Shown here: one piece after another, positions 1 to 64,000 of the stretch
How positions within the stretch are numbered: position 1 is the first letter of the stretch
Layout of the letters: every line of letters starts with the position of its first letter
Origin: Carboxydothermus hydrogenoformans Z-2901
GTDB taxonomy: Bacteria > Bacillota > Z-2901 > Carboxydothermales > Carboxydothermaceae
Direction of reading: 5' to 3'
DNA: 64,000 bases
NCBI RefSeq assembly: GCF_000012865.1
Contig: NC_007503.1
Location: forward strand, 1,462,001-1,526,000
Made by a program: the position numbers and the translations under genes
Notes under the pieces: generated by a model
What the model was told of the DNA's origin: nothing
Databases searched by the model: none
The model's input: only the letters and a program-made list of their open reading frames with translations

Positions 1-195
1 GAAATTAAGCCACTTTTAACCCCTTGAGGGTATAATACCCCGGCTAAAACCAAAGGTGTACCCAGTAATAATATTAACGATGACAAAAGGTATTTATCTA
101 TCCTACTCTTATTATCAAACTTCATCCCTATCCCCCTTTAACCTAAATATATCTTACTTCCGTTATCATTCCAACACCAAAAATATCATAACGCA

Positions 196-224
196 ATTTA
201 AAACCTCCCAGAGAGCCAGGGAGG
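196..224 (-). terminator. Intrinsic terminator of truD
   Basis: On the minus strand CCTCCC and GGGAGG pair around a 9-nt loop and are followed by TTTTAAATT, just past the truD stop. I see no convincing gene in the rest of 1-236; a short GGGTATAATACCC palindrome lies near base 30. Confidence 0.7.
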
Positions 225-236
225 CTAAAGGTATAC

Positions 237-1400
237 CTAATAATTTACGCTCAAAGCTTTAATTAACATCGTGGCATAACTTCCCCGGGGAAGGAAAAAT
301 TTTAACTGTAATTTTTGTTTTCCCGGGTAAAGTTCATCTTTGACAAGGTTTCCTACATGAAACCCTTCGGGAATTACCACCGCAGGTCTTAAAAACGATT
401 TAAAATAAACCTTACGGATTTTTCGTAAATTAAAATCACCACTTTTCAAGCCTTCCCGTTCCAAGATTTTAAAGTACTCCCGCCGCACTTCCTCGTTGGG
501 GAAGGGAACTTTTTGGGCTGCTGTTGGCAGCATTAAACTTTTTAAATAAGTAAAACTCTTTTTCGGTAGTGTTAAATAAAATAAATAGTCATCTACTACC
601 CCCGGATACGCTCTTAGCTCAATTCCTTGATTTAAGAGGACTTCTTTTAATAAGTTATTGTAAAGGTAACCTTGATAAGCAGCAAAGTAAAGAGAAAGCT
701 GTTCTTTAGGAATTAAATTTATCGCTCCCGCAAAGTTTTTTGGTTCCTTTTCTAATAAACTAAAAATTTCCCGTTCCACTCGAGTTTTAGAAGCTTCAAG
801 ACACACGGACCAATTACCCCAGTTAGCCATAAAAAACCTTTTTCTTTCCTTTGCTTCCTTTGATTCTTCGGGATAAATCGAGGTTAAATAAATCTTTAAA
901 GCTCCATTAAGATGACCCAGCAATAATTTTTTTGCAAAAAAGCCTTGTTCTTTATCGTAACTTCCAAAGCGCTGGTCATCAAAGTAATTGGGAAAACCGT
1001 ACTTTTTAACGTTTTCTCCCCTTTTTATCAGGTCGCGCCCCTCTTCTCCGGAAAGAGCCCGTAATGTTATCTCAAAATGATTTCCCGCAATTAATTCCGG
1101 GCTCATTGGCAAATTAAGATAACCCATTAAAGTCAACTTTAAATTTTTTTCCCGGGTCGTTAAATTTTTGGTAGCTCTGACTGTTATGTATTGAAAAGTA
1201 TGGCCATAGCGGTCCTTCCTTCCGCCATAACCAATTTCCGAAAGTCTTAAACCGTTTTCGGCAGCAATTCTCTGCAAGGCATCTAAAGTATTCCAATAGC
1301 GTTTTTCTAAAAGATAAACTTTAAAATCTCCTTCTTTTAAGATTGGTGCCTTGATTTCCTCTTTGACGATAAAATCGTCAGGTTTGACTTTAAGCTTCAT
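237..1400 (-). CDS. truD: tRNA pseudouridine synthase TruD
   Basis: TruD converts U13 of certain tRNAs to pseudouridine in the cytoplasm. The protein opens with the family-typical MKLKVKPDDFIVKEE, and the catalytic Asp lies in GRKDRYGHTFQY near residue 65. The frame is open 15 codons further upstream, but GGAGGT lies 6 nt before the ATG at 1400 and homologues begin there. About 387 residues is slightly longer than the E. coli enzyme. It lies 52 nt downstream of the NRAMP gene on the same strand, so the two may share a transcript. A terminator follows its stop codon. Confidence 0.9.
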   Translation of the reverse strand: MKLKVKPDDFIVKEEIKAPILKEGDFKVYLLEKRYWNTLDALQRIAAENGLRLSEIGYGGRKDRYGHTFQYITVRATKNLTTREKNLKLTLMGYLNLPMSPELIAGNHFEITLRALSGEEGRDLIKRGENVKKYGFPNYFDDQRFGSYDKEQGFFAKKLLLGHLNGALKIYLTSIYPEESKEAKERKRFFMANWGNWSVCLEASKTRVEREIFSLLEKEPKNFAGAINLIPKEQLSLYFAAYQGYLYNNLLKEVLLNQGIELRAYPGVVDDYLFYLTLPKKSFTYLKSLMLPTAAQKVPFPNEEVRREYFKILEREGLKSGDFNLRKIRKVYFKSFLRPAVVIPEGFHVGNLVKDELYPGKQKLQLKFFLPRGSYATMLIKALSVNY

Positions 1401-1452
1401 CCTGTGACCTCCTGTCTTCTCTCTAATTTTATCATAACCTGGCAATAAACAA

Positions 1453-2649
1453 TTAAAAAATTGCTGTCCAAAGCAAAATTACATTGCAGCTTCCAATTAT
1501 TGCCGTTAAAAACCATCCCAAAATTAACAGATATTTATTGGCAATATTATTTAAAAACCAGAGGAGCACGATTAAAACAAACGGCAAAACAAAGCTCAAA
1601 ACCACCTGACTTAAAAGCAAAAGCTCTATTTCACCCAGGCCTTTTAAAAAGAAATACAGCGCCGGGGTTATGATTATCATTTTTCTCGAAAGTGCCGAAA
1701 GATTTACGGGTAAAAACTTTTCTAAAAGATTTTGTCCCGCTATCGTACCCGTGAGGGATGAACTAAGGCCGCATAGCACCAGGGCCAATCCAAAGATCAG
1801 TGCTGCCCAACCGTTTAACACCGGTTCAAGGGTATGATAGGCAAGCCTCAGGGAATCCACCGCTACTCCACAATCATAGAACATATCTTTGGCCACAACA
1901 ATCATCGCCGAATTAACCAAAAACGCCAGATTTAACGCAATTAAATTTTCTAAAAAAACCACTGGGAAATCTTTAGTAGTTATTATTCTCTGCTTTAGTT
2001 TTTCCGCTATCAAATCACTGTGCAAAAAAAGATTATGAGGCATAACGGTAGCCCCAAGCATACTCAACACTACAAAAAGAAAATCACCATCCAGCTTGAC
2101 ACCTAAATTAATAAGGTTATAAATCTTGGGTTTTAAAATTAACAGCTCCATAAGATAAGTAAAACCTATAGCAGCTAAAAAACCCATAATTAAAAACTCG
2201 ACTTTGCGATTCCCCTGCCTTTCAAAAAAATAACCACAAACAACAAATACCACGGCGATTATAACGCTTTTTAAAAGATCCAACCCCAGAATTAAACTAA
2301 ATCCCAGGGCTGCTCCTACGAACTCCGCCACATCGGTAGCCATTGCTCCGGTTACCGCCAACACTCCGTAGAAAGCGACCAGAGGTTTCGGTAATTTTTC
2401 CACAATATTTTCCGCCAGGCTTTTTCCGGTCTTTAAAGTTAAATAGGCAACCAACGATTGAAACAAAATAGCTAAAAAATTGCATAACAGCACCGTTATT
2501 AACATGATCGAACCATAACGCGAACCTCCAGCAAAGTTTGCCGCCCAGTTTCCCGGATCAATATAACCAATGGAAACTAAAAAAGCCGGTCCCATAAAAG
2601 CGGTAAACTTGTAAAAAAACCTACTCCGGGCTTTTATCTCCAAGACCAT
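1453..2649 (-). CDS. mntH: NRAMP-family divalent metal (Mn2+/Fe2+) transporter
   Basis: A proton-coupled divalent metal importer of the inner membrane. The 398-residue protein has about eleven hydrophobic segments. It carries both diagnostic NRAMP motifs: DPGNWAANF in the first helix (near residue 32), where Asp and Asn bind metal, and MPHNLFLHSD in the sixth helix (near residue 202). The ATG at 2649 is preceded by GGAGGGAG. The metal preference (Mn or Fe) cannot be read from sequence alone. A short intergenic stretch with a hairpin separates it from the acyl-CoA synthetase. Confidence 0.9.
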   Translation of the reverse strand: MVLEIKARSRFFYKFTAFMGPAFLVSIGYIDPGNWAANFAGGSRYGSIMLITVLLCNFLAILFQSLVAYLTLKTGKSLAENIVEKLPKPLVAFYGVLAVTGAMATDVAEFVGAALGFSLILGLDLLKSVIIAVVFVVCGYFFERQGNRKVEFLIMGFLAAIGFTYLMELLILKPKIYNLINLGVKLDGDFLFVVLSMLGATVMPHNLFLHSDLIAEKLKQRIITTKDFPVVFLENLIALNLAFLVNSAMIVVAKDMFYDCGVAVDSLRLAYHTLEPVLNGWAALIFGLALVLCGLSSSLTGTIAGQNLLEKFLPVNLSALSRKMIIITPALYFFLKGLGEIELLLLSQVVLSFVLPFVLIVLLWFLNNIANKYLLILGWFLTAIIGSCNVILLWTAIF

Positions 2650-2690
2650 TGTTCTCCCTCCAGTCGTCTACTATTTTATGACCGGAGGCT

Positions 2691-2723
2691 AAAAAAGGTT
2701 AAAGCCCGGCTTAAAGCCGGGCT
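2691..2723 (-). terminator. Intrinsic terminator after the acyl-CoA synthetase
   Basis: On the minus strand AGCCCGGC and GCCGGGCT form a perfect 8-bp stem, followed by TTTAACCTTTTTT. It begins 2 nt after the stop codon of the upstream gene and would insulate the NRAMP gene. Confidence 0.8.
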
Positions 2724-2724
2724 A

Positions 2725-4332
2725 TTAGCCTTTTACTTTTTTCTCCCCTTTCCATTCTAAGTTTCTTAGAACAAATTTTTGGATCTTACCTGTAGGGGTT
2801 TTGGGTAACGCATCAACAAACTCAATTTTCTTTGGAACCTTAAATCCAGCCATTTTCTCGCGACAATAAGCTATTAATTCTTCGGGAGTAACCGAAGCCC
2901 CTTCCCTTAAAACTATAAACGCTTTAGGAACTTCACCCCAGCGCTCATCAGGAGATGCTACCACTGCTACTTCATATACCGCAGGATGGGAATATAAAAC
3001 GTTTTCAACTTCAACTGAAGAGATATTTTCTCCACCAGAAATGATAATATCCTTGGAGCGATCCATTATTTCAATATACCCGTTAGGATGCATTACTGCT
3101 AAATCACCACTGTGGAACCAGCCGCCAGCAAAAGCTTTAGCCGTATCTTCGGGTGCTTTATAATATCCCGCCATCACACCGTTTCCTCGCATAACAATTT
3201 CTCCCATGGTTTTGCCATCAGCTGGTACATCATTCATTTCTGCATCCACAACTCTTACTTCACCGGTAGTAACCATAGGTACTCCCTGCCTTGCTTTGTA
3301 AATAGCCTTTTCCTCGGCGGATAAATTATCCCACTCGGGATGCCATTCGCACACGGTAAAGGGTCCATACACCTCAGTTAAACCATAGACGTGGACAACC
3401 TCAACCCCGAGGCGTTCCATTTTACTAATAATTGTAGGTGAAGGAGCTGCACCAGCAATAAAGGCCCGAATTGGGTGGTTAAATTTTAAACCTTCCGCTT
3501 TTTTCGCAGCAGTCATAGCATTAAAAACAACCGGCGCCCCGCAGAAATTAGTTATTTTTTCCTTTTCGATAATTTCCAGGGCTGCTTCCGGTTCAAATTT
3601 TCTAAAGCAGTAATGAGTAGCACCTACTGCAGTTACGGCCCAGGTAAAACACCAGCCATTGCAGTGAAACATCGGTAAAATCCAGAGGTATTTAGAATAC
3701 TGATTTAACCCCATCTCAATTACTTCTGAAAGACTGTTTAAATAAGCCCCCCGATGGGTATACTGTACTCCTTTGGGAAATCCGGTGGTCCCGGAAGTGT
3801 AGTTTAAAGTTATAGGCTCAAACTCATCTTCAATAGGTATTGGTAAATCTTCCGGCTCTCCCTCCTGCAAAAATTCTTCATAATCCACCGCCGGAAGTTT
3901 AGTTTCCCTGGGAACCTGATTTATCATTACAATCTTTTGCACCGTTTCCAACTGGTCGTAAATAGGTTCAATTAAAGATGCAAGCTCCGAATCCACAATC
4001 AAGATTTTACTTTCGGAGTGATTTAAAATATACAGGATTTCATTGGATTTAAGCCGGGTATTAATGCTCACCAATACCCCACGTGCCAGCGGCACCCCAT
4101 AATGCCCTTCCAAAAAGGGATGAATATTCGGGGCAAGATAGGCTACCTTGTCCCACTTGCCAATACCATATTTTTTCAAAGCAGAGGCCAGGCGATTTAC
4201 CCTTTCCTTAAACTCCCGGTAGGTAAATCTCCTCTCCCCATCTACAACAGCAGTTTTCTCCGGAAACACATAAGCTGCTCTTTTTAAAAACCAGAGCGGT
4301 GTTAAAAGTTGTCGATTAACTTCAATAGCCAT
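2725..4332 (-). CDS. Acyl-CoA synthetase (AMP-forming)
   Basis: ANL-superfamily enzyme that activates a carboxylic (probably medium or long-chain fatty) acid to acyl-CoA through an acyl-adenylate. Visible motifs, in order: the phosphate-binding loop YTSGTTGFPKG near residue 178, MFHCNGW near 220, the adenylate-binding VYGLTEVYGP near 317, WFHSGDL near 410 and the C-terminal catalytic lysine region PKTPTGKIQK near 515. At 535 residues it is normal length. The layout resembles AlkK/FadD3-like medium-chain ligases, but substrate cannot be fixed from sequence. It has its own promoter and terminator. A thiolase remnant lies about 3 kb away, past the cobalt transport genes. Confidence 0.85.
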   Translation of the reverse strand: MAIEVNRQLLTPLWFLKRAAYVFPEKTAVVDGERRFTYREFKERVNRLASALKKYGIGKWDKVAYLAPNIHPFLEGHYGVPLARGVLVSINTRLKSNEILYILNHSESKILIVDSELASLIEPIYDQLETVQKIVMINQVPRETKLPAVDYEEFLQEGEPEDLPIPIEDEFEPITLNYTSGTTGFPKGVQYTHRGAYLNSLSEVIEMGLNQYSKYLWILPMFHCNGWCFTWAVTAVGATHYCFRKFEPEAALEIIEKEKITNFCGAPVVFNAMTAAKKAEGLKFNHPIRAFIAGAAPSPTIISKMERLGVEVVHVYGLTEVYGPFTVCEWHPEWDNLSAEEKAIYKARQGVPMVTTGEVRVVDAEMNDVPADGKTMGEIVMRGNGVMAGYYKAPEDTAKAFAGGWFHSGDLAVMHPNGYIEIMDRSKDIIISGGENISSVEVENVLYSHPAVYEVAVVASPDERWGEVPKAFIVLREGASVTPEELIAYCREKMAGFKVPKKIEFVDALPKTPTGKIQKFVLRNLEWKGEKKVKG

Positions 4333-4383
4333 AAATACTCCTCCCCCTTTTTTTAAAATATTTTTTGTTTTTTGAATATTTAT

Positions 4384-4412
4384 ATTATTTTATATTTTTA
4401 TTTTTTTGTCAA
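4384..4412 (-). promoter_or_regulatory. Probable sigma-A promoter of the acyl-CoA synthetase
   Basis: On the minus strand a perfect TTGACA (4412-4407) is separated by 17 nt from AATAAT (4389-4384), in a very AT-rich tract upstream of the ATG at 4332. Confidence 0.55.
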
Positions 4413-4431
4413 TAAATTCCTTAAGTGTATA

Positions 4432-4458
4432 CAAAAAACCGGTACATTCGTACCGGTT
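4432..4458 (-). terminator. Intrinsic terminator of the cbiMNQO operon
   Basis: AACCGGTAC and GTACCGGTT pair around a 4-nt loop, followed on the minus strand by TTTTTTG. The stem overlaps the cbiO stop codon by 2 nt. Confidence 0.8.
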
Positions 4459-5269
4459 AGAAAATAAACTTCCTTAATATTTGCCTTGCTTCCTTTAAAT
4501 TTGTAGGTATTCCCAGTTTTCCTTCAAAATCCTCAAAAAGCTTTACCAGTAATGGTGCTTTTAACCCATTTTGTTCTAATAATTGGCGATTGGTTAAGAT
4601 GCTTTTATCCCCTTCCGCCACCACACGCCCAGCATTCAAAACCACCACGTAATCGGCCCATTCCAGTGCCCAGTCCAGGTCATGGGTGCTGACAATTACC
4701 GTTTTCCCCTCATTATTTAACCTGTTTAAAATAGCAGTAATTTCTTCCTGACCTCTTGGGTCAAGATAAGCCATGGGTTCATCTAATACCACAATGTCCG
4801 GCTCCATCGCTAAAACTCCCGCAATGGCAGCGCGCTTTTTCTGTCCCAAACTTAAATGATGGGGCGGTCTTTCTCTTAAATCCCACATATCCACGGCTTT
4901 CAGAGCTTCCTCAACCCGCCTCAAAATTTCCTTTTTATCAAGTTCAAGATTTTGCGGTCCAAACGCCACATCATCAAAAATGGTAGAAGCAAAAAGCTGG
5001 TCATCGGGGTCCTGAAAAACAAGCCCAACCTTTTTTCTAATCTCCCGGATATTTTCCTCATTAATAACTTTTCCGAAAATCTTCACTCGTCCTCTACTTG
5101 CGGTATAAAGGCCATTTAAATGCAAAAGTAAAGTTGATTTCCCCGCACCATTATGACCTAAAATAACCGTTTTTGACCTTTCCGGTATAACAAAAGATAC
5201 TCCATCTAAAGCCTTATTTCCATCGGGATAAAAAAACGTTAAATTTTCTATTTCCACCGCTAAATTCAT
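4457..5269 (-). CDS. cbiO: Cobalt ECF transporter ATPase CbiO
   Basis: Cytoplasmic ATP-binding subunit that energises cobalt (or nickel) uptake through CbiQ and the CbiM substrate component. The Walker A motif GHNGAGKS is near residue 40, the Q-loop FQDPDDQ near 84, the ABC signature LSLGQKKR near 139, Walker B VVLDEP near 160 and the switch histidine STHD near 195. The frame extends 5 codons upstream, but I chose the ATG at 5269 because it overlaps the cbiQ stop as ATGA, which implies translational coupling. It is the last gene of the operon and a terminator follows it. Confidence 0.92.
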   Translation of the reverse strand: MNLAVEIENLTFFYPDGNKALDGVSFVIPERSKTVILGHNGAGKSTLLLHLNGLYTASRGRVKIFGKVINEENIREIRKKVGLVFQDPDDQLFASTIFDDVAFGPQNLELDKKEILRRVEEALKAVDMWDLRERPPHHLSLGQKKRAAIAGVLAMEPDIVVLDEPMAYLDPRGQEEITAILNRLNNEGKTVIVSTHDLDWALEWADYVVVLNAGRVVAEGDKSILTNRQLLEQNGLKAPLLVKLFEDFEGKLGIPTNLKEARQILRKFIF

Positions 5270-6075
5270 CCCAATAACCCCCAAATTAACCGCCAGGCAA
5301 GCCCATGATATTCAAAATCAAGTAACATTAAAACCCAAAACACTATCAACAAAAAAAACACAACATCCTTCCGCTTTATTCTTTTTTCCTCAAGTACCGG
5401 CCACCTGCCATTGAACCCCCGGGCCAGCATTGCCCGGTGAACCCTTTCACCTCTTAAATAAGCTCGATAAAAAAGCATGCCAATAGTCTGGCCCAAAATT
5501 TTAAAAGTTCTTTTATGCCATAAATTTTTACCTTCCTGAAAAAGCCGTGCCTTCCTTGCGGTTTGTGCTTTTTTCAACTCCTCGGAAAATAAAGCTAAAT
5601 AACGTAACATAAACTCGATAGTACCTATGAACTCCTGGGGTAAACGTATCCGTGAAAGAGCCCACAGAAAATCCCGAAAACCAGTGCTTCCAAGCATTAA
5701 AGAAATAAACAACCAGATGGTAACAAGCCTAATTCCAATTACCGCTCCTTTTATAAGCCCGGTCTTGGAAAAAACAACCGGACCTAAGGTAAAAGCTACC
5801 TCTCCCGGAGTCACAAGCGGTAGCAGGATAAGAAAAATTCCAGCAAAAGCAAAAAAGTACAAAAACCGGGTAAGCAAAAAGTTTAAAGGCAAACGGGCAA
5901 GAAGCACCAAGGTAATTGCCAGCCATAAATTAAGAAATAGCGGTATAAAACTTTTTATGATGCTGCTTAAGACAATTAACAAAAAAAAGCCTGTAACTTT
6001 AATCCTTGGATCAAGTTTGTTAAAAATGCGACTTTGTTTTTTTATATCTTCCAGGTGCCAGTGACTTTTTTTCAT
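5266..6075 (-). CDS. cbiQ: Cobalt ECF transporter transmembrane protein CbiQ
   Basis: Energy-coupling (T) component of the cobalt importer in the inner membrane. The 269-residue protein starts with a basic amphipathic stretch and has several hydrophobic helices. It carries the cytoplasmic coupling-helix motif ARLFQEG near residue 172 and the second one, AMLARGFNGRWP, near 215. The ATG at 6075 is chosen over upstream in-frame starts because GGGGTG lies just before it and homologues begin with charged residues. It overlaps cbiO by 4 nt. Confidence 0.9.
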   Translation of the reverse strand: MKKSHWHLEDIKKQSRIFNKLDPRIKVTGFFLLIVLSSIIKSFIPLFLNLWLAITLVLLARLPLNFLLTRFLYFFAFAGIFLILLPLVTPGEVAFTLGPVVFSKTGLIKGAVIGIRLVTIWLFISLMLGSTGFRDFLWALSRIRLPQEFIGTIEFMLRYLALFSEELKKAQTARKARLFQEGKNLWHKRTFKILGQTIGMLFYRAYLRGERVHRAMLARGFNGRWPVLEEKRIKRKDVVFFLLIVFWVLMLLDFEYHGLAWRLIWGLLG

Positions 6076-6178
6076 TTTACACCCCTTTTCCATTATGACA
6101 AAAAAAAGAAAAATAGCCAATAAGCGAAGCTGCTTACCGGCCGGGAATTTTATCTAAAATGCCAAGGTTTAGATAATT

Positions 6179-6454
6179 TTACCGGCTTCCAAGCTTTTTT
6201 CCAATGAACCAGGCAACCCCAAAAGTCAGCAATGTACCAAAAACTCCGGCTACCCCTGTTGCCAACTTTTCGTTTTTAATACCAGGAAAAACATAATCGG
6301 CAGCCGGTGAAACTAAAATCGTCTTGCTCCTTTCTTCCAAACCAAAATCCTTAAGAACTCTATCTAAACCATCCGGATTAGCCGAAGCAAAAGGCGACAA
6401 TAATAGCGCCAGCAAAAGGGCAGTAACTAAACCAATTAATATTTTATTTTTCAT
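6179..6454 (-). CDS. cbiN: CbiN-like cobalt transport accessory protein (PDGL domain)
   Basis: Small membrane protein of 91 residues with an N-terminal signal/TM segment (residues 5-25), an extracytoplasmic part starting with PDGLDRVLKDFG, and a C-terminal TM helix (about 66-85). This matches CbiN/PDGLE-domain proteins that pair with CbiM. It overlaps the end of cbiM by 11 nt and lies 103 nt upstream of cbiQ. It is assigned from topology, the PDGL motif and context. Confidence 0.8.
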   Translation of the reverse strand: MKNKILIGLVTALLLALLLSPFASANPDGLDRVLKDFGLEERSKTILVSPAADYVFPGIKNEKLATGVAGVFGTLLTFGVAWFIGKKLGSR

Positions 6455-7100
6455 TTATTGCTACCTCCTTTATCCCTTGAAAAAACCCTACACCAAAAAT
6501 CTTTTCCAGATACGTTACCGCTATTAAAGTAATAAACGCTTCGCCTAAACCAATAAAACTATGCCAGAAAAGCAAAGCCCCGGCAGCAACTTTAAAGGAC
6601 AGCAACCCTGATAATGAAATTTCAACGGATGCTGCTAAAGCTCCAGCCACCACCGAAAGCCAGCTACCTCCAATTAACCCTAAAGTTTTCCCGGTTTTTC
6701 CTGGAATTATTCTCTGCATCAATTGGTAAAACAAATACCCCGTAAAAACTCCTATTACCGCCATGTTAAAGACATTAGCTCCCAGAGCTGTAATGCCGCC
6801 ATCCGAGAAAAATACCGCCTGAACAAATAATACCGTGGTAAGGGCTAAAACGGCATTCCAGGGACCAAGTAAAGCCGCTGCCAGCATTCCCCCCAGCAAA
6901 TGACCTGAAGTACCACCAATAATCGGAAAGTTTAGCATTTGTGCGGCAAAGATAAACGCAGAAACCACCCCAAGCATGGGGATTTGCCGCTCTCCTAACT
7001 GCCCTTTGCTTTTCTTAAGCGAAAGCCCTACCACTCCTGCTGAAACTCCCGCCGTAATTATCAAAACTTCCGGGCTTAAAATTCCATCAGCAATATGCAT
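6444..7100 (-). CDS. cbiM: Cobalt ECF transporter substrate component CbiM
   Basis: Substrate-binding membrane component of the cobalt transporter. The protein starts exactly with the conserved MHIADGILSP, whose His2 binds the metal in CbiM/NikM, so I chose the ATG at 7100 (GGAGG upstream) over the longer frame from 7139. About 218 residues with six or seven hydrophobic helices, including the conserved GGTSGHLLGG near residue 70. It is the first gene of cbiM-N-Q-O and sits behind a leader with a terminator-like hairpin. Cobalt or nickel preference is not resolvable; no cobalamin synthesis genes are in view. Confidence 0.92.
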   Translation of the reverse strand: MHIADGILSPEVLIITAGVSAGVVGLSLKKSKGQLGERQIPMLGVVSAFIFAAQMLNFPIIGGTSGHLLGGMLAAALLGPWNAVLALTTVLFVQAVFFSDGGITALGANVFNMAVIGVFTGYLFYQLMQRIIPGKTGKTLGLIGGSWLSVVAGALAASVEISLSGLLSFKVAAGALLFWHSFIGLGEAFITLIAVTYLEKIFGVGFFQGIKEVAINEK

Positions 7101-7260
7101 AAAATCCCCTCCTGAATGTTTATAAAAACAAAAAGCCACCGAAACCGAGCTTCCTGCTCTCGGCCTTCGTGGCTTTTTTGTCCATTTATAAAATTGTCCT
7201 TTTTGTTAACAACAAATCGATGCTAAACCCTTCTGGGTTTGTTTTCTAATGTAAATTATA
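7101..7260 (-). promoter_or_regulatory. cbiM leader with -10 box and attenuator-like terminator
   Basis: A perfect TATAAT lies on the minus strand at 7260-7255. The leader of about 150 nt before the cbiM ATG contains AAACCC/GGGTTT near 7225-7240 and the competing palindrome TTTGTTGTTAACAAA. Next comes a long hairpin (about 7133-7176; arms GCCACGAAGGCCGAG and CTCGGTTTCGGTGGC with small mismatches) followed by TTTTTGTTTTT. This looks like transcription attenuation in front of a metal transporter. I cannot match it to the cobalamin or NiCo riboswitch consensus by eye. I see nothing else in 7261-7311. Confidence 0.5.
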
Positions 7261-7311
7261 CTACATTTATTCCTTTTTTCCTTCTTAATATAAAAATATT
7301 TTTTTCACAAA

Positions 7312-8485
7312 TTACCTTTCCACCAGTACCGCCATACCCATACCACCGCCAACACATAAGGTAGCGATGCCCCGTCTTAAATTCCGCCGTTTTAACTCAT
7401 AAAGTAAAGTTACTATAATCCGGGCTCCGGTAGCTCCGACCGGGTGCCCAAGACCAATACCACTTCCCTTTACGTTTACCTTATTCCTATCTAACTCTAA
7501 AAGCTTTTCACAGGCAAGGTACTGGGCAGCAAATGCTTCATTTAACTCAATTAAGTCAATTTCCGCTAAACTAAGCCCTGTCTTCTTTAAAAGTTTTTGA
7601 ACCGCCGGCACCGGTCCATATCCCATTAACTCCGGCTCAACTCCCGCCCAGGCATAAGCTCTAATATAACCAAGCGGCTCCATACCATACTGCCTTGCCG
7701 TCTTCTCCCGCATCATTAAAACCGCCGCTGCTCCATCATTTAAACCGGAAGAATTCCCTGCGGTAACCGTGCCGTCTTTAACAAAAGTGGGAGGAAGAGC
7801 CGCTAATTTTTCTAAGGAAATATCCCGGCGCGGGTGCTCATCGGTCGTCACCAAGACTTTTTCTTTTTTGTTTTTAACTTCCACCGGCACAATTTCCTCG
7901 GTAAACCAACCATTATCTATAGCTTCAACGGCAAGTTTATGGCTCCTATATGCAATTTCATCTTGTTCCTCCCGGGAAATATTATATTTACGGGCTAAAT
8001 TTTCCGCCGTTACCCCCATTAAAATTTTATGCAGCGGATCAGTCAAAAGCTCCCAGAGAGCATCGGTCATCTCCCCGTGGGTAAGCCTCTGCCCCCAACG
8101 GGCGGTTTTTAACACAAAGGGAGCCGTACTCATACTTTCCACACCACCGGCAATAATTATGTCGTTATCGCCCAAAGCCAATTCCTGATACGCCGAAACA
8201 ATCGCCTGCATCCCGGAACTGCACTGACGCTGCACAGTAAAACCGGTGGTTGTGTAGGGCAGTCCAGCCATCAAAGCCGCAGTCCGCCCCAAATTTGGCT
8301 CATCGGTATTCATCAGGCAGTTCCCCAGTATAACCTCATCTACTTTTTCCAGCGGAAAGGGTAAATCCCTTATTAACTCCTTATATAACTGTCGCCGCTA
8401 AATTACCTGCAGATACATTTTTAAACTGTCCCCCAAAACTCCCGATAGGCGTCCGTTTAGCCCGGACAATCGCCACATCCACCAA
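7312..8485 (-). pseudogene. Acetyl-CoA acetyltransferase (thiolase), frameshifted near the N-terminus
   Basis: Thiolases join two acetyl-CoA or cleave acetoacetyl-CoA. The catalytic core is intact: nucleophile Cys in VQRQCSSGM, NEAFAA, GHPVGATGAR, and the second Cys in TLCVGGGMG. The long open frame begins only at MNTDEPNLGRTAAL (8313). The missing N-terminus is present just upstream: a TTG at 8485 behind GGGGG starts MVDVAIVRAKRTPIGSFGGQ and runs to a TAA at 8383-8381, after which the next frame resumes with KELIRDLPFPLEKVDEVILG. A one- or two-base indel in the TATATAA run near 8381-8388 explains it. Either a true pseudogene or a sequencing error. Confidence 0.8.
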
Positions 8486-8570
8486 AGCCTAATCCCCCTT
8501 GTTTTAAATTTATGTCTCTTTTTATGTTAAATGACAATTTTAAATATTTCAACAATTTAGCTGAAAAAAA

Positions 8571-10874
8571 TTAATAAACTTCACTGGTTATAGAAACGGG
8601 TATATCTATAGCTACCGGAGAAGTTGGTAATTCCATTTTCATTCCACCATCTTTTCGTTTTTGTATCGGCAAAAGGTAGTATTGATAATGGCTACCCGGA
8701 GTAACCTGAGTGTCAGCAAACGAACCTGTGGAGCTCTCCCCAACCATAAAGGTCGAACTATCTTCATTTATTCGGTATATTTGGTAAGTATATCCCGGTT
8801 TTGGTTGCCAGCTTAAAACAACCCCTTTGCCTTCAACATACACTGCCGTTAAATTACTGTTTTGGGTTGCAGGATTTGGAGGGGTTTCGGGAGAAATAGA
8901 CTTAGGTTCTTTCCCCTTGGGGAAAACTTCGTCAACTACCTGTCCAGAAGGAGTTAAAGGCCCAGCAATTAACCCGGTTTTTTCATCGATACTTACCCGC
9001 ACCAAATTTCCCGGGATGGTAAAAGGCTTTTCCCCGTGCAGTTGTACAAAGTAAGACACTATTTTACGTAAAATCACCGCAGGATACGATCCTCCAGTAA
9101 CACCCCGTAAATAATGAAAACGGTCGGTTTTATCGTAACCCATCCAAACTGCCACCGAAATATCCGGAGTATAACCTACAATCCACGCGTCTTTGGTACC
9201 CTTCTGTCCCGGAGTTTTAAAGGGTACTTCGGTAGTTCCAGTTTTTGCCGCTAAAACACCCCCAAAATTTGCCCTTCTGGCCGTTCCTTTTTTTACGGTG
9301 TCAACAAGCACATCAGTAATTAAATAAGCTGTTTCTTCAGAAATCACTCTTTTTTCTTCTAAAGCATTTTTTCTTGGAATCTCATTTCCATCTTTATCAA
9401 TGATTTTAGTAATGATATGGGGCGTCCTATATATTCCGCCATTGGCAAAAACGGCATAGGCAGCAGCCATCTGCAGTGGTGATGCTCCCCGCTCTAATCC
9501 CCCTAAAGCCAGTGACAGGTTTTTATCTTTCGCAGTTAATTCAAAACCAAACCTTTGAGCGTATTCATACCCGGTGTCAACTCCAATCTCATTTAAAAGC
9601 TTTACTGCAGGTACATTTAAAGACTCTACCAGTGCTTTTCTTAAAGTTACTCTACCGTGATAAGCACCATCAAAATTTTTGGGTTTATAATCACCAAAAA
9701 CTACAGGTTCATCAACTATAAAATCAGATGGTAAATACCCCTTTTCAAAAGCCGGAGCATAATCAACAATGGGTTTAAAAGCAGAACCGGGTTGGCGGTA
9801 CATCATAAAGCTGCGATTAAACCCACCAAATCTTCCATAATTCCGGCCTCCTATTAAGAAAACGATCCCGCCCGTTTCAGGGTCAACTCCCGCAGCAGCC
9901 CCTTGAACTAAAATTTCGTCGGTATTTGGTGGAAAATTCTGGGCATTAGCAAAGACTTTTTCCGCATACCTTTGGATTTCCCGGTCAATGGTAGTATAAA
10001 TTTTATAGCCACCGGTATTTAATTGTTCCCGGGAAAGTCCAAAATCCTCCTCACTTTCCTGTAAAATTTTATCGATAACCGCCGCATACTGATTGCCTTG
10101 ATTTTGAGCCTTAGGATTAATTTTTATTTCTTCCCTTTTAGCCTTCTCCGCCTCCTCCTGGGTTATATAACCCTGCTCCACCATTTTATCCAGTACAAGA
10201 TTTTTTCGACTTACCGCTGCATCATAATTTATGGTCGGTGCGTAATAATTTGGTCTCCGGGGTATTCCGGCAAGCATTGCTGCCTCTCCCAGGGTAAGCT
10301 TGGAAGCCGGTTTACCAAAATAATTCTGGGCTGCTTCCTCAATACCATAATTTCCATTCCCAAAGTAAATCACATTTAAGTACATTTCCAATATTTCTTT
10401 CTTGGTATAAACCCGCTCAAGCTGAATCGCCAAAAGAGCTTCTTTAATTTTCCGGGCAAAAGTTTTTTCCTGAGTTAAATAAACATTACGCACTAATTGC
10501 TGGGTAATGGTACTTGCCCCCTGCGCAAGGTCTTGCTTTAAAATATTAACTACAAATGCCCGCAAAATACCCACGATGTCAATACCAAAGTGCTGATAAA
10601 AACGAGCATCTTCAATTGCTACAAAAGCCTGAGGAACATATGGAGGTAGTTCATCAATTTTTACATAAGTTCGGCGCTCGCTTCCCGAAATTTGGGTTAA
10701 AAAACGACCATTTTTATCATAAATCGCTGAACTTTGCTGTAAATTATAAAGCTTATCAAAATCTTTAGCAGATAGCGTAAAACTCGCACATCCATTAATA
10801 AACAAGCTAAATAAAATTAATAATGTTAGCAAGGAAAATTTTTTGCCAAGTACCTTACTCATACCCGTTTCCAC
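8571..10874 (-). CDS. Class A penicillin-binding protein (PBP1A type)
   Basis: Bifunctional peptidoglycan synthase acting outside the membrane. The glycosyltransferase domain comes first, with AIEDARFYQHFG near residue 86 and RNVYLTQEKTFARKIKEAL near 128. The transpeptidase follows, with SAFK (catalytic Ser) near 361, SLN near 416 and KTGTTE near 547. A C-terminal fibronectin-III-like domain follows. The N-terminus has one hydrophobic segment ending in FINGCASF, which resembles a lipobox. The start may be GTG 10874 or ATG 10862; both have purine-rich sequence upstream. 767 residues fits the family. Confidence 0.9.
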   Translation of the reverse strand: METGMSKVLGKKFSLLTLLILFSLFINGCASFTLSAKDFDKLYNLQQSSAIYDKNGRFLTQISGSERRTYVKIDELPPYVPQAFVAIEDARFYQHFGIDIVGILRAFVVNILKQDLAQGASTITQQLVRNVYLTQEKTFARKIKEALLAIQLERVYTKKEILEMYLNVIYFGNGNYGIEEAAQNYFGKPASKLTLGEAAMLAGIPRRPNYYAPTINYDAAVSRKNLVLDKMVEQGYITQEEAEKAKREEIKINPKAQNQGNQYAAVIDKILQESEEDFGLSREQLNTGGYKIYTTIDREIQRYAEKVFANAQNFPPNTDEILVQGAAAGVDPETGGIVFLIGGRNYGRFGGFNRSFMMYRQPGSAFKPIVDYAPAFEKGYLPSDFIVDEPVVFGDYKPKNFDGAYHGRVTLRKALVESLNVPAVKLLNEIGVDTGYEYAQRFGFELTAKDKNLSLALGGLERGASPLQMAAAYAVFANGGIYRTPHIITKIIDKDGNEIPRKNALEEKRVISEETAYLITDVLVDTVKKGTARRANFGGVLAAKTGTTEVPFKTPGQKGTKDAWIVGYTPDISVAVWMGYDKTDRFHYLRGVTGGSYPAVILRKIVSYFVQLHGEKPFTIPGNLVRVSIDEKTGLIAGPLTPSGQVVDEVFPKGKEPKSISPETPPNPATQNSNLTAVYVEGKGVVLSWQPKPGYTYQIYRINEDSSTFMVGESSTGSFADTQVTPGSHYQYYLLPIQKRKDGGMKMELPTSPVAIDIPVSITSEVY

Positions 10875-10973
10875 CTTTCTCCTGCAATGATTTCTTTTTT
10901 AAATATAATAATACATCTTACAACATTTTTCGAACCAGTTTTCTTACTTGTAATTATTTCCAAAAATAAATTC

Positions 10974-11002
10974 TTGACACCGTTTAAATGTATCTATATA
11001 AT
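10974..11002 (+). promoter_or_regulatory. Consensus sigma-A promoter of tRNA-Leu(GAG)
   Basis: Perfect TTGACA (10974-10979), 17-nt spacer, perfect TATAAT (10997-11002), ending 16 nt before the tRNA gene. Confidence 0.9.
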
Positions 11003-11018
11003 AAATCTTGCGAGTCAC

Positions 11019-11101
11019 GTCGGAGTGGCGGAACTGGCAGACGCGCACGTTTGAGGGGCGTGTGGGAAACCGTGTGGGTTCAAGTCCCACCTCCGACACC
11101 A
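11019..11101 (+). tRNA. tRNA-Leu, anticodon GAG
   Basis: Acceptor arms GTCGGAG and CTCCGAC close the molecule, with a CCA-encoded 3' end (ACCA). The anticodon stem CACGT/GCGTG encloses loop TTGAGGG, giving anticodon GAG. The long variable arm and GGTTCAAGTCC T-arm fit a class II leucine tRNA. It decodes CUU/CUC. Confidence 0.93.
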
Positions 11102-11112
11102 TAAAGAAAATT

Positions 11113-11145
11113 AACCCGTAAACCTTTAAAGGTTTACGGGTTTTT
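11113..11145 (+). terminator. Intrinsic terminator of tRNA-Leu(GAG)
   Basis: AACCCGTAAACCTTT and AAAGGTTTACGGGTT form a perfect long stem with almost no loop, followed by TTTT. It may also act for the convergent membrane protein gene. Confidence 0.85.
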
Positions 11146-11173
11146 GTTTTAACATGACGTTACTATCTGCCAG

Positions 11174-11662
11174 TTACATCTTCATATTTCCTCCACCCAC
11201 CATTAATAATTCAGGATTTAACATACCAAAGATCATTGCTATATGAGCTACTGCTAAAAAAATTGCCACAAAAACCGCATGTAAAAACATCTTTTGTTCA
11301 GGAGTTTTATTTTTATAAATAGCACCCAGCTCCAAAAGTGCCATACCCATAAGTGGTACTACTCCGGAAAGATAAAACCCAACTGCAATAATATCACCAA
11401 TACCACGCCAACCGCCTTTTGTAGTTAATGGAATTACTGCATTAAAGAAAAGATAGATAAAAACTCCCAAGAAATAAAACCCACCTATGATTCCCGCAAC
11501 TTTGTTAAGTTTTCTTATTCCACTACCAGTATCTCGCTTAAATAAGATAAACAATTCCGTAATCGCCACAGTTTCAGCCAAAATAACGGGTATGGCCATA
11601 AAAATGATTAAATTCCACGGTTGATTGGTAGCTAAAAGCTCCATATAATGAGTCATTGTCAC
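11174..11662 (-). CDS. Five-helix membrane protein of unknown function (DUF6803-like)
   Basis: I do not recognise a function with confidence. The 162-residue protein has about four or five hydrophobic helices, a conserved-looking LAETVAITELFILFKRD segment near residue 28, a His-containing last helix (FLAVAHIAMIFGMLNP) and a Met/Gly-rich tail ending in GGGNMKM. The appearance is that of small permease-like DUF6803 proteins of clostridia. A good Shine-Dalgarno (GGGAGGGTG) lies before 11662. It stands alone between a tRNA and the SRAP gene. Confidence 0.6.
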   Translation of the reverse strand: MTMTHYMELLATNQPWNLIIFMAIPVILAETVAITELFILFKRDTGSGIRKLNKVAGIIGGFYFLGVFIYLFFNAVIPLTTKGGWRGIGDIIAVGFYLSGVVPLMGMALLELGAIYKNKTPEQKMFLHAVFVAIFLAVAHIAMIFGMLNPELLMVGGGNMKM

Positions 11663-11768
11663 CTTTTCACCCTCCCTTCTACACTATGTAGTTCTAAGGT
11701 TAGATTAAAACAATTGTGTTACAAATTTGTTAAAAAAATGATGCAAAATTTATACATTTAATACCAAA

Positions 11769-11794
11769 TAAAAAACCGACGGAAGAATCCGTCG
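11769..11794 (-). terminator. Intrinsic terminator of the SRAP gene
   Basis: CGACGGA and TCCGTCG pair around a 4-nt loop, and the minus strand continues GGTTTTTTATT, 8 nt past the SRAP stop codon. Confidence 0.85.
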
Positions 11795-11801
11795 ATAAAG
11801 G

Positions 11802-12476
11802 TTAAAATAAACGTTTTACCGGTTCAATACATTGAGGTACATCCACCTGGGGCGAGTTAACCAGAGATGATACTTCAAAAATATCCATTTCCTTTTCCGG
11901 GTAAGGAGTAAGTAAGCTTTTAATTAAATTTACATCTTTAATCCCCAAATCTAACCAAATTGAAATTGCCTCATGGTTCAATATTACTGGCATCCGGTCA
12001 TGTATTGACCTGATAAGTTTGTTAGCCTCCGTAGTAATAATCGTACAGGAATACACCATTCGCCCTCCGGGATCTTGCCAGATATCATACAACCCCGCAA
12101 AAGCAAAGGGCTTTCTGTTTTTCAACACTATCCTATAAGGTATTTTCTTTCCTCCGCTCTTTTCCCACTCGTAAAATCCATCGGCCAGCACCAGACAGCG
12201 CCTTCGGATAAGAAGATTTTTAAAACTGGGCTTTTGGTCCACGTTTTCCGCCCGCGCATTAATCATTTTCTGGCCAATAGCAGGGTCTTTGGCCCATGCC
12301 GGTATTAACCCCCAGCGAAATAACTTTAGACGCCGTCCCCCCTCCCAGATTACCACCGGTACATCCTGAGTGGGAGCGATATTATACCTGGGTTTTAAAG
12401 GAAAATCTATAGGTTCTAAATTAAAAAGTTTTTCTAATACCGAAAAATCTTCTGCCATGGAAAACCGTCCGCACAT
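11802..12476 (-). CDS. SOS response-associated peptidase (SRAP / YedK-HMCES family)
   Basis: SRAP proteins shield abasic sites in single-stranded DNA by a covalent thiazolidine link through Cys2. This protein begins MCGRFSMAED, so the essential Cys2 is present after Met removal. The other active-site elements are visible: INARAEN near residue 83 (Asn/Arg/Glu), DGFYEW near 112, and the late His in SIHDRMPVIL near 170. 224 residues is typical. It is divergently transcribed from the NnrU-like gene. It lies in a window rich in repair genes but is not in an operon with them. Confidence 0.9.
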   Translation of the reverse strand: MCGRFSMAEDFSVLEKLFNLEPIDFPLKPRYNIAPTQDVPVVIWEGGRRLKLFRWGLIPAWAKDPAIGQKMINARAENVDQKPSFKNLLIRRRCLVLADGFYEWEKSGGKKIPYRIVLKNRKPFAFAGLYDIWQDPGGRMVYSCTIITTEANKLIRSIHDRMPVILNHEAISIWLDLGIKDVNLIKSLLTPYPEKEMDIFEVSSLVNSPQVDVPQCIEPVKRLF

Positions 12477-12485
12477 AATATCACC

Positions 12486-12513
12486 TTGACAAAATTACAT
12501 AATGTAAGATAAT
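12486..12513 (+). promoter_or_regulatory. Promoter of the NnrU-like gene
   Basis: Perfect TTGACA (12486-12491), 16-nt spacer, GATAAT (12508-12513), then AAGGAG before the ATG at 12542. Confidence 0.6.
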
Positions 12514-12541
12514 TAAAAAAAATCTAAAAAGGAGTAACAGC

Positions 12542-13108
12542 ATGAAATATCTCATCTTAATAATTTTGTGGCTTTTATTTTGCTTTCTTCATAGCTTTTT
12601 AATTCATCCTCCGGTGGAAAATTTTTTAAAAGATAAATTTTTCCCTAAAAGCTACCGGATTTTTTATAATTTAATTTCCTTATTTAGTTTTACCGGTGCA
12701 TATTTATATTTAAAAATTAACTTTTCCGAACCCAAACTTATAATCATACCCCTTTGGCTAAGTACTATTTTTATAATAACCGGAATTTTGCTTATCCTTT
12801 GGAGTTTTTCCTGCTATAACCTCAAAGAATTTTTAGGTTTGGCTGCGCAAAATACCAAAAACCTTGTTAAAAAAGGGCCTCTAAAATATCTTCGCCACCC
12901 TTTATACTTAGCAGCTCTCCTTTTAATCTGGAGTGAAAGCTTTAATTTACCAAGACTTCTGGTAAATATAATTTTAAGCGGATATATCTTTATTGGTATT
13001 AAATTAGAAGAAAAAAAGTTAATTAATATTTTTGGCAAGGAATACGAAAGCTACAAAAAAGAGGTACCGGCTTTATTTCCGCTACCCCACCGTATTTTTC
13101 GTGAATAA
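12542..13108 (+). CDS. NnrU / isoprenylcysteine methyltransferase-like membrane protein
   Basis: A 188-residue integral membrane protein with about five helices. The C-terminal half has the RHPLYLAALLLIW motif (near residue 117) and EEKKLINIFGKEYESYKKEVPALFP (near 155), which are hallmarks of the phospholipid/isoprenylcysteine carboxyl methyltransferase fold that binds S-adenosylmethionine at the membrane. The N-terminus (FCFLHSFLIHPPV) resembles NnrU and related DUF proteins. The acceptor molecule is unknown. A good Shine-Dalgarno precedes the ATG. Confidence 0.7.
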   Translation: MKYLILIILWLLFCFLHSFLIHPPVENFLKDKFFPKSYRIFYNLISLFSFTGAYLYLKINFSEPKLIIIPLWLSTIFIITGILLILWSFSCYNLKEFLGLAAQNTKNLVKKGPLKYLRHPLYLAALLLIWSESFNLPRLLVNIILSGYIFIGIKLEEKKLINIFGKEYESYKKEVPALFPLPHRIFRE

Positions 13109-13120
13109 TTTTCCCTTTCT

Positions 13121-13711
13121 TTAAACTTTTTTGGGTCGACCCCGTTTTCTTGCTCCTTTTTCTTCAGGAGCTTTTTTAATTTTATTTTCCATTAACTCCA
13201 AAGTTTCTTTAATATCTTTTAAATTGTTAAGAATTTTTAAAAGCTGTTTCTCGGTTTTCTTTAATTGGTTTTTTAAAAGATTATACTGTTTTTTGGCAAT
13301 CAAAACTTTTTGCTCCGGCCTTCCTGGGGAACGCTTGCTGGAAATTTTATTAAAATCTACATCCGGCTGCAGCAAAATAATGGTATTTGGATCCCGGCGA
13401 TTTTTCCCTTTCTTTATTTTTATAACACCATTTTCCGCTAATTTCTGAATTGCTGACCAGATATTAGGTCTTTGATACTTATAATCCCGACCCTCAAGAG
13501 CAATTTTCTGATTTATTAACTCCGTAATCCTTTCCAAAGTCATTTTAATTGTTTGTTCCGGAGCTTCCTTTAAAAGTTCTATAATATAATGCTTTGCCGT
13601 TTTTCTACTTATATTGTTAGCATTATTTGCGGTATTTTTATTTTTTTGAGTTTCAGAAATATTAATATTCGCGCTCTCCTCGGTTATTTTTGTAGCCTTC
13701 TTTCGAGGCAT
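13121..13711 (-). CDS. Winged-helix-like protein with coiled coil and AT-hook tail
   Basis: I do not recognise a named family. The 196 residues run as follows: a Lys/Asn-rich disordered start (1-38); a helical domain (about 40-105) with IWSAIQKLAENGVIKIKKG that resembles a winged helix-turn-helix; a first GRP motif (SKRSPGRPEQ, near 130); a coiled coil (about 140-178); and a basic end (RKRGRPKKV) that is a textbook AT-hook core, R-G-R-P. AT-hooks insert into the minor groove of AT-rich DNA. I infer a nucleoid-associated or regulatory protein. It converges on the NnrU-like gene. Confidence 0.6.
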   Translation of the reverse strand: MPRKKATKITEESANINISETQKNKNTANNANNISRKTAKHYIIELLKEAPEQTIKMTLERITELINQKIALEGRDYKYQRPNIWSAIQKLAENGVIKIKKGKNRRDPNTIILLQPDVDFNKISSKRSPGRPEQKVLIAKKQYNLLKNQLKKTEKQLLKILNNLKDIKETLELMENKIKKAPEEKGARKRGRPKKV

Positions 13712-13823
13712 TTTTTCACCCCTTTCGTTTTATTATAATTATATTATCACTATTTTATTAAAATTTTAAGTAGCAGAAATAATTTTTTAAGAAAATTTTT
13801 TATTTTTTTGTTTAACTTTGTAG

Positions 13824-13852
13824 TTGACTTTTTTTACTTTACAGGTTATTTT
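13824..13852 (+). promoter_or_regulatory. Probable bioY promoter
   Basis: TTGACT (13824-13829), 17-nt spacer, TATTTT (13847-13852). A GGTTAAC half-site follows near 13861. A BirA operator dyad is not clear enough to claim. Confidence 0.4.
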
Positions 13853-13884
13853 TAAATAAAAGGTTAACTTCGGAGGTGATTAAG

Positions 13885-14424
13885 TTGACAATTAAAACAG
13901 TTATTTATGCTGCTTTATTAGCAGCCGTTACCGCAGTTTTAGCCCAGATTGCCATACCTTTACCCGGAGGAGTCCCCTTTACCCTCCAGGTCTTTGCTGT
14001 TTTTCTTGGAATCTTTTTGCTGGGAAAAAAATCTTTTTGGGGAATGCTCACCTATCTCCTTTTAGGGGCAATAGGTCTGCCGGTCTTTGCCCAAGCTCGC
14101 GGTGGTATAGGCGTTATCTTAGGCCCAACCGGTGGCTACTTGCTGGGATTCGCTTTAAGCGGATTAATCGGGGGGTTTATTGTTGAGCGCAGCAACTTTA
14201 ATATCGGGGGTAAAATCCTGGCAGTTCTTGTTTCTCTTATTCTCATCTATTCCCTGGGAACAATCCAGCTGGCTTATATCTTAAAATTACCATTAAGTAA
14301 AGCCATCGCCGTTGGTGTTAAGCCTTTTGTCCCTTGGGACATAATAAAAGGTGTCATGGCCATCTTACTGGCAACACATCTTCAGAAAGCTCTAACCAAC
14401 GCAGGGGTTAAATTAAATGGTTAA
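13885..14424 (+). CDS. bioY: Biotin transporter BioY
   Basis: Membrane S-component that captures biotin, alone or with an ECF energising module. The 180-residue protein has about six helices and the BioY signature pattern IPLPGGVPFTLQVFAVFL near residue 25 and GPTGGYLLGF near 80. The TTG at 13885 is preferred over GTG 13876 because GGAGGTG lies 7 nt before it. It overlaps DUF1284 by 8 nt, forming a two-gene operon. No biotin synthesis genes are in view. Confidence 0.88.
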   Translation: MTIKTVIYAALLAAVTAVLAQIAIPLPGGVPFTLQVFAVFLGIFLLGKKSFWGMLTYLLLGAIGLPVFAQARGGIGVILGPTGGYLLGFALSGLIGGFIVERSNFNIGGKILAVLVSLILIYSLGTIQLAYILKLPLSKAIAVGVKPFVPWDIIKGVMAILLATHLQKALTNAGVKLNG

Positions 14425-14815
14425 GCTAAGGCCCCATCATCTGCTATGTTTTTTAGGTTTCCGGGGCTTGGGCTATAACGACCACTTTACCCAAAACTTT
14501 TCCAAAATTCGTATCAAAATTCTTAAAAGCCCCAAGCTTCTTCTTGAGCTTGAAACCCAACCCGACGACATCTGTAAAAACTGTCCGGAACTCATCAACG
14601 GTTTATGTCGCAGCACTAATAAGGTAAGTAAAAAAGACGAATTTCTCATAACTTTTTTTAATACCAAGGCAATTGCCGTTGAAGATGCCTACAAAAAAAT
14701 AAAGGCCCTGGAAGAGCGTAAATTTATCGCTCTCTGCCAGGACTGTGAGTGGTATCCCTTAGGTTTTTGCCTTGAAGGTTTCCGCAAGTTAAAAAGTACT
14801 TCTTTATTTCCATAA
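14417..14815 (+). CDS. DUF1284 domain protein
   Basis: A 132-residue protein that begins with the DUF1284 signature KLRPHHLLCFLGF. Its cysteines fall in pairs (CKNCPELINGLCR near residue 54, CQDCEWYPLGFC near 111), so it could bind iron-sulfur or zinc. The biochemical role is unknown. It overlaps the bioY stop and so is probably translationally coupled to it. Its 3' end overlaps the convergent nuclease gene by 12 nt. Confidence 0.75.
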   Translation: MVKLRPHHLLCFLGFRGLGYNDHFTQNFSKIRIKILKSPKLLLELETQPDDICKNCPELINGLCRSTNKVSKKDEFLITFFNTKAIAVEDAYKKIKALEERKFIALCQDCEWYPLGFCLEGFRKLKSTSLFP

Positions 14816-15346
14816 GCCCCGGGAGTTTTCCCGGGCTTCTTTTTGGAACTTTACAAACAGCTTGGAGTATTTTACATTGGGAGGAACAGTCATCACCTGA
14901 GCATACCCCTCTAGCAAAAGATGGGCATTAAACATTTTAGCCCGAACCTCCTCTTCAGTAACCTTAACTGGCTTTTTTAACCAGACATAAGCTAAATCTC
15001 GTCCGTATTTATCTTGCTTTTGCACATCATACTCTAAAAAAATAATCCGGCCCTTGTAGAGAACTTTTTTGGTATAATTGAAAGCTTCTTTCCCGTAAGG
15101 CTGTTCCTTAATCCCAAGTTCCGGATGGGAAAGTTCCGGTGTATTTACCCCAATCATTCTTACCCTTATTTCTTTACCGGAAGATAATTTAACTTTTACC
15201 GTATCGCCGTCACTAACTTTTACTACTTTAGCCGGAATAAAATTTGTTGCAGCATCGACATCCCCGGCACACCCCTGAAGAAAAAGTGCAAAAAGTATAA
15301 AAATAAACCAAATTACCTTAACTCGTACCCTTTTCATCTCCTTCAC
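14804..15346 (-). CDS. SNase-like thermonuclease lipoprotein
   Basis: Staphylococcal-nuclease-fold DNase/RNase, probably anchored outside the membrane. The N-terminal hydrophobic segment ends in the lipobox LQGC (Cys near residue 26). The nuclease core follows: DGDTVKV near 50, RVRMIGVNTPE near 68 (catalytic Arg and Glu present, but the Ca-ligand Asp is Asn) and DKYGRDLAYVW near 118 with the second catalytic Arg. Its C-terminal third is strikingly like the first prophage SNase (MFNA-LLL-GYAQV and KFQ-EARE--GLW). It overlaps the upstream DUF1285-like gene by 29 nt. Confidence 0.88.
   Translation of the reverse strand: MKEMKRVRVKVIWFIFILFALFLQGCAGDVDAATNFIPAKVVKVSDGDTVKVKLSSGKEIRVRMIGVNTPELSHPELGIKEQPYGKEAFNYTKKVLYKGRIIFLEYDVQKQDKYGRDLAYVWLKKPVKVTEEEVRAKMFNAHLLLEGYAQVMTVPPNVKYSKLFVKFQKEARENSRGLWK
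14814..14845 (+). terminator. Terminator of bioY-DUF1284
   Basis: AAGCCC(C)GGG and CCCGGGCTT pair around AGTTTT and are followed by CTTTTTGG. It lies inside the 3' end of the convergent SNase gene. Confidence 0.75.
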
Positions 15347-15755
15347 CTTCTTCTACAATTTTAGTGCAAAAATTTCCGCAAATTACCTTTTGACCATCCT
15401 CGCTAAAATAACGGGATAAAGCCCAGAAAGCTTTTCTTGTAAACTTCACCGGAAGATTATTAACAGTGGTATAAGGAATCCGGTTTTTAAAATAAACCGG
15501 CCCTTCCATGGGAAACATTAATCCACCTTTTAATTTTAAATACAGCCAGCTATCTTTTTCCACGACCCCTTCAGCAAAATACGGAGCATCCTCAACACAG
15601 ATCTTTTGTTCTTCACCGTTATAAACCAGATAATAATGCCCACTTTTACAGGTCAAACTTTTATAAAATAACTCAATGACCTTCTCATTTATTATTTGTT
15701 GTCCTGCGTAATACCAGTTACCCTCTTTATCCAGCAAAATCTTAATATTTACCAC
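15318..15755 (-). CDS. DUF1285-like protein
   Basis: A 145-residue soluble protein. The early part (DKEGNWYYAGQQIINEKVIELF, then GHYYLVYNGEEQKICVEDAPYF) follows the layout I recall for DUF1285: W-Y-x-G near the start, LF in a helix, and V-E-D-A-P-Y/F near residue 55. The function of that family is unknown. It lies in a minus-strand run from coaE through slt to the SNase lipoprotein, with a 6-nt gap to slt and an overlap with the SNase gene. Confidence 0.55.
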   Translation of the reverse strand: MVNIKILLDKEGNWYYAGQQIINEKVIELFYKSLTCKSGHYYLVYNGEEQKICVEDAPYFAEGVVEKDSWLYLKLKGGLMFPMEGPVYFKNRIPYTTVNNLPVKFTRKAFWALSRYFSEDGQKVICGNFCTKIVEEGEGDEKGTS

Positions 15756-15761
15756 CCCGTC

Positions 15762-16307
15762 TTAATACAAAAAGCGGTATACTTTATAATTCCATAAAAC
15801 CTTTTTGACAAAGGCTTTTGTTTCATTAAAGGGATAAAGGTTAGGATTTTCTGCTTTGTTTTTTTTCAGCCAAGTATCCATATTGGCAACACCCGCATTG
15901 TAGGCACCTAAAGCTAACTCCAAGTTACCATAACGGTCAATTAAATACTTTAAATAAAAAGTTCCCAAAACCAAATTTTTTTCGGGGTCTAAGAGTTCTT
16001 CCGGTTTTGCCAGAGGTTCATTAATCTCCTTAGCCAGCCAGAAAGCAGTCTCCGGCATTATCTGCATTAAACCCATGGCTCCTTTTTTGGAAATAGCCCT
16101 GGGATTAAAATTACTTTCCGCTTTTACCACTGCCGCCACTAATAGCGGATCAACCCCGGCAAAAGATGCGGCATCGTAAAGTTTATCGCTGTATTTTATG
16201 GGATACAATATTTTACCCCAAAAGGGAAAAAGCAAAATGACAACCAGCAAAACTGTCAGCGTTAAGGAAAAACCATTTATTTTTTTGACCAATCTTTCCA
16301 CTTCCAT
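15762..16307 (-). CDS. Lytic transglycosylase (SLT family)
   Basis: Cleaves peptidoglycan glycan strands outside the cell membrane. One N-terminal TM segment (residues 12-35) anchors a single SLT domain. The catalytic Glu lies in VVKAESNFNPRAIS near residue 64, followed by GAMGLMQIMPETA near 78 and ALGAYNAGVANMD near 132, both family hallmarks. 181 residues is normal for the small membrane-anchored form. It overlaps the end of coaE by 31 nt, an order common in Firmicutes. Confidence 0.9.
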   Translation of the reverse strand: MEVERLVKKINGFSLTLTVLLVVILLFPFWGKILYPIKYSDKLYDAASFAGVDPLLVAAVVKAESNFNPRAISKKGAMGLMQIMPETAFWLAKEINEPLAKPEELLDPEKNLVLGTFYLKYLIDRYGNLELALGAYNAGVANMDTWLKKNKAENPNLYPFNETKAFVKKVLWNYKVYRFLY

Positions 16308-16888
16308 TTCTGCAAAATAGTTAAAATCTGCTCCCGGGTGGATTCGATACTTCCGCTGTTATCAATCACCACATCCGCCAGTTTCACTTTTTCCTCTAAA
16401 GGCATCTGGGCCCGAATTCTGGCAAGAGCTTCGTCCCGGGAAAAACCATTCCGGGCCATAAGTCGCTTTAACTGTTCTTCTTCGGGAACGTAAACCACCC
16501 AAATTTCATCTACCAGTGAAGTCATTTTTGCCTCAAAAAGTAACGGGATATCTAAGACAATCCAGTCAATCCCCGACGAAGTTAACTCCTTTATTTTTTT
16601 TCTTATTTCCTTTAAAACTTCCGGATGAGTAATGCTGTTTAAAACCAAAAGCTTTTCCCGATTGCCAAATACAATCTTTCCCAGTTTAGCCCGGTCAATT
16701 TGTCCATCTTCCGTTAAGATATTTTTACCAAAAGTATCAATTACCTTTTGATATGCCGGATGTCCAGGGGTCAATATATCCCGGGCAATCCGGTCAGCAT
16801 CGATAATCGCAAAACCCAGTTCCTGCAGGATCCGGGAAACAGTGCTTTTACCGGATGCTATACCTCCGGTAAGTCCAATGATCGGCAA
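16277..16888 (-). CDS. coaE: Dephospho-CoA kinase
   Basis: Phosphorylates dephospho-CoA at the ribose 3' hydroxyl, the last step of coenzyme A synthesis. Walker A GGIASGKST is at residues 6-14, the substrate-binding DADRIARDI near 31, and the lid ARNGFSRDEALARI near 140. The TTG at 16888 has AGGGGTG 6 nt upstream; GTG at 16897 is the alternative and would overlap that site. About 203 residues is standard. Gene order ytaF-coaE-slt fits a housekeeping operon. Confidence 0.9.
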   Translation of the reverse strand: MPIIGLTGGIASGKSTVSRILQELGFAIIDADRIARDILTPGHPAYQKVIDTFGKNILTEDGQIDRAKLGKIVFGNREKLLVLNSITHPEVLKEIRKKIKELTSSGIDWIVLDIPLLFEAKMTSLVDEIWVVYVPEEEQLKRLMARNGFSRDEALARIRAQMPLEEKVKLADVVIDNSGSIESTREQILTILQKWKWKDWSKK

Positions 16889-16904
16889 TACCAACACCCC
16901 TAAC

Positions 16905-17528
16905 TTAAATTATACGTGAAACTCCCAAAAAAATTAAAACCAGTGAAGCTAAGTAGCGGGAATAATTTTTAATAAAACTCACCTTTCCATTTAACTTACC
17001 GATAACCAATCCTGAATAAAAAAGGCAAAACTTAATTAACCCCACATTTAGCATCGTTAAAATAACCGGGTAACCGGATAAACTTAAACCAATTCCAGCC
17101 CCAAAGGCATCCAGAGCAAGGGCCACACCTAACAAAACTGCCTCTTTATAAGACAGTACCCCCGATTCATCCCGATCGGCTAATTGCGGAGAGCGCAAAA
17201 TTTGAAAGATTAAACCAAAAATTTTAACACTAAAAACCACTTCCGGGTCTATAGAAGCCTTTTTCTCTTCTTTACCCCCGGAAAAATATACATACAAACC
17301 GATGGCAATAAGTAAAAAAGCCCCCAAATAGCGGGTAAAACTATCCGGAACAAAAAAGTTTATAAATTTTCCTAAAAGCATGGCAAGCCCAATGATCAAA
17401 GCAGAAGTGCTGCTTACCACCAGTACCGACAGGGTCGGTACGATCAATCCTCTTAGCCCATAAGCTAACCCTGCACCAAACCCATCTACACTAAGAGCTA
17501 AAGCAAACAACGCTAAATAAAATTCCAT
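16905..17528 (-). CDS. ytaF: Sporulation membrane protein YtaF (MntP-like)
   Basis: Integral membrane protein of about 207 residues with six helices in two related halves: LALSVDGFGAGLAYGLRG near residue 9 and ALALDAFGAGIGLSLSG near 137. The paired Asp/Gly motifs mark the YtaF/MntP (DUF204-like) fold. YtaF is linked to spore formation in Bacillus and may move cations. The ATG at 17528 has GGAGGTG before it. It lies between mutM and coaE, as in many Firmicutes. Confidence 0.85.
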   Translation of the reverse strand: MEFYLALFALALSVDGFGAGLAYGLRGLIVPTLSVLVVSSTSALIIGLAMLLGKFINFFVPDSFTRYLGAFLLIAIGLYVYFSGGKEEKKASIDPEVVFSVKIFGLIFQILRSPQLADRDESGVLSYKEAVLLGVALALDAFGAGIGLSLSGYPVILTMLNVGLIKFCLFYSGLVIGKLNGKVSFIKNYSRYLASLVLIFLGVSRII

Positions 17529-17592
17529 CGCCGGCACCTCCCCGTCTTTTTTAAATTATTTAAAGACGGTAAAGAAGGTGCCTGTCTCCCCT

Positions 17593-18384
17593 TTATTTCT
17601 GGCAGTGCGGACAGTAGTGGGTACTGCGACCGGCGTGACGTTCGCGGATTAGGACATTATTACATCTAACACAGAGTGAACCATTTTTCCCGTAAACTTT
17701 TAGCAGGCGTTGAAAGCTCCCCTGCTGATTTTCCGCATCAACATAATCTCTAATAGACGTCCCCCGGTACTCAATCCCCAGGGCTAAGATTTTCCGTATA
17801 GCTTTAAATAACTCTTCTGCCTCATCTTCCGATAAGCTGGCGGCTATCCTTTTGGGAGAAAGCCCTGCCTCAAATAAGATTTCATCAGCGTAAATATTAC
17901 CAATACCCGCAATTATTTTTTGGTCTAATAAAACGGCCTTAAGATTTTTCTGTGACGCCTTTAGTTTTGTTTTTAAATACTCAGGGGTAAACTCGTCTTC
18001 TAAAGGTTCAGGACCTATTTCCGGCATCTCAAAAGAAAAGCCACCAAACTGGCGTATATCATTAAAATGTAACTCTAAATCGCCAAGATCAAAAATAGCA
18101 TGGGTATGTTTATCTTTCGGCGACCCTTTGGGTAGTATTAAAAGTTTCCCGGTCATCCTCAAATGAACCGTTACCGTTTCCTTTCCGGAAAGATCTATCA
18201 GTAAATACTTCCCCCGGCGTTTTAAAGCTACTATTTCTTTCCCCACAACGCGCCGGGTAAATTCTTCTACCGAAACATTTTTAATAATTTTTGGAAGATA
18301 TACTTCTACCCGGTAAATTGTTTTTCCCAAAATTTTTGGGGCAAGGGTTCTTTTAATGGTTTCTACTTCTGGAAGTTCAGGCAT
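17593..18384 (-). CDS. mutM: Formamidopyrimidine-DNA glycosylase
   Basis: Removes 8-oxoguanine and formamidopyrimidines and nicks the abasic site. It starts MPELPEVETIKRTL, so the catalytic Pro2 and Glu3 are present. Lys in KRRGKYLL is near residue 56, HLRMTGKL near 74, the helix-two-turn-helix GIGNIYADE near 163, and a C-terminal zinc finger CVRCNN...YCPHC closes the 263-residue protein. It lies 12 nt downstream of polA, so the two are surely cotranscribed. Confidence 0.95.
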   Translation of the reverse strand: MPELPEVETIKRTLAPKILGKTIYRVEVYLPKIIKNVSVEEFTRRVVGKEIVALKRRGKYLLIDLSGKETVTVHLRMTGKLLILPKGSPKDKHTHAIFDLGDLELHFNDIRQFGGFSFEMPEIGPEPLEDEFTPEYLKTKLKASQKNLKAVLLDQKIIAGIGNIYADEILFEAGLSPKRIAASLSEDEAEELFKAIRKILALGIEYRGTSIRDYVDAENQQGSFQRLLKVYGKNGSLCVRCNNVLIRERHAGRSTHYCPHCQK

Positions 18385-18396
18385 AATACCCTCTCC

Positions 18397-20892
18397 TTAC
18401 TTCGCTTCATACCAGTTTTTGCCTGCACCAACTTCAGCGATTAAAGGCACTTTCAGTTCAACCACCGACTCCATAACCCCTTTTACCAGCGCTTTTACCT
18501 CTTCCAGCTCTTCCGCCGGCACTTCTAAAACTAACTCATCGTGCACCGAAAGAAGGAGCCGGGACTTAAGCTTACGGGCTTTAAGTTCTTTTTCTACATT
18601 AATCATTGCAAGCTTAATAATATCGGCAGCCGAGCCCTGAAGGGGAGTATTCATGGCCGTCCTTTCGCCAAAACCCTGAACCGTGCGGTTTTTTGAAGAT
18701 AGCTCAGGAATATAGCGTCTTCGCCCAAATAAAGTGGTCACATATCCCTTTTCTCTTGCCGTACGGACAAGTTCATCGAGATACTCCCGCACTTTGGGAT
18801 AGTTGGCAAAATAATTTTTAATGTACTTACCGGCAACCTCCCGGGGAATCTTTAAGTCTCTGCCTAAACCAAAATCACTAATGCCATAAACAATGCCGAA
18901 GTTCACCGACTTGGCATGAGCGCGCATCTCGGGAGTAACTTCTTCCAAAGATACACCGAACACCTCGGAGGCCGTTTTCCGGTGAATATCCTCCCCTTTT
19001 TGGTAAGCTTCAATAAGCTTGGGCTCTTCGGAAAAATGGGCAAGAAGCCTTAATTCAATCTGGGAATAATCCGCCGAAACAATATAATCATACCCCGGTG
19101 AAGGTATAAACATCTTGCGTAATTTCCGACCGAGTTCCAACCGGATGGGAATATTTTGGAGATTGGGCTCCGAAGACGCCAGGCGTCCGGTTAAAGTACC
19201 GGTCTGGTTAAAAGTAGTGTGAAGTTTACCGGTACGCTCATTTATTAAAGGCATTAAGCCGTCAGTATAAGTGGATTTTAACTTCATAAGCTGCCGGTAA
19301 TTCAATATTTTGCCGATAATTTCGTGGAAAGGCAAGAGCTCTTCCAAAACCTCCGCATCGGTAGAGTAGCCCGTTTTGGTCTTTTTAATTACCGGCAGCC
19401 CAAGTTTTTCAAAAAGAATAACTCCCAGCTGCCTGGGCGAGTTTAAGTTAAACTCTTCCCCCGCCAGCACATAAATTTCCCGGATTAACTCTTCAATTTG
19501 CTCTCCCAGCTCTAACGACATCTCTTTTAAAGCTTCCCGGTCAACCTGAATGCCGGTATGCTCCATTTGAGCAAGAACTGGAGTTAAAGGAAGTTCTATT
19601 TCATAAAATAACCTTTCTTGCTCCTGCTCAAAGATTTTTTTCATCATTTCTTTTTTTAAATAAAACAACCCTCTAATGTTTAAAGATACATCTTCATACA
19701 CCGGTAAGTCATACTTTAGATAAAGCCCCTTGAGGCCGGGATTTTGGTCGGCCGGGTTTAAAACATAAGCTGCAATCCGCGCATCAAAACAAACTTCGGG
19801 AAAAGTCAGACCTTTTTCTAAACAGACATGATAAATTCCTTTGGCATCGTCGGTAATAATTTTTTTATTCCTAAATATTTCCTCTATTTCATTCAGCCGG
19901 TCTAAAGAGTAAAACTTTGTTTTTTCCCCGTCATCAACATAAAATCCATCACTAAAAACTACTGCAATCTGTCCTTCCGTTTCTACAGTTTCAACTTGCA
20001 CCAAATCTTTACCTTCCTGGTATTCTTTCTTTATTTTTGGTTCTATTTCTTTTAAAAAGCTTTTAAACTCAAGGCGAAGAAATAATTTAGCAACTTCTTC
20101 ATAATTAGGTTCTTTAACTTTTAAATCTTCCAGGGAGATTTCTAACGGTATTTCCCGCAGGATTGTAGCTAATTGTTTCGATATTTTTGCTAAATTTTCG
20201 TGTTCGGCAAGCTTTTCTCTTAATTTAGGTTTTAACTCATCTTTATGGGCCAAAACTTCTTCCACTGAGCCATAAGTTTTAATTAAATCTAAAGCAGTTT
20301 TCTCCCCAATCCCGGGAACCCCGGGTATGTTGTCCGAGGGATCTCCCATTAATCCTTTAACATCCACAAGCTGTTTAGGCTTTAAGCCGTAGTTTTCTAA
20401 AATCGCAGCTAAATCCATTTTAACCAGTTCGGTAATGCCTTTTTTGGTAAGGTATACCACCGTTTTTTCATCTACCAATTGCAGCATGTCCCGGTCAGCG
20501 GTATAAATCACCACTTCATGTCCTTGTCCCGCAAAAGCCCTTGATAGGTGGCCGATAATATCATCGGCCTCATAACCGTCAAGTTCAATATAGGGAACAT
20601 TTAAAACCTTTAATACTTCCCGCACCAGGGCAAACTGGGGTACAAGCTCATCCGGGGCTTCTTTGCGGTGCCCTTTGTATGCAGTAAACTGCTCGGTACG
20701 AAAAGTTTTCCGGCTAATATCAAAAGCTACCGCTAAATATTCGGGTTTTTCATCTTTTATTACCCGAAAAAGCATCGTTAAAAACCCGTAAACCGCCCCG
20801 GTAGGCTCTCCTTTAGTAGTTTTTAAGGGCGGAAGGGCAAAAAACGCTCTATGTAATAAACTATTTCCATCCACCAGGACTACTTTTCCCAT
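18397..20892 (-). CDS. polA: DNA polymerase I
   Basis: Repair and Okazaki-fragment polymerase of about 831 residues. The 5'-nuclease domain is complete (VDGNSLLHRAFF at the start, YEADDIIG near 110, YTADRDMLQL near 132, GIGEKTAL near 193). The middle 3'-5' exonuclease-like domain lacks the DEDD metal-binding residues that I would expect, so proofreading is probably absent. The polymerase domain has DYSQIELR near 655, the O-helix KSVNFGIVYG near 703 and VHDELVLE near 800. The ATG at 20892 follows GGAGG; the open frame upstream is not used. Confidence 0.95.
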   Translation of the reverse strand: MGKVVLVDGNSLLHRAFFALPPLKTTKGEPTGAVYGFLTMLFRVIKDEKPEYLAVAFDISRKTFRTEQFTAYKGHRKEAPDELVPQFALVREVLKVLNVPYIELDGYEADDIIGHLSRAFAGQGHEVVIYTADRDMLQLVDEKTVVYLTKKGITELVKMDLAAILENYGLKPKQLVDVKGLMGDPSDNIPGVPGIGEKTALDLIKTYGSVEEVLAHKDELKPKLREKLAEHENLAKISKQLATILREIPLEISLEDLKVKEPNYEEVAKLFLRLEFKSFLKEIEPKIKKEYQEGKDLVQVETVETEGQIAVVFSDGFYVDDGEKTKFYSLDRLNEIEEIFRNKKIITDDAKGIYHVCLEKGLTFPEVCFDARIAAYVLNPADQNPGLKGLYLKYDLPVYEDVSLNIRGLFYLKKEMMKKIFEQEQERLFYEIELPLTPVLAQMEHTGIQVDREALKEMSLELGEQIEELIREIYVLAGEEFNLNSPRQLGVILFEKLGLPVIKKTKTGYSTDAEVLEELLPFHEIIGKILNYRQLMKLKSTYTDGLMPLINERTGKLHTTFNQTGTLTGRLASSEPNLQNIPIRLELGRKLRKMFIPSPGYDYIVSADYSQIELRLLAHFSEEPKLIEAYQKGEDIHRKTASEVFGVSLEEVTPEMRAHAKSVNFGIVYGISDFGLGRDLKIPREVAGKYIKNYFANYPKVREYLDELVRTAREKGYVTTLFGRRRYIPELSSKNRTVQGFGERTAMNTPLQGSAADIIKLAMINVEKELKARKLKSRLLLSVHDELVLEVPAEELEEVKALVKGVMESVVELKVPLIAEVGAGKNWYEAK

Positions 20893-20949
20893 AATTACCT
20901 CCAAAATAATAATTTTAAGTTTATTGTACCAAATAAAGCTGACTGGTAA

Positions 20950-20980
20950 AAGAAAAAAGCTGCCCAAAAAGGACAGCTTA
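20950..20980 (-). terminator. Terminator between dinB and polA
   Basis: On the minus strand AAGCTGTCC and GGGCAGCTT pair across TTTTT and are followed by TTTTCTTTT. Between this and dinB (20981-21089) one frame encodes a short hydrophobic stretch ending FKKKKSGT with no usable start codon. I do not call it a gene. Confidence 0.75.
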
Positions 20981-21089
20981 AGTACCGGACTTTTTCTTTT
21001 TAAAGCGGTAGACGAAAAATATTATTAAAAGTAAGAGGATCAAATACAGCAGTAAATAAATCCAACAAGAAGAAAAGTTGAAAAAAGTT

Positions 21090-22265
21090 TCATCCTCGAC
21101 CGCTAATTTTTAAAATCTTAGCCCGGGTCACGGTTTTATTTCCGTATTTATGGTTTAGCCTATCGATTATCGGATAAAGATTTTCCCGCCGCAGGTCTTC
21201 GCCAAACAGTGATATTTGCCGCCCTCCTCCTACCGGTACTAAGGGAGTAGCCGTAACCCCAACTAATCTTACCGGTAGTTCCCCGTGGTAATTTTCTAAA
21301 AACAGCCTTTTGGCTTCCCGGTATAACACATCATCCATCCAGGTCGGCTCAAAAAACCTGCTGTGCCGGGTATAGGTTATAAAGCTTGAAAGGCGAATCT
21401 TAACGCTGATTCCGCCGGCATAAAATCCCTCCCGGCGAAGCCCCCTGCCCACTGCCATAGTAAGCCCCAAGAGCTTTCCTAAAAGGTAATCCACATCACT
21501 GCTGTCCTTTTGCAAAGTAATTTCTTTGCCTAAAGATTTCGGTACTCTTTCCGGAATTACCTCCCGAAAATCAATTCCCCGGGACAAATAATATAAGTTC
21601 TGCCCCAGAACCCCAAACTTTTTCCTAAGAAAAAACTCCGGCAGTTCCCAGAAATCCTGGACGGTTTTAATCCCCATGTCATTAAGTCTTTCTTTCATTT
21701 TTTCCCCTACTCCCCAGAGCATCTCTACCGGCAGCGGAGCCAAAAAATCCAGTACGTTGTCTTCTCTAACTTCACAAAAACCGTCAGGTTTATTTACTTC
21801 TGAGGCCAACTTGGCTAAAAACTTATTGGGAGCAACCCCTACCGATGCCGTCAGTTCCGTCTCCTCAAATATCCGTTTTTTTATCTTTTTTCCAATTTCG
21901 GCCCCTGGTCCAAAAAGTTTCTGGCTACCGGTAACATCAAGATAAGCCTCATCCAACGACACCGGTTCTACTAAAGGAGTGTATTCCCGAAAAATCCTGA
22001 AGATTTTCTCCGATACTTCCTGGTATTTTTTATGGTTTCCGGGAATAAATATACCGTGGGGGCAAAGTCTTGCCGCTTCCCATAAAGACATCGCCGACCT
22101 TACTCCAAACTTCCGCGCTTCATACGATGCCGCTGCCACCACTCCCCGCTCTCCCGGAACTCCACCCACAATCACCGGTTTTCCTTTAAGCTCCGGATTA
22201 TCCCGCTGCTCCACCGCTGCAAAAAAAGCATCCATGTCCACATGAATAATTACCCTCTTTTTCAT
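21090..22265 (-). CDS. dinB: DNA polymerase IV (Y family)
   Basis: Translesion polymerase of about 391 residues. It starts MKKRVIIHVDMDAFFAAVEQ, with the first catalytic Asp pair, followed by VSLDEAYLDVTGS near residue 101 with the remaining acidic residues. Palm and fingers signatures (YEARKFGVRSAM near 49, ASVGVAPNKFLAKLAS near 138) and a little-finger domain follow. The ATG at 22265 has GGGTGGGAAAG upstream; the frame is open 3 codons further. No clear LexA box was found upstream. Confidence 0.93.
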   Translation of the reverse strand: MKKRVIIHVDMDAFFAAVEQRDNPELKGKPVIVGGVPGERGVVAAASYEARKFGVRSAMSLWEAARLCPHGIFIPGNHKKYQEVSEKIFRIFREYTPLVEPVSLDEAYLDVTGSQKLFGPGAEIGKKIKKRIFEETELTASVGVAPNKFLAKLASEVNKPDGFCEVREDNVLDFLAPLPVEMLWGVGEKMKERLNDMGIKTVQDFWELPEFFLRKKFGVLGQNLYYLSRGIDFREVIPERVPKSLGKEITLQKDSSDVDYLLGKLLGLTMAVGRGLRREGFYAGGISVKIRLSSFITYTRHSRFFEPTWMDDVLYREAKRLFLENYHGELPVRLVGVTATPLVPVGGGRQISLFGEDLRRENLYPIIDRLNHKYGNKTVTRAKILKISGRG

Positions 22266-22354
22266 CTTTCCCACCCTCGATTTTAGTACATATGTTCGAT
22301 TACATTATAAAAAAATTTTTCGGGCAAAACAACCTGCCCGAAATAATTTTCCTG

Positions 22355-22383
22355 TTGCAAAATAAAAAGAAGTTTACTATAAT
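22355..22383 (+). promoter_or_regulatory. Promoter of tRNA-Leu(CAA)
   Basis: TTGCAA (22355-22360), 17-nt spacer, perfect TATAAT (22378-22383), 25 nt before the tRNA. It lies outside the prophage, so the rebuilt tRNA keeps the host promoter. Confidence 0.75.
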
Positions 22384-22408
22384 AAGTTTTGCAGAGTTTA
22401 TGGACAGT

Positions 22409-22495
22409 GCCGAGATGGTGGAACTGGCAGACGCGCCGGACTCAAAATCCGGTGGGGTAACACCCGTGCGGGTTCGACTCCCGCTCTCGGCACCA
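22409..22495 (+). tRNA. tRNA-Leu, anticodon CAA (prophage attachment gene)
   Basis: Acceptor arms GCCGAGA and TCTCGGC with ACCA encoded. Anticodon stem CCGGA/TCCGG encloses CTCAAAA, giving anticodon CAA (reads UUG). A long variable arm (GTGGGGTAACACCCGT) fits class II tRNA-Leu. From the last base of the 5' anticodon stem onward the sequence is repeated at 57333-57388, so the 3' part of this gene was supplied by the integrated phage and the tRNA remains functional. Confidence 0.95.
22440..22495 (+). repeat. attL core (56 bp)
   Basis: Identical to 57333-57388 over 56 bases, from the end of the 5' anticodon stem through CCA. The sequences differ on both sides of these limits. Confidence 0.92.
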
Positions 22496-22510
22496 GGTTT
22501 CAAGCTACTT

Positions 22511-22541
22511 AGAGCCGTTTGTGCAAAAACGGCTCTTTTTG
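22511..22541 (+). terminator. Terminator downstream of tRNA-Leu(CAA), phage-supplied
   Basis: AGAGCCGTTT and AAACGGCTCT pair, followed by TTTTTG. It lies inside the prophage, so the phage brings a terminator for the tRNA it rebuilds. Confidence 0.8.
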
Positions 22542-22550
22542 TTTTTATTG

Positions 22551-22572
22551 CTTTTGCAAATCTTTTGCAAAT
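22551..22572 (+). repeat. Tandem 11-bp repeat, candidate integrase arm site (left)
   Basis: CTTTTGCAAAT occurs twice head to tail (22551-22561 and 22562-22572), followed by CCAAC. A related pair with the same 11-bp spacing lies near attR. Confidence 0.5.
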
Positions 22573-22585
22573 CCAACAAAAAAGT

Positions 22586-22614
22586 AAAATCCCCCGGCCT
22601 CAACCGGGGGTTTT
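22586..22614. terminator. Terminator at the end of the late operon
   Basis: CCCCCGG and CCGGGGG pair around CCTCAA. On the minus strand the stem is followed by ATTTTACTTTTTT, 5 nt after the endolysin stop; on the plus strand it is followed by TTTT, so it may work both ways. Confidence 0.75.
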
Positions 22615-22618
22615 CAAT

Positions 22619-23314
22619 TCAGAGGCTTTTAAATGCATCAAGGGGGAAGTTGCGTCCGGGACAGGCGGTTTTTGTGGCAGTAGGACGCAAGCTTGCAACT
22701 TCCTTATGCCCGATTACTTTTGGCTTGTTAAATATTTTGTATTTTAGCCAGCTGACTAATAACTTACCAGAATTAATCTGTTCCGAAGTAGGTTTTTCTT
22801 CTTCAAAGTTACCTGAAAAACATATGCCAATGGATTCATCATTCAAACCTAAAGCATGTGCACCTATTACATTTAATGGCCTGCCGGCGTAAATAATACC
22901 CGCCTTGTTAATATAAAAATGATAACCAAAGCCAGCAAAACCTCGTGCTTTATGTTCAGAGTTAATCTCCTGCCAACTTAAATCCCTCGTTGCAGCTGTA
23001 TGATGTAAGACTATATAATCCACATTACTTTTCTTTAAAGGTAAACCTGTAATTTTTACCGGAGCGGGTTTTATAACTGGTATTGATGTAATTGCAGCAG
23101 TTTTTAGGCTAAAATCCTTTCGTAATAGATTATAGGTTACCGGTCCTACTATACCATCAATTGCAATCTGCTTTGTTCGTTGAAAAGATTTTACAGCTGC
23201 CTCAGTATTTGCCCCAAATACACCATCCACTTTATCTTTTAGGAAGCCTAACTGCTTCAACATTTTCTGCACTTCTATAACCTGGCTCCCTTTGTCCCCA
23301 AGCTTAATGAGCAT
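22619..23314 (-). CDS. Phage endolysin: N-acetylmuramoyl-L-alanine amidase
   Basis: Cuts the amide bond between muramic acid and the stem peptide to lyse the host. Residues 1-65 form a peptidoglycan-binding-1 domain (GDKGSQVIEVQKMLKQLGF, then DGIVGPVTYNLL), which here precedes the catalytic part. The Amidase_2 domain carries the zinc ligands in VLHHTAA near residue 100 and in the region around IGHKEVASLRP and TACPGRNFPL near the end. The ATG at 23314 is preceded by GGAGTGAGAGGA. It overlaps the small holin-like gene by 11 nt and is the last late gene. Confidence 0.9.
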   Translation of the reverse strand: MLIKLGDKGSQVIEVQKMLKQLGFLKDKVDGVFGANTEAAVKSFQRTKQIAIDGIVGPVTYNLLRKDFSLKTAAITSIPVIKPAPVKITGLPLKKSNVDYIVLHHTAATRDLSWQEINSEHKARGFAGFGYHFYINKAGIIYAGRPLNVIGAHALGLNDESIGICFSGNFEEEKPTSEQINSGKLLVSWLKYKIFNKPKVIGHKEVASLRPTATKTACPGRNFPLDAFKSL

Positions 23315-23525
23315 TCCTCTCACTCCTTTTTGCTAACCATTGAGCCAGTTGAGCAACCGCATCAACAAAACCCTCAACGGCTATATACCCGAGAGCTACT
23401 CCTGCTAAAGTATAAAGTGCTTCATCCGGAAAGTCTGGATAATAAGCCTTTATAAAAGCCGTTACCGCTGCTAAAAGAGCCATTAAAAACTTCCGGCTCT
23501 TAATTTTATCCAGCATTGTTCTCAT
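23304..23525 (-). CDS. Small phage holin-like membrane protein
   Basis: A 73-residue protein starting MRTMLDKIKSRKFLMAL, with two hydrophobic segments (about 12-28 and 36-57) and a charged C-terminus. Size, topology and its overlap with the endolysin gene suggest a holin that forms the lysis pore. I chose the ATG at 23525 because GGAGGAG lies just upstream, although the frame is open further. The family name is not certain. Confidence 0.65.
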   Translation of the reverse strand: MRTMLDKIKSRKFLMALLAAVTAFIKAYYPDFPDEALYTLAGVALGYIAVEGFVDAVAQLAQWLAKRSERNAH

Positions 23526-23760
23526 TATTTTCTCCTCCTTTGGCTTCCTGGGATTTAGTAAGCCACATTGCAGCCGATTCCTGAACAAAATAGCCACCCA
23601 AAATTATTCCGAGGAGCGGTACCAGGGTTTGAATCACCTGCAAGGCTTGCTGATTCTTAGTCGCTTCCCAGGAGAAATATAAAAACGTGCCGGAAAACAT
23701 CACTGCCAGCACGTCTTTAAAGCTTAATTCGTTTGGTCTGCTCCAAAAGGAAAGCTTCAT
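23506..23760 (-). CDS. Small membrane protein of the lysis module
   Basis: 84 residues with two hydrophobic segments (about 16-34 and 43-62) and an acidic Asn/Glu-rich tail. It overlaps its neighbours by 20 nt at its end and 4 nt at its start. It could be a second holin or an antiholin; sequence alone does not decide. Confidence 0.55.
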   Translation of the reverse strand: MKLSFWSRPNELSFKDVLAVMFSGTFLYFSWEATKNQQALQVIQTLVPLLGIILGGYFVQESAAMWLTKSQEAKGGENNENNAG

Positions 23761-23996
23761 TGTTCCCGCCTCGCTCTTTCCAAAAGTTCATCGATTTTAG
23801 CTTCCTGGCGTGTGAGACTTAACTGGATTGCTTGTACTACCGCTGTTACCTGTTCGAGTGCTTTAGTATTGTTCTGTACCACTTCAACCAAATTTACTTC
23901 ATCTTTGCGGTCCATCCAGCGGCTAATAATGTAGATTAACCCCGCTACCGTAAAAAAAGCAATTCCATACTGTGCAACATCTGCCGGCATATTCAT
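23757..23996 (-). CDS. BhlA-like membrane protein with coiled-coil tail
   Basis: 79 residues: one N-terminal TM segment (about 9-25) followed by a charged, heptad-rich helix (NTKALEQVTAVVQAIQLSL). This layout is shared by BhlA/UviB-type holins and haemolysin-XhlA-like proteins of Bacillus and clostridial phages. It is the first of three small membrane genes before the endolysin. Confidence 0.55.
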   Translation of the reverse strand: MNMPADVAQYGIAFFTVAGLIYIISRWMDRKDEVNLVEVVQNNTKALEQVTAVVQAIQLSLTRQEAKIDELLERARREQ

Positions 23997-24035
23997 TCCT
24001 CCTCTCTTAAATAAAAAAACAGTGCAAAAGCACTG

Positions 24036-26540
24036 CTATTCATAGGCTAATATTACCCTTACCTGGCTTTGCCCACCTGTATAAGCCCTTACTTTGAGAT
24101 AAGTGTAATCCGGTAACTGCATCTTGCCGCCGACGAAAGGTTCCCACTTTATCCCGTTTTTGGACTGCCAGAAATATTCTGGGTTTAAGTCGCTTTGGGC
24201 TTCGAAGATGGGAAGGTTGTTTACGTCTATCACCTGCACCTTAAAGATCGCTTCCATCTTTACCCCTTGGGTATCCGCCATAAAGACGAAGTCCTGCCAG
24301 GCGTATTTTATGGCATCGGTAGGTTCAGTTATTTCTACGTTTAAGCTCGATATTACCAGTGGCCCTAATCCAAATTCTTTTTGAAAGCTATTTGTTTTGT
24401 CCTCACCCATATAGTCGTAAAAACAAAGGTTTCTGCCCGTATTACTTACAATGCTATTTTTAAAGGTCATTGTAGCTTGACCGAATTTACCAACAGGCAA
24501 TTTCCATTTGAGTTTATATGTTTTTGTATTTACTGGCGTGATACTAAAATCTTTCGTATTTTCACCGGCTACAAATTTAAAGGATTTCTCGGTTATATTA
24601 AAGCCAGTTGGCAAATTGCTGGCATATACTTGGAAATAAATTTCCACATTTGGCGCATTAACTAATTTGGGGCTCCCATATTGGAAAAGGTTATGTATGT
24701 TAAGATACACAATATTACTATTTTCAGGAATTACCCATTGAAAAGTGATTCTGTCCGGATTAGTTCGTGTCCTGTAATAACAGATATTCTCAAATGTGAT
24801 AACCAACTCTCGAGGATTTTTTGTGTTATCGATAAAGTAGTAAATTTTTCCATCGGCAGGAACGTATAAATCAGCATTATATTTTAAAAGAGAATAATCT
24901 GCATTATAAATCGTTAAATTTGAGTTTGCTGAAATATTTATACTATTCGCTGTTGTGCCATTGTACTTTATTGTAAAATCACCTAAATTGATACCTAAAC
25001 TTTCATCATCACCTTGTCCTACCCAGAGATTGGTTACTTGTGAAGGAGCATCGCGCCAGAAGTAAGGAACTTCACTTATCCCGACGTAATCTAAATAAAT
25101 GCCATTTAATAAAGTGTTTGAACTTACATCTTCGCTAAACTCTAATGTAAACTCTGTATTTGTTGCCCATTCCTGGTTGGTTTGGTCGCCAGTAATAGCT
25201 GGAGTAATTGCTTTTATCCCAAAGGTTTCGTTGTTAAATATTAATACCTGGCCCAAACCATAAGGGGCAATAATATCTCCCGTTGGGCTTATAATTATAT
25301 TTCTTTTTCTTATAGGCGTGTCCCATGCATAAACATTGACAAGATTTTTGAATGCATGAATGAGAGTCCCAATTGAAGAAAGTTTTCCACAATTGCCTCC
25401 GGCATCCATAAAATAAATATTACCAGCTCCATCAACTGTTAAGTTGTCTATGTCATTCGAGTAAACCAGAACGCTACCATCTGTATTATAAATTTGAGGA
25501 ACATTTTCTCGAGTGTTATTGACCCATTCAAAGATTTTACTACCAAAAATGTTGAAGACTATTATTTTATCTCTATATGAAGTCACAAATTTGTGATTAA
25601 GTGGGTCATAACAAATATTATAGGTTTTGCTGTCGCCAGTAGTTATTTGCGTTCTAATTATTAAAACCCCAGTTGCTATATCCACTGCCATAAAAGCTTT
25701 ACCGTTTTCGTCATATCCTACAAAGTAGCATTTATCATCCAGAATAACTGCTTGGGTTAAACAGTAAATAGGAGTTCCATCTTGCTTTGTAGCTTTCCAC
25801 ACCAAGCTCCCGTTGGTTGAATTAATTTTGCAAAGTCTGTTTTCGCCGTCTATAAAATAGATATACCCAGCATCATCAACCGTAATAGGTTTATCAATAT
25901 TGTTAGTCTGGGTCCAGGTCCCAGCAAAGTATTTCCAAGAAGTAGTTCCATACTCCTTGTTGATTGCAATTAAAATCCGTTGTTCTGAATTTGGATAGTA
26001 TTGACTATAATCAACCCCTCCAAATGTCATAAGAAGTAAGTTATTCACAATAGAACAGTGATATGGAGGTCCCCACATATCAGTGAGAGTTACATTTACA
26101 ACTTGTTCAGTGTTTATATCAATAATGCAAAAACCAGCACCATTACCAGCGTCTTTAAATTTCCCATACGGACATAAAATAAAATCTCCACCAACCATCA
26201 ATGGATTATTGCTAAAATCTTCTCCAGGTGGTGGATTATCCACCCGAGGGTCCCGGTCAAAGTGAATTAATGCTGGGTAGCCAAAAAACCACCACCAATA
26301 TTCGCCAGTGATAGTTCCTATATTGATGAGTTCTTTTATTATATTCATATGATTATCGACAATATATAGCGCTGTATCTGTTGTCAATAGAAATCTATTA
26401 TCGCTCAATGTTAAAATTGAGTTTGCACTGACATTAGCCTTATAAGCTGGATAAAATTCATCCAATCCAATATAAGGATTATTGCTCCATCCTTCTTTAT
26501 TTCGTGTTACAATAGGCCATAAGCTATTATAAAGTCCCAT
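24036..26540 (-). CDS. Large tail protein with beta-propeller-like region, probable receptor-binding fibre
   Basis: 834 residues. The first 430 or so hold repeated blade-like segments (GYIYFIDGENRLCKINSTNG near residue 227, AGNIYFMDAGGNCGKLSS near 372) with the PQQ-like pattern D-x-G-N-I-Y-F-x-D. Then a Big-like domain follows (WATNTEFTLEFSEDVSSNT near 460), and more beta-rich sequence ends in RAYTGGQSQVRVILAYE. It is the largest gene between the tail hub and lysis genes, the usual place of host-recognition fibres. No enzymatic motif was found. Confidence 0.6.
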   Translation of the reverse strand: MGLYNSLWPIVTRNKEGWSNNPYIGLDEFYPAYKANVSANSILTLSDNRFLLTTDTALYIVDNHMNIIKELINIGTITGEYWWWFFGYPALIHFDRDPRVDNPPPGEDFSNNPLMVGGDFILCPYGKFKDAGNGAGFCIIDINTEQVVNVTLTDMWGPPYHCSIVNNLLLMTFGGVDYSQYYPNSEQRILIAINKEYGTTSWKYFAGTWTQTNNIDKPITVDDAGYIYFIDGENRLCKINSTNGSLVWKATKQDGTPIYCLTQAVILDDKCYFVGYDENGKAFMAVDIATGVLIIRTQITTGDSKTYNICYDPLNHKFVTSYRDKIIVFNIFGSKIFEWVNNTRENVPQIYNTDGSVLVYSNDIDNLTVDGAGNIYFMDAGGNCGKLSSIGTLIHAFKNLVNVYAWDTPIRKRNIIISPTGDIIAPYGLGQVLIFNNETFGIKAITPAITGDQTNQEWATNTEFTLEFSEDVSSNTLLNGIYLDYVGISEVPYFWRDAPSQVTNLWVGQGDDESLGINLGDFTIKYNGTTANSINISANSNLTIYNADYSLLKYNADLYVPADGKIYYFIDNTKNPRELVITFENICYYRTRTNPDRITFQWVIPENSNIVYLNIHNLFQYGSPKLVNAPNVEIYFQVYASNLPTGFNITEKSFKFVAGENTKDFSITPVNTKTYKLKWKLPVGKFGQATMTFKNSIVSNTGRNLCFYDYMGEDKTNSFQKEFGLGPLVISSLNVEITEPTDAIKYAWQDFVFMADTQGVKMEAIFKVQVIDVNNLPIFEAQSDLNPEYFWQSKNGIKWEPFVGGKMQLPDYTYLKVRAYTGGQSQVRVILAYE

Positions 26541-27104
26541 CTACACTGCCCCCTCTGGCGGACTTGTTGGTTCTAAATGTATCTGCAACAAAAAAAGCGG
26601 CAAAGCCACGCCGCTTCCAGTGTCTATCTTCTCAAATATTAGCACGTCTCCTGCTTCTAAAAGCTTTGTCTTATCCGCCACTAATATATCTGTTTGGAAT
26701 GGTTCTATATCCCCGTTTATGGTGTTTGTCGCAATTACTTCCCCGGTCCGCTGGTTCTTCAGTATTAACTGCGTATAATTGCTTAAGTCGGCTGTGACAC
26801 TGCCCTGCGGTACAAAATAAGCACCTGTAACCTGGTAATAAGTCCCTGCGGCAAAAACCGGTATTGCCCCGTAATACCCAGCCGGGAGCGGGCCAAATAA
26901 GAAGGACACCTTTTCCCCATATAGCAGGTCATTTGCAAGGTTTTGCTGCAGGATAATGTTATCCACAAAACTGGTGAAGTCCTTAACGAAGAAAGTTAAC
27001 CTGACCTGGGTTATCTCTTTTTCTGTGTTTTTAACATTTATCGTCTCTTCTTTTATCTTCCATTCTACCTGGAAAGTTTGATTAAAAACTTCGGTAAAAG
27101 CCAT
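26541..27104 (-). CDS. Phage tail/baseplate protein of unknown function
   Basis: 187 residues, beta-rich, beginning MAFTEVFNQTFQVEWKIKEE. I do not recognise a domain. It directly abuts the fibre gene and the 107-residue gene with no spacer, so it belongs to the tail-tip block. Confidence 0.6.
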   Translation of the reverse strand: MAFTEVFNQTFQVEWKIKEETINVKNTEKEITQVRLTFFVKDFTSFVDNIILQQNLANDLLYGEKVSFLFGPLPAGYYGAIPVFAAGTYYQVTGAYFVPQGSVTADLSNYTQLILKNQRTGEVIATNTINGDIEPFQTDILVADKTKLLEAGDVLIFEKIDTGSGVALPLFLLQIHLEPTSPPEGAV

Positions 27105-27428
27105 CTAAATTTCCCCCTCGCAGGGTAAAATTGTTTCTTCTTTCGTCCCGTCGGCAAAAATTATTTCAACTTTGGCAAATAATTGTGGTGTTTTCTTTAT
27201 TTCATCACTGGCCCCGGGCAAGTATTGAAACTTCAGTTTAAAATCCGGTGGCTTGCCGGTGATAGCTACATCCTGCCATATCTTACCCCCTGGCAGTATG
27301 CGAAACACCTTTAAAGATGTTGGCGGTCCGCCATCTATTTTATCCGCGTTCATATACTGCCAGTATTCCTGTGCATCCTCGGCTTTTGGGTTCTTGATTA
27401 GGTTTTTGCTGTATATCGGTTCAGCCAT
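27105..27428 (-). CDS. Small phage tail-tip protein
   Basis: 107 residues starting MAEPIYSKNLIKNPKAEDAQEYW, like the start of carbohydrate-binding-type domains seen on phage fibres (NLIxNPxAE). The rest is beta-rich (IWQDVAITGKPPDFKLKFQYLPG). It may be an adhesin module expressed separately; the function is inferred from context only. Confidence 0.55.
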   Translation of the reverse strand: MAEPIYSKNLIKNPKAEDAQEYWQYMNADKIDGGPPTSLKVFRILPGGKIWQDVAITGKPPDFKLKFQYLPGASDEIKKTPQLFAKVEIIFADGTKEETILPCEGEI

Positions 27429-27431
27429 CTT

Positions 27432-28772
27432 TTATCCCACCTTCCGGCCTTCGATTGTTACCGAAAGGCCGCCCGTAAAATCTATATTCTGCCGGTAAAT
27501 AAGTAAATTCACGATCCCCAGCTTATCAGCATTATCTATTGCCGTTATAATGTCACCAAGTTCCAAAGAAGGGTCGCCTCGCGTCTCCAAAACTACTGTT
27601 GCGTATGGGTCGCTGATTACTTGTTGCAAATTGTTTAAAATATTCTGAGCCACCGCATAGTTTTGAATGTAAATACTGTCAATCTCCAACTCACGCTCGT
27701 CAAATACTACCGGGTTAGCAAAAGATATGCTGGACATTTTATCCTTTAATGCCGTCCCGGTTATGGTAATTAAAGGCTTTTCTGCCACTGCTCCGCTGTT
27801 GTTTACGGTTAAAATTACTTTTGTTGCAGTATATTCCACTGCATTGGCAGTAATATTTGCGGCCTCTGTTATGGTTATGTCTTTTATGTTTAACACCGGC
27901 GACATATCGAAAGCATACTCTGGCAGTGCCGTAGTTCCCGGTGATATTTCCTCTCCGCTTATTTCCAATAGCTTATCTTCTACCGGTGTAAAATAATGAA
28001 TTCTGGCAGTAAGTTTACTGTAATAATTATCATATCGTTGCGGGTTTTCTCCGGCTATAATCAAATCGTTGTCCGTCATAGTTATTACCGGAGTCCCGGC
28101 TGTTGATTGCCTTTTAACGTTAATTTTCCCATCACGGCCAGCATAAACATTGGCTCCGGTAACAAGTGCCAATTTCTGCAATATCTCGCCAGCGGTTTCG
28201 TCGGTTAGCCAGAAATACGGAATAGTTATAATAGCCAAACTATCATCAATGTAATATTTTGTTACATCAAAGGCGTTGAAAATAATTTCAAAAGCCTTTT
28301 TTGCGGTAACGCTGGTATAAACTTTAGATGAATTCCCCTTTTTTTTGCCTATCCAAAAAAGGTCGTCATAACAAGTAAAAGTTGCCTCGACGCTGTCTGC
28401 TGGCGCACTCAAGCTGTAAAGGTAATATTGGCCTAATGGTATATATTCGGTCCCGGTGCTTAATCTTACCCCTAAATACGGGACAACTTTTATCCTGGGA
28501 TTGATTTTATTGTAATACGGCGAAGCAGTATTGGTTGGTGTAAATTGCCGTTCGTCATTGCGCAATGTCAGTATTAGTTCATTAGCGGAAATCCCACCTA
28601 CCGGGACGTTAACGAAGCTCTGCAATTCTTCTAAGATCCTCAGGCTCACAATGTCATCCTCGGTAAAAACAGTCGGGGTGGCATCAAAATATACTTCCAC
28701 TTTTGGGACAATTTCTCGGTAATCAGCTTTAATTTTTTCTTTATACTCCCCGCTGGTATTTATCACCGCCAC
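27432..28772 (-). CDS. Phage baseplate hub / tail-associated protein
   Basis: 446 residues. The N-terminal half (VEVYFDATPTVFTEDDIVSLRILEEL, ELILTLRNDERQFTP, YIPLGQYYLYSL) follows the pattern of siphovirus hub proteins, where a tail-associated protein sits below the distal tail protein. It lies just after the small 117-residue tail gene and before the fibre block. I see no peptidase motif at its C-terminus, unlike many Tal proteins. Confidence 0.65.
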   Translation of the reverse strand: MAVINTSGEYKEKIKADYREIVPKVEVYFDATPTVFTEDDIVSLRILEELQSFVNVPVGGISANELILTLRNDERQFTPTNTASPYYNKINPRIKVVPYLGVRLSTGTEYIPLGQYYLYSLSAPADSVEATFTCYDDLFWIGKKKGNSSKVYTSVTAKKAFEIIFNAFDVTKYYIDDSLAIITIPYFWLTDETAGEILQKLALVTGANVYAGRDGKINVKRQSTAGTPVITMTDNDLIIAGENPQRYDNYYSKLTARIHYFTPVEDKLLEISGEEISPGTTALPEYAFDMSPVLNIKDITITEAANITANAVEYTATKVILTVNNSGAVAEKPLITITGTALKDKMSSISFANPVVFDERELEIDSIYIQNYAVAQNILNNLQQVISDPYATVVLETRGDPSLELGDIITAIDNADKLGIVNLLIYRQNIDFTGGLSVTIEGRKVG

Positions 28773-28778
28773 CCCTCC

Positions 28779-29132
28779 TTACTGTTCGATTAGCGCAAAT
28801 TCCACATTCTCGTACAACATTTCCCCGGAGCTATCCCTCGTAAGCGGTTTAGCTTTGATTGCTCCGGCATAGCAGGTTATCGTTTTTTCGCCGTCTGTAT
28901 CATCATAAGTTACCGTGAAAAAAACCCTACCAGGCTGGTAAATTTGCGCTTTAATTGCGTTTAGCTGACTTTCTTTTAAAAGTGTATACTTGCAGTTTAA
29001 TTTTCGCTTCTGGGCCACATATTCCATTGTCATTTTCCCAGAAGCTACCCGCCCGGATTTGGTTAACACATACCACTCCAGGCCTATATCCTGTGGTGTT
29101 GGCATGACTTGGCCGTTAATTTTAAATGCCAC
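28779..29132 (-). CDS. Small distal tail protein (DUF6711-like)
   Basis: 117 residues starting MAFKINGQVMPTPQDIGLEWYVL, a pattern of short tail proteins found between the tape measure and hub genes in Firmicutes phages (DUF6711 type). It overlaps the tape measure gene by 11 nt. It probably forms part of the tail tip. Confidence 0.65.
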   Translation of the reverse strand: MAFKINGQVMPTPQDIGLEWYVLTKSGRVASGKMTMEYVAQKRKLNCKYTLLKESQLNAIKAQIYQPGRVFFTVTYDDTDGEKTITCYAGAIKAKPLTRDSSGEMLYENVEFALIEQ

Positions 29133-31500
29133 TCATTACCACCCGCCTTTGTTCGTCAATTCTTACTCTTGCAAGTCTGCGTTCCAATTCTCGTAAACCT
29201 GCTTCATCTGCGACTAAAGTACCAATGTTCAAATTTATTACTGTTTGCTCGCCCTGTATGCTGCTAAGTAATGCATCCAGTTTTGAGAGTGGAATTATTG
29301 CTTCTGGTTCTTTCTCCCCTACCAGAGCAACCTGTGGAGTGGTTACGATTCCACCGGAGGCATAAGCTGGGATTGGGATATTGGGCAGTATTCGTTTCCC
29401 TAATGCAGCTAAAAGCGCGGCCAATCCGCCACCTGCAAGTGCGCTTAACTCGGTTTTTAATCCTTTGACCTTTTCCCATATTCCGCTTAAAAAATTACCA
29501 ACTTTAGTCGCTATTCCTTGCGCTAAGCCCGGCAAGCTCCCGATTATCGTATTAAAGTTTGTTTTTATGTTTTCCCAAACGCTTCTAACAGTAGCTTTTA
29601 ACGGCTCAAATTTTTGCCCAATCTGTGTTGCATAAGTCTGTGCAAGGCTGGGAATACTGCTTATTATTTCCCTGAATTTTTCTTTTGTGGTGTTCCATAC
29701 CTGCTGTGCCTTTGTTTTTACCGGTTCTAATTTTTGCCCGATTTGCGTCGCATAAGTCTGTGCAAGGCCAGGGATGCCACTTATTATTTCCCGGAATTTT
29801 TCCTTTATATTGCCCCAAACTGTGCTGGCACTTGTTTTTACGGTATTCCAGGTTGTTTGCAAACGGCCCGGTAGTGTGGCCAGGTTTGTGGCAATTCCGG
29901 TTACCAGCGACGGGACGCCAACTACAATTCCGTTTTTGACTGTTTCCCAGCCGCGTTTAATTCCTTCCCAGACATTTTGTAACTTTGTTTGCCATTCAGG
30001 AGCTAAAGCTGGTGCCGGTATCGGCCATTGCAACCTGCTTTTTACTTCCTCCCAGCGCCGTTGTAATTCTTCCCATATCTCACTTATACGGTTTCTTACT
30101 CGCTCCCAAGTTCCTGCTGTTTCTTCTGCTGGTTGTGGCGTTGCACCCCAGGGAGGTTGCTGGTTTCTTGCCGGGGGTACTATCGGCGGTGGTTTTAATG
30201 GACTTTCATTTTCCCCTGTTCCTTCCGTTGGCGTTGTAGGAGTGGTTATATCCCATTCAGGTAGCAGGTTCTCTACCGCACTCCCCAAATTTGCTTGCTC
30301 CGTTTCTTCGATAACGTTATACACTTCATCAAATGCTGCTAAAAACTTCTTTATTTCTTTCGTTGTGTTAGCTGTGGCCTTTGTCGCTTCCTTAAAAATA
30401 TCGGTATATTTTTTATAGATTTCGTTTGGATTGGTCTTGGCCATGTCTTCATTGGCTTTTTTAGCTAATTGGGCATTTATCCAGTACATACCGAAAGCCG
30501 CAGCAAGCGCCATAACTATTGCAACAATCGGGTTTCTTGCTAAAACTGTACTTAAAGCAGCAAAGCCAGCTGTTAATTGTGGCAGGATTGTTACCAGTGC
30601 TCCGAATACCGTTAATAGCGGACCAACAGCAGCTATTAACACCGTAAAAGCAACAGTCACAACCTGCAATGGTCTTGGTAATTGCTGATAAATGTAAATA
30701 GCTTTACTTAAAAGGTCTATCATTCGAGTAATTACAGGCAGTAAAATACTGCCAATCGTTACCGATAAATCCCGCCATTGTTCCCTTAATTTTCTGGCCT
30801 GGTTAGCCGGGCTTTCTGCTGTCCGTGCCAGGTCGCCTTGTGCTGCTGCGGTTTGTTTTAAGATAAGCCCATACCTTGCAATAACTTTTTGAGTTTGGGA
30901 TAGTTCTTCTCCGGTCTTTGCTATACCAGTCTGGTAGGCATATTGCTTGGCCGTTTCTTCATCAACAAGTATACCCAGCGCTTTCAATGGTTCAGTTTCT
31001 CCGGTAATTCCAGCACGCAGTTTCTCAAAGGCTTCTTCGGGCTTTAAATTGTAAAAGCTAGCCATATCATACGATAATTGGGTCAAGCTTTCCGACATAC
31101 GGAGAGCGGCATCGTTTGAAAAACCCATGCTTTTAAACATGGTAAAAAACATCCCGGCGTTTTGGCGCAGGGAATAAGCGCTAATTCCCAGCGCTTTAGC
31201 TGTTTCTTCGCTCCATTTACGGGCTGCATCTGCCATGTTACCAAAGGAAACCTCGAATAAGTTTTCGCTTTCTATGGCATCCATAGCGGTGTTAACCATT
31301 TGCCGGCCAATAAAAGTCAATGGTGCTGTTATGGCAAGCGACATTTTTTCGCCAACTTTTTGGATGTTTTCTCCTAAATCTTTGAATTGTTTTTTGGTTT
31401 CATCAGCAAAATCTTTCACCCTTAACTCTGCTTCTTTTAAACTTCTTATGAGATTGCTCATATCTACGCCCATCAAAACAAAAAGCCGTCCTACTTCCAT
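29122..31500 (-). CDS. Tail tape measure protein
   Basis: 792 residues that set tail length and help genome ejection. An N-terminal coiled coil (SNLIRSLKEAELRVKDFADETKK) is followed by the phage tail tape-measure region (PLTFIGRQMVNTAMDAIES, NAGMFFTMFKSMGFSNDAALRMSES). Hydrophobic helices lie near residues 275-340, then a Pro/Thr-rich linker, then about three 40-residue repeats, and a C-terminus with FANGIIT-like ASGGIVTTPQVALVGE, a motif seen at tape-measure ends. It is the longest gene but one in the phage, and directly follows the tail chaperone genes. Confidence 0.9.
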   Translation of the reverse strand: MEVGRLFVLMGVDMSNLIRSLKEAELRVKDFADETKKQFKDLGENIQKVGEKMSLAITAPLTFIGRQMVNTAMDAIESENLFEVSFGNMADAARKWSEETAKALGISAYSLRQNAGMFFTMFKSMGFSNDAALRMSESLTQLSYDMASFYNLKPEEAFEKLRAGITGETEPLKALGILVDEETAKQYAYQTGIAKTGEELSQTQKVIARYGLILKQTAAAQGDLARTAESPANQARKLREQWRDLSVTIGSILLPVITRMIDLLSKAIYIYQQLPRPLQVVTVAFTVLIAAVGPLLTVFGALVTILPQLTAGFAALSTVLARNPIVAIVMALAAAFGMYWINAQLAKKANEDMAKTNPNEIYKKYTDIFKEATKATANTTKEIKKFLAAFDEVYNVIEETEQANLGSAVENLLPEWDITTPTTPTEGTGENESPLKPPPIVPPARNQQPPWGATPQPAEETAGTWERVRNRISEIWEELQRRWEEVKSRLQWPIPAPALAPEWQTKLQNVWEGIKRGWETVKNGIVVGVPSLVTGIATNLATLPGRLQTTWNTVKTSASTVWGNIKEKFREIISGIPGLAQTYATQIGQKLEPVKTKAQQVWNTTKEKFREIISSIPSLAQTYATQIGQKFEPLKATVRSVWENIKTNFNTIIGSLPGLAQGIATKVGNFLSGIWEKVKGLKTELSALAGGGLAALLAALGKRILPNIPIPAYASGGIVTTPQVALVGEKEPEAIIPLSKLDALLSSIQGEQTVINLNIGTLVADEAGLRELERRLARVRIDEQRRVVMSGI
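29500..29840 (-). repeat. 120-bp tandem repeats within the tape measure gene
   Basis: Units begin TTTTTGCCC at 29611 and 29731 on the plus strand, 120 bases apart, with a more diverged copy to the left. The encoded 40-residue unit runs LAQTYATQIGQK-EP-K------VW---KEKFREIIS-IP. Confidence 0.8.
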
Positions 31501-31803
31501 TTACACATCACCACCTAACTTTTTCTTTAGTTCCTCCAGTTCTTCCCGCATTTCTTCCTTTGTCTTTTGCTTCTTCTTTTCCCACGGTGGCGGTCCAATA
31601 AAATCTTCTATTTCATACGCTTTTCCTTTTTTCCCGGCTAACAAATTAGCCATTGTTGCAGCTAAAAATGCAAATTTGCTCCATTCCTTATAATCCCTAA
31701 TAGAAATAAAATCGGTCAGAGAGTTTAGAATATCGTTTAACTCTCTGACCGTTAATCCGTCCACTATATCCGGCGTCCATCCAAATTCACTGGCCAGTAA
31801 CAC
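31501..31803 (-). CDS. Tail assembly chaperone, frameshift extension (gpT-like)
   Basis: The frame (100 codons from a GTG at 31803) has no Shine-Dalgarno; the sequence before it is CCGAAATAATA. It lies in the -1 frame relative to the gene upstream, and that -1 frame stays open back past a T TTT TTC heptamer. I infer that it is translated mainly as the C-terminal part of a fusion of about 209 residues. The end is a charged coiled coil (KKKQKTKEEMREELEELKKK). It sits directly before the tape measure gene, where gpG/gpGT pairs lie. Confidence 0.75.
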   Translation of the reverse strand: MLLASEFGWTPDIVDGLTVRELNDILNSLTDFISIRDYKEWSKFAFLAATMANLLAGKKGKAYEIEDFIGPPPWEKKKQKTKEEMREELEELKKKLGGDV

Positions 31804-31805
31804 TA

Positions 31806-32129
31806 TTATTTCGGCGTAACCTGCTGGCTGAAGGATAGCAAGGGCTTTATTATTTTTTTCACGCCGAAAAAATTCACATCAAGCCAGGCCTCCACTAACT
31901 CTTCAATTTGCGACATATACGCTTCGTCTAAATCTTCCTGAGTTAGCTCCGGGAATAATTTCAATAGATTTTCCTGTAAAAACGGGATAAGCTCATCAAG
32001 TTGTTTATTTGTTATGTTTTCGCCAAAGGCTTCGGTGATAAGCGGGATTACTGTTTCTTTTATTTCCTTTATTTTCAATTCCCTAACGGTTACAGTTTTT
32101 TCTGCAACTTTAACAGTCTTAACGCGCAT
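31806..32129 (-). CDS. Tail assembly chaperone (gpG-like)
   Basis: 107 residues, largely helical and acidic (EIKETVIPLITEAFGENITNKQLDELIPFLQ). Position between the tail tube gene and the tape measure, plus a slippery heptamer at codons 86-88, identify it as the short product of the gpG/gpGT chaperone pair that binds the tape measure during tail assembly. Confidence 0.8.
   Translation of the reverse strand: MRVKTVKVAEKTVTVRELKIKEIKETVIPLITEAFGENITNKQLDELIPFLQENLLKLFPELTQEDLDEAYMSQIEELVEAWLDVNFFGVKKIIKPLLSFSQQVTPK
31866..31872 (-). promoter_or_regulatory. -1 ribosomal frameshift heptamer T TTT TTC
   Basis: In the zero frame the codons read AAT TTT TTC, giving the canonical X XXY YYZ heptamer T TTT TTC. 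Slippage leads straight into the open -1 frame of the downstream chaperone extension. Confidence 0.75.
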
Positions 32130-32144
32130 TATTTCACCTCGTTA

Positions 32145-32552
32145 TTAAGCTTTTGTTAAAGCCCCGGTCCCGGCTAAAGTACCTTTCACATTCACCGGGT
32201 CATCGTGAGGCCCATCATAACTAAATTTTTCTATCCGTGCATTTCCAGTATAGGTTGTCCCGCTGGGCATTTCCAGTTTTACCTTTATGGTTTGCCGGTT
32301 CATGTAAGCGGTTTCTATAGCCGATAACCCGTTATCACTTTCAAGTGCTAACCCCTCAAAGTCTATACTCCAGCTATTAAAACCAGGAACTTCTTCTTTC
32401 CAACCGTTGCTGTCTTTGGTGGTTACATCTATTCCATCATTTGACAGGTTTAAAGTGGCACCTTTTTGACCGCCAACTAAAACCCAGGTAGGAGTTGCCG
32501 GATCCGTACTGGTATTAACGTAAAGTAAAAAATCAACACCCATTTGCGCCAT
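32145..32552 (-). CDS. Major tail tube protein
   Basis: 135 residues, beta-rich, starting MAQMGVDFLLYVNTSTDPATPTW. The segments LNLSNDGIDVTTKDSNGWKE and GFNSWSIDFEGLALESDN follow the pattern of TP901-1/phi13-type tail tube proteins. It lies between the tail terminator and chaperone genes, as expected. Confidence 0.85.
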   Translation of the reverse strand: MAQMGVDFLLYVNTSTDPATPTWVLVGGQKGATLNLSNDGIDVTTKDSNGWKEEVPGFNSWSIDFEGLALESDNGLSAIETAYMNRQTIKVKLEMPSGTTYTGNARIEKFSYDGPHDDPVNVKGTLAGTGALTKA

Positions 32553-32565
32553 CTTACCTCACCCC

Positions 32566-32934
32566 TTAAAAAGTTTTTGTCACCTTAAAATTCACGCTGA
32601 ATTCATACCGCCCGTTTTTATCCGTGCCAAGATAGGCCGGGCTCTGCTGGGCAGCAATCAAATAAAAAATTGAAGTGTTCCCGTGTAATGTTTTGTAAAT
32701 TTCGTTTATTCTTTGCCGTGCCGACTGGTATTCACTTCCCCGCACCATCACCTGAAAGGTAGGGTATTCCACCAAAGCAGCTGTTACTAACTCCGGCTTA
32801 AAACCGCCAGTTTCAAAAAGTGCGACGCAATCGTCCGGAGTATCAGGCATAATGCCAACAAACATATCTACTCTTAACACTGCTAATCCTTGCTGTTGCA
32901 GGTAATTTGCAATGGTTTCTAACATGTTAATCAC
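32566..32934 (-). CDS. Tail terminator / minor capsid protein
   Basis: 122 residues of the minor-capsid-3/tail-terminator type: LETIANYLQQQGLAVLRVDMFVG, then PTFQVMVRGSEYQSARQRINEIYKTLHG. Such proteins cap the tail tube. It overlaps the preceding gene by 8 nt and is followed by the tube gene. Confidence 0.75.
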   Translation of the reverse strand: MINMLETIANYLQQQGLAVLRVDMFVGIMPDTPDDCVALFETGGFKPELVTAALVEYPTFQVMVRGSEYQSARQRINEIYKTLHGNTSIFYLIAAQQSPAYLGTDKNGRYEFSVNFKVTKTF

Positions 32935-33319
32935 CTATTTCCTCATGGATGGCATTAGCAATTAATTTTTCGTATTTATTTACGTTTTCTTTATAAGGAT
33001 CTTCAAGATATTTTGCTTTTCTTCCTGGCACTGATAACTTACTTCTTGGGTTTGGATGCCTTAGAGTTAAGTCTTCGTGTTGTTTTATCGCATAAGGTAA
33101 GCTGTACCCAACCGTGACATAAAATCGATTGCCTTCATTTTTAATATCACTAACTTTGCAATCTGCTTCCAGGTCACCGTATTCTTTTGGCGCTTGCTTT
33201 GCTGACTTCCTTTGCAGGTCGGCTCCAGCAGTAAGTAATGCGGTCCTTATAGCTTTATCAACCTTGCTTAATACCTTCTCCCCGTGCCATTCAAATTTAT
33301 AATCCGCCATTATACCCAC
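32927..33319 (-). CDS. Head-tail joining protein (minor capsid protein, HK97 gp10-like)
   Basis: 130 residues. The motif VGYSLPYAIKQHEDLTLRHPNPRSK near residue 70 and LEDPYKENVNKYEKLIANAI near the end are typical of minor capsid proteins that join head and tail. It overlaps neighbours on both sides (10 and 8 nt). Confidence 0.75.
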   Translation of the reverse strand: MGIMADYKFEWHGEKVLSKVDKAIRTALLTAGADLQRKSAKQAPKEYGDLEADCKVSDIKNEGNRFYVTVGYSLPYAIKQHEDLTLRHPNPRSKLSVPGRKAKYLEDPYKENVNKYEKLIANAIHEEIGD

Positions 33320-33603
33320 ACCTTCCGGTAAACAAAAACACCGTCTAAATCGACGGTGTCCTCGTAATTCAGGATTGTATACTCTCTGCCTTCATATTCC
33401 AGTTTATCCTCTATCCCAGGCTTAAATGTGACGTAAAATTTTCCCTGGCTCACTGCATCCTTGCCGTTTTTGTCTTTGATTAGCTTCATCCCACCTTCAA
33501 ACCTGCAAGGCACTTCAACCGGAGCTGCATAAATTGGCTTACCGTAAGCATCAGTACCGATTTTTTTGTACCATTTTGCAGTTTGGTTCAAGTATTCCGT
33601 CAT
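33310..33603 (-). CDS. Head-tail stopper-like protein
   Basis: 97 residues, beta-rich (TAKWYKKIGTDAYGKPIYAAPVEVPCRFE, FKPGIEDKLEYEGREYTIL), like the minor-capsid-1/head-closure proteins of siphoviruses. It overlaps the connector gene upstream by 4 nt. Confidence 0.7.
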   Translation of the reverse strand: MTEYLNQTAKWYKKIGTDAYGKPIYAAPVEVPCRFEGGMKLIKDKNGKDAVSQGKFYVTFKPGIEDKLEYEGREYTILNYEDTVDLDGVFVYRKVWV

Positions 33604-34082
33604 TTTATCGCCACCGCCCCGGCAAGATAGGGCTTTAGTAGCTCCAATGCTTCCTTGCTCAGCAGTTTTAAGCTTGCTTTATACTCTTCGCTTACGTCTC
33701 CAAAGCTTACCCGGACCACATTTTGTTCCTGCGCTTTTGTCCTGGCACTATTGCCGTATTTCAGCAAAGCCAGAGCTTCTTCGCAGGTTGCGGCTTTTAC
33801 GTTTTCGTTAATCGTGTCTTCGTAAACGTAACCAATGCTAAAACCAAAGCTTAATCCCTTGTTGTTGTTTTGTGTACCAATCGAAGGATAAGCTCTGGGA
33901 AATTCTAAAAGCTGTGTCGGGTTGGCTTTTATTCCTTTAAATTGCAAGCGATTAATTCGTTTTGTTGCTTCAATTAAAGCTTTTTCTTTTGTTTTGCTAT
34001 CTACATTATGCCACTCATCTGCGAAAAGCTTCCCGGCAAAGTATTCTTCTGCTTCGGTCAGGTCTACATAGCTTAAGGCCAT
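33600..34082 (-). CDS. Head-tail connector (adaptor) protein
   Basis: 160 residues of the DnaT-like/adaptor type: SYVDLTEAEEYFAGKLFADEWHN at the start and EATKRINRLQFKGIKA near residue 40, with a helical C-terminus ending LLKPYLAGAVAIK. This architecture binds below the portal. It is the first of the connector block after the capsid. Confidence 0.75.
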   Translation of the reverse strand: MALSYVDLTEAEEYFAGKLFADEWHNVDSKTKEKALIEATKRINRLQFKGIKANPTQLLEFPRAYPSIGTQNNNKGLSFGFSIGYVYEDTINENVKAATCEEALALLKYGNSARTKAQEQNVVRVSFGDVSEEYKASLKLLSKEALELLKPYLAGAVAIK

Positions 34083-34095
34083 AAGGCATCACTCC

Positions 34096-34224
34096 TTAAT
34101 TGTTTTTGCCGGGAGATTTCTTCTTTGGTTGCGTTTTTTCCTGCTCTTTGGCAACTTTTTTCTCTGCTTCGTCAAACTGTTTTTGCATTTCTCGCCTTCT
34201 TCTATTGAATGCTGTAACGCTCAT
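34096..34224 (-). CDS. 42-residue Lys-rich head-region protein
   Basis: A short frame with a good ribosome site (GAGGTGGGAAT before ATG): MSVTAFNRRRREMQKQFDEA followed by a Lys/Gln-rich tail ending SPGKNN. It lies between capsid and connector genes, where short basic proteins are common in this phage type. The role is unknown. Confidence 0.65.
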   Translation of the reverse strand: MSVTAFNRRRREMQKQFDEAEKKVAKEQEKTQPKKKSPGKNN

Positions 34225-34273
34225 ATTCCCACCTCTTAAAAAGAGCAGGAGACAGGATTGCCCTGTCCCCCGC

Positions 34274-35224
34274 TTAAATTTTGTGAATGAATGCTACCAT
34301 ACGAATCGCTTTCGGTTCATAGACACGTTCCCAGTTGGTCCCGTTCTCAAGTTCGGTATTGCTGGGGTTGGGTGCGCCTACATACTTAACACCCCGTGGG
34401 TGTAAAATGAAGGTTTTCCGGGTAATCAGGTAATCTTCGCCAGCCAGACTGTCCCGGTCGGTTTCAGTTGGTACAAAGCCAACAGGGTTGCCGTTACCGT
34501 ATCCGATAGCCCCCTGGGCGAAGATGAAAGTGGTAAATACACCATTAGTGGTATCAACAGGGCAACTATCATCTACGATTACCCGTTTGCCCATATAGGT
34601 TTTAATTTGAGGCATATTCTCAGACGGCTGAATAGTTTGGATAAGATTTTGTTTTGAAAGCGCAGCTTCAACTGCAGAATGCATTACTACTGCTGTAAGC
34701 TTTTCTTTGGCATCTCCCAGCTTTTGCAAAGCATCAATAAAAGTCGCGCCAGTAAACTTGGCAGCATCTCCGGTATTAGCAGAAATATCGTGTAAATTAG
34801 TTGCCATTGTCGGAGCGGCGAATACACCTTTGAGGATACTGATTAAAGCCGCTTGCATCCGCCGTCTCCAGTAGTCAGCTACAAGGTCGCCAATTACCAG
34901 CATTGGATCGTCGCCGGCTAAAGCTGCGGCAAGGTCATTAGCTCCCCATGCACGACCCCGACGGAGAATTACTGCGATATCTTGTCCAGCAGTAATCTTG
35001 CCAGGTGTTAATGCCCCCTGGTCGGTTAAAACCTCGTCTTCTCCGGTAAGGTCGTTCCAGAAGGGCATATTGACAACATGGGACGAGCTGGAGGCCAAGC
35101 GGTCAAACTCTTCACCGGTAGAGAGAATACCGCTTTGATAAAGTTCAGAAAGTTCCATGGTTCTTTGTATCACATACGGATTAAACACCTCAGGAATAAT
35201 CACATCAGCGATTTTGGTAGTCAT
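34274..35224 (-). CDS. Major capsid protein
   Basis: 316 residues, beginning MTTKIADVIIPEVFNPYVIQ. The early segments (SELYQSGILSTGEEFDRLA, VVNMPFWNDLTGEDEVL, ALTPGKITAGQDIAVILRRG) and ADYWRRRMQAALISILKGVF near residue 118 are typical of coat proteins in SPP1/P22-like Firmicutes phages. It follows the scaffold gene by 21 nt with its own ribosome site. It should be the most abundant virion protein. Confidence 0.9.
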   Translation of the reverse strand: MTTKIADVIIPEVFNPYVIQRTMELSELYQSGILSTGEEFDRLASSSSHVVNMPFWNDLTGEDEVLTDQGALTPGKITAGQDIAVILRRGRAWGANDLAAALAGDDPMLVIGDLVADYWRRRMQAALISILKGVFAAPTMATNLHDISANTGDAAKFTGATFIDALQKLGDAKEKLTAVVMHSAVEAALSKQNLIQTIQPSENMPQIKTYMGKRVIVDDSCPVDTTNGVFTTFIFAQGAIGYGNGNPVGFVPTETDRDSLAGEDYLITRKTFILHPRGVKYVGAPNPSNTELENGTNWERVYEPKAIRMVAFIHKI

Positions 35225-35245
35225 AATTCATCATCCTCCCTTTCG

Positions 35246-35836
35246 TTACTTTACTCCCGCTTCAGCCATGAGTTTTTGAGCCAAAGCAGGATTTTCTTTG
35301 AGAATTTTACCTTGTAAAGTAAGGTTGAAAGTTTCCTTACGCCAGGGATTTTGTATCCCGCTATTTGTTGTTGTCGGGTTAGTTCCTCCCCCAATTGGTT
35401 TTGAGGCTATGCCAAGCAGTTTTTTGAGCGCTTCCGCATCCTGCCGGATTGATTCTTCATCTTCTCCGAAGATGCGTCCGGCAAGGTCTAACGGTAAGCC
35501 CAGTTCAGTCAATACCTTCACTTTAGTTGCCTGGATTTGAGCTTCTTTGGTCTCACGTTCTTTTTCCTGGAGTATTCTTTCATACTCCTGGAGTTTGGCC
35601 TGAAGTTTCTCCTGTTCGGTCATCTGGGCTTCCTTGAGTTTTTGCAGTTCTTCTGCCGCCTTCTTTAGCTCGGCGTAGTCTTTGAATTTTTCCCTTTCCC
35701 GCTTGAGGCGTTCAGCGATAATCCGCTCTAACTCCTCTTGCGTAAAGGTTTTAGTTTCCGCCTGTTTGTTGTTTTGATTATCCTGCCCGGCGTCAGCAGG
35801 ATTGGAATTGGTTTTGTTTAAAGCATCATCATTCAT
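35246..35836 (-). CDS. Capsid scaffolding protein (DUF4355/GP20 type)
   Basis: 196 residues dominated by a long charged coiled coil (about 33-110; RIIAERLKREREKFKDYAEL), with a Gly/Thr/Asn-rich hinge (IGGGTNPTTTNSGIQ) and a short C-terminal helix ending QKLMAEAGVK. This is the standard layout of scaffold proteins, whose C-terminus binds the coat protein. It lies directly before the capsid gene. Confidence 0.88.
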   Translation of the reverse strand: MNDDALNKTNSNPADAGQDNQNNKQAETKTFTQEELERIIAERLKREREKFKDYAELKKAAEELQKLKEAQMTEQEKLQAKLQEYERILQEKERETKEAQIQATKVKVLTELGLPLDLAGRIFGEDEESIRQDAEALKKLLGIASKPIGGGTNPTTTNSGIQNPWRKETFNLTLQGKILKENPALAQKLMAEAGVK

Positions 35837-35917
35837 AAATGCTACCTCCTTTAACTTATTCCGTGCTTAACCGGCGCACGTTGCCGTAATATAAAAACCA
35901 CCTAAATAAGTTATGAG

Positions 35918-36208
35918 CTAAAGCGCAGTTAAAATTTTTTCTTTAATGGTTTCACTGCGGAATACCTTCCCATCATCAAAAGTTAGGCTTAACTCCATAA
36001 ACATAACCCCATCTGTTTTCAGATCATCTGCCTCCATATCGTAGTAAACCTAATTATTTACCTTATCAACGACGCACTCCCTCGTCCATTTCTGCCCCCG
36101 CAACTCAAAAGTAATGGTGGCGCTTTCAAGATATTGCAGCGATATTGTATTCCCATCATTGCCCTTGAAGCGAAATATCAACCGCGTTCCTTTTTCGCCG
36201 ACCTTCAT
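35918..36208 (-). pseudogene. BppU-like N-terminal domain protein with internal TAG
   Basis: A 97-codon frame starts MKVGEKGTRLIFRFKGNDGN, one base after the stop codon of the fibre gene, and ends ...KEKILTAL at 35918. Codon 53 is TAG (36052-36050). Across that stop the homology reads on smoothly as VYYDMEADDLKTDGVMFMEL and LTFDDGKVFRSETI, the pattern of phage baseplate upper-protein N domains. It is therefore a single gene cut by one nonsense codon. I see no gene in 35837-35917. Confidence 0.65.
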
Positions 36209-36209
36209 C

Positions 36210-36650
36210 TTACGCCACCACCTCCTTTTGAGTTATATCCAGTCGCAGTTCGTAGACCTTCTGGTCATCCAGTCGCAGTTCATAAACTTTATAAGTCAAT
36301 GGCCTTATCCTGCCGTCGTCTACCCGTGCCGGTTTTATCAGCGTCAGCGTCACGGTAGAAACTACCGCCATTATCTTCGCTTCTCCACTCGGGATAGCTT
36401 CATTGGCTTCTGCGGTAATATTGCTTGCCTGTACTTCTATCCTTACCCCGGCCATTACTCTTGGTGCGGTTGCTATCGTCGTGGTTGCCGCTGTTGGTGC
36501 GATTATCACAGCTTCCTTCTGGCCGGTTACTGCTGGTGCATTTGCATTTGCCGTCGTCGTTGCCGCTGGTGCCGGAATTGTTGCCTTTACTGCCACATTC
36601 GGGCTTATTGCTTCTGCTGTCGCTTCTGTTATTGAAGCGCTTACTACCGC
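36210..36650 (-). pseudogene. C-terminal continuation of the repeat fibre after an in-frame stop
   Basis: In the same frame as the fibre gene upstream and separated from it by a single TAA (36653-36651). The sequence after the stop (AVVSASITEATAEAISPNVA) continues the same Ala/Thr/Val repeat, as do PAVTGQKEAVIIAPTAATTT and PRVMAGVRIEVQASNITAEA. The end (LTYKVYELRLDDQKVYELRLD) has a short duplicated YELRLD segment. A GTG at 36596 could start a 128-residue protein but has no Shine-Dalgarno, so this is probably the lost C-terminus of a gene of about 427 codons. Confidence 0.65.
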
Positions 36651-37493
36651 TTACCCAGCGCCCAGTATTGCCGGTGCCGGTGCTTGCGCTGTCGCGGTTG
36701 CGCTTGTGGCCTGTGTCTTGGCTTCGTTGCTTACCGCTGGTGCTGTTGCGCTTATATCTACCGTTGCTGCTGGTACTGCCACCGTTACAGGCACTACCAC
36801 AACCGGACTTATCGCGTCTCCGTTTACTCCGGTGTTTACCGCCGTTATTACCGCATCCACTTTCACCGCTGGGCTAATTGCGGTTATCTGTGTATCTGCG
36901 ATTGCTCCGGTTATGGCAGCGTTCTGCTGGGCCGTTATTGCCGGTGCTAATGCTGCATTTGTTGCCGCGGCCACAACTGCATTGACGGTTACCGGAGTAG
37001 CGGAAGCACCACTTAAAACAATTCCCTCTACCCGGCTATTATAACTTCCGCCAAAACGAAATCGTGCGTAAACCTCATATTCGTCTACAACTTCCTTTTC
37101 TGTATAGCGATAAAATGTCCACGTTGACGCTTCAAGGTTGGTTTTGTTTAGCTGTTCGGTGATAAATCTACTACTACTATTTAAGCTAAGTTTAACTGTT
37201 TCGGTTATAACGATTGCGTCTGTTGTGGCGAGTGTTCGGGCTGGACAGTTCCAAGTGGCAACCTGAACCCCACTTCCTGCAAATTGCCTACTGACCGTCG
37301 CAACGTTTGAACCGATTAGGGTTTCCACTCCGTTGCTCGCACGAACATAAACCATACTACTCCAGATTCCGGGATAATCTATGTCAACAACTTCAACATA
37401 TTCTGATGCCGTGCTGTTTGTGGTTTTAAACGCCTTTGCTGTTAACCCGTTAACCGTCAGGTTATCGTTCGTATAATACCTTATTTCAGCCAT
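36651..37493 (-). CDS. Head-fibre-like protein with Ala/Val/Thr repeats (truncated by in-frame TAA)
   Basis: 280 residues. The first 165 or so are beta-rich (MAEIRYYTNDNLTVNGLTAK, TASEYVEVVDIDYPGIWSS, YEVYARFRFGGSYNSRVEG). From about 170 on, units of roughly 22 residues repeat with the pattern A-x-A-x-(S/A)-P-A/V-V, for example ISPAVKVDAVITAVNTG and ISPVVVVPVTVAVPA, which suggests a beta-helical or triple-helical stalk. It ends at a TAA inside the repeat. It lies between the head genes and the scaffold, so I infer a capsid-attached fibre. Complementary-strand frames here are shadows of the GC-rich repeat. Confidence 0.6.
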   Translation of the reverse strand: MAEIRYYTNDNLTVNGLTAKAFKTTNSTASEYVEVVDIDYPGIWSSMVYVRASNGVETLIGSNVATVSRQFAGSGVQVATWNCPARTLATTDAIVITETVKLSLNSSSRFITEQLNKTNLEASTWTFYRYTEKEVVDEYEVYARFRFGGSYNSRVEGIVLSGASATPVTVNAVVAAATNAALAPAITAQQNAAITGAIADTQITAISPAVKVDAVITAVNTGVNGDAISPVVVVPVTVAVPAATVDISATAPAVSNEAKTQATSATATAQAPAPAILGAG

Positions 37494-37506
37494 TTATATC
37501 ACCGCC

Positions 37507-37872
37507 TTATCCGGTGATGCCTAAGTGTTCTTTCGTCACCCCGTAAGTGTTGTAAAGCCATTGCCAATCTTCCTCGGTGCTAATTTCCTTTAAGACCTTT
37601 GTTTCGTCTATCTCTCCGCTGTAAATTACTGCTATTACCAGCACAGGAACCGGGCTGTCGGCTAATTCCTCCGGTGTTGGGAAAAAGGTAATTGTGCCGT
37701 CTGCCGCCGGGTATCCGTGCTTGCAGGTCATGCTTACGCTTATATTTATTTCTTGCTCTATCATCCCGGTGTTCGGGTCTTGAATAAGGTTTATCTCCCA
37801 CGGGACGCATCTTGGGACAAAACCATATCGTGCGGAAGGGACTGCTTTTACTTGGCTAATTACTACCCGCAT
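37507..37872 (-). CDS. Phage head-fibre cluster protein of unknown function
   Basis: 121 residues starting MRVVISQVKAVPSARYGFVP. The middle (INISVSMTCKHGYPAADGTITFFPTPEEL) is beta-rich. I do not recognise the family. It lies 13 nt before the repeat fibre gene and shares its transcript, so it may belong to the same appendage. Confidence 0.55.
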   Translation of the reverse strand: MRVVISQVKAVPSARYGFVPRCVPWEINLIQDPNTGMIEQEINISVSMTCKHGYPAADGTITFFPTPEELADSPVPVLVIAVIYSGEIDETKVLKEISTEEDWQWLYNTYGVTKEHLGITG

Positions 37873-37884
37873 AATTTAGCCCCC

Positions 37885-38322
37885 TTATGCCGCTGTAATG
37901 GTAAATATTCCGCCTGCGTCCCATTGAATGGTAAAGTTTCCGTTACTGCTGGCTACATCCGCCCCAAAGTCAATATATCCCAGTAGTAAACTGGTCGCCG
38001 CGTTGCCAGTGTCTTTGTATATTACCGCATACCGGGCCGTTATCGTGCTGTTTGCCCAAGTAACGTCGTCGGCGTCTAAAATCGTTTTGTTGTTTGCGGC
38101 GTCATAGGTGATTGTCTTGTTCGCTAATGTTGCGCCGCCAGCTGTATAACCCGTCCCTGCAACTTCTCCAGTTACACTACTTTTAAACTGGTGAGTGTCT
38201 TGGTCGGGCGTGTAGGCGCTGGTGCAAAGCATTACCTTAATCGTGTCTCCTGTCCAGTTTACTCCGTTGCCGCTTAAAATATTTTTAAGTGCTTGGCCAT
38301 ACCATTTGGCTGTTACCGCCAT
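37885..38322 (-). CDS. Phage head decoration / fibre-base-like protein
   Basis: 145 residues, beta-rich: MAVTAKWYGQALKNILSGNG, IKVMLCTSAYTPDQDTH, then TITYDAANNKTILDADDVTW and ARYAVIYKDTG. The pattern W-Y-G-x-x-L ... V-M-L ... Y-x-P-D-x-D-x-H is one I recall from conserved Firmicutes phage structural proteins of unassigned role. It is the first gene after a terminator, with ribosome site AAGGAGGAG, so it starts a separate transcription unit or is read through. Confidence 0.6.
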   Translation of the reverse strand: MAVTAKWYGQALKNILSGNGVNWTGDTIKVMLCTSAYTPDQDTHQFKSSVTGEVAGTGYTAGGATLANKTITYDAANNKTILDADDVTWANSTITARYAVIYKDTGNAATSLLLGYIDFGADVASSNGNFTIQWDAGGIFTITAA

Positions 38323-38355
38323 AATATCTCCTCCTTTTTAATATGCTTATAACGC

Positions 38356-38388
38356 AAGAAGCGCCTAAGTCTCACTTAGACGCTTCTT
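38356..38388. repeat. Strong hairpin in the leader of the head-fibre genes
   Basis: AAGAAGCG-C-CTAAGT-CTC-ACTTAG-A-CGCTTCTT forms a 14-bp stem with one mismatch and a 3-base loop. Neither strand continues with a T run, so it is not an ordinary terminator. It may protect or process the mRNA. Confidence 0.6.
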
Positions 38389-38420
38389 AGGAACTCCATC
38401 TACTCTTGGTAGCTGAGCTT

Positions 38421-38455
38421 ATAAAAATACCACCTCAACCGCTTTGGTTGGGTGG
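38421..38455 (-). terminator. Intrinsic terminator after the immunity-like gene
   Basis: On the minus strand ACCACC-CAACC pairs with GGTTG-a-GGTGGT (11 bp, one bulged A) around AAAGC, followed by ATTTTTAT. It begins 4 nt past the stop of the 101-residue gene. Confidence 0.82.
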
Positions 38456-38458
38456 TTA

Positions 38459-38764
38459 TTAATTCACTTGTGGGTTTAGTTTTCCTTCGACAACTTCATT
38501 AAGATACCACCACCAATGAGTTTTAGGCTTATTTTTTTGTTCCGCCTCCAAAAAACCCTTTAACACCTTATAAAATAATGGTGCCCTTTCAACGAGAATC
38601 TTATCATATTCTTTAACTTTTTCCTTTTCGTCATCCGAAAAAGTACTCATTCGTTCTTCGATAATATCCCTGCCGTTGAGTTCATATATATGTTCAAATG
38701 GGCTTAAATCCCATTCTCCTTTTACAAATAGCTCATAATCTTTAATTAACTTATCATTGTCCAT
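38459..38764 (-). CDS. Candidate immunity protein for the MuF-linked toxin
   Basis: 101 residues, acidic and mostly helical: DKLIKDYELFVKGEWDLSPF, then DDEKEKVKEYDKILVERAP and THWWWYLNEVVEGKL. I do not recognise the family. Its ATG overlaps the end of the MuF-toxin gene by 11 nt, so it is translationally coupled, and a strong terminator follows at once. Both this gene and the toxin part are much more AT-rich than their neighbours (38521-38580 has 18 G/C of 60). Small size, acidity, coupling and position are those of an immunity protein. The role is inferred. Confidence 0.55.
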   Translation of the reverse strand: MDNDKLIKDYELFVKGEWDLSPFEHIYELNGRDIIEERMSTFSDDEKEKVKEYDKILVERAPLFYKVLKGFLEAEQKNKPKTHWWWYLNEVVEGKLNPQVN

Positions 38765-40187
38765 TGGCTCTCAACTCCTTTATGGTACCCATATATTTCA
38801 TACCCTCTTTTTTAATGTATTCCTCATAACTCATTTTATCAATTTTAAATGCAGTATCGATTATGCCATCTTGCCCAATTATCGCAATCCATTCTTTATC
38901 CCCAAAAACATAATATTTTTGTTTAAAACCCTTTTTATAATATAAATATACTTCATTATTAGGATTAGAGCATAATTCACGTATTTTATGGTTATACTCC
39001 TCTAACCCCCAACTTTCAGGAATTTGCCCAAGCCTTTTTCTTTTCCTAAGATGTTCAATATCTTTGTTTTTCTTCCAACTTGGGCCATTATTGATAATGT
39101 TTTCTGTTATAATTATAACATTGTATTTATCTTCATTCAATTGATAATGCTTAATTATTTGGCCATCAACCCCAACAGGTTTTTTCCCCGTGTATTCATA
39201 AGTTTTATTTAGTAATTTATACGCTTCCATTTTATCTTGTAAAGAATAATTTTTACTTAATAATACTTCCCTTGCCCTTCTCCTGTTAGTCGCTATTGTC
39301 ACCGCATCCCGCATTTCTTTGTATGCTTGCTTTTCTTCTTCGCTTCTTGGGTCTTTCGTGAGTGAGGTATTACTATATTTCTCCACTTTTTCCGCGTCAG
39401 GGTCAAGTTCTCTTATATAAGGTTGCAGGGTATGCCGGCAGTTTGGATGAATTGGCGGCCTGTATTCGTCCGTCAACTTTGGATAGCGCTTATCTTGGCC
39501 GGAGATGCTAAATACCTTACCCTGGAGCGGAGCACATTTCTCACAGGTAGGATAATGCGTCGTTATCTTCACCAAATCAAGTCCCGCTTCTCGGCAGGTG
39601 TTTATCGTGGCCGCGCTTGCCGCTTCCCTGGTAGTCGTTCTGGCCACCATTTCTGCGTAGCTATCTAACCGCCATTTTCTCCCCAGCTTATCCACAAAAG
39701 CTGTTTGTCCCTGGTCAAGTAGCCGCTGAATCACCCTCTGTTTCATATCCTTTATCGTGGTACCGCTGGCCATTTTGCGTCCGGTTTCTTCTAATGCCAC
39801 CTGCCGGAATACATCGTTAACTCTTCGCCCAATAAACTGGAACGATTCGTGCATACTCGATACCATGTTCTGGGCTATCACGTCTATTGCCCTTTGATGA
39901 ACTTGGGCAAAGCTGGGGTTTTCTTTTACTGCCATTCCCAAGCTGTTAAGGTAAGCCCATGTTTCGGCCGAGGCCTGCGAATACACTTGCCCTATTACCT
40001 GCTGTACCCATTTTCGCGTTTCTTCATCAAGCTGGTTTAGGATGTCGTAAACTTCCTTGAGCATATCCTTCCAGTAGCTTATTGCCTGCCCTTTGGCTTC
40101 TTTGGTGATTATGATTTGCAGGATTTCCTCAAAGCCCCGGCGGTAAAGTTCAATAAGTTGTTGGATTAATTTTTCATCCAATGGCAT
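38754..40187 (-). CDS. MuF minor head protein fused to a C-terminal candidate nuclease toxin
   Basis: 477 residues. Residues 1-275 are a complete SPP1 gp7/MuF head protein, including ARTTTREAASAATINTCREA and the Cys/His signature HYPTCEKCAPLQGK...HPNCRHTLQPY. After a charged linker, about residues 330-477 form a separate domain ending YVFGDKEWIAIIGQDGIIDT followed by AF. The strands around KYNVIIITENIINNG and this W-x-x-x-x-x-x-x-G-x-I-x-T-A-F ending resemble barnase/EndoU/ColicinE5/RelE-type (PBECR) phage nucleases. MuF proteins fused to polymorphic toxins are known in temperate phages. Composition shifts sharply at the fusion (38881-38940: 15 G/C of 60; 39661-39720: 28 of 60). Confidence 0.75.
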   Translation of the reverse strand: MPLDEKLIQQLIELYRRGFEEILQIIITKEAKGQAISYWKDMLKEVYDILNQLDEETRKWVQQVIGQVYSQASAETWAYLNSLGMAVKENPSFAQVHQRAIDVIAQNMVSSMHESFQFIGRRVNDVFRQVALEETGRKMASGTTIKDMKQRVIQRLLDQGQTAFVDKLGRKWRLDSYAEMVARTTTREAASAATINTCREAGLDLVKITTHYPTCEKCAPLQGKVFSISGQDKRYPKLTDEYRPPIHPNCRHTLQPYIRELDPDAEKVEKYSNTSLTKDPRSEEEKQAYKEMRDAVTIATNRRRAREVLLSKNYSLQDKMEAYKLLNKTYEYTGKKPVGVDGQIIKHYQLNEDKYNVIIITENIINNGPSWKKNKDIEHLRKRKRLGQIPESWGLEEYNHKIRELCSNPNNEVYLYYKKGFKQKYYVFGDKEWIAIIGQDGIIDTAFKIDKMSYEEYIKKEGMKYMGTIKELRANGQ

Positions 40188-41629
40188 TATTCTTCACCGC
40201 CAGCATTAGACGGCGTTATTTGCTCTGGTTGTTGTATCGTCGGCTTAAATACCAACGGTACCTGTGCATTTGCCTCAGCAGTTATCCGCATAAGTTCTTC
40301 TCTCAAAGTATCCGCTTCAAACTGGAATAATCGCCGTATTGCTGTTTCTCGGCTTTCCAGCCCATTTTGTACCAGTATGGAATGAATTTCCGCTTGTTCT
40401 TTGTCGTCCTGCGGTAGGCCGTCGTTCCAGGTTATCTCGATATTTTCCAGCTTCACAGCTCCCGGCTTGCCCTGGGCTACTTCAAGCTCACTCGCAAGCC
40501 GGAGAACTTTCTTGAGCGCCGGGTCAAACCGCATTCTAATTCTATTTACTTTTGCCAGCGGGGCCATCATAAGGCGACGGAGTGCACTTCCACTTTCGGC
40601 TAACCCAGCTTTAAGCTGCCCAAACGCCGCAGGTGAAGTTTCGCTTAGAATGTAAAGTTGTTCCATCAAAATCTCAATATGCTTAAATGCAGCTTCAAGC
40701 TGGCCATCCCAGGTGACGTAACCCGGTGGCTTTTCGTCCGGTCCTACGGGAAAGTACTTGCCACCACCTCGGAATGACCATTCGCCAGTTTTAGGATCTT
40801 GCTCCAGCGCCGTATCCGGACCATACATGTTTGGATCCGCGTGCTTGTCAAGGATTCTGCTTATTTGCGCTACTCTTATCTCCAGTTCTTGAATTATGCT
40901 GTCCAAATCCGAGTAATCGTCAATACCGTGGACACGGTCAGAAGTGACAATGTTGTTTACCGGCACTATTAGGAAGTCATCCACTCCAGTTAAAACTTCT
41001 TCCTCCTCCAATAGCCCGGCAATTCTGCCATCTTTAAGCGCATATCTTCGAGTAGTGATTTTCCCTTTCTCGTGAATTTCGGCAATCAAATACTGCTGTT
41101 TTTTCTCGCCCAGCAAAGTCGAAGCGGTTTCTTCAACCACATAAGCCAGGACATGGGCCACAATCTCTTTCACATTTTCCGGCTTCACTACCGGAAACCA
41201 TACCGCCGGTTGCTGGGCCTCAATGATTCCCCGCTTGTCGTAGCGCACCTTAAAGAGGCCCGTCCCAAAGCGGCTTGTATCTAAAACCACTTCATAGCCC
41301 ACATTATAAAGCTGGTTTTCTTTGATTAACCGCTCCAAATTTTGCTGCTCCGGGCTATTCCTGTCGCCCGCCGATATTCTCGGAGGTTCGCCCAGAAGCA
41401 GGTCTGCCCAAAGTGTGCTCAGTCGCTTAGGCCAGTTTAGGATTATCTCCAGCGTTGCCGCTTGGTCATTCCGGAGCAGTTTAATCCACTGCGAATAAAC
41501 CTGGTCGTGCTTGCCCTCGAACAGTTTCCGGTTGTTGTCGTAAAGTTGAAGCCTTTCCAGTTCTGTCGGCGGCGGCCATTTATGGCCTACCGCAAGAAAA
41601 TCTAAGCTTGTCAGCAAAATCATCACCAA
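40187..41629 (-). CDS. Phage portal protein (SPP1 gp6-like)
   Basis: 480 residues forming the dodecameric ring for DNA entry. Helix-rich N-terminus, LFEGKHDQVYSQWIKLLRND near residue 34, NWPKRLSTLWADLLLGEPPR near 65, and the stem/wing region LNRI-like GLAESGSALRRLMMAPLAKV near 345 match SPP1/phi29-type portal proteins. It lies between terminase and the MuF protein, with 7-nt and 1-nt junction overlaps. Confidence 0.88.
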   Translation of the reverse strand: MVMILLTSLDFLAVGHKWPPPTELERLQLYDNNRKLFEGKHDQVYSQWIKLLRNDQAATLEIILNWPKRLSTLWADLLLGEPPRISAGDRNSPEQQNLERLIKENQLYNVGYEVVLDTSRFGTGLFKVRYDKRGIIEAQQPAVWFPVVKPENVKEIVAHVLAYVVEETASTLLGEKKQQYLIAEIHEKGKITTRRYALKDGRIAGLLEEEEVLTGVDDFLIVPVNNIVTSDRVHGIDDYSDLDSIIQELEIRVAQISRILDKHADPNMYGPDTALEQDPKTGEWSFRGGGKYFPVGPDEKPPGYVTWDGQLEAAFKHIEILMEQLYILSETSPAAFGQLKAGLAESGSALRRLMMAPLAKVNRIRMRFDPALKKVLRLASELEVAQGKPGAVKLENIEITWNDGLPQDDKEQAEIHSILVQNGLESRETAIRRLFQFEADTLREELMRITAEANAQVPLVFKPTIQQPEQITPSNAGGEE

Positions 41630-42888
41630 CCTTTTGGTTTGTCTACCACCGTTCTATTTCGTTCAACCATGTCATTTTCTAAAGCATATCTAACAGCATC
41701 AATGCTGTGGTTGTTTTTATCGGGGAAATCGGCTTTGAAGTTGCCGTTGTTATCTTTTTCTAACTCGTAATTCAAAAACTCCCTGGCTGTATTCGGGCAT
41801 CTTTCCGGGTCTATCACTATTTCCTCTAAATCCTGTAAAAACTTAATCCCAAATTCAACACTTCCAGGGCCTTTCTTTGCACCGTATACTTTCAGCCCAT
41901 AACTCTTTAACTCGGCAATAGATTTAGGTTCTGCACTGTCTGCGGTTATTGGTGAGTTTAATTTGTTTTCCTCCTTGATTAACTCAGCCAGGCGCCTGTT
42001 TGATAAACCAACCTGATGTATTTCATAAAAAATAAAAAGCCGCCTCCGAGTGCGGTCATAATGGCAAACTGTATAATGAACGGGGTCTACTGCATAACCC
42101 CAGTCAATTCCCCGGCGGATGCGGTCAAATGCTTTTATTTCATCATCGGTAATTTTTCGAATTGTAATGTTACTAAAAATTTCCCCACCAGTTCCGGTAA
42201 TTTCCCCTAAATACTCATGTCGGTAAGCTCTCTCGTTAATCCGTTTTAAATGCTCTGCTTCAATTAAAAACTGTTCCCCAAGCCATTCACGAGGAACAGT
42301 TAAATATGTGCTGTGATGAACTTTCCTGTCTGGTCTCTCAATCAATATCTCTTCGTTTACCCACGCATTTACTCTGTTAGGTGGATTATAAGTGTAAAAT
42401 ACAACAAATTGTTCTCCACCCCGCATCAATGATTGATTGATGATTCGTATTTCCTCCATGCCGTTAAACTCGTCAACTTCTTCATACCAAATGAACTTGA
42501 TATAGCCTTTTGATACTTTCGTAGATCTGATTTTTTTAGGCTTATCAGCACCTCTAAAAAGTATTTTTTGCCCCGTTGGGATATATGTCATCTCCATTGG
42601 GTTATGTTTAATATCCCAATAGTCGCTTACTTTCAATTTCTCAATTGCCCAAATCAATTGTTCAAAGACACTATCCTTTAGCGTTTCTTTAACTTTTCTC
42701 AAAACCACTGCATTAGCGTTAGGGTCTTTCATCATCCCAAGTATTATCTCTATGCTTGCAAAAGAGGATTTACCGCTGCCACGTCCACCTTTTAGCCAAT
42801 AGTGTGTATACCTGTTGTGTTTTATATCGTTGTGTATTTCATAAAAGCTCGGTGCTATTAATTCACTGAGCTTAATTTTCTCCATCAT
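41623..42888 (-). CDS. terL: Terminase large subunit
   Basis: Packaging ATPase-nuclease of the PBSX/SPP1 type. Walker A GGRGSGKSS is near residue 34, Walker B-like YIKFIWYEEVDEF near 134, and the nuclease acidic residues appear in RRGIDWGYAVDP near 255, TADSAEPKS near 310 and NNHSIDAVRYALE near the end. The ATG at 42888 has GAGGAT upstream; the frame is open nine codons further. It overlaps terS by 17 nt. Confidence 0.92.
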   Translation of the reverse strand: MMEKIKLSELIAPSFYEIHNDIKHNRYTHYWLKGGRGSGKSSFASIEIILGMMKDPNANAVVLRKVKETLKDSVFEQLIWAIEKLKVSDYWDIKHNPMEMTYIPTGQKILFRGADKPKKIRSTKVSKGYIKFIWYEEVDEFNGMEEIRIINQSLMRGGEQFVVFYTYNPPNRVNAWVNEEILIERPDRKVHHSTYLTVPREWLGEQFLIEAEHLKRINERAYRHEYLGEITGTGGEIFSNITIRKITDDEIKAFDRIRRGIDWGYAVDPVHYTVCHYDRTRRRLFIFYEIHQVGLSNRRLAELIKEENKLNSPITADSAEPKSIAELKSYGLKVYGAKKGPGSVEFGIKFLQDLEEIVIDPERCPNTAREFLNYELEKDNNGNFKADFPDKNNHSIDAVRYALENDMVERNRTVVDKPKGW

Positions 42889-43324
42889 TGTTATCATCCT
42901 CAATGTCGTCAACAATTACCACGCCCATATTGCCGCTAACGTTGACCTTTTCGGTAAACAGTGCATATCTTTTGCCCAATAACTCTGCTGCTTTTACTCT
43001 ATCTTTTGCTGATACTTGTTTTTTGATAATTTTTGCCTCGCTTATATAATCCCCCTTGTTTTCAGTAACAACAACCTCCTCGGTTTCTAATCCCCGCATA
43101 ACCCTTGTAAGAAATTCCAAGACTTCATCCTGTGAAGCAATGCGTTCGTTGTCTTTCTGCTTCATCTTTTCTTCGATGTAAATCCTAAGTTTTACTAAGT
43201 TTTGGCTTCCAATAACATCTAAGTTTTTTCCTTTATATCCTGCCCTTCTTGCTGCTTCTGCTGCATTTCCTGTCTCGATATAGTAGTCAATAAACCTTTT
43301 TTGCTTTTCTGTTAATTTTGCCAC
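42872..43324 (-). CDS. terS: Terminase small subunit
   Basis: 150 residues. The N-terminal helix-turn-helix (LTEKQKRFIDYYIETGNAAE, ARRAGYKGKN) recognises the packaging site, and the middle helices (SAKDRVKAAELLGKRYALF) drive oligomerisation, as in Terminase_2 proteins. The tail is acidic (VDDIEDDNNDGEN). Confidence 0.9.
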   Translation of the reverse strand: MAKLTEKQKRFIDYYIETGNAAEAARRAGYKGKNLDVIGSQNLVKLRIYIEEKMKQKDNERIASQDEVLEFLTRVMRGLETEEVVVTENKGDYISEAKIIKKQVSAKDRVKAAELLGKRYALFTEKVNVSGNMGVVIVDDIEDDNNDGEN

Positions 43325-43364
43325 ATCACCTCACCCACCTCGTTATCCAACAAAAAAGACACCT

Positions 43365-43616
43365 TTACGGTGCCTTATTTTCCTTTACATCCCATGTATA
43401 ATTACAATCTTTGCATTGCCAAAAGCTTTTGCCTAATGGTGTTATAATGCCCAACAAAATTAATATTAGAACAGCAATCCACAACGGTGGGATTAAAAAA
43501 GCCACCCAAATTAAACATCCAGCACTACTAAGAAAAGCTATTGACAATGCCCATTTACTCATTTTTTGCACCCGGTTTGACCCGCACCTTGGGCATGGGG
43601 TCCAGTTCTCCATCAT
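43365..43616 (-). CDS. Small membrane protein with split zinc ribbon
   Basis: 83 residues. Two Cys pairs, CPRCGS near residue 8 and CKDCNYTW near 70, flank two TM helices (about 24-44 and 46-63). Both Cys pairs would be on the same side of the membrane and can form one zinc ribbon. The function is unknown. It lies between the terminase genes and the late regulator. Confidence 0.6.
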   Translation of the reverse strand: MMENWTPCPRCGSNRVQKMSKWALSIAFLSSAGCLIWVAFLIPPLWIAVLILILLGIITPLGKSFWQCKDCNYTWDVKENKAP

Positions 43617-43804
43617 TACCCCTCCAATTCATTTTTATGTTACTTTATTCGACAATATGGAGGGATTTTCCTGCACTTCCTATATTCCCTCTCACCCACC
43701 GCCCCCACCCTGGCGGTTTTTTTATGCTTGGGTGTTGTACCCGCCTATAAAGGCACTACCTTTACCAATAAAAAAAGAGCCCGAAGGCTCCTGCTTAAAA
43801 TTAA

Positions 43805-43960
43805 TTATTTTTTTAACTTAAAATTATGGTTTTTGTATACAAGTTCTTCATCAAAATCAAATCCACACTCTTGTAATATTCTTATAGTACCTCGCGGGCC
43901 TTCTCCTACATATCCTGCTGTGCAATCGCCAACAATATAAACTAAAAAGCACCCGGCTTT
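43805..43960 (-). pseudogene. Short gene remnant without a start codon
   Basis: One minus-strand frame reads FLVYIVGDCTAGYVGEGPRG, then ...FDFDEELVYKNHNFKLKK and a stop at 43805. It looks protein-like, but no ATG, GTG or TTG precedes it, and its 5' end lies inside a terminator hairpin. A remnant is the simplest reading. I see no other gene in 43617-44027. Confidence 0.35.
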
Positions 43961-43969
43961 CCGAGTGCT
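43943..43969 (-). terminator. Intrinsic terminator after the late regulator
   Basis: On the minus strand AGCACTCGG and CCGGGTGCT pair (one mismatch) around AAAG, followed by TTTTT. It separates early and late transcription. Confidence 0.8.
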
Positions 43970-44027
43970 TACACTATTCTACGGTAGTATTTTACTACAT
44001 ATTTTTGCGAAAAAAGTCCCGAACTTT

Positions 44028-44465
44028 TTAAGCTATTCTATCAACTTTAATTAAACCATACTGTATTGCCAACATTGCAGTATAAAGCACTATTTCGTTC
44101 TTCCATGTAAAGTATGTAGTCCGTTCAATATGCAACTTGTTACAAATATATCTTTCTGCGTACTCATCAAAATATCTCATTTGCAACAATTTCCCTTTTT
44201 CTGTCCCCTTAAAGTGTTCTATGACTTTTTCAATAACCTTAATCCATTTTTCATATTTTTCAATTTCCGCATTGCTTGCCAGTTTAATCGCTTTAAGCGC
44301 AGTCGGATCGGAATGGCGGCTTATACCTCCTCCGCCTTGCTCAATAAGCTGTCGTCCGCTATTAAGAACTTCATCCCTGTATTCATTGATTTCTCTACGA
44401 ATATTAAAGTAATTAAAAAGATACCATTCTATTTTTTTATAAATACTGCGTTCCAACACCGCCAT
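44028..44465 (-). CDS. ArpU/RinA-like late transcription regulator
   Basis: 145 residues. Helical, with KGKLLQMRYFDEYAERYICN and KLHIERTTYFTWKNEIVLY forming a sigma-4-like helix-turn-helix near residues 95-130. Position at the end of the early region, right before the terminase genes and a terminator, fits ArpU-family activators of late genes. DNA targets are not identified. Confidence 0.75.
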   Translation of the reverse strand: MAVLERSIYKKIEWYLFNYFNIRREINEYRDEVLNSGRQLIEQGGGGISRHSDPTALKAIKLASNAEIEKYEKWIKVIEKVIEHFKGTEKGKLLQMRYFDEYAERYICNKLHIERTTYFTWKNEIVLYTAMLAIQYGLIKVDRIA

Positions 44466-44477
44466 TCCGGTCCCTCC

Positions 44478-44582
44478 TTACCCAGCTTTTTTGCCATACC
44501 GTTTACTGTGCCAAATAGTCTTTTTAAATCCGAATTCATCTAAGTACACTGCCTTACCGCAATCGGTTTTCCACAACGCCAT
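44478..44582 (-). CDS. 34-residue basic phage protein
   Basis: ATG at 44582 follows GAGGAGGTT. The product begins MALWKTDCGKAVYLDEFGFK and ends SKRYGKKAG. It starts within an early-gene run between RecU and the late regulator. No known function. Confidence 0.5.
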   Translation of the reverse strand: MALWKTDCGKAVYLDEFGFKKTIWHSKRYGKKAG

Positions 44583-44601
44583 CAGCCAACCTCCTCAAGC
44601 T

Positions 44602-45171
44602 CTATCTCCGCCCTTTCTTCCTCTGGACAGTCCACCAAGTATATCCCGATTCCTCCCCTCCAAACCATAGTTTGTCTACCACAGCAAGATAGTCCGGGGT
44701 AGCCCGGCCGCCCAGTCTGGTCTCCCATTCCGGACACATCTGTTTTATTGAGATTGAAGCAGGCCCTTCCTCGTATTTCCATCGAAATATACCATCTCTC
44801 CAAAACTCCCACGGTACGACGAAGAACCGACTCATGTTAAATCCTACTAGGATAAAGCTAATTCCGCCGTCTCTGGTCCAATCTTCAAGGAACTGCGCCT
44901 GATGGTCTTCCACACGGTCCCATCTGATTCGCTCTCCGGCGCAATGTTTTGCATCAAAAGCAAGAGAGCGACCGCGGTAGGTCCCTAAAAAATCCACCGC
45001 GGCCTTTTCCTCTACCTTTGCGGTTACTATTCGCCCCCGGCTATCCCTGAGTGGTATCCATGCTGTGGGTACTTTGTGGATAACCGCCCGGCGTTGTGCT
45101 CGGTACTGCCGGTTGGCCATGATGATCAGTTCTTCAAGCGGTCGGCCCCGGTTGGCCTGCTGCCTTATCAT
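44602..45171 (-). CDS. RecU-like Holliday junction resolvase
   Basis: About 189 residues. NRGRPLEELIIMANRQYRAQ near the start, AVIHKVPTAWIPL near 30, and the nuclease core VDFLGTYRGRSLAFDAKH near 60 with Asp and the E/Q-x-K-like DAK, then DHQAQFLEDWTRDGG near 90, follow RecU. Phage RecU cleaves branched DNA before packaging. The ATG at 45171 has GGAGG 7 nt upstream; the longer frame is not needed. It overlaps the HTH gene by 38 nt. Confidence 0.8.
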   Translation of the reverse strand: MIRQQANRGRPLEELIIMANRQYRAQRRAVIHKVPTAWIPLRDSRGRIVTAKVEEKAAVDFLGTYRGRSLAFDAKHCAGERIRWDRVEDHQAQFLEDWTRDGGISFILVGFNMSRFFVVPWEFWRDGIFRWKYEEGPASISIKQMCPEWETRLGGRATPDYLAVVDKLWFGGEESGYTWWTVQRKKGRR

Positions 45172-45523
45172 CCTGCCGCCTCCATATCCTTTTTGAATAC
45201 CGCTGAATTCTGTGGCGTATAGCATCTTTGCTCATACCGTAGATTTCAGCAATTTGTTTATATGTTAGTCGATGTTCATTCTTCAACTTTACCATATCCA
45301 AGACATCCTCTTCGGTAATGTCTTTTCGTTTCCGCCATCCAATAGGCTTCCCTTTGTCCAAGTATTCAAAAGCTAATTCAGGGCTTGCATTAGCCAGAAT
45401 ACTCACAGCCAGGGCCAGATAATTCTCCATCAGTGGATCGGTTCCCATGTGGTAAGCACCTCTTGGCCTTCTGTCAGCTTTAATGCAATCAAAGCATTTG
45501 TCAATTAACCCCGCTTTGGCCAT
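45134..45523 (-). CDS. Helix-turn-helix phage early protein
   Basis: 129 residues with a clear HTH near residue 85-108 (LTYKQIAEIYGMSKDAIRHR). The first half contains an atypical Cys pair (CFDC) and KGKPIGWRKRKDITEEDVLD. A regulator or replication accessory is possible. It lies between the DnaC-like and RecU-like genes. Confidence 0.6.
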   Translation of the reverse strand: MAKAGLIDKCFDCIKADRRPRGAYHMGTDPLMENYLALAVSILANASPELAFEYLDKGKPIGWRKRKDITEEDVLDMVKLKNEHRLTYKQIAEIYGMSKDAIRHRIQRYSKRIWRRQDDKAAGQPGPTA

Positions 45524-45525
45524 AT

Positions 45526-46290
45526 TTACTCCCCCATTAATCTGTAATTAGCTTCATGGTCCTGGACAACCACCATGTGGCCCTTGCCCCGCTCGACAAT
45601 CCGCGACCCTATTGTGCCGTTGTCAATCTTTAGCAATTGTTGAGGGGTCCGATTACTGCTGATTATAGTGGGCTTAAGGTTCAAATACCGGTAATTAAGC
45701 ACTTCAAAGGTAATTTCCAGCTCAAATTCTCTTGGTTGTTCTTTTCCCCAAAAGAGGTCGTCCCAGATGAGAAGCTCGACCTTCTTCATTTGTTCCAACT
45801 TAGCTGCTATACCCTCTTCTCCTTGTTTTCTAAGCAAATCTTTTAGCTCTCCAAGACCCTCTACATGCTGGAAGTACAACGTTGGAATTCCCCGGGCCAA
45901 TAACCAATTTGCAACCGCCATGCTGAGGTGAGTCTTGCCGGCTCCCGGTTCTCCAAGAAATACCAACCAGTTATTTTCTTGCTTTTGAATTTCTGTAAAG
46001 CGCTGGGCATAATCTCTTGCACATTCAAACATTGCTTTGATAATGGGCGGCCGATTGTCCGTCACAAAGTTTTCAAAGGTCTTTGCACGGAAGGCCGGGG
46101 TAATCTGGCTACTTTTAAAAAGCCTTTCCAAGCGTTTTTGTTCCTGACAATGGCATATCCGGGCTGTGTTGTTGTCAATTATGATGATTCCCCGGTCCTT
46201 ACAGTCTGGACAATACTCATGATCCTTTCCAAAGGAATTTGTCAAGGTTGATGGCCTCTCTCGCATCAGGAGGTTGGCGGCCTTGTCCAT
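45526..46290 (-). CDS. DnaC/IstB-like helicase loader ATPase
   Basis: 254 residues. An N-terminal zinc-binding segment (CPDCKDRG...CHCQEQ) precedes an AAA+ domain with Walker A GEPGAGKTH near residue 112, Walker B ELLIWDDLFW near 165, and SNRTP near 212 (sensor region). It should load the host replicative helicase at the phage origin, working with the O-like protein just upstream, which it overlaps by 74 nt. Confidence 0.85.
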   Translation of the reverse strand: MDKAANLLMRERPSTLTNSFGKDHEYCPDCKDRGIIIIDNNTARICHCQEQKRLERLFKSSQITPAFRAKTFENFVTDNRPPIIKAMFECARDYAQRFTEIQKQENNWLVFLGEPGAGKTHLSMAVANWLLARGIPTLYFQHVEGLGELKDLLRKQGEEGIAAKLEQMKKVELLIWDDLFWGKEQPREFELEITFEVLNYRYLNLKPTIISSNRTPQQLLKIDNGTIGSRIVERGKGHMVVVQDHEANYRLMGE

Positions 46291-47260
46291 TTAACTTCAC
46301 TCCCTTTTCTTCAAGTTTTCCTTTAAGTTCACGCTCTTTAAGTAAACGGCGCATTATGCCTGCCGTATAATCTTCCTGTTTGCTCTGGTATTTACGCAAG
46401 TGAATATCCAGAGCTTCCATTACAATCTCAACAGGAAAGCGTTCCCAATAGTCCATCTCTTTGGCAACGACAGTCGGTGCAATCTTTGCAGTTTTTCTGG
46501 TAAATCTAATGGTCTCCCAGTAATTGCGAATAATAGCTAACTGCTCATCGGTATATCGTTGGTAACGGCTCAGGATATCCTCGATGTTTTGTGGCTCGTT
46601 TTTCTTTTTGGGGGGAAGTGGTAATATACACACCCCAGTATTTTCTTTAATATTTTCTTTCGGTTCCCTGTAACCGTTGGGGCTCAAGGCTTCCGTGGCA
46701 CGCTCGGTTACTGTTTTGGTAACCTGCTGGTTACTGTTTTGGTAACCACCATTTTCAGGGCAGGTTACTGTTTTGGTAACTTCGGTTACCATTTCAGTAA
46801 CTTTTTCATCCCTTGAAGTTACCATTTTGGTAACCTGATTGACCTGATGGTTACCATTTTGGTAACTATCTTCTCCTTCCTCAGTTACTAAAACGGTAAC
46901 TTTTTCTCTATCCTCAATGTTTCTTCGGAGAACTTCATCGAAGCGTTTTTTGTCAGCGCCCTTTACTAAGCTAATTCTCCATTGGTCGTAGTCCTTATTT
47001 ATTGAAATTCTATTTCCATCTATTATCAGGACTTTGGCTTTTACTAAATAATCTAGTTCCTTTCGTACGTGAGTTTTGTAAACCCCGACGAGTTCGAAAT
47101 CTACAGGTCGTAGAATAGCGCTTTTCTTGCCGCATCCATAGCTCATACGAATTACAAGGTCAATAATATTCCTTTGTCTCTTGGTAAAATCGGCCTGCAT
47201 TATGGCTGTATAAAGTTCGTTTGAGATTCTTGTAAATTCATCAGGTTGTGGGTTTGCCAC
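46217..47260 (-). CDS. Phage replication initiator (O-like) carrying origin iterons
   Basis: 347 residues. Residues 1-100 match phage replication protein O N-domains: TRISNELYTAIMQADFTKRQ, RMSYGCGKKSAILRP. A middle region of repeated VTK-VT units (VTKMVTSRDEKVTEMVTEVT) is encoded by seven copies of a DNA palindrome, and a helical C-terminal part (ILSRYQRYTDEQLAIIRNYW) resembles DnaD-type loader-binding regions. As in lambda, the initiator gene appears to contain the origin that it binds. Downstream is the loader. Confidence 0.8.
   Translation of the reverse strand: MANPQPDEFTRISNELYTAIMQADFTKRQRNIIDLVIRMSYGCGKKSAILRPVDFELVGVYKTHVRKELDYLVKAKVLIIDGNRISINKDYDQWRISLVKGADKKRFDEVLRRNIEDREKVTVLVTEEGEDSYQNGNHQVNQVTKMVTSRDEKVTEMVTEVTKTVTCPENGGYQNSNQQVTKTVTERATEALSPNGYREPKENIKENTGVCILPLPPKKKNEPQNIEDILSRYQRYTDEQLAIIRNYWETIRFTRKTAKIAPTVVAKEMDYWERFPVEIVMEALDIHLRKYQSKQEDYTAGIMRRLLKERELKGKLEEKGVKLNGQGRQPPDAREAINLDKFLWKGS
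46706..46900. repeat. Seven iterons GTTAC-N7-GTAAC, candidate phage replication origin
   Basis: Copies start near 46706, 46729, 46763, 46784, 46818, 46849 and 46884. Most read GGTTAC(TG/CA)TTTTGGTAAC. All keep the dyad GTTAC-N7-GTAAC. Spacing is irregular (21-34 bp). They lie inside the coding region of the O-like gene. Confidence 0.8.
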
Positions 47261-47287
47261 TTGTCAGCCCTCCAGCCCATAATTATT

Positions 47288-48112
47288 TTAGGCACTTGGA
47301 TACTCATTCCAAATCTTTCCGTCTAACTCGGGCATCTTCACTATCCTACCGCTGATCTCCATCTGCTTTAAAAAGAATGGTACACCGGCGGCTACGCATT
47401 GGTCTCGTAAACTACGAATCCACTGAATGTTTGCAGGTCGTCGTTTGGGACCGGTTTCGCCGCCGACAATGACCCAATTAAGAGACCAATTAAGATAGAA
47501 ATCGTGAGTACATTCCGGACAACATTTTTGACCTTTACGCCATAAAACAGGTCCGCATTTGGTTGCTGGCATTCCGCAACCTTCGCATATTCCTAACCAT
47601 TTTGATAAATCCACTGGATCTAATAAAGGTTCACAACTAACAAACCGTACAGTTGCTGGTATCTGAAGTAATATTGGAATTCGTTTATTGGCCATTTTTT
47701 GGTTTTCAACTGTAACACCTAGCCATAAATTTTTAATTGTGCCATGAATACATCTCTTAAAAAAGTCCTGCATCCGTTCTGGTCGCTTGGTAAGAATCAT
47801 AAAGATGTGTTGTGGGTTTTGTTTCACTGTAAGTAAAACCCGGAAAATAAATTCATCTGGAACATCGGGGTGGAATAGGTCTGACATGCTACACACAAAA
47901 ACCCGCAGTGGTTTACGCCACCGATACGGTTCTAATAGGCGATCCTCATGCAACGTAACCATAAACGGCTCATCCTGCGGATACCCGCACCTACCACGCA
48001 GCCTATATGCCATCCTTTTGGCATAGCAGTTCTGGCATCCTTCTGATACCGGTGTGCAACCTGTAATTGGATTCCATACTGCATCGGCCCATTCTATATT
48101 AGTCCGCCTCAT
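47288..48112 (-). CDS. DUF5131 (phage Gp37/Gp68) protein with inserted zinc finger
   Basis: 274 residues starting NIEWADAVWNPITGCTPVSE, with GCQNCYAKRMAYR near residue 27, SMSDLFHPDVP near 75, ILTKRPERM near 103 and WVIVGGETG near 215. These are hallmarks of DUF5131, a TIM-barrel family related to radical SAM enzymes with unknown activity. Between LLDPVDLSKWLG and the WVIVGGE motif sits an extra CEGC...CCPEC segment of about 35 residues that should bind zinc. It lies between the Bet and replication genes. Confidence 0.75.
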   Translation of the reverse strand: MRRTNIEWADAVWNPITGCTPVSEGCQNCYAKRMAYRLRGRCGYPQDEPFMVTLHEDRLLEPYRWRKPLRVFVCSMSDLFHPDVPDEFIFRVLLTVKQNPQHIFMILTKRPERMQDFFKRCIHGTIKNLWLGVTVENQKMANKRIPILLQIPATVRFVSCEPLLDPVDLSKWLGICEGCGMPATKCGPVLWRKGQKCCPECTHDFYLNWSLNWVIVGGETGPKRRPANIQWIRSLRDQCVAAGVPFFLKQMEISGRIVKMPELDGKIWNEYPSA

Positions 48113-48200
48113 TAATTCTCATCTCCTTTAGTTTTGGCGGGCAGGCTGAGTGGGGGAAAGATGGGATAGATGGGGAAAAGCCCGCCCGCCGTGATATTAT

Positions 48201-49082
48201 TTATGCTCCTGGTAAATCCGGATCAGACTCATATTCCGGTACTTCTTCAATTTCTAATTCATTGTTTTGTAATTTATCAATAAGCTCACTGGCTTGGACT
48301 CTCGTCAGTTCCTTTGTACTGTCGACACCGTACTTCGTTAGAATGATTGCTTTTATTTCGTCTTCAGAGATACCTTGTTTTTTGGCAAGCACAAAGATCA
48401 TTTTGCGCTGTTTTTCAGTAGCCTTATCGTTACCATTTTCAGACGGGATAATTTCTGGTTCTGCGATTCTATTTTGTTCAGGTATATAACTTTGCCCCAT
48501 TTCTTCATGCGCATAAATACCAGACAAATCTTGGGGAAAAGCCTTTCTTATAGCCAATGCTTCAGCACATTTTGCTAGCATCAAATCAGGCATTTTAGCC
48601 CAATTTTCAAAAAGTTTTCCATCACTTTTTCTTTGAGCATAAGCATCAAACCTTGCTACAGCCCAGATTGGTTCTTTAAAATCAGATCGCAAAATTCCAA
48701 CCTTAGCTGCAACAGGAGGATCTGGTGATAACCATACATCGCGCCATTGTCCATCTTTACCACACCAATATGGCCCTAACTGACCTGCGTATTTTCCAGA
48801 CCTTTCCGCAATAACTCTGAAGCCATCTATCCCAGTTTGAATAGTTCCGACTTCAACAATGCTTCCATCAGGCTGCCGTTGTTTTCTTTTTACAAAGTGA
48901 ATTTGTCTTGTTAGCGGATCTAATCCAGTACGCTTTGCTTGATATAGAAAAAGTGCTAATTCGTCATCCGTAGCACCTCGTGCCACAGTTCGTTTAATTA
49001 GTTCTATTTGATCTCTTGTAAAAGTCATATTAGGTAACCCTTGTTTTTCTGACAAAGCAACTACTTTTGTGTTCTCATCCAT
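48201..49082 (-). CDS. bet: Phage recombination protein Bet (Red-beta/RecT-like annealase)
   Basis: 293 residues. TFTRDQIELIKRTVARGATD, then FLYQAKRTGLDPLTRQIHFV and TIQTGIDGFRVIAERSGKYA are the classical Bet motifs, with KMPDLMLAKCAEALAIRKAF near residue 165. It anneals single-stranded DNA. I see no alpha-exonuclease partner next to it, so a host or distant nuclease must supply ends. A C-terminal acidic tail may bind SSB (ending DPDLPGA). Confidence 0.88.
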   Translation of the reverse strand: MDENTKVVALSEKQGLPNMTFTRDQIELIKRTVARGATDDELALFLYQAKRTGLDPLTRQIHFVKRKQRQPDGSIVEVGTIQTGIDGFRVIAERSGKYAGQLGPYWCGKDGQWRDVWLSPDPPVAAKVGILRSDFKEPIWAVARFDAYAQRKSDGKLFENWAKMPDLMLAKCAEALAIRKAFPQDLSGIYAHEEMGQSYIPEQNRIAEPEIIPSENGNDKATEKQRKMIFVLAKKQGISEDEIKAIILTKYGVDSTKELTRVQASELIDKLQNNELEIEEVPEYESDPDLPGA

Positions 49083-49096
49083 ATGCTATCCCTCCG

Positions 49097-49396
49097 TTAC
49101 TTTTCCTTTTTTTTAGTAACCTTAAAGCCTTCAATAACTCGCTCCCGAATATACGGAGTTAAGTCAAGTATTTTAGCTAACTCTTCTTTATCCAAGTCCC
49201 TTCTTACTTGCTTATATATCGAGCAAATATACCCTGATATTTCTGCTTTCTCTAAACCGTTTTTCCTCATCCAGTTTTTCAGCCGTTCTTCATGCTGTTT
49301 CTTTTCAGCTTCCAGCTCCTGAATCATCCGCCGAAGCCTATCAATTTCAGCTGGCAATTCATTTATCTCCAGCTCTCTCACGAGCTCCACCGCCAC
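49097..49396 (-). CDS. Coiled-coil phage protein (Gp157/Gam-like)
   Basis: 99 residues: a long helix (LPAEIDRLRRMIQELEAEKK, EERLKNWMRKNGLEKAE), then a small beta part (ISGYICSIYKQVRRDLDKEE). The helix plus K-x-x-G-x-x pattern resembles Gp157/Gam-like proteins that accompany Bet recombinases. It lies 14 nt before bet on the same strand. Confidence 0.55.
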   Translation of the reverse strand: MAVELVRELEINELPAEIDRLRRMIQELEAEKKQHEERLKNWMRKNGLEKAEISGYICSIYKQVRRDLDKEELAKILDLTPYIRERVIEGFKVTKKKEK

Positions 49397-49630
49397 CTAA
49401 ACCGCCTCCTCATTATGTTGTAATTTTCCGGTCAACTTGTTGCGTCCATCATAATGTTTTGGTAAATTAAGCATTTTCTCAACTTTCGCCAAACAATCAA
49501 AACATATATCTAAATCTACTTCACGCCAAAAACGCGCGTCAGGTGGAAAACTTGAAATCTTAAGTGCATAAATATTGTTTTCTGTAGTTTCACGATTGCA
49601 AACATCGCATGTATAAAAAACTTTCCGCAT
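49397..49630 (-). CDS. Small Cys-pair (zinc-ribbon-like) phage protein
   Basis: 77 residues with CDVCNRETTEN near residue 8 and DICFDCLAKVEKML near 42, which together can bind one zinc ion. Function unknown. It abuts both neighbours (start and stop codons touch). Confidence 0.55.
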   Translation of the reverse strand: MRKVFYTCDVCNRETTENNIYALKISSFPPDARFWREVDLDICFDCLAKVEKMLNLPKHYDGRNKLTGKLQHNEEAV

Positions 49631-49888
49631 TTAAACCGCCTCCTTGATAATCTCAATCTCTAAATCCGATGCTTTTAAAAAGCTTTTTACAATTTCCAGC
49701 ACATTCGCAATGTATCGTTTTGCATGATATTCATTCTGAAAAGCTCTTCTTGCGAAAACTATTTCCTCGCCAGCAGTTGTTATAAAGTAAACTGATGCAA
49801 TAAAGTTTTCGTGGTATTCATCAATATCCGAGGATATTTTCGCAACATTGTCCATATTGAACATTTCTCCATTATGGCCTATCCACAT
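49631..49888 (-). CDS. Small phage early protein
   Basis: 85 residues starting MWIGHNGEMFNMDNVAKISS, acidic, with alternating strands and a C-terminal helix. Not recognised. Part of the contiguous early run. Confidence 0.5.
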   Translation of the reverse strand: MWIGHNGEMFNMDNVAKISSDIDEYHENFIASVYFITTAGEEIVFARRAFQNEYHAKRYIANVLEIVKSFLKASDLEIEIIKEAV

Positions 49889-49890
49889 GC

Positions 49891-50019
49891 TTAAGCGCTC
49901 CTTTCCAAATTTTGATAAATTACTTTAAGCCTTTCCCAAGCTTTGTTGCATCTTTTTAAGCCTTTAAGCCATTGTCTGAATTCTCGATTTTTCCCTACAA
50001 ACTTGGCCATCATTTTCAT
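49891..50019 (-). CDS. 42-residue basic phage protein
   Basis: ATG at 50019 lies 7 nt after GAGGTG. The product begins MKMMAKFVGKNREFRQWLKG and ends YQNLERSA, a single basic amphipathic region. The stop lies 3 nt before the next gene. No known function. Confidence 0.5.
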   Translation of the reverse strand: MKMMAKFVGKNREFRQWLKGLKRCNKAWERLKVIYQNLERSA

Positions 50020-50099
50020 TCATTGACACCTCACATTGTCAGTGATAAAATGAATTTGGGATGTTTTAGTATGCGGCTTTGAAAGCCGTTTTTTCTTTT

Positions 50100-50330
50100 T
50101 TAAAGAACTCTCCTTGGCGGATAAAAGCGTCTAATGTTTTCATCATCTTTAAATGCCTGAGATTCAAGCCATTGAAGAAACAATCTTTTCGGTATTCTTA
50201 TTTGCCGGCCGATTTTAACTTTTGGAAACGATACCTGGTTCACTATCTCGTAAGCTTTGTTGGTGCCAATCTTCAATACTTTCTTGAGGTCCTCCACCGT
50301 CAGCACTTCTGGAATATCCTCATAATTCAT
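50100..50330 (-). CDS. Excisionase-family DNA-binding protein
   Basis: 76 residues of the HTH_17 type: VLTVEDLKKVLKIGTNKAYE, then the wing FPKVKIGRQIRIPKRLFLQWLE. Such proteins act as excisionases or early regulators. The ATG at 50330 is preceded by GGGAGGGTGAG, so I prefer it to the longer frame, which overlaps the upstream regulator. Confidence 0.75.
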   Translation of the reverse strand: MNYEDIPEVLTVEDLKKVLKIGTNKAYEIVNQVSFPKVKIGRQIRIPKRLFLQWLESQAFKDDENIRRFYPPRRVL

Positions 50331-50347
50331 CTTCTCACCCTCCCTCA

Positions 50348-50782
50348 TTAACCTGAGAAAACCACAGTTAATGCTGCCCCTGCCATCTCGTTGATTTCTT
50401 TTGTAATGCGCTGCCATCTTGGCTTTTCATCTTCATCAATTTCTCCATCACAAATTATTTCAATTATTTCCGGATTAATTTTCTCTACATCGTTTAGTTC
50501 TTTTTGCAGCTTAAGTACAGCCCTGGAAATGTCATTTAAACTAATATCCGGCAAATATCTCCTGCCAATTTTAGTTGAGTTTTTCAAATGCATATAAGCT
50601 AAGTACTTTGCATCGTAAATTTCAATCATTCTTTCTACTACATCGTCCGGAGGAATTGTTTTACCGCTTTCATAATCGGCTAAACTTCTAACGCTAACGT
50701 ATAGCATTTCTGCTGCCTCTTCTTGTGTCAGCCCTGCATTTTTTCTTGCAATTTTATAAATATTGCTGCAATCTCCTTTCAT
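50348..50782 (-). CDS. XRE-family regulator with C-terminal extension
   Basis: 144 residues. The N-terminal helix-turn-helix (NIYKIARKNAGLTQEEAAEM, LYVSVRSLADYESGKTIPP) is clear. The remainder is helical with an acidic segment (CDGEIDEDEKPRW). It is an early-operon transcription factor, second after the Cro-like gene and a small gene. Confidence 0.75.
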   Translation of the reverse strand: MKGDCSNIYKIARKNAGLTQEEAAEMLYVSVRSLADYESGKTIPPDDVVERMIEIYDAKYLAYMHLKNSTKIGRRYLPDISLNDISRAVLKLQKELNDVEKINPEIIEIICDGEIDEDEKPRWQRITKEINEMAGAALTVVFSG

Positions 50783-50882
50783 TGCCTCACCTCCCTTCGT
50801 GGAAGATAATTAAGTTAAGAAATCGTCATTATCGCTTTCCCTCCCGGCCCTACCCCGATTCCCCGCAAGCGGTGGGGCTAAA

Positions 50883-51086
50883 TTAAGCCACAATGCAAAC
50901 TTTGGTTTTGTCCCGATAACCTTGTACCATACGAAACTTATCGTTATCATCCCAACCAGTTGCTCTTAGAAAAAATCCGGCATATTCTCTCCGAACAATC
51001 TCCCTTACCTCCCAAACCATCCCATCAGGATCCATCACCTTATCGCCTTTTTTAAGCTCCCAGATGTCGATGTACTTTTTCCCCAC
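50883..51086 (-). CDS. Small phage early protein
   Basis: 67 residues starting MGKKYIDIWELKKGDKVMDP, with an SH3-like strand pattern (VWEVREIVRREYAGFFLRA). Not recognised. It lies 14 nt after the Cro-like gene. Confidence 0.55.
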   Translation of the reverse strand: MGKKYIDIWELKKGDKVMDPDGMVWEVREIVRREYAGFFLRATGWDDNDKFRMVQGYRDKTKVCIVA

Positions 51087-51100
51087 TCTCCCTCACCTCC

Positions 51101-51331
51101 TTACCCCGCTTTGGTCTGGTGTTTTTCTTGGCGTTCTGCAAAGTTAGAGGGTAAAAAAAGGTCATTAGGAGTAACTTTCAAAATTGCAGCTATATCAAGA
51201 GCAGTTTTCAAAGACATCCTTCGCGTACCATTTTCTATTTGACAGTAATAACTTTCAGATATACCTAATTTTTTGGCCATCTCCATCTGGGTAAGCCCAT
51301 TGGCTTTGCGTAATTGTTTCAGCTTATTCAT
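51101..51331 (-). CDS. Cro-like XRE repressor
   Basis: 76 residues starting MNKLKQLRKANGLTQMEMAK, with KLGISESYYCQIENGTRRMS as the recognition helix region. It is the first gene of the early operon and faces the CI-like repressor across a 159-nt operator region. The ATG at 51331 follows GGAGGGAGA. I infer the role of Cro in the lytic switch. Confidence 0.82.
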   Translation of the reverse strand: MNKLKQLRKANGLTQMEMAKKLGISESYYCQIENGTRRMSLKTALDIAAILKVTPNDLFLPSNFAERQEKHQTKAG

Positions 51332-51346
51332 TGTCTCCCTCCTTCC

Positions 51347-51458
51347 TTGCATTTTGCAAATCTTTGATTTTATTCTAAACCTATCTTTGCATATTGTCAA
51401 GTTTTATTTTTGAATTTGCAAAGAAAATTTTTTTATCTTATCACTTTGCTATTTGCAA
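51347..51458. promoter_or_regulatory. Operator array of the lysis/lysogeny switch
   Basis: Dyads of the form TTGCA-N3-TGCAA: 51347-51359 (TTGCATTTTGCAA, perfect), 51387-51400 (TTGCATATTGTCAA), 51410-51421 (TTGAATTTGCAA) and 51446-51458 (TTGCTATTTGCAA). One covers the -35 of the cro promoter and one lies within the repressor promoter. Confidence 0.6.
51372..51400 (-). promoter_or_regulatory. Early (cro) promoter
   Basis: Perfect TTGACA (minus strand, 51400-51395), 17-nt spacer, TAGAAT (51377-51372), 41 nt before the Cro-like start. Confidence 0.8.
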
Positions 51459-51467
51459 TGTTATAAT
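51438..51467 (+). promoter_or_regulatory. Repressor promoter
   Basis: Weak TTATCA (51438-51443), 18-nt spacer, perfect TATAAT (51462-51467), 24 nt before the repressor start. A weak -35 over an operator fits a CI-controlled promoter. Confidence 0.6.
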
Positions 51468-51490
51468 TTTGGTAAATAGAGGTGATTCTG

Positions 51491-52255
51491 GTGAACTTCG
51501 GGCAAAGACTTCGACAATTGCGTACAGAAAGAGATTTAACTCAGGCAGAATTGGCAAAATTGCTTTCAATTGGGGAATCCACAATATCTTTTTATGAATC
51601 AAATAAACGGCAGCCAGATTTCGATACCCTCATTAAACTCTCAAATTTTTTTAATGTTTCAATAGATTTTCTTCTTGGTCGCACTGATGAAAGTAATAAA
51701 TTTATTCAAAACACCAAAACTATCCCTTTACTTGGGACAATCCGTGCAGGCATTCCTTTATTAGCTGAAGAAAATTGGATTGAGGAGATTGCATTACCAG
51801 CAGGTATAAAAGCGGATTTTGCCTTACAAGTTGAAGGAGAATCAATGATTTATGCTGGGATCTTCCCTGGAGATATTGCATTTTTCAAACAAAGCGAAAC
51901 AGCAACTAATGGACAAATTGTTGCTGCTGGAGTTGTAGAAGAAACTTGGAAAGCGAATCTTAAATTTTATGTGAAAACAAATGGAAAAGCTTTCCTTAGG
52001 TCAGCAAACCCAAAATACAAAGATATTGAGATTACACCACAACACAAAATAATTGGGATTATGACTGGGCTTGTTCGCCATAATCCCCCTTCAATGACAG
52101 ATTATATTTCACTAGTAATTACTAAAGACGAATTTGAAAATTCTTGGATTGAAACAATTGAAACAGCTTTATCTCTTGGAATGTCACCTATTCATGTAAA
52201 ACAATTAATTGAGATACAAGCTACTCTTTCAAAAATGATCAAACCCAATGAGTAA
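51491..52255 (+). CDS. LexA/CI-like phage repressor with S24 autopeptidase
   Basis: About 254 residues. The N-terminal XRE domain (FGQRLRQLRTERDLTQAELA) binds the operators. The cleavage site Ala-Gly is in LLGTIRAGIPLL near residue 83, the catalytic Ser in LQVEGESMIYAGIFPGD near 113, and the general-base Lys in the EETWKANLKFY region near 150. It should self-cleave when RecA is activated, giving SOS induction. The GTG at 51491 has GAGGTG 6 nt upstream. A C-terminal extension of about 55 residues goes beyond the peptidase fold. Confidence 0.9.
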   Translation: MNFGQRLRQLRTERDLTQAELAKLLSIGESTISFYESNKRQPDFDTLIKLSNFFNVSIDFLLGRTDESNKFIQNTKTIPLLGTIRAGIPLLAEENWIEEIALPAGIKADFALQVEGESMIYAGIFPGDIAFFKQSETATNGQIVAAGVVEETWKANLKFYVKTNGKAFLRSANPKYKDIEITPQHKIIGIMTGLVRHNPPSMTDYISLVITKDEFENSWIETIETALSLGMSPIHVKQLIEIQATLSKMIKPNE

Positions 52256-52278
52256 ATTTTAAAGGAGGTTTTTTTATT

Positions 52279-53397
52279 ATGAGTTTTAAAATGGATCAAC
52301 CGGAAAAGTTTCCTTGGTTTAGAAAAATTCCCGGTTTTAGAAGTGGTAAACCTTTAAATATGATAATAGCCTCAATCTTTTATCTTACATACCTGGTTAT
52401 GGCGATTAGCATAATTCGTGAATCATCTAATAATTTTTGGGAAACTGTTGCAATTTTTTCATTAGTCTTTTTGTTACCAATAAGTTTAATTGCCTCAATA
52501 TTTTTAGCTTTTAAGCGTGATCCTCTTTGGAAAAAGTGGTTAGCTGGAGCAGGAATTGCTTTTTTAGTTTTTTTTGTTAGCGTAATAAATTCCCCAACTT
52601 CGCAAGCACCGAATAATAATGCCTCTAAGCCTACTTCAAAACAAGAAGTTGTAGCTACCTCCCAGCAAAATCAATCCACTACTGATTCAATAAGCTCTGA
52701 AAAAACACCTACCATAGCCCCTCAAAGCCAAAATTCACAAACAAATGAAAATACTCAACAGTCCTCCCAAGATCAGCAAGCCCCTATCCCTTTAATTGCC
52801 GCTAAAGTTACAAAAGTAGTTGATGGTGATACTATTTATGTTCGACTTCCCAATGGTTCTGAAGAAAAGGTTAGGTTTATCGGAGTTGACACTCCTGAAA
52901 GCACAATTCAACATGAGCCATATGGCAATGAAGCTTCAAATTATACAAAGTCTAAGTTGGCCGGTAAAACTGTTTACCTTGAAAAAGACGTTAGCGAAAG
53001 AGACAAATATGGAAGATTGCTCCGTTACATTTGGTTAGCAAAGCCCAAAGAAATAAGTGAAAGCGAAATTAGGTCAAAAATGTTTAATGCCATTCTCTTG
53101 CTCGGAGGTTATGCCCAAGTTGCCACTTATCCTCCGGATGTAAAATATGTAGATTACTTTGTCAAGTTTCAACAAGAAGCAAGAGAAGCCGAAAAAGGAC
53201 TTTGGGGAATTTCACCAACTCAAGAAGAAGATATTAGCTTAGCTATTCAGTATGTCGGAAATAAAAATAGTAGGAAATTCCATTACGAGGACTGCCGCTG
53301 GGCTAAAAAAATTGCACCTTCTAATAGGGTTTACTTTAAATCGAGAGAAGCAGCTATAAATGCCGGATATGTTCCTTGTAAAGTATGTAATCCATAG
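52279..53397 (+). CDS. Membrane-anchored SNase-like nuclease with Cys/His tail
   Basis: 372 residues. Three TM helices (about 27-47, 56-78, 86-104); the positive-inside rule (KRDPLWKKW between helices 2 and 3) places the rest outside the cell. A Ser/Thr/Gln-rich linker (105-170) leads to a complete SNase domain with VDGDTIYV, VRFIGVDTPES (Arg, Asp, Glu present) and DKYGRLLRYIW (second Arg). The C-terminus has H-x3-C...PCKVC, an Ada-like zinc site. It starts 23 nt after the repressor gene and so is probably expressed in the lysogen. The SNase part is close to the host lipoprotein at 14804. Confidence 0.85.
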   Translation: MSFKMDQPEKFPWFRKIPGFRSGKPLNMIIASIFYLTYLVMAISIIRESSNNFWETVAIFSLVFLLPISLIASIFLAFKRDPLWKKWLAGAGIAFLVFFVSVINSPTSQAPNNNASKPTSKQEVVATSQQNQSTTDSISSEKTPTIAPQSQNSQTNENTQQSSQDQQAPIPLIAAKVTKVVDGDTIYVRLPNGSEEKVRFIGVDTPESTIQHEPYGNEASNYTKSKLAGKTVYLEKDVSERDKYGRLLRYIWLAKPKEISESEIRSKMFNAILLLGGYAQVATYPPDVKYVDYFVKFQQEAREAEKGLWGISPTQEEDISLAIQYVGNKNSRKFHYEDCRWAKKIAPSNRVYFKSREAAINAGYVPCKVCNP

Positions 53398-53427
53398 CCT
53401 TAAGGCAAAATCCTTGGGGGTATTTAG

Positions 53428-54243
53428 ATGAGTTCTATAGAAAAAATTAAACAATCATTAAAAGAACAAAAAAGTTTATTAATTGGATTATGTTTTTTTA
53501 TTTTGGTATACGTTATAGGCTTAACGCACCCCCAAACAATTCAAGAAAAAGAAGACAATGCCGTTAATAAGACAACTACAACCCAAAAACAAGAACAGCA
53601 ATCTACCTCCGAATTTGTTCCTGCTATAGTTGTCAGAATTCATGACGGTGAAACAATTACAGTACAGCTACCTGATGGAGCTAAGGAGAAAGTTAGACTA
53701 ATTGGTATTGATGCTCCCGTTGAAGATACTCTTATAAATTTAAGCAGTAAAGATCCAGCAAAGTTAACTTTAGCTGATTTATGGGGTAAAACTGTTTATC
53801 TTGAAAAAGATGCTGTTAATAGAGATAGCAATGGTTACTTGCTCCGTTATGTTTGGTTAGAAATACCGGATATTAAACCAAATGTAATAAGTGATTCCGA
53901 AGTACAGAAAAAAATGGTTAATGCCATTCTCTTATTAAATGGGTATGGCAAATATATTAGCACTTCGCCAAATAAAAAATATGAAAGTGAATTAGCGCGA
54001 AGCGAATTTGAAGCTTTTGCTCATAAGAAAGGAATATGGTCAATAAGTACAGCACCACATGCCCCACCCGATTCAAATAAAAGCGTTAAAAAACAAAATA
54101 TTATAGTTTATGTGACATTAACAGGTCATAAATACCATCGTAGCTGGTGCCGATATTTGAAATACAGTAAAATCCCAATTAGTCTTGGTGATGCCATTAA
54201 TGAAGGATATGAGCCTTGTAGTGTGTGTAATCCACCCCAATAA
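53428..54243 (+). CDS. Degenerate membrane-anchored SNase-like paralogue
   Basis: 271 residues. One TM helix (about 17-34), a Thr/Gln-rich linker, an SNase-like domain and the same Cys/His tail (HKYHRSWCRYL...PCSVC). The catalytic set is broken: DTPE is DAPV, so the Glu is missing (VRLIGIDAPVED), and GRLLRY is GYLLRY, so the second Arg is Tyr. The first Arg and the metal-site DGE remain. It is probably not a nuclease but may bind DNA or pair with the upstream copy. It lies 30 nt after that gene. Confidence 0.82.
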   Translation: MSSIEKIKQSLKEQKSLLIGLCFFILVYVIGLTHPQTIQEKEDNAVNKTTTTQKQEQQSTSEFVPAIVVRIHDGETITVQLPDGAKEKVRLIGIDAPVEDTLINLSSKDPAKLTLADLWGKTVYLEKDAVNRDSNGYLLRYVWLEIPDIKPNVISDSEVQKKMVNAILLLNGYGKYISTSPNKKYESELARSEFEAFAHKKGIWSISTAPHAPPDSNKSVKKQNIIVYVTLTGHKYHRSWCRYLKYSKIPISLGDAINEGYEPCSVCNPPQ

Positions 54244-54316
54244 ACTATCTTGTTGGCTTGTTTAAAGAAAAAAGTAGATAAATTGCAGGAATAAATATGC
54301 TAATTAGGAGGTAACA

Positions 54317-54907
54317 ATGCCCACGTTAAGCTTAATGGAATATATTGAAAGTGTTGTAGGGGGATTAGGTGGCTTTTTTCTTGGAATGTTTTTTCTAACA
54401 CTTATTATGTATTTAACTTTTCCAAAAGCAAATTATGGAATTGATATTATTACTGTTCTAATTGTAGAAGCAATAGCTACAGTATTTTTCTTCACTGTAA
54501 AGTATTTTATAAGTAGCTTTATAGATAGCATTTATAAAAAATCTGGAATAAAAGATGTTGATAAAATGAGTGGCGAACAGTTTGAACACTGGCTGGAACT
54601 ATTATTTAAAGACTATGGCTACAAAGTCAAACGAACCCGCAAAACCGCTGATTACGGAGCAGACCTAATTATTGAAAAGGACAATATAAAAATTGCGGTC
54701 CAAGCTAAAAGACATAAAAACAAAGTAGGAATAAAAGCCGTTCAGGAGGCTATTTCAGCAGTAAAATTTTATGGTTGCCAAAAAGCTGCAGTTTGCACCA
54801 ATAACTACTTCACTGAAAATGCGGTAAATCTTGCAAAGGCTAATAATGTTGAGCTAATAGATAGGGATAAGTTAGTAAAGCTTTCTATGGATAGAAGAAA
54901 TAATTAA
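54317..54907 (+). CDS. Membrane-anchored Mrr-like restriction endonuclease
   Basis: 196 residues. Two TM helices (about 14-33 and 41-66) are followed by a restriction-endonuclease-fold domain: MSGEQFEHWLELLFKDYGYK with the helix Glu near 88, then GADLIIEKDNIKIAVQAKRH with the catalytic Asp and Q-x-K. The strands and helix KAAVCTNNYFTENAV complete the Mrr_cat fold. Topology puts the nuclease in the cytoplasm. Such proteins attack foreign or modified DNA. A good ribosome site (AGGAGGT) precedes the ATG. Confidence 0.82.
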   Translation: MPTLSLMEYIESVVGGLGGFFLGMFFLTLIMYLTFPKANYGIDIITVLIVEAIATVFFFTVKYFISSFIDSIYKKSGIKDVDKMSGEQFEHWLELLFKDYGYKVKRTRKTADYGADLIIEKDNIKIAVQAKRHKNKVGIKAVQEAISAVKFYGCQKAAVCTNNYFTENAVNLAKANNVELIDRDKLVKLSMDRRNN

Positions 54908-55006
54908 TAATTATGTCTTATTAGTAGACGTGGAGCATTTTAATCAACTTACTTTTTACTTCAAATAAAAACCAAAAGAATATAAAAGAAGGAGCGATAA
55001 GCTACG

Positions 55007-55810
55007 ATTTACAAAATTTATTGCGACGAAAGTAGACAAACTAATTCTGAATATATATTAGTTGGTGGAATATGGATATTAAAAGAAAAAGGATGGAATT
55101 TTGTAAACGATTTCGAAAAGTTTTGCCAAAATGTTTTAGGCTTAAAAAATCCTATGGGGCACATGAAATGGACTAAAGTCCCCCCATCAGCAAATAGTAA
55201 GTACTTCAAAGCATACGAAAAATTAGTTGACTTATATTTCGAATATAATTCAAAAAATATAATGTTTTTTAGAACCTTAATAGTTAATAAAAACGATTAT
55301 GATTTTACTCATGAAAAATTTTATAAAGGTGATTACGAGGAAGGTTTTTATAACCTCTATTGCCAACTAATATTAAACTGGCTTCAAAAATCAAACGAAT
55401 ATCACATCCGAATAGCTCATCGACCTATAAAAAAAGCTTCTAGAGATGATTGTGAAGAGTTTAGACTTAATTGGTTAAAAGAAAAACTTAATAATAAGTT
55501 TGAAAGTACAATAAATAAATATTCATGGTTTTTCGGTTATCAAAAAGTAAAGCCTCCAGTAATAACTATAGAAAGTAGAGAAGCAAGAGAAAGGAGACTT
55601 ATACAAATAGCCGATATATTAATGGGAGCAGTTGGCTTCTATTGGAATAAAGAACATTTGAAAAGTAACGTCAGAAATGGTAAACTCACACTCGCAAAAT
55701 ACATTGCATCAAAATTAGGAAGAAATGATTTATTGTTTACTACTAAATGGAATGATAAAAGATTTAACATCTTTCTTTTTGATACATCAAAAACCAAGTT
55801 AAAAAAATAA
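55007..55810 (+). CDS. DUF3800 protein with a probable non-canonical ATT start
   Basis: An ATG at 55154 begins a 218-residue frame, but the frame is open 49 codons upstream to 55007 and encodes the DUF3800 signature there (IYKIYCDESRQTNSEYILVG; normally M-x-x-Y-x-D-E-S). A TAA lies three codons before the ATT; no ATG, GTG or TTG is available between. AAGGAG lies 12 nt upstream. The conserved C-terminal QIADILMGAVGFYW is present. DUF3800 has an RNase-H-like fold and is often in defence islands; the activity is unknown. Either ATT (or ACG) starts it or the start has been lost. Confidence 0.75.
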   Translation: MYKIYCDESRQTNSEYILVGGIWILKEKGWNFVNDFEKFCQNVLGLKNPMGHMKWTKVPPSANSKYFKAYEKLVDLYFEYNSKNIMFFRTLIVNKNDYDFTHEKFYKGDYEEGFYNLYCQLILNWLQKSNEYHIRIAHRPIKKASRDDCEEFRLNWLKEKLNNKFESTINKYSWFFGYQKVKPPVITIESREARERRLIQIADILMGAVGFYWNKEHLKSNVRNGKLTLAKYIASKLGRNDLLFTTKWNDKRFNIFLFDTSKTKLKK

Positions 55811-55814
55811 ATTA

Positions 55815-55939
55815 GGCGTCCCTGGGCTAACTGTGTCATAATTCACAGTTATATCTCCGCAGGTGACGCCATTATTCTCAATTTATTTTGGAGGCTATGG
55901 GGACCATCCTACGCAGGGACAGCCCTGTTTCAGATGGCC
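55815..55939. other. Two structured elements downstream of DUF3800
   Basis: First (55815-55870): GGCGTCCCTG pairs with CAGG-t-GACGCC, enclosing a 7-bp hairpin AACTGTG/CACAGTT. Second (55901-55939): GG-a-CCATC pairs with GATGGCC, with an inner CAGGG/CCCTG hairpin and a 5x5 internal loop. GTCCCTG in the first also matches CAGGGAC in the second. ACGCCATTAT is repeated at 55866 and 55952. No T run follows. They could be a small RNA, or ends of a mobile palindromic element. No gene is visible in 55811-56066. Confidence 0.5.
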
Positions 55940-56066
55940 TATTAATATTATACGCCATTATCCAAAAAAAATCCTTCTTTTTTGAAAAATTTTTATGTTA
56001 AATTTTTTGTTAGTGGGGAATTTTTTATTTTCTTTTCTTTCGAACATTTGTTTTGGAGGTGTTACT

Positions 56067-57182
56067 TTGCGCGGACACATAAGAAAAAGAGGCAATTACT
56101 ATTCGGTCGTTCTCTACTTAGGTAAGGATGAAAACGGCAAGAAAAAATACAAATGGATTGGAGGATTCAAAACCAAAAAAGAGGCCGAGAAAGTTTTGGC
56201 GGAAATGATAAACAAGGTAGAGACCAACAATTTTATATTCCCTGAAAAGATTACCTTGAAGGAGTTTTTGAATTACTGGTTAGAGAACTATGTCCGTCCC
56301 AACCTCTCACCTACTACTGCTTATGGCTACGAGGCCATTATTAATTTACACATTATTCCTTTTTTCAAAAACATCGAGCTTCAAAAAGTACGGCCAATTG
56401 ATATTCAGCAGTACTACAATTCAAAAAGGGATGAGTTATCAGGGAAAACGCTATTGCAGCACCACCGGATACTACATAAAGCGTTTGACTTTGCTATGAA
56501 ATTGCAATTAATCCCTAATAACCCAATCGACTTTGTCGATAGCCCGAAAGCTAAGAAGTATAAAGCAAAAATCCTTGATTTGAAAGAAATTAAAACCTTG
56601 CTAAACGCTTTAAAAGATACTGACTTAGAAGTTCCAATAAACTTAGCACTTTCATTAGGTCTAAGACGCGGCGAATTGCTTGCTTTAAAGTGGGAAGATG
56701 TTAATTGGGAAGAAGGTACGATCCAAATTAGAAGAAACTTGGTCCGGGCAGGCACGAAACTAATTTTAAAAGAACCTAAGAGCGAAACCAGTATCAGGAC
56801 CTTGAAACTTTCTAAAACACTTCTAACCATGTTAAAAAATCACCGCAAAAAACAAATAGAACTTAAACTAATGCTTGGCAATGAATACAAAGACACTGGA
56901 TTTATTTGTTGTAAAAACAATGGTGAAATGATAAACCCAAGCACTTTTAGCCATCAATTCTCTGATTTCCTAAAAAAGCACGGGCTTCCAGACATTCGTC
57001 TGCATGATCTGCGACATACAAACGCCACACTAATGCTCAAAAGTAATATTCCTGCCAAAATTGCAAGCTCCAGGCTTGGCCACTCAACAGTAGCCATCAC
57101 TCTTGACTTATATTCGCACGTTTTAACCGACATGGATGAAGAAGTCGCAAATAAAATTGATGACATCATTTACCAAAAATAA
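56067..57182 (+). CDS. int: Tyrosine-type phage integrase
   Basis: 371 residues. Arm-binding AP2-like N-domain (RGHIRKRGNYYSVVLYLGKD), SAM-like core-binding domain (KEFLNYWLENYVRPNLSPTT) and catalytic domain with Arg in LGLRRGELLALKW, HDLRHT, LGHST and the nucleophile in YSHV. TTG at 56067 with GGAGGTG 4 nt upstream is the best start; the frame upstream lacks a ribosome site. It reads toward attR, 150 nt away, and should integrate the phage at tRNA-Leu(CAA). Confidence 0.93.
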   Translation: MRGHIRKRGNYYSVVLYLGKDENGKKKYKWIGGFKTKKEAEKVLAEMINKVETNNFIFPEKITLKEFLNYWLENYVRPNLSPTTAYGYEAIINLHIIPFFKNIELQKVRPIDIQQYYNSKRDELSGKTLLQHHRILHKAFDFAMKLQLIPNNPIDFVDSPKAKKYKAKILDLKEIKTLLNALKDTDLEVPINLALSLGLRRGELLALKWEDVNWEEGTIQIRRNLVRAGTKLILKEPKSETSIRTLKLSKTLLTMLKNHRKKQIELKLMLGNEYKDTGFICCKNNGEMINPSTFSHQFSDFLKKHGLPDIRLHDLRHTNATLMLKSNIPAKIASSRLGHSTVAITLDLYSHVLTDMDEEVANKIDDIIYQK

Positions 57183-57183
57183 C

Positions 57184-57206
57184 CCTGCAAATCCAGTGCA
57201 AATCCA
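57184..57206 (+). repeat. 11-bp-spaced TGCAAATCCA repeats, candidate integrase arm sites (right)
   Basis: CCTGCAAATCCA and AGTGCAAATCCA are spaced by 11 bp right after the int stop codon. The left arm carries TTGCAAAT twice with the same period. Confidence 0.5.
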
Positions 57207-57332
57207 AGAGATAAAATTAGATAAAAAATGCAGTGAAAAGATAAAAAGTTAAAATAGTCGTAGTGCTTGATATTCCTGAGTTATAGGGATTTTTTAAAAT
57301 TTGTTAAAACCATTTAAAAAGCAAAAAATAAA

Positions 57333-57388
57333 ACTCAAAATCCGGTGGGGTAACACCCGTGCGGGTTCGACTCCCGCTCTCGGCACCA
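57333..57388 (+). repeat. attR core (56 bp, partial tRNA-Leu)
   Basis: Identical to 22440-22495, the 3' part of tRNA-Leu(CAA) including CCA. It lacks the 5' half and is not a functional tRNA; this copy marks the displaced host 3' end. Confidence 0.92.
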
Positions 57389-57416
57389 TTTCCAAAAAAT
57401 ATATTAAACAGCCAAA

Positions 57417-57447
57417 AAATCCGAGGTGGCATCTACCTCGGATTTTT
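57417..57447. terminator. Terminator beside attR
   Basis: AAATCCGAGGT and ACCTCGGATTT pair around GGCATCT and are flanked by T runs on both strands. It probably ended the tRNA before integration and also serves the coiled-coil gene. Confidence 0.8.
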
Positions 57448-57453
57448 AGTTTT

Positions 57454-57945
57454 TTACTTGGCCAAGGCAAGGGCCAGTTCTTTTTTAATCACCTTGATTT
57501 CCATTTCATGGGTTCCTGTAATCTCCGCCAAAGCGAAGATATTTTTTTGGTTTTGCTTTACTTCCTGAGCAATATCGCGAACTACCGATTCAATAACATC
57601 CATTCTTTTGTTTAGTTCTTCTCTTAATTCCGCAATTTGTCTTTCGGTTTGCTCGCGATGAGCTTGTTGAATTTCAGCAAGCAATTGAAGCTTTCTATTT
57701 ACTTCCTCAATTAAAGTAGCATTTTTAGAAATATCTTGTTTCATTCCCTGCATTTCTTGCCTTATGTCTTGTATCTCTTGTTTCATTCCCTGCATCTCTT
57801 GCCGTACATCTTGTATTTCTTGCTTCATTCCCTGCATCTCTTGCTGTAAATCTTTTATTTCTTGCTTCATTCCCTGCATCTCTTGCCTTAATCCCTGAAC
57901 ATCATTTGCTATTTGCTGTAAAACAACCATAATTTGGTCATCCAT
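57454..57945 (-). CDS. Coiled-coil protein with tandem 14-residue repeats
   Basis: 163 residues that are almost entirely helical. Four near-identical units of the form (L/V/I)RQEMQGMKQEIQD (residues 19-74) give two heptads each, followed by a longer irregular coiled coil (EVNRKLQLLAEIQQAHREQT). I know similar short proteins in clostridia but no function. It would form a rod or a scaffold. Its gene is next to the attachment site but is host sequence. Confidence 0.65.
   Translation of the reverse strand: MDDQIMVVLQQIANDVQGLRQEMQGMKQEIKDLQQEMQGMKQEIQDVRQEMQGMKQEIQDIRQEMQGMKQDISKNATLIEEVNRKLQLLAEIQQAHREQTERQIAELREELNKRMDVIESVVRDIAQEVKQNQKNIFALAEITGTHEMEIKVIKKELALALAK
57735..57902 (-). repeat. 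Four 42-bp tandem repeats in the coiled-coil gene
   Basis: On the plus strand TTCATTCCCTGCAT(C/T)TCTTG recurs every 42 bases four times. Repeat number may vary between strains. Confidence 0.75.
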
Positions 57946-57994
57946 AATTAAATCACCTCTTACCTTTGATTATACAACCATAAAAACATTTTTT

Positions 57995-58276
57995 CTATAA
58001 ATTTTCCTGTTTAGAATTGGAAATTTTTAAAGCTTCAACTTCCTTTTTTAAAGCTTTAACTTCCCGAACCATTTTAAAATAAACCCCAAAGCCAAGTAAA
58101 ATTGCCGTAACAACTCCGGCAAGAGCTGAAAGGAAAATCACTAAAACCAGCGGTATTTCCGGCAAACTCCAGGCCAGAAAATTGATCGCAACCGCTGTCT
58201 GGTTTTGAAAAGCAAAAACCGTAATCAAGATTGCGAAAATTAAAGCTAAAATAAAATAAGCCTGTCCTTTAGACAT
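57995..58276 (-). CDS. LapA-domain (DUF1049) membrane protein
   Basis: 93 residues: two TM helices (about 5-25 and 39-63), the loop FAFQNQTAVAINFLAWSLPE typical of LapA/YciS-like proteins, and a C-terminal coiled coil (KALKKEVEALKISNSKQ). The ATG at 58276 has GAGGTG upstream. Function in this organism unknown. Confidence 0.8.
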   Translation of the reverse strand: MSKGQAYFILALIFAILITVFAFQNQTAVAINFLAWSLPEIPLVLVIFLSALAGVVTAILLGFGVYFKMVREVKALKKEVEALKISNSKQENL

Positions 58277-58286
58277 AAAAGGCACC

Positions 58287-58508
58287 TCACTCAAAAAGTT
58301 TTATAATCTCGGCCATTTCATAGTTACCGTAAACACCGGGCTTTTTTAGCAAATAGGCCGCAATTTCTTCCTTGGTTAAATTATATGTTTCTTTTATGCC
58401 ATAGCCAATGGTTTTTAAATATTTTTTCGATGGACGAGAAGCCAAATATTTGGCAGAAGAAGTAAAAGTAAACATCGGATAACCTTCTTCCTCCCCCAAA
58501 TATATCAC
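58287..58508 (-). CDS. Small protein of unknown function
   Basis: 73 residues starting MIYLGEEEGYPMFTFTSSAK; the second half is KETYNLTKEEIAAYLLKKPG. I do not recognise a family. It lies 10 nt before the LapA-like gene. Confidence 0.5.
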   Translation of the reverse strand: MIYLGEEEGYPMFTFTSSAKYLASRPSKKYLKTIGYGIKETYNLTKEEIAAYLLKKPGVYGNYEMAEIIKLFE

Positions 58509-58677
58509 TAAATCATACCAGCTAGTGACAATATTTTGTGATACTTTTCTTCGGCAGCAGTCTTTAGGTTAATACCATCCAAATTTTTATTCCCAGAACT
58601 TTGACCATTTTCTTGAGCTAAAACATCTATAAACTGATTAACTGTGATTAAATAACCTCGTTCTAATGCAGGACTAA
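58508..58677 (-). pseudogene. Gene fragment without a start codon
   Basis: One frame reads VSPALERGYLITVNQFIDVL, ending KYHKILSLAGMI. It has protein-like composition but no start codon and overlaps the MerR stop. Probably a remnant. Confidence 0.3.
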
Positions 58678-59066
58678 CTGTTAGGTGCCAATCTTTTTAA
58701 CTCGTTTTCTGCCGGAATAAGCTTAGTCTCATATTCTTCAATTTTAAAATTTAACCTTTCCAGCGCTCTCTCCATTTCTTTAATGCGGGAAAGAAGTTTC
58801 TCCCGTTGCTCGATAAGGATTTGTTTTCTGGCCTCTATAGTTTTGTCGCCTTGCTGGAGCAGCGTAACATATTCTACCAGCGTTTCAACTTGAACACCTG
58901 CGCTGCGCATACATTTAACGAATTCAATCCACTTACAGTCTTCCTCTGTATAATCCCGGATACCGCTCTCGTTGCGATTTACCCTGGGAATCAGTCCAAT
59001 ACGCTCATAGTAGCGGAGTGTATCCGGTGAAAGGCCAAATTTTTTGCTTACTTCTGCAATCGTCAT
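58674..59066 (-). CDS. MerR-family regulator (AdhR-like)
   Basis: 130 residues: MTIAEVSKKFGLSPDTLRYY, then ERIGLIPRVNRNESGIRDYT, WIEFVKCMRSAGV and a long dimerisation helix. There is no Cys cluster for metal. This is the pattern of the AdhR group, which senses reactive aldehydes in Bacillus. The matching operator occurs at its own promoter and at that of the alcohol dehydrogenase operon, so I infer that it controls both. Confidence 0.82.
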   Translation of the reverse strand: MTIAEVSKKFGLSPDTLRYYERIGLIPRVNRNESGIRDYTEEDCKWIEFVKCMRSAGVQVETLVEYVTLLQQGDKTIEARKQILIEQREKLLSRIKEMERALERLNFKIEEYETKLIPAENELKRLAPNS

Positions 59067-59092
59067 GTGGCTTCACCTCCAATGTTCAATAT

Positions 59093-59123
59093 TATCTAAT
59101 ACTTTGAGTTAGCTCCAAGTCAA
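59093..59123 (-). promoter_or_regulatory. MerR-type promoter/operator of the regulator gene
   Basis: TTGACT (59123-59118), 19-nt spacer holding the dyad TTGGAGCTAACTCAAA, then TAGATA (59098-59093). The long spacer is typical of MerR-activated promoters. Confidence 0.75.
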
Positions 59124-59170
59124 GGGTTTTAAAATAGTAGCACTAATTGTGCTACTATTTAAACAAACCT

Positions 59171-59701
59171 CTAAGAAGTAAAACCGAGTCTCTTAAGCCA
59201 GTCTGCAATATCTTTATCTGCTTTGCTAACATTACTTCCTCGAATGGCTAAACCGGGCAGTACTTTTGCATTCGGACAAAGTTTCTTGATGTCGCGCTCA
59301 CTGCTTCCCATTCCGCTGCCTTCATGTGTGCAAAATGGAACAATGGTCTTTCCCGCGAAATCATAAGACTCTAAAAATGTAAACACAGCCATCGGCATTG
59401 TTCCCCACCAATTGGGATAGCCGAGGAAAATCACATCGTAAGAATTTATGTCGTCTAGCTTATTTGCAAGTTCTGGCCTGGCATTCTGCCTTTTTTCTTC
59501 CTTTGCTACTTCTGTTGTTTCTGTATAATCTTCCGGATATGCCTTTACCGTTTTAATTTCGAACATATCACCACCGGTTAGTTCCTGTATTTTTTTTGCT
59601 ATTACCTCTGTGTTCCCAATCGGTAGATTCATAATCCTGCCACCTACATAATTATTTCCCCTACGAGAAAAATAAGCGATAAGAATCTTTGAATACGCCA
59701 A
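59171..59701 (-). CDS. Flavodoxin-family protein
   Basis: 176 residues. SKILIAYFSRRGNN...GNTEVIAKKIQE at the start is a phosphate-binding loop for FMN, with an extra short insertion (YVGGRIMNLP). VIFLGYPNWWGTMPMAVFTF near residue 90 and CTHEGSGMGSSERDIKKLCP near 122 are typical of YcaK/WrbA-like short flavodoxins. It is the last gene of the alcohol dehydrogenase-aldo/keto reductase-flavodoxin run and is probably under the same MerR-type promoter. Confidence 0.85.
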   Translation of the reverse strand: MAYSKILIAYFSRRGNNYVGGRIMNLPIGNTEVIAKKIQELTGGDMFEIKTVKAYPEDYTETTEVAKEEKRQNARPELANKLDDINSYDVIFLGYPNWWGTMPMAVFTFLESYDFAGKTIVPFCTHEGSGMGSSERDIKKLCPNAKVLPGLAIRGSNVSKADKDIADWLKRLGFTS

Positions 59702-59742
59702 TTCCTACACTCCTTTCAAAATCACTGTTTTTCATTTACCAA

Positions 59743-59861
59743 CTATACATCAAGTTTAAGCGTGCCAAGCCGTTTCACAGTTTCCGGATCATTATGCGAT
59801 AAGAACAGGCGAAGCCCAGTATTGGCATTTCAACACCATTGTTCAAAACTACCTTTTGCAT
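59743..59861 (-). pseudogene. Aldo/keto reductase remnant with large internal deletion
   Basis: The ATG at 59861 with AGGAGG upstream starts MQKVVLNNGVEMPILGFA, the typical start of AKR5-type reductases. Within 20 codons another frame takes over with LFLSHNDPETVKRLGTLKLD and V, the typical C-terminus of the same family (F-S-H-x-D-P-E-x-V-x-x-L-G). Some 230 or more central codons are missing, and the join is out of frame. Confidence 0.82.
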
Positions 59862-59884
59862 GTTAATTCCTCCTGTTGAATTAA

Positions 59885-61090
59885 TTACATTGCCATACGC
59901 AGTATTTCTACAATATCTTCCTTTCGCAGAGGGGGACGACCTGGAAGCCTTCCTTCTTCATCCTGAAGCACTTTCAGCGTCTCTTCCGCATAACGGAAAA
60001 GCATTTCCTCGGTAATTTCTCCAATACCCAACTCAGACAGGCGCGTGGGACAACCTATTGAACGCAAAAACTCTTCAAACTTATCAATACCTTCCATGGC
60101 AAGGCTCAAGGTGTCTTTGCCTGTTGCTGTCAAACCAAAGATGCGTTGAGCAAATTGGGCAAATCGTTCGGGGCGGAATCTTGCAGCAAAGCGCATCCAA
60201 GCCGGGTTCACGACTGCTAACCCTGCTCCATGGGGGATATCGTAGAGTGCGGAAAGTGTGTGCTCGATCATATGAACAGGGTAAGCTCCGTTTGTTCCTA
60301 CTTGTACCCAGCCATTGAGAGCAACTATCGACGCCCACTGCACCTGAGTGCGCGCTTCCAGGTCACTTCCATCACTAACCGCCTTTGGCCCCCACTCCAA
60401 GACAGTAAGGATCACTCCCTCGGCAAATCTGTCCTGAAGAGGAGTCCCATCTATACCGTTAAAATATCCTTCGGTCACATGGGTTATTATGTCGCAAATC
60501 CCATAAGCTGTATGATTCTTGGGTCCTGTTACAGTAAGTTCAGGGTCAACCACCGCAACACGAGGATAGAGAGCCTCGGCCTGAACGAATGTTTTTAGCT
60601 TTTCTCCTTCATCGTCAATTGTGATCACCGCACCGTTGTTCATTTCCGAGCCAGTTGCCGCCAGGGTAGGAACAGTGATAATAGGAAGAGCTCGCTCCGG
60701 AAGCCTGGGCGCTTTCCCTGCCCGCACAAGCATATCTTTGGGATGTCCTTCATAAAGGACTGAGGCTGCAATTACTTTTGAGGCATCCATGACGCTTCCG
60801 CCACCCATACCTATAACCATATCACATTCTTCTTTTTTTGCCAGTTCTGAAGCGCGAACCACAGTTGACAAACGTGGGTTTGGCTCAACACCAGAGAATT
60901 CCACCACTGAAACACCCGCTGCTTTCAGGCTGGATACCGCTCGTTCAAATGCTCCGCTTTTCTTCACACTTCCTCCACCAATGACGAGCAGTGCTTTTTT
61001 ACCATATGGACTTACCACTTTTCCTAACTGCGCCAGCGAACCCGCACCAAAGATGAGCCGGGTTGGGTTATAAAATTCAAATTTCATCAT
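59885..61090 (-). CDS. Iron-containing alcohol dehydrogenase (BDH/YqhD type)
   Basis: About 401 residues. FEFYNPTRLIFGAGSLAQLG at the start, the NAD(P)-binding GMGGGSVMDASKVIA near 91, TVPTLAATGSEMN near 138, and the metal site Asp/His in GICDIITHVTEGYF near 190, HMIEHTLSALYDIPHG near 263. It resembles NADPH-dependent butanol dehydrogenases or YqhD, which reduce aldehydes. Ribosome site GGGAGGGAG favours the ATG at 61090. It is the first gene of the run AKR remnant-flavodoxin. Confidence 0.9.
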   Translation of the reverse strand: MMKFEFYNPTRLIFGAGSLAQLGKVVSPYGKKALLVIGGGSVKKSGAFERAVSSLKAAGVSVVEFSGVEPNPRLSTVVRASELAKKEECDMVIGMGGGSVMDASKVIAASVLYEGHPKDMLVRAGKAPRLPERALPIITVPTLAATGSEMNNGAVITIDDEGEKLKTFVQAEALYPRVAVVDPELTVTGPKNHTAYGICDIITHVTEGYFNGIDGTPLQDRFAEGVILTVLEWGPKAVSDGSDLEARTQVQWASIVALNGWVQVGTNGAYPVHMIEHTLSALYDIPHGAGLAVVNPAWMRFAARFRPERFAQFAQRIFGLTATGKDTLSLAMEGIDKFEEFLRSIGCPTRLSELGIGEITEEMLFRYAEETLKVLQDEEGRLPGRPPLRKEDIVEILRMAM

Positions 61091-61125
61091 AGGTAACATC
61101 TCCCTCCCAAATATTTTGTAAGATT

Positions 61126-61156
61126 AGTTTAATGTTTGGAGTTAACTCCAAGTCAA
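61126..61156 (-). promoter_or_regulatory. MerR-type promoter/operator of the alcohol dehydrogenase operon
   Basis: TTGACT (61156-61151), 19-nt spacer with the perfect 16-bp palindrome TTGGAGTTAACTCCAA (61151-61136), TAAACT (61131-61126). Confidence 0.8.
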
Positions 61157-61284
61157 TACCTTTTGAAGTATAAATAGAAGATGATAACGGATGGCCGCTG
61201 AGATTGCAGGTACCATCATAAAATCGACTCCAGCCACTACCCGTAATATAATATCATTGGGAAATAATCTACGGGGTGATTCGA

Positions 61285-61836
61285 TTGGCTAATATTTTTG
61301 AAGACTTCTCAAAAGAGTTTTACCAGCTTCTAAAAAATTTTATTAAAAAGCAGGTTTCTCAGGAATCCGACGTGGAAGACATTCTTCAGGAAGTAATGAT
61401 TAAGATTTATAAAAACATTGATAAATTAAACGATAGCAGTAAACTCCAAAGTTGGATATACCAAATAGCCAAAAATACAATCATCGACTATTACCGTAAG
61501 CAAAGTAAATCTATCTTTCTCCATGACAACCTTGTGTTTTACTCGAGTCCCGTTGAGTCTACATTTAATAAGGAAATTGCTCAGTGCTTAAAAAATATGA
61601 TTGATCATCTTCCCGACCCGTATCGCCAAGCAATTTTACTCACCGAATATCATGGCTTTACCCAAAAAAAAGTTAGTGAAAAACTGGGTCTTTCTGTTTC
61701 CGGAGTAAAATCTAGAGTACAGCGAGCACGCAAGATGCTTAAAAACATGCTTGAAAACTGCTGCTACCTGGAATTTGATCGACTTGGCAATATAATTGAT
61801 TACCAGCATAAAGACACAAACTGCAAATATTGTTGA
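61285..61836 (+). CDS. sigZ: ECF-type sigma factor SigZ
   Basis: About 183 residues. Region 2 reads VEDILQEVMIKIYKNIDKLN and LQSWIYQIAKNTIIDYYRKQ; region 4 reads LPDPYRQAILLTEYHGFTQK and LGLSVSGVKSRVQRARKMLK. The C-terminal extension carries CCYLEF...NCKYC, a metal- or redox-sensing pattern. TTG at 61285 has GGGGTG 6 nt before it; GTG at 61276 is the alternative. It is followed by a Cys-rich DUF2703 gene. No anti-sigma factor is visible. Confidence 0.8.
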   Translation: MANIFEDFSKEFYQLLKNFIKKQVSQESDVEDILQEVMIKIYKNIDKLNDSSKLQSWIYQIAKNTIIDYYRKQSKSIFLHDNLVFYSSPVESTFNKEIAQCLKNMIDHLPDPYRQAILLTEYHGFTQKKVSEKLGLSVSGVKSRVQRARKMLKNMLENCCYLEFDRLGNIIDYQHKDTNCKYC

Positions 61837-61920
61837 AAAAAGGACGTAAGGCAGATGCGTCCTTTTTTCTTTTTTACCGTCTTAATTAATAAAAATGTAT
61901 TTTTAGGAGGAGGATTTACT

Positions 61921-62499
61921 ATGGGAGAAGATAAAAATACCACCGACTGCTGCTGTACAAATAAATCTACCTGCTGCGGGGAAAGTAGTGAAGTTTCAAA
62001 AAACCATGAAAATCGTGAGCGTCTAGTCATCGACTTTTTGTATCTGGACCTTGATGTTTGCGTGCGGTGCCAGGGGGCAGAAAAATCGCTGGAAAGTGCA
62101 ATTGATGATGTAAAACATGTTTTAGAATTGGCGGGCATCGAGGTCGTTGTAAATAAAATAAATGTCATAAATGAAGAATTAGCAAAAAAATATCACTTTG
62201 TAAGCTCTCCCACCATCCGCATCAATGGCCGAGATATTCAACTTGAAGTTCATGAAAATACTTGCCAGTCCTGCGGAGATTTATGTGGCGATGAGGTGAA
62301 CTGCCGGGTCTATGTTTATAAAGGTCAGGAGTACACCGTCCCGCCAAAGGAAATGATTGTAGAAGCTATTTTACGAGAAGCATTCGGCGGAAAAGAAAAC
62401 CACCGGGCAGAAGAAAAGCAGGAGAAATATGTTCTGCCTGAAAACTTAAGACGTTTTTACGAAGGCTTAAAAAGCAAGCCAAAAAACTACTGCTGTTAA
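61921..62499 (+). CDS. Cys-rich DUF2703 protein
   Basis: 192 residues. The N-terminus is a cluster of cysteines (DCCCTNKSTCCGES), then a thioredoxin-like fold with LDLDVCVRCQGAEKSLESAI (CVRC near residue 40), VSSPTIRINGRDI near 95 and CQSCGDLCGDEVNC near 112, ending NYCC. It belongs to the DUF2703 group and pairs with SigZ; I infer thiol or metal (arsenic-like) stress. The ATG has GGAGGAGG upstream; the upstream frame is not used. Confidence 0.8.
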   Translation: MGEDKNTTDCCCTNKSTCCGESSEVSKNHENRERLVIDFLYLDLDVCVRCQGAEKSLESAIDDVKHVLELAGIEVVVNKINVINEELAKKYHFVSSPTIRINGRDIQLEVHENTCQSCGDLCGDEVNCRVYVYKGQEYTVPPKEMIVEAILREAFGGKENHRAEEKQEKYVLPENLRRFYEGLKSKPKNYCC

Positions 62500-62515
62500 A
62501 CTCTTAAGAAAAGAA

Positions 62516-62549
62516 AAAAGCCTTTGGAACATTCCCAGAGGCTTTTTTC
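62516..62549 (+). terminator. Terminator of the sigZ operon
   Basis: AAAAGCCT-TTGG and CCAGAGGCTTTT pair across AACATTC and are followed by TTTTTT. In 62550-62736 I see no gene. Confidence 0.8.
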
Positions 62550-62736
62550 TTTTTTTGATCACCCTTTCCGCAATCCTAAATTTCCGCTCTTTTCTGAGCC
62601 AATCTTAACTTTGTTAGTTAGCAAACAATGTGCTACCTAAAAACAATCGTCAAGTTGTTAATTTTGCAAAAGTACTCATTTCCTTAGCGATATTCTTACC
62701 ATTTTCATAAAACTTAAATATTATCTATAGCTTTCT

Positions 62737-62970
62737 TTAACCTCCGCTAACGTTAGGAAAGAAGATGACTTCATCTTTATCAGATAAAACATAATCCTCT
62801 TCCACCATTTTGCCGTTTACGGAAATAAAGTGAACTTCATTTACAGACAATCCTAATCTTTCTTGCAGGTCTCTAACCGTTTCTCCTTTCTCGATTTCAA
62901 CGTATCGAAACTTACTAAATGCTGGATATGTAAAAGACAGAATACCTAACAACTTTACCTTAACCTGCAT
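62737..62970 (-). CDS. MoaD/ThiS-family sulfur carrier
   Basis: 77 residues, ubiquitin-like fold: VKVKLLGILSFTYPAF, then EIEKGETVRDLQERLGLS, and the C-terminal ...VIFFPNVSGG with the Gly-Gly that is adenylated and thiocarboxylated. Next to an aldehyde ferredoxin oxidoreductase, this suggests a role in the tungsten-pterin cofactor. It lies 301 nt after that gene, with a large hairpin between. Confidence 0.82.
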   Translation of the reverse strand: MQVKVKLLGILSFTYPAFSKFRYVEIEKGETVRDLQERLGLSVNEVHFISVNGKMVEEDYVLSDKDEVIFFPNVSGG

Positions 62971-63180
62971 TTATTGTAAATACCTCCTCTTATTCTTAAA
63001 TCCCTAATAATTTAATCAATAATTCGAAAAACAAATAAAGTCTTAACCCATCACTTTTTCAGAATAAACGATTAATTTATTTTTCTACAAGGGAAGCAAT
63101 AATTTTTGTATACATGCAGGTTAAACTATGATATAAGTTTTAGCATGCCGATTGTATGTATTCAATTTCTCCGATAACTT

Positions 63181-63234
63181 ATAGGGCCACAGTAAGATTA
63201 TCTCTTGAAAAGAGAAGCTTACTGTGGCCACTAT
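63181..63234. repeat. Large inverted repeat between AOR and moaD-like genes
   Basis: ATAG-GGCCACAGTAAG (63181-63196) matches the reverse complement of CTTACTGTGGCC-aCTAT (63218-63234), with an inner TCTCT/AGAGA hairpin. No T run follows. It may be a bidirectional terminator or an mRNA end. I see no gene in 62971-63271 otherwise. Confidence 0.6.
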
Positions 63235-63271
63235 ATATAAATCTCCAACAACTGACTTGTTGTTTGTTAAT

Positions 63272-64000
63272 TTAACTTGACATGATTGCAAATTCCAAGC
63301 CCAATTCCTTTAATTTTTCAGGCGTAGGATTGCCGGTAGCCTTATCCCAACCCATAGCTTCATAATATGCATCAAGCATAGCGTCTAAATTTACTACCTT
63401 AAGTCCCTTTGCTGGACCATTCGGAATTGCCTTGGTAAAACGTTTAGGCAATTTGTCATGCTCCCGGGTAAAGCCTTCACGAGCATTAAAACAGCGTTTC
63501 AGATTCCAAGAGCGTTCAGCTGCTAACATTAACTCTTCTGCTGTTACATCCCATCCAGTAAGAGCGCTAACAATCTCAGCATACAGCTGCGGTGTAATAC
63601 AGCTACCTTCAGTTCCCCACGAGTAGAAAATACAAGCTCCTAAAATTTCACTGATTTCACCTTGTAATGCTACGTAGCGGTAAGCAACTCCCTTTTGCGG
63701 CGATTCATCCTGGATCTCTTTGGGTGGCCAGGGCATCCCGAATTCTTTCATGCCGCAATCAAGTTGCCCAAAGTCCCATGTGCTTGCCCAGTTGGGGTGC
63801 ATATGACAACCTCCGCGCGGGGAGACGGCATACTGCAAAGCAAGAACCTTAGATTCAGAACGTGGCTCGTGAGCTGGTAGTTCAAGTCCCTTTACATGGA
63901 TAGCTGCCTCCTCTGCAGCAGGCCCAAGTTGTTCAGCCATACGTTTTACACCCTGTGCCAAAAACTCACCAATTCCTTCCCGGTGGGCAATTTTTTCAAC
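63272..64000 (-). CDS. aor: Aldehyde ferredoxin oxidoreductase, C-terminal part (cut by window edge)
   Basis: Tungsten-dependent enzyme that oxidises aldehydes to acids or reduces acids, using ferredoxin. The open frame runs off the right edge, so the N-terminus is not in view; the TTG-type codon at 63961 is not the start. Visible: GVKRMAEQLG, HEPRSESKVLALQYAVSPRG near the start and WNLKRCFNAREGFTREHDKL near the Fe4S4 Cys region, ending LGLEFAIMSS. These match AOR domain 3. Confidence 0.88.
   Translation of the reverse strand, partial: VEKIAHREGIGEFLAQGVKRMAEQLGPAAEEAAIHVKGLELPAHEPRSESKVLALQYAVSPRGGCHMHPNWASTWDFGQLDCGMKEFGMPWPPKEIQDESPQKGVAYRYVALQGEISEILGACIFYSWGTEGSCITPQLYAEIVSALTGWDVTAEELMLAAERSWNLKRCFNAREGFTREHDKLPKRFTKAIPNGPAKGLKVVNLDAMLDAYYEAMGWDKATGNPTPEKLKELGLEFAIMSS

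What the first reader, a model, noticed from the sequence alone, without database searches (positions are those of the whole stretch)
38459..40187. Head protein carrying a candidate toxin, with an overlapping candidate immunity gene
The gene at 38754-40187 is a normal MuF head protein for its first 275 residues and then a second domain with a barnase/RelE-like (PBECR) look. A small acidic gene overlaps its stop by 11 nt and is followed by a strong terminator. Composition drops from 28/60 G/C (39661-39720) in the MuF part to 15/60 (38881-38940) in the toxin part and 18/60 in the small gene. MuF proteins with polymorphic toxin domains are known in temperate phages. This C-terminal domain and its partner may be a new toxin-immunity pair delivered with the virion or used against competitors.
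Basis: partly seen in the sequence, partly recalled or inferred. Interest (0 to 1): 0.85.

Follow-up and report, generated by a model that had tools for sequence, protein, structure and literature searches.

The report
Phage head protein with toxin tail
A resident virus of a bacterium carries a head protein whose swappable tail looks like an RNA-cutting toxin, with a likely protector gene beside it; the general design is known, but this toxin and protector belong to families without a name in the libraries searched.

Summary
A 477-residue MuF/minor-capsid-2 head protein (38754-40187, minus strand) ends in an A+T-rich domain of about 140 residues. An acidic 101-residue gene overlaps its stop by 11 nt; a hairpin terminator follows. 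The pair lies in the packaging block of a temperate prophage bounded by a 56-bp repeat at a tRNA-Leu gene. The tail is a swappable cassette: four other types of phage locus share the head domain (53-79% identical) but not the tail, and two viral contigs have the tail (48-49%) plus a homologous small gene behind a head protein without blastp similarity. No Pfam, NCBIfam or PHROGs family convincingly matches tail or partner. A moderate-confidence model of the tail resembles colicin D, colicin E5 and CDI toxins (BECR fold), with a conserved His in an early helix and Thr/Ser in the last core strand. The partner is predicted to be a four-helix bundle, of a family marked by a WWW motif. Best reading: a new BECR-type MuF toxin with its cognate immunity protein, a new member of a known kind. 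Toxicity, target, binding and virion delivery are untested. Side finding: orphan copies of the immunity gene sit beside or inside CRISPR arrays in two species.

The parts
38754..40187 (-). MuF-type minor head protein with C-terminal toxin-like domain (477 aa)
   Evidence: ORF; PF06152 E 3.5e-36, TIGR01641 E 5.9e-11, phrog_4611 minor head protein E 1.6e-54
39318..40172 (-). Phage_min_cap2/MuF part, residues 6-290; sequence shared with relatives continues to roughly residue 335-350
38757..39182 (-). C-terminal domain (residues 336-477), predicted BECR-fold RNase toxin, exchanged as a cassette
   Evidence: scanned alone it has no convincing PHROGs or NCBIfam match and none in Pfam (residues 277-477); relatives; model; fold matches; swap table
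39051..39053 (-). codon of His379, invariant in 6 aligned tails; candidate catalytic residue in an early helix
38853..38855 (-). codon of Thr445, Thr or Ser in 6 of 6 aligned tails; candidate catalytic alcohol in the last core strand
38459..38764 (-). putative cognate immunity gene (101 aa, acidic, predicted four-helix bundle, P-K-T-H-W-W-W motif)
   Evidence: homologues; alignment; model; dN/dS 0.12
38754..38764 (-). 11-nt overlap of the two reading frames
   Evidence: sequence
38422..38456 (-). hairpin with T run after the small gene, terminator-like
   Evidence: z -5.6
40187..41629 (-). portal protein
   Evidence: phrog_533 E 5.8e-42
41623..42915 (-). terminase large subunit
   Evidence: phrog_3717 E 1.2e-60
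34274..35224 (-). major head protein
   Evidence: phrog_247 E 3.2e-121
51482..52255 (+). transcriptional repressor, CI-like
   Evidence: phrog_4 E 3.2e-35
55995..57182 (+). integrase
   Evidence: phrog_1 E 1.7e-84
22440..22495 (+). 56-bp direct repeat at the end of tRNA-Leu(caa), left prophage end
57333..57388 (+). second copy of the 56-bp repeat, right prophage end

Best explanation
This is a MuF polymorphic toxin of a temperate phage together with its cognate immunity gene. The N-terminal part binds the portal and places a few copies inside the capsid (inferred from SPP1 gp7). The C-terminal cassette is a metal-independent RNase of the BECR fold that works like colicin D/E5 and CDI tRNases, probably cutting tRNA or another structured RNA with His379 and Thr445 as the main candidate residues (fold and residues predicted; target inferred). 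It enters the cell with phage DNA and slows or kills cells that lack the partner, or buys time while lysogeny is established (inferred). The 101-residue acidic protein made from the overlapping gene binds the basic nuclease and blocks it, protecting the lysogen and sister cells (inferred).
For: Temperate prophage with a 56-bp att-like repeat, integrase and repressor, the gene directly after portal. MuF domain. Same head domain, other tails: L024 (protein identical to L025; DUF6883 tail), L027, L026, L053 at 79, 67, 60 and 53% head identity. Same tail behind another head-morphogenesis protein: L043/L044 (phrog_1657 E 3e-81 and 7e-78), tail E 3e-38 and 2e-37, partner E 5e-18 and 5e-16, no blastp hit of the head part. 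All 5 full-length close tails found (window, L023, L043, L044, plasmid L061) are directly followed by an overlapping homologue of the small gene. Tail model: helices, four strands, helix and strand. Foldseek PDB ranks 1-5 are colicin D structures (prob 0.91-0.99, best E 0.019; 1tfk and 1tfo are titled only ribonuclease with inhibitor, that they are colicin D is recalled). VIA-align rows 1-14 (Z 7.4-4.3) are all toxin or ribonuclease entries: CDI toxins, colicin D, colicin E5, one toxin-antitoxin toxin. Among viral models, two minor capsid proteins (prob 0.85, 0.89) and a phage protein named colicin D (prob 0.85) appear in the first 17 rows, all at E above 0.03. His and [ST] kept in 6 of 6 aligned tails, the configuration PMC5512222 gives for PBECR (passages). 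dN/dS about 0.1 for both genes. Basic tail, acidic partner.
Against: No experiment. The model rests on 3 sequences with mean pLDDT 69.3, and its sheet part only 60-82; Foldseek has no PDB or viral hit below E 0.001, many viral rows in between are unrelated or unnamed, and Z 7.4 is in the range the tool calls common for models without a clear match. The sequence profile finds no nuclease in the PDB and no Pfam PBECR or colicin D family rings. The small protein's fold has no convincing PDB match. The distant NrS-3 tail has a following gene without the WWW motif. The complex was not modelled. Presence in the virion is by analogy only.
Confidence: 0.78

Rival explanations
1. The tail is an RNase-fold effector of the phage's own life cycle: injected early to cut host, phage or CRISPR RNAs and help take-over or counter-defence, not a weapon against competitors. 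The small gene keeps it silent in the lysogen and during assembly.
For: PMC5512222 (passages) argues this for PBECR domains and suggests CRISPR RNA as one possible target. Orphan partner genes lie beside or inside CRISPR arrays in two species.
Against: The tail is exchanged for dissimilar tails between close phages, as expected of polymorphic toxins rather than of a fixed life-cycle function. The same cassette stands outside a head gene on a plasmid.
Confidence: 0.12
2. The two genes act as a toxin-antitoxin addiction module that merely sits at the end of the head operon: the tail only poisons cells that lose the prophage.
For: Overlapping toxin-partner order with the partner downstream, and orphan partner genes elsewhere.
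Against: The toxin is fused to a head protein in 4 of 5 full-length close members (window, L023 with a shortened head part, L043, L044), and no DNA-binding family was recognised in the partner, a plain helical bundle in the model.
Confidence: 0.05
3. The tail is a structural or DNA-binding extension of the head protein and the small gene an assembly chaperone.
For: Basic tail, acidic partner; helical bundles occur among chaperones (one search lists flagellar chaperones, Z 3.6-3.9).
Against: Head domains 53-79% identical carry dissimilar tails, so no particular tail is needed for the head. The same cassette sits on a plasmid without a head gene nearby, and partner genes persist without the toxin.
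Confidence: 0.05

Closest known systems
MuF polymorphic toxins (Jamet et al. 2017, PMC5576092)
   Same: MuF N-terminus, variable C-terminal domain, small downstream ORF, temperate phage, next to portal and terminase
   Different: This tail convincingly matches no named toxin domain in Pfam, NCBIfam or PHROGs
PBECR domains (phage Barnase-EndoU-ColicinE5/D-RelE nucleases, PMC5512222, passages)
   Same: Fusion to MuF, His in the first helix plus C-terminal Thr/Ser, predicted metal-independent RNase
   Different: No match to Pfam's models at E up to 10; a separate sequence family whose 5 full-length close members all have a WWW-motif partner
Colicin D / ImmD
   Same: First Foldseek matches in the PDB (1tfk, 1v74, 5znm); toxin with an immunity protein
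   Different: The Tox-ColD pattern [KH]K and Hxx[ED] (PMC3482391 passage) is not kept: this family has HxxKR; it is fused to a head protein
CDI toxins CdiA-CT of E. coli O32:H37 (PDB 8ey4) and Klebsiella pneumoniae 342 (6cp9)
   Same: VIA-align rows 1 (Z 7.4) and 12 (Z 5.2); the Klebsiella toxin is described as BECR with its immunity protein over the active site (PMC6851490 passage)
   Different: Delivered by a contact-dependent cell system, not by a virion; identity over the alignment only 17% and 11%
Apk2 and Bxa MuF toxins (PMC12226406, PMC11699363, passages)
   Same: Tested MuF toxins of prophages with adjacent immunity genes
   Different: Their toxins are (p)ppApp synthetase and ADP-ribosyltransferase, not a predicted RNase; they have two immunity proteins

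Membership tests
MuF polymorphic toxin family | MuF/minor capsid domain at the N-terminus | tested here: met
   PF06152 E 3.5e-36, TIGR01641 over its cut-off; PF04233 in hmmscan 27.8 bits, below its cut-off of 29.6, but 31.5 bits in the genome search
MuF polymorphic toxin family | C-terminal domain exchanged between otherwise similar proteins | tested here: met
MuF polymorphic toxin family | small ORF (<150 aa) directly downstream | tested here: met
   101 aa, 11-nt overlap
MuF polymorphic toxin family | carried by a temperate phage in the packaging module | tested here: met
MuF polymorphic toxin family | tail is toxic and the partner neutralises it | not testable with these tools
   needs expression
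BECR-fold RNases | N-terminal helical segment followed by a four-stranded meander | tested here: met
   prediction only, mean pLDDT 69.3: helices 25-38, 46-56, 66-78, strands 83-89, 95-100, 104-109, 113-119
BECR-fold RNases | structural match to solved members | tested here: inconclusive
   colicin D prob 0.99 but E 0.019; Z up to 7.4, below 8
PBECR (PMC5512222) | His in the first helix and Thr/Ser near the C-terminus | tested here: met
   His379 (second predicted helix of the modelled piece) and Thr445 (fourth strand); 6 of 6 aligned tails keep His and Thr/Ser
PBECR (PMC5512222) | sequence match to a Pfam PBECR model | tested here: not met
   no such hit at E up to 10 for the window protein, nor at E up to 1 in the 19 other proteins scanned; only PBECR2 was verified to be among the models, and it rang in none of the 14 control genomes
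Tox-Colicin D | [KH]K and Hxx[ED] pattern | tested here: not met
   the six aligned tails have HxxKR; pattern from PMC3482391 passage
Tox-Colicin D | ImmD or Imm64 partner | tested here: inconclusive
   no Pfam or NCBIfam hit of note for the partner; weak fold matches only, none of them ImmD

The most novel reading that the evidence does not exclude
The tail is an RNase that enters with the phage and disables RNA-guided defence (crRNA or its precursor), and hosts have answered by keeping the phage's own immunity gene beside or inside their CRISPR arrays as a protein shield for the defence locus. In two species of one genus an orphan immunity gene starts 42 nt after a CRISPR repeat, in one of them just upstream of cas4-cas1-cas2.
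Probability: 0.06. Interest if true: 0.85.

Novelty: new member of a known kind. Interest (0 to 1): 0.5.

Why it matters
PMC5576092 counted 191 putative MuF toxins (section 7), but PMC11699363 (passages) says that before Bxa only the Apk2 proteins had been characterised and that the biological role of MuF toxins is unknown. A compact predicted nuclease-immunity pair from a temperate prophage, with close relatives behind another head protein and on a plasmid, is a good system for testing whether head-borne toxins act in the infected cell. The WWW-motif immunity family is also a handle for finding further toxins: in the loci examined it follows four other tail types that resemble neither the window's tail nor one another by blastp (L042, L045, L050, L052/L053).

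Tried and rejected
Close-relative scans with the tail alone found nothing in IMG/VR, GTDB contigs or phage records, nor did the two-row alignments; the tail profiles later returned only L043, L044's contig and one partial contig. The partner alone found nothing in phage records and one plasmid place at E 1, not accepted. The five-row partner profile led to L043-L045. The two other genomes of the window's genus lack this head domain (1 of 3, the own one).

Whole genomes: one search gave 31 of 398 at E up to 0.1; as tail relatives I accept only the own genome and G004. Short matches in G004 (second place), G051, G190 and G389 cover the end of the shared head part and led to the swapped tails; the rest are short or weak and were dropped. 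One search gave 12 of 398 at E up to 0.05, again only those two convincing. One search gave 12 of 398 for the partner: I accept G000, G004, G120, G114, G263. One search gave 14 of 397 (same phylum; G000 is not among its rows): I accept the other four plus G078, G199, G252, G276. G252 and G276 match only half of the model (E 2.7e-5, 3.8e-5), so their membership rests largely on the WWW motif.

Profile-profile comparison: the tail profile reaches L061 (prob 99.6) and the Nitratiruptor phage NrS-3 head protein (prob 90.4), against at most 0.4 in 60 shuffles. It does NOT reach the tails of L042, L045, L050, L052, L053, L024, L026 or L027 (prob 0.2 or less), so I do not claim that those are the same toxin. 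By eye several have a Lys-His motif, only a lead.

PDB sequence searches found no nuclease and no relative of the partner. ImmD did not appear for the partner model. Weak PADLOC matches (tail region PDC-M04B E 0.0048, partner a DRT-associated model E 0.0027), PHROGs excisionase (E 0.041) and NCBIfam NF005028 (E 0.025, far below its cut-off) were taken as chance. With the whole protein, phrog_4728 (head morphogenesis) reached into the tail to residue 431; the tail alone did not match it. Promoter-like sites (12 found, 5.4 +/- 3.0 in shuffles) may reflect A+T richness. 142 CRISPR spacers of the two arrays were compared with eleven sequences; the best of 720 matches is 16 of 36 nt, no convincing protospacer.

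Literature: searches. None of their listings named this pair, but only the held open-licence library was searched, no preprint library was held, and most listed papers were not opened.

Full report
WHAT IS THERE. The window lies in a 2,401,520-bp single-contig genome; that size equals my recollection of Carboxydothermus hydrogenoformans Z-2901, which no call confirms. Within it is a temperate prophage of about 35 kb, from a 56-bp direct repeat at the 3' end of tRNA-Leu (22440-22495) to its second copy (57333-57388). It has integrase, repressor, terminase, portal, major head protein, tape measure and endolysin. Directly after portal comes the MuF gene 38754-40187, then, overlapping its stop by 11 nt, the small gene 38459-38764, then a stable hairpin with a T run.

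THE HEAD PROTEIN AND ITS TAIL. Residues 6-290 match Phage_min_cap2 (PF06152, E 3.5e-36). The last 140 or so residues, scanned alone, match nothing convincing in PHROGs or NCBIfam (best E 0.041 and 0.025), nor do residues 277-477 in Pfam (best E 0.63). They are sharply more A+T-rich than the head part, 30.6% against 46.3% G+C, as is the small gene.

THE TAIL IS A CASSETTE. The window head domain is 79% identical to that of prophage L024 (whose protein is identical in L025), 67% to L027, 60% to L026 and 53% to L053, while none of these shares the window's tail by blastp or profile comparison. L024's tail is DUF6883 (E 4e-24), followed by a small DUF4926-like gene (below Pfam's cut-off). In L027 an IS21-like element lies between head part and tail (by eye). 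Conversely, two IMG/VR contigs (L043, L044) carry head-morphogenesis proteins (phrog_1657, E 3e-81 and 7e-78) with no blastp similarity to the window's head part, yet their tails are 48-49% identical (E 3e-38 and 2e-37) and are followed by an overlapping homologue of the small gene (37-38%, E 5e-18 and 5e-16). A third contig (L064/L078) holds part of the same tail. On a Rossellomorea plasmid the tail stands as its own 128-residue gene, followed with a 4-nt overlap by a homologue of the small gene, in a stretch of 8.3 kb with no annotated phage head gene. Genome G004 has a 5'-truncated MuF gene with this tail (73%) and partner (74%) among genes that by eye do not look like phage genes. So in all 5 full-length close members the tail and the small gene travel together; the head part does not.

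THE SMALL GENE'S FAMILY. I accept 14 loci (window, L023, L040-L045, L050-L053, L061, L082). In 5 it follows the window-type tail; in 5 it follows another tail or tail remnant (L042, L045, L050, L052, L053; L050 is only a weak head-protein match); in 4 I saw no toxin gene beside it (L040, L041, L051, L082). The nine aligned members share an invariant Trp-Trp-Trp near the C-terminus, in 8 of 9 shortly after a Pro. The eight for which I computed it are acidic, pI 4.5-5.4. The window protein is predicted as a four-helix bundle with pLDDT 86.4, without a convincing match among solved structures. The Nitratiruptor phage NrS-3 head protein has a distant tail of the same family (prob 90.4 against at most 0.4 in 60 shuffles), but its following gene lacks the motif.

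WHAT THE TAIL MOST LIKELY IS. AlphaFold2 with three sequences gave mean pLDDT 69.3: 80-92 in ten-residue blocks over residues 31-80 (the helices), 60-82 over the sheet and C-terminus, below 50 for the first 23 residues. The order is helices, a four-stranded sheet, then a helix, a strand and a helix. Foldseek's first five PDB hits are colicin D chains (best E 0.019, prob 0.99). VIA-align rows 1-14 are all toxin or ribonuclease entries: the E. coli O32:H37 CDI toxin (Z 7.4, 82 residues, rmsd 2.7), colicin D (Z 6.0-6.8), one toxin-antitoxin toxin, colicin E5 and other CDI toxins; the first unrelated row has Z 4.2, tied with row 14. Among viral models, hits include two minor capsid proteins and a phage protein named colicin D, none with E below 0.03. 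These values alone are not conclusive. They gain weight because the family keeps a His in an early helix (His379; HxxKR in 6 of 6 aligned tails) and Thr or Ser in the last core strand (Thr445; 6 of 6), the arrangement described for phage BECR RNases (PMC5512222, passages). The range ends put His379 within a few residues of colicin D 608-611 and Thr445 near 677-679; no residue-level alignment was available. The colicin D clade's Hxx[ED] pattern (PMC3482391, passage) is not kept, so I call it colicin-D-like, not a member.

MECHANISM. Shown here: gene order, overlap, cassette exchange, co-inheritance with the partner, low dN/dS (0.11 and 0.12 against G004; 0.12 and 0.09 between L043 and L044), and prophage context. 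Predicted: fold and active-site candidates. Inferred: capsid targeting through the portal, as reviewed for SPP1 gp7 (PMC6316719, passage), entry with the DNA, RNA cleavage, and neutralisation by the acidic partner. MuF toxins as a class were proposed either to influence the lysogeny decision or to serve as weapons (PMC5576092, abstract); which applies here is open.

WHAT IS NEW. The class is known. The tail and partner families are unannotated in the libraries searched, and no listing named this pair. Jamet et al. note MuF proteins whose C-terminal extensions have no known domain and leave open whether these are toxins (section 7); this is a good case for one.

SIDE FINDING. In G120 the orphan immunity gene starts 42 nt after the last repeat of an array with 85 repeats in the fetched stretch (84 exact), and cas4-cas1-cas2 follow (cas4 by Pfam, cas1 and cas2 by eye). 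In G403, another species of that genus, a frame-broken copy, also 42 nt after a repeat, lies in a 1005-nt interval between exact repeats, with a second small ORF and a DUF4926-like remnant (by eye); another interval of 232 nt holds a further small ORF. Only 2 of 9 genomes of the genus have the gene. Both copies keep what look like the last codons of the toxin gene just upstream, in the overlapping frame, so the toxin was probably lost and the protector kept. The similar upstream DNA suggests one ancestral event, so this may be accident.

Noticed in passing
L040 8187-8564 (minus); L082 6222-7286 (minus): Orphan copies of the immunity gene starting 42 nt after a CRISPR repeat (G120, upstream of cas4-cas1-cas2) and inside a CRISPR array between exact repeats (G403, frame broken), each retaining what look like the final codons of the lost toxin.
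   Followed up: partly
L082 6222-7548 (minus): Gene-bearing intervals of 232 and 1005 nt between exact CRISPR repeats, the larger also holding a DUF4926-like remnant (by eye), the likely partner of the DUF6883 tail seen on sister prophages.
   Followed up: partly
L023 6390-7791 (minus): A 5'-truncated MuF gene with the same tail and partner, both open, among genes that by eye do not look like phage genes, in a genome that also has a prophage with a different tail.
   Followed up: partly
L024 5492-7095; L025 6110-7713: Sister prophages carry a DUF6883 tail on the same MuF domain followed by a DUF4926-like small gene with a 4-nt overlap: a probable second toxin-immunity pair; one paper in the library mentions either DUF.
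   Followed up: partly
L027 5071-8217: An IS21-like pair of genes (by eye) lies between a window-type MuF gene and its tail (weakly RadC/JAB-like).
   Followed up: no
window 36050-38322: Several genes between the terminator and the scaffold-like gene (35246-35836) that the sister prophage L024 lacks there; 36651-37493 codes for an Ala/Val-rich protein without PHROGs match.
   Followed up: no
L062 2840-4590 (Nitratiruptor phage NrS-3; NrS-2 alike): Distant relative of the tail on a head morphogenesis protein of a phage from a hydrothermal vent bacterium, with a following small gene that lacks the WWW motif: possibly the same toxin fold with another immunity protein.
   Followed up: partly
L042 5494-7298; L045 3478-5309; L050 687-1863; L053 13-1665: Other head-protein tails followed by WWW-motif genes; no sequence link to the window tail or to one another was found; several contain a Lys-His motif.
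   Followed up: partly
L043 841-2394; L044 3452-5005: The head parts of these two toxin carriers also match a PHROGs family annotated as pilot protein for DNA ejection (phrog_21401, E 7e-74 and 1.5e-76), which would fit entry of the protein with the DNA.
   Followed up: no

What the first reader, a model, noticed from the sequence alone, without database searches (positions are those of the whole stretch)
52279..55810. Repressor-linked cassette of membrane nucleases and DUF3800
Four genes follow the repressor on the same strand with short gaps and their own ribosome sites, so they are likely expressed in the lysogen. Two encode SNase-like domains placed outside the membrane (positive-inside rule), one a membrane-tethered Mrr-like nuclease with a cytoplasmic active domain, and one a DUF3800 protein. 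Together they could form a barrier to incoming DNA: degradation at the outside, then inside the membrane. I know no described system with this set.
Basis: inference. Interest (0 to 1): 0.8.

Follow-up and report, generated by a model that had tools for sequence, protein, structure and literature searches.

The report
Prophage locus of surface-anchored nuclease genes
Between its repressor and integrase genes this dormant virus carries four extra genes, including a predicted DNA-cutting enzyme held on the outside of the cell; enzymes of this kind recur at the same spot in many unrelated viruses, so they probably help keep rival viruses' DNA out, though this is untested and the four genes look like two separately acquired pairs.

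Summary
The four genes exist, on one strand, between a CI-like repressor and a tyrosine integrase of a ~35-kb prophage inserted in a tRNA-Leu gene (56-bp att repeats). SNase1-SNase2 recurs alone (97%) in another prophage of the genus; Mrr-DUF3800 recurs without SNases in a third congener (96%) and in Moorella phage MCACPph1. All four together were seen only here. The general pattern is real: 13 of 22 non-redundant viral contigs with related SNases have them between repressor and integrase. The host carries a paralogue of the membrane Mrr beside a SNIPE homologue. Best reading: a lysogeny-module superinfection-exclusion locus, with anchored nucleases attacking entering DNA. A coordinated four-protein barrier is not supported. 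No function has been shown.

The parts
51482..52255 (+). CI-like repressor (HTH_3 + S24 peptidase-like domain)
   Evidence: Pfam Peptidase_S24 1.1e-21, HTH_3 5.2e-18
51372..51467 (.). divergent promoter-like sites of the lysis-lysogeny switch (+: 51438-51467; -: 51400-51372)
   Evidence: consensus scan, 10 and 11 of 12 matches; total number of sites not above shuffles
52279..53397 (+). SNase1: three hydrophobic segments, linker, SNase domain (aa 197-309) predicted outside, C-terminal Cys/His motif (aa 325-372); catalytic residues intact
   Evidence: Pfam SNase 6.4e-21 and Ada_Zn_binding 2.2e-5; PDB SNase alignment; residue table
53428..54243 (+). SNase2: one hydrophobic segment plus degenerate SNase domain (D21E, T41A, E43V, R87Y) and C-terminal Cys/His motif; probably non-catalytic
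   Evidence: Pfam SNase 1.7e-10; alignments; residue table; dN/dS 0.18 between two prophages
54244..54261 (.). junction between the two modules: similarity to the sister-species prophages ends at about 54244 (SNase module) and begins at about 54261 (Mrr module)
   Evidence: blastn of window against L016, L017, L018
54317..54907 (+). TM-Mrr: two predicted TM helices and a cytoplasmic PD-(D/E)XK domain with E90, D116, Q129, K131
   Evidence: Pfam Mrr_cat 1.4e-34; conservation in 25 homologues; AlphaFold2 pLDDT 87.7, nearest folds include modification-dependent restriction enzymes and Hjc resolvases
55004..55810 (+). DUF3800 protein, corrected extent (start ACG 55004 or ATT 55007), RNase H-like fold, no TM
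   Evidence: open frame and CDES motif; Pfam DUF3800 8.2e-10; PADLOC PDC-M04A 1.3e-30; AlphaFold2 pLDDT 88.3, nearest folds RNase HII
55995..57182 (+). tyrosine integrase (likelier start TTG 56067 after GGAGG)
   Evidence: Pfam Phage_integrase 3.1e-24; upstream sequences
57333..57388 (+). attR, 56-bp copy of the tRNA-Leu 3' end
   Evidence: 100% identical direct repeat
22440..22495 (+). attL inside intact tRNA-Leu(caa) 22409-22495

Best explanation
The region is the accessory part of a prophage lysogeny module, the slot between repressor and integrase, loaded with two separately acquired two-gene modules. Most likely it protects the lysogen against DNA entering from other phages. Shown by sequence: position, strand, domain content, predicted topology, modular transfer, and recurrence of anchored SNases and anchored Mrr proteins in this slot in other temperate phages. 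Inferred: the genes are transcribed with the repressor; SNase1, anchored in the membrane with its catalytic domain outside, cuts phage DNA as it crosses the cell-wall zone, where the host chromosome is out of reach; TM-Mrr cuts DNA emerging at the inner face. SNase2 (non-catalytic) would act as a DNA- or protein-binding partner. DUF3800 (RNase H-like) may be an auxiliary nuclease, weakly expressed here because of its start codon. The modules probably work side by side rather than as one machine.
For: SNase recurrence: in viral contigs, 13 of 22 non-redundant loci have a same-strand HTH gene upstream and a recombinase downstream of the SNase; 3 more are cut off on the informative side. Same slot in Aeribacillus phage AP45 and Anoxybacillus phage A403 and in a Desulfovirgula thermocuniculi prophage, where an SNase with a lipobox-like signal is followed directly by DUF3800 and the integrase. 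Catalytic residues are kept in all slot SNases tabulated except SNase2, apart from N at position 40 in several. TM-Mrr: repressor-Mrr-recombinase in five gut viral contigs (L041-L044, L046) and two other genomes (L190, L198). Mrr-DUF3800 pair: Moorella phage MCACPph1 and congener G002. Defence links: own-genome TM-Mrr paralogue (73-74% identical) beside a PD-Lambda-1/SNIPE homologue, PADLOC 8e-123; DUF3800 relatives beside a PLD-helicase plus adenine methylase, a type IIG enzyme and a type I/II methyltransferase. Purifying selection: dN/dS 0.10 (SNase1), 0.18 (SNase2). Precedents from papers: Ltp, in int-ltp-metalloprotease order, blocks DNA injection from outside the membrane (PMC3952083); SNIPE is a membrane nuclease cutting DNA during injection (PMC13190303).
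Against: No expression, nuclease or plaque data. Close SNase homologues are also common as stand-alone chromosomal genes with no prophage context, so the domain itself does not imply defence. The 13/22 figure is biased: the search alignment was made from slot-type SNases. DUF3800 lacks a standard start codon, and its G002 copy is truncated with D7 changed to N, which suggests decay. TM calls rest on hydropathy, not a dedicated topology predictor.
Confidence: 0.55

Rival explanations
1. Lysogenic conversion unrelated to phages: SNase1 is a surface nuclease that digests environmental DNA for nutrients, biofilm or competence, and the prophage carries it as a fitness gene.
For: Most near homologues examined from the 300-genome phylum sample (65 genomes with hits) are stand-alone chromosomal SNases, often with one TM or a signal peptide; the same host has a further chromosomal SNase.
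Against: Enrichment in the repressor-integrase slot across unrelated phages; co-residence with Mrr and DUF3800 genes whose relatives sit beside defence genes.
Confidence: 0.2
2. Passive accumulation of morons: unrelated genes parked in a permissive slot, some decaying, with no joint function.
For: Two modules with separate histories and a sharp junction; non-standard DUF3800 start; truncated, D7N DUF3800 in G002; degenerate SNase2.
Against: dN/dS 0.10 and 0.18 for the two SNases; Mrr-DUF3800 and SNase-DUF3800 adjacency recur in other genera.
Confidence: 0.15
3. One reading: one integrated barrier of outer SNases, inner Mrr and DUF3800 acting in sequence.
For: Predicted topology fits; all four genes lie in one direction behind the repressor.
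Against: SNase2 lacks catalytic residues; the pairs move separately; the full set was found only in the window.
Confidence: 0.08

Closest known systems
SNIPE / PD-Lambda-1 (PMC13190303)
   Same: Membrane-anchored nuclease acting on DNA during entry (proposed here, shown for SNIPE); a TM-Mrr paralogue sits next to a SNIPE homologue in this genome.
   Different: SNIPE is one protein with DUF4041 and GIY-YIG domains on the cytoplasmic side; here the domains are SNase (outside) and PD-(D/E)XK (inside), with no DUF4041.
Ltp superinfection-exclusion lipoprotein of phage TP-J34 (PMC3952083)
   Same: Same slot in the lysogeny module, expressed in the prophage, tethered outside the cytoplasmic membrane, acts at DNA injection.
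   Different: Ltp is a short non-nuclease protein thought to bind the tape-measure protein; SNase1 has an intact nuclease active site.
YokF-type SNase of SPbeta-like phages
   Same: Phage-encoded SNase domain (36-38% identical over the domain).
   Different: Context in SPbeta phages was not examined here; SNase1 adds three TM segments and a C-terminal Cys/His motif.
PADLOC candidate system PDC-M04
   Same: DUF3800 matches PDC-M04A (1.3e-30).
   Different: The partner PDC-M04B, present beside other DUF3800 genes, is absent here.
Mrr-type and type IV restriction enzymes
   Same: PD-(D/E)XK fold; nearest solved folds include MspJI, AspBHI and Hjc.
   Different: Two N-terminal TM helices and no separate DNA-reading domain in 196 aa.

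Membership tests
Staphylococcal nuclease family (SNase1) | SNase domain with D21, R35, D40, E43, R87 | tested here: met
Staphylococcal nuclease family, as active enzyme (SNase2) | same catalytic residues | tested here: not met
   D21E, T41A, E43V, R87Y; identical in the sister prophage
Mrr_cat (PF04471) | profile above cut-off and conserved E-D-QxK | tested here: met
   119 bits against cut-off 21; D116, Q129, K131 invariant, E90 nearly so
DUF3800 (PF12686) | profile above cut-off with N-terminal acidic motif | tested here: met
   40 bits against cut-off 21 with the corrected N-terminus; D7, E8, D109, D203 invariant
PDC-M04 system | DUF3800 (A) with adjacent PDC-M04B | tested here: not met
   no B-like gene in the ORFs around the window copy, whose neighbours are Mrr and integrase; B found beside the L124 and L126 copies
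SNIPE | DUF4041 plus GIY-YIG nuclease | tested here: not met
   absent from all cassette proteins; present in the separate own-genome locus L018
Superinfection-exclusion gene of a lysogeny module | location between repressor and integrase, same strand as repressor | tested here: met
Superinfection-exclusion gene of a lysogeny module | expression in the lysogen and block of superinfecting phage | not testable with these tools
   needs RNA-seq and plaque assays

The most novel reading that the evidence does not exclude
Membrane-anchored, outward-facing SNases in the repressor-integrase slot form a widespread, undescribed superinfection-exclusion family that destroys phage DNA outside the cytoplasmic membrane, telling self from non-self purely by place, often with a partner gene (a dead SNase, a PH-SHOCT protein, a DUF4236 protein or DUF3800).
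Probability: 0.35. Interest if true: 0.8.

Novelty: new variant of a known kind. Interest (0 to 1): 0.55.

Why it matters
SNIPE showed that a nuclease placed at the membrane can recognise phage DNA by location. If prophages widely carry the mirror-image arrangement, with the nuclease outside, that gives a simple and testable mechanism for superinfection exclusion in Gram-positive lysogens, and explains why a nuclease gene keeps recurring beside phage repressors. The SNase2 case also raises the question of why a phage conserves a dead nuclease next to a live one.

Tried and rejected
Single-protein viral-contig scans with Mrr and DUF3800 found nothing; alignment scans did. A class-level relative search held only three genomes. 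Searching the class around G003 gave no Mrr match and only one further, fragmentary DUF3800 match already seen in the phylum sample. PDB sequence search found no DUF3800 relative. Literature searches found no described phage SNase system of this kind. One dN/dS value for DUF3800 was out of frame and is discarded; the in-frame stretch is 98% identical. Considered and rejected: a lytic-cycle role for the SNases (wrong strand and neighbours), and PDC-M04 membership.

Full report
SETTING. The window is bases 1462001-1526000 of a 2,401,520-bp single-contig genome. From its size and gene content I take it to be Carboxydothermus hydrogenoformans; this is from memory and not verified. The finding lies in a prophage of about 35 kb: a 56-bp direct repeat of a tRNA-Leu(caa) 3' end at 22440-22495 and 57333-57388 marks attL and attR, and lytic-module ORFs run on the minus strand between them. 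The cassette sits on the plus strand between a CI-like repressor (51482-52255) and a tyrosine integrase (55995-57182).

OBSERVATION. The four genes are there. SNase1 (372 aa) has three hydrophobic segments, an SNase domain and a C-terminal Cys/His motif weakly matching Ada_Zn_binding; SNase2 (271 aa) has one segment and a weaker SNase match; the third protein has two segments and a strong Mrr_cat domain; the fourth is DUF3800. No standard start codon exists there; ACG 55004 or ATT 55007 follows AAGGAG, and congener G002 has the same ACGATT, so a sequencing error is unlikely. Translation efficiency is therefore in doubt.

SNASE2 IS PROBABLY NOT A NUCLEASE. Against the solved staphylococcal nuclease and against relatives, SNase2 has D21E, T41A, E43V and R87Y. 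The copy in the sister-species prophage has the same changes. dN/dS between the two copies is 0.18, from few changes (7 synonymous, 5 non-synonymous), so it appears to be maintained rather than decaying. SNase1 and every slot SNase tabulated keep D19, D21, R35, T41, E43 and R87 (several have N at position 40).

TWO MODULES, NOT ONE CASSETTE. Congener G001 carries a prophage next to smpB with a different repressor, an ImmA-like gene and a serine recombinase; in this region only SNase1-SNase2 is shared at high identity, 97.2% over window 52286-54244 (the same prophage type is IMG/VR contig L023). Congener G002 shares window 54261-55329 (Mrr and the first part of DUF3800) at 96% without the SNases; its DUF3800 is truncated into another integrase and has D7 changed to N. 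The own-genome paralogue L018 also begins its similarity at about 54261. The four-gene set was seen only in the window.

RECURRENCE OF THE PARTS. Moorella phage MCACPph1 has repressor, ImmA-like gene, TM-Mrr (38%), DUF3800 (37-38%) and serine recombinase in that order. A Desulfovirgula thermocuniculi prophage has repressor, ImmA-like gene, a TM coiled-coil protein, an SNase with a lipobox-like signal, DUF3800 (50-52%) and tyrosine integrase. Aeribacillus AP45 and Anoxybacillus A403 carry a TM-SNase in the slot. A viral-contig scan with a four-sequence SNase alignment gave 22 non-redundant loci; 13 have a same-strand HTH gene within 5 kb upstream and a recombinase within 5 kb downstream, and 3 more are cut off on the informative side. 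A slot of about four genes among about 55 in a phage would give under 10% by chance (my estimate), but the query was built from slot SNases, so the enrichment is overstated to an unknown degree. For TM-Mrr, five of ten viral contigs (several near-identical) and genomes G100 and G151 show repressor-Mrr-recombinase. In contrast, most chromosomal SNase and Mrr homologues of the phylum sample have no such context.

LINKS TO DEFENCE. In the same genome, beside smpB in what looks like a prophage remnant, a TM-Mrr paralogue (73-74%) sits between a SNIPE homologue (PADLOC PD-Lambda-1 8e-123; DUF4041 and GIY-YIG) and an HTH-M78 gene. DUF3800 relatives lie beside a PLD helicase and an HmaB-like methylase (G112), a type IIG enzyme (L050) and a type I/II methyltransferase (L051). 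The DUF3800 model resembles RNase HII weakly (E 1.3e-4, TM about 0.4), in line with the published RNase H-like prediction (PMC10910872). The Mrr model resembles AF1548, MspJI, AspBHI and Hjc. PADLOC's PDC-M04B partner is missing here.

MECHANISM. Prophage genes in this slot are known to block superinfection: Ltp lies between integrase and a metalloprotease-motif gene, is made in the prophage state, is tethered outside the membrane and stops DNA injection (PMC3952083). SNIPE cuts phage DNA at the membrane during injection (PMC13190303). I infer that SNase1 does outside what SNIPE does inside. That the host chromosome is spared because the active site is outside is an inference from predicted topology. 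TM-Mrr plausibly acts at the inner face. The roles of SNase2 and DUF3800 are guesses.

VERDICT. A real, partly misread observation. The integrated four-protein barrier is unlikely; a mosaic superinfection-exclusion locus with an outward-facing SNase as its most interesting part is the best reading. The wider pattern, anchored SNases recurring beside phage repressors, deserves a proper census and a plaque assay.

Noticed in passing
L018:4284-8188 (G000:C1 about 259283-263187): Own-genome remnant beside smpB with a SNIPE (PD-Lambda-1) homologue, a TM-Mrr paralogue, an HTH-M78 gene and a DUF4411 gene, next to a broken serine recombinase.
   Followed up: partly
L239, L240, L242-L244 and L241, L245-L248, gene directly upstream of the SNase: Slot SNases of several viral contigs are preceded at -3 to +17 bases by one of two protein families: bPH_3 plus SHOCT (one is annotated as a putative tape-measure protein in phage A403) or DUF4236. 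The PH domain recalls PH-type membrane anchors reported for TM-less SNIPE homologues.
   Followed up: partly
window 54998-55016: DUF3800 frame with SD AAGGAG but only ACG/ATT as possible start, conserved in congener G002.
   Followed up: partly
window about 14804-15346 (minus strand): Another SNase gene with a signal-like N-terminus outside the prophage, near a lytic-transglycosylase-like ORF; catalytic residues intact apart from N at position 40.
   Followed up: no
L016:4007-5117: Two unknown genes between the SNase pair and the recombinase in the G001 prophage; one has coiled coil plus a TM and resembles a gene in the phage AP45 slot.
   Followed up: no
L121:7495-15585: A DUF3800 gene 48-49% identical to the window copy lies downstream of a PLD-SNF2 helicase and a DUF1156/HmaB-type methylase on the same strand, a candidate defence operon.
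   Followed up: partly
window 55995-56067: The integrase ORF's first ATG (55995) has no Shine-Dalgarno; TTG 56067 follows GGAGG and is the likelier start.
   Followed up: no
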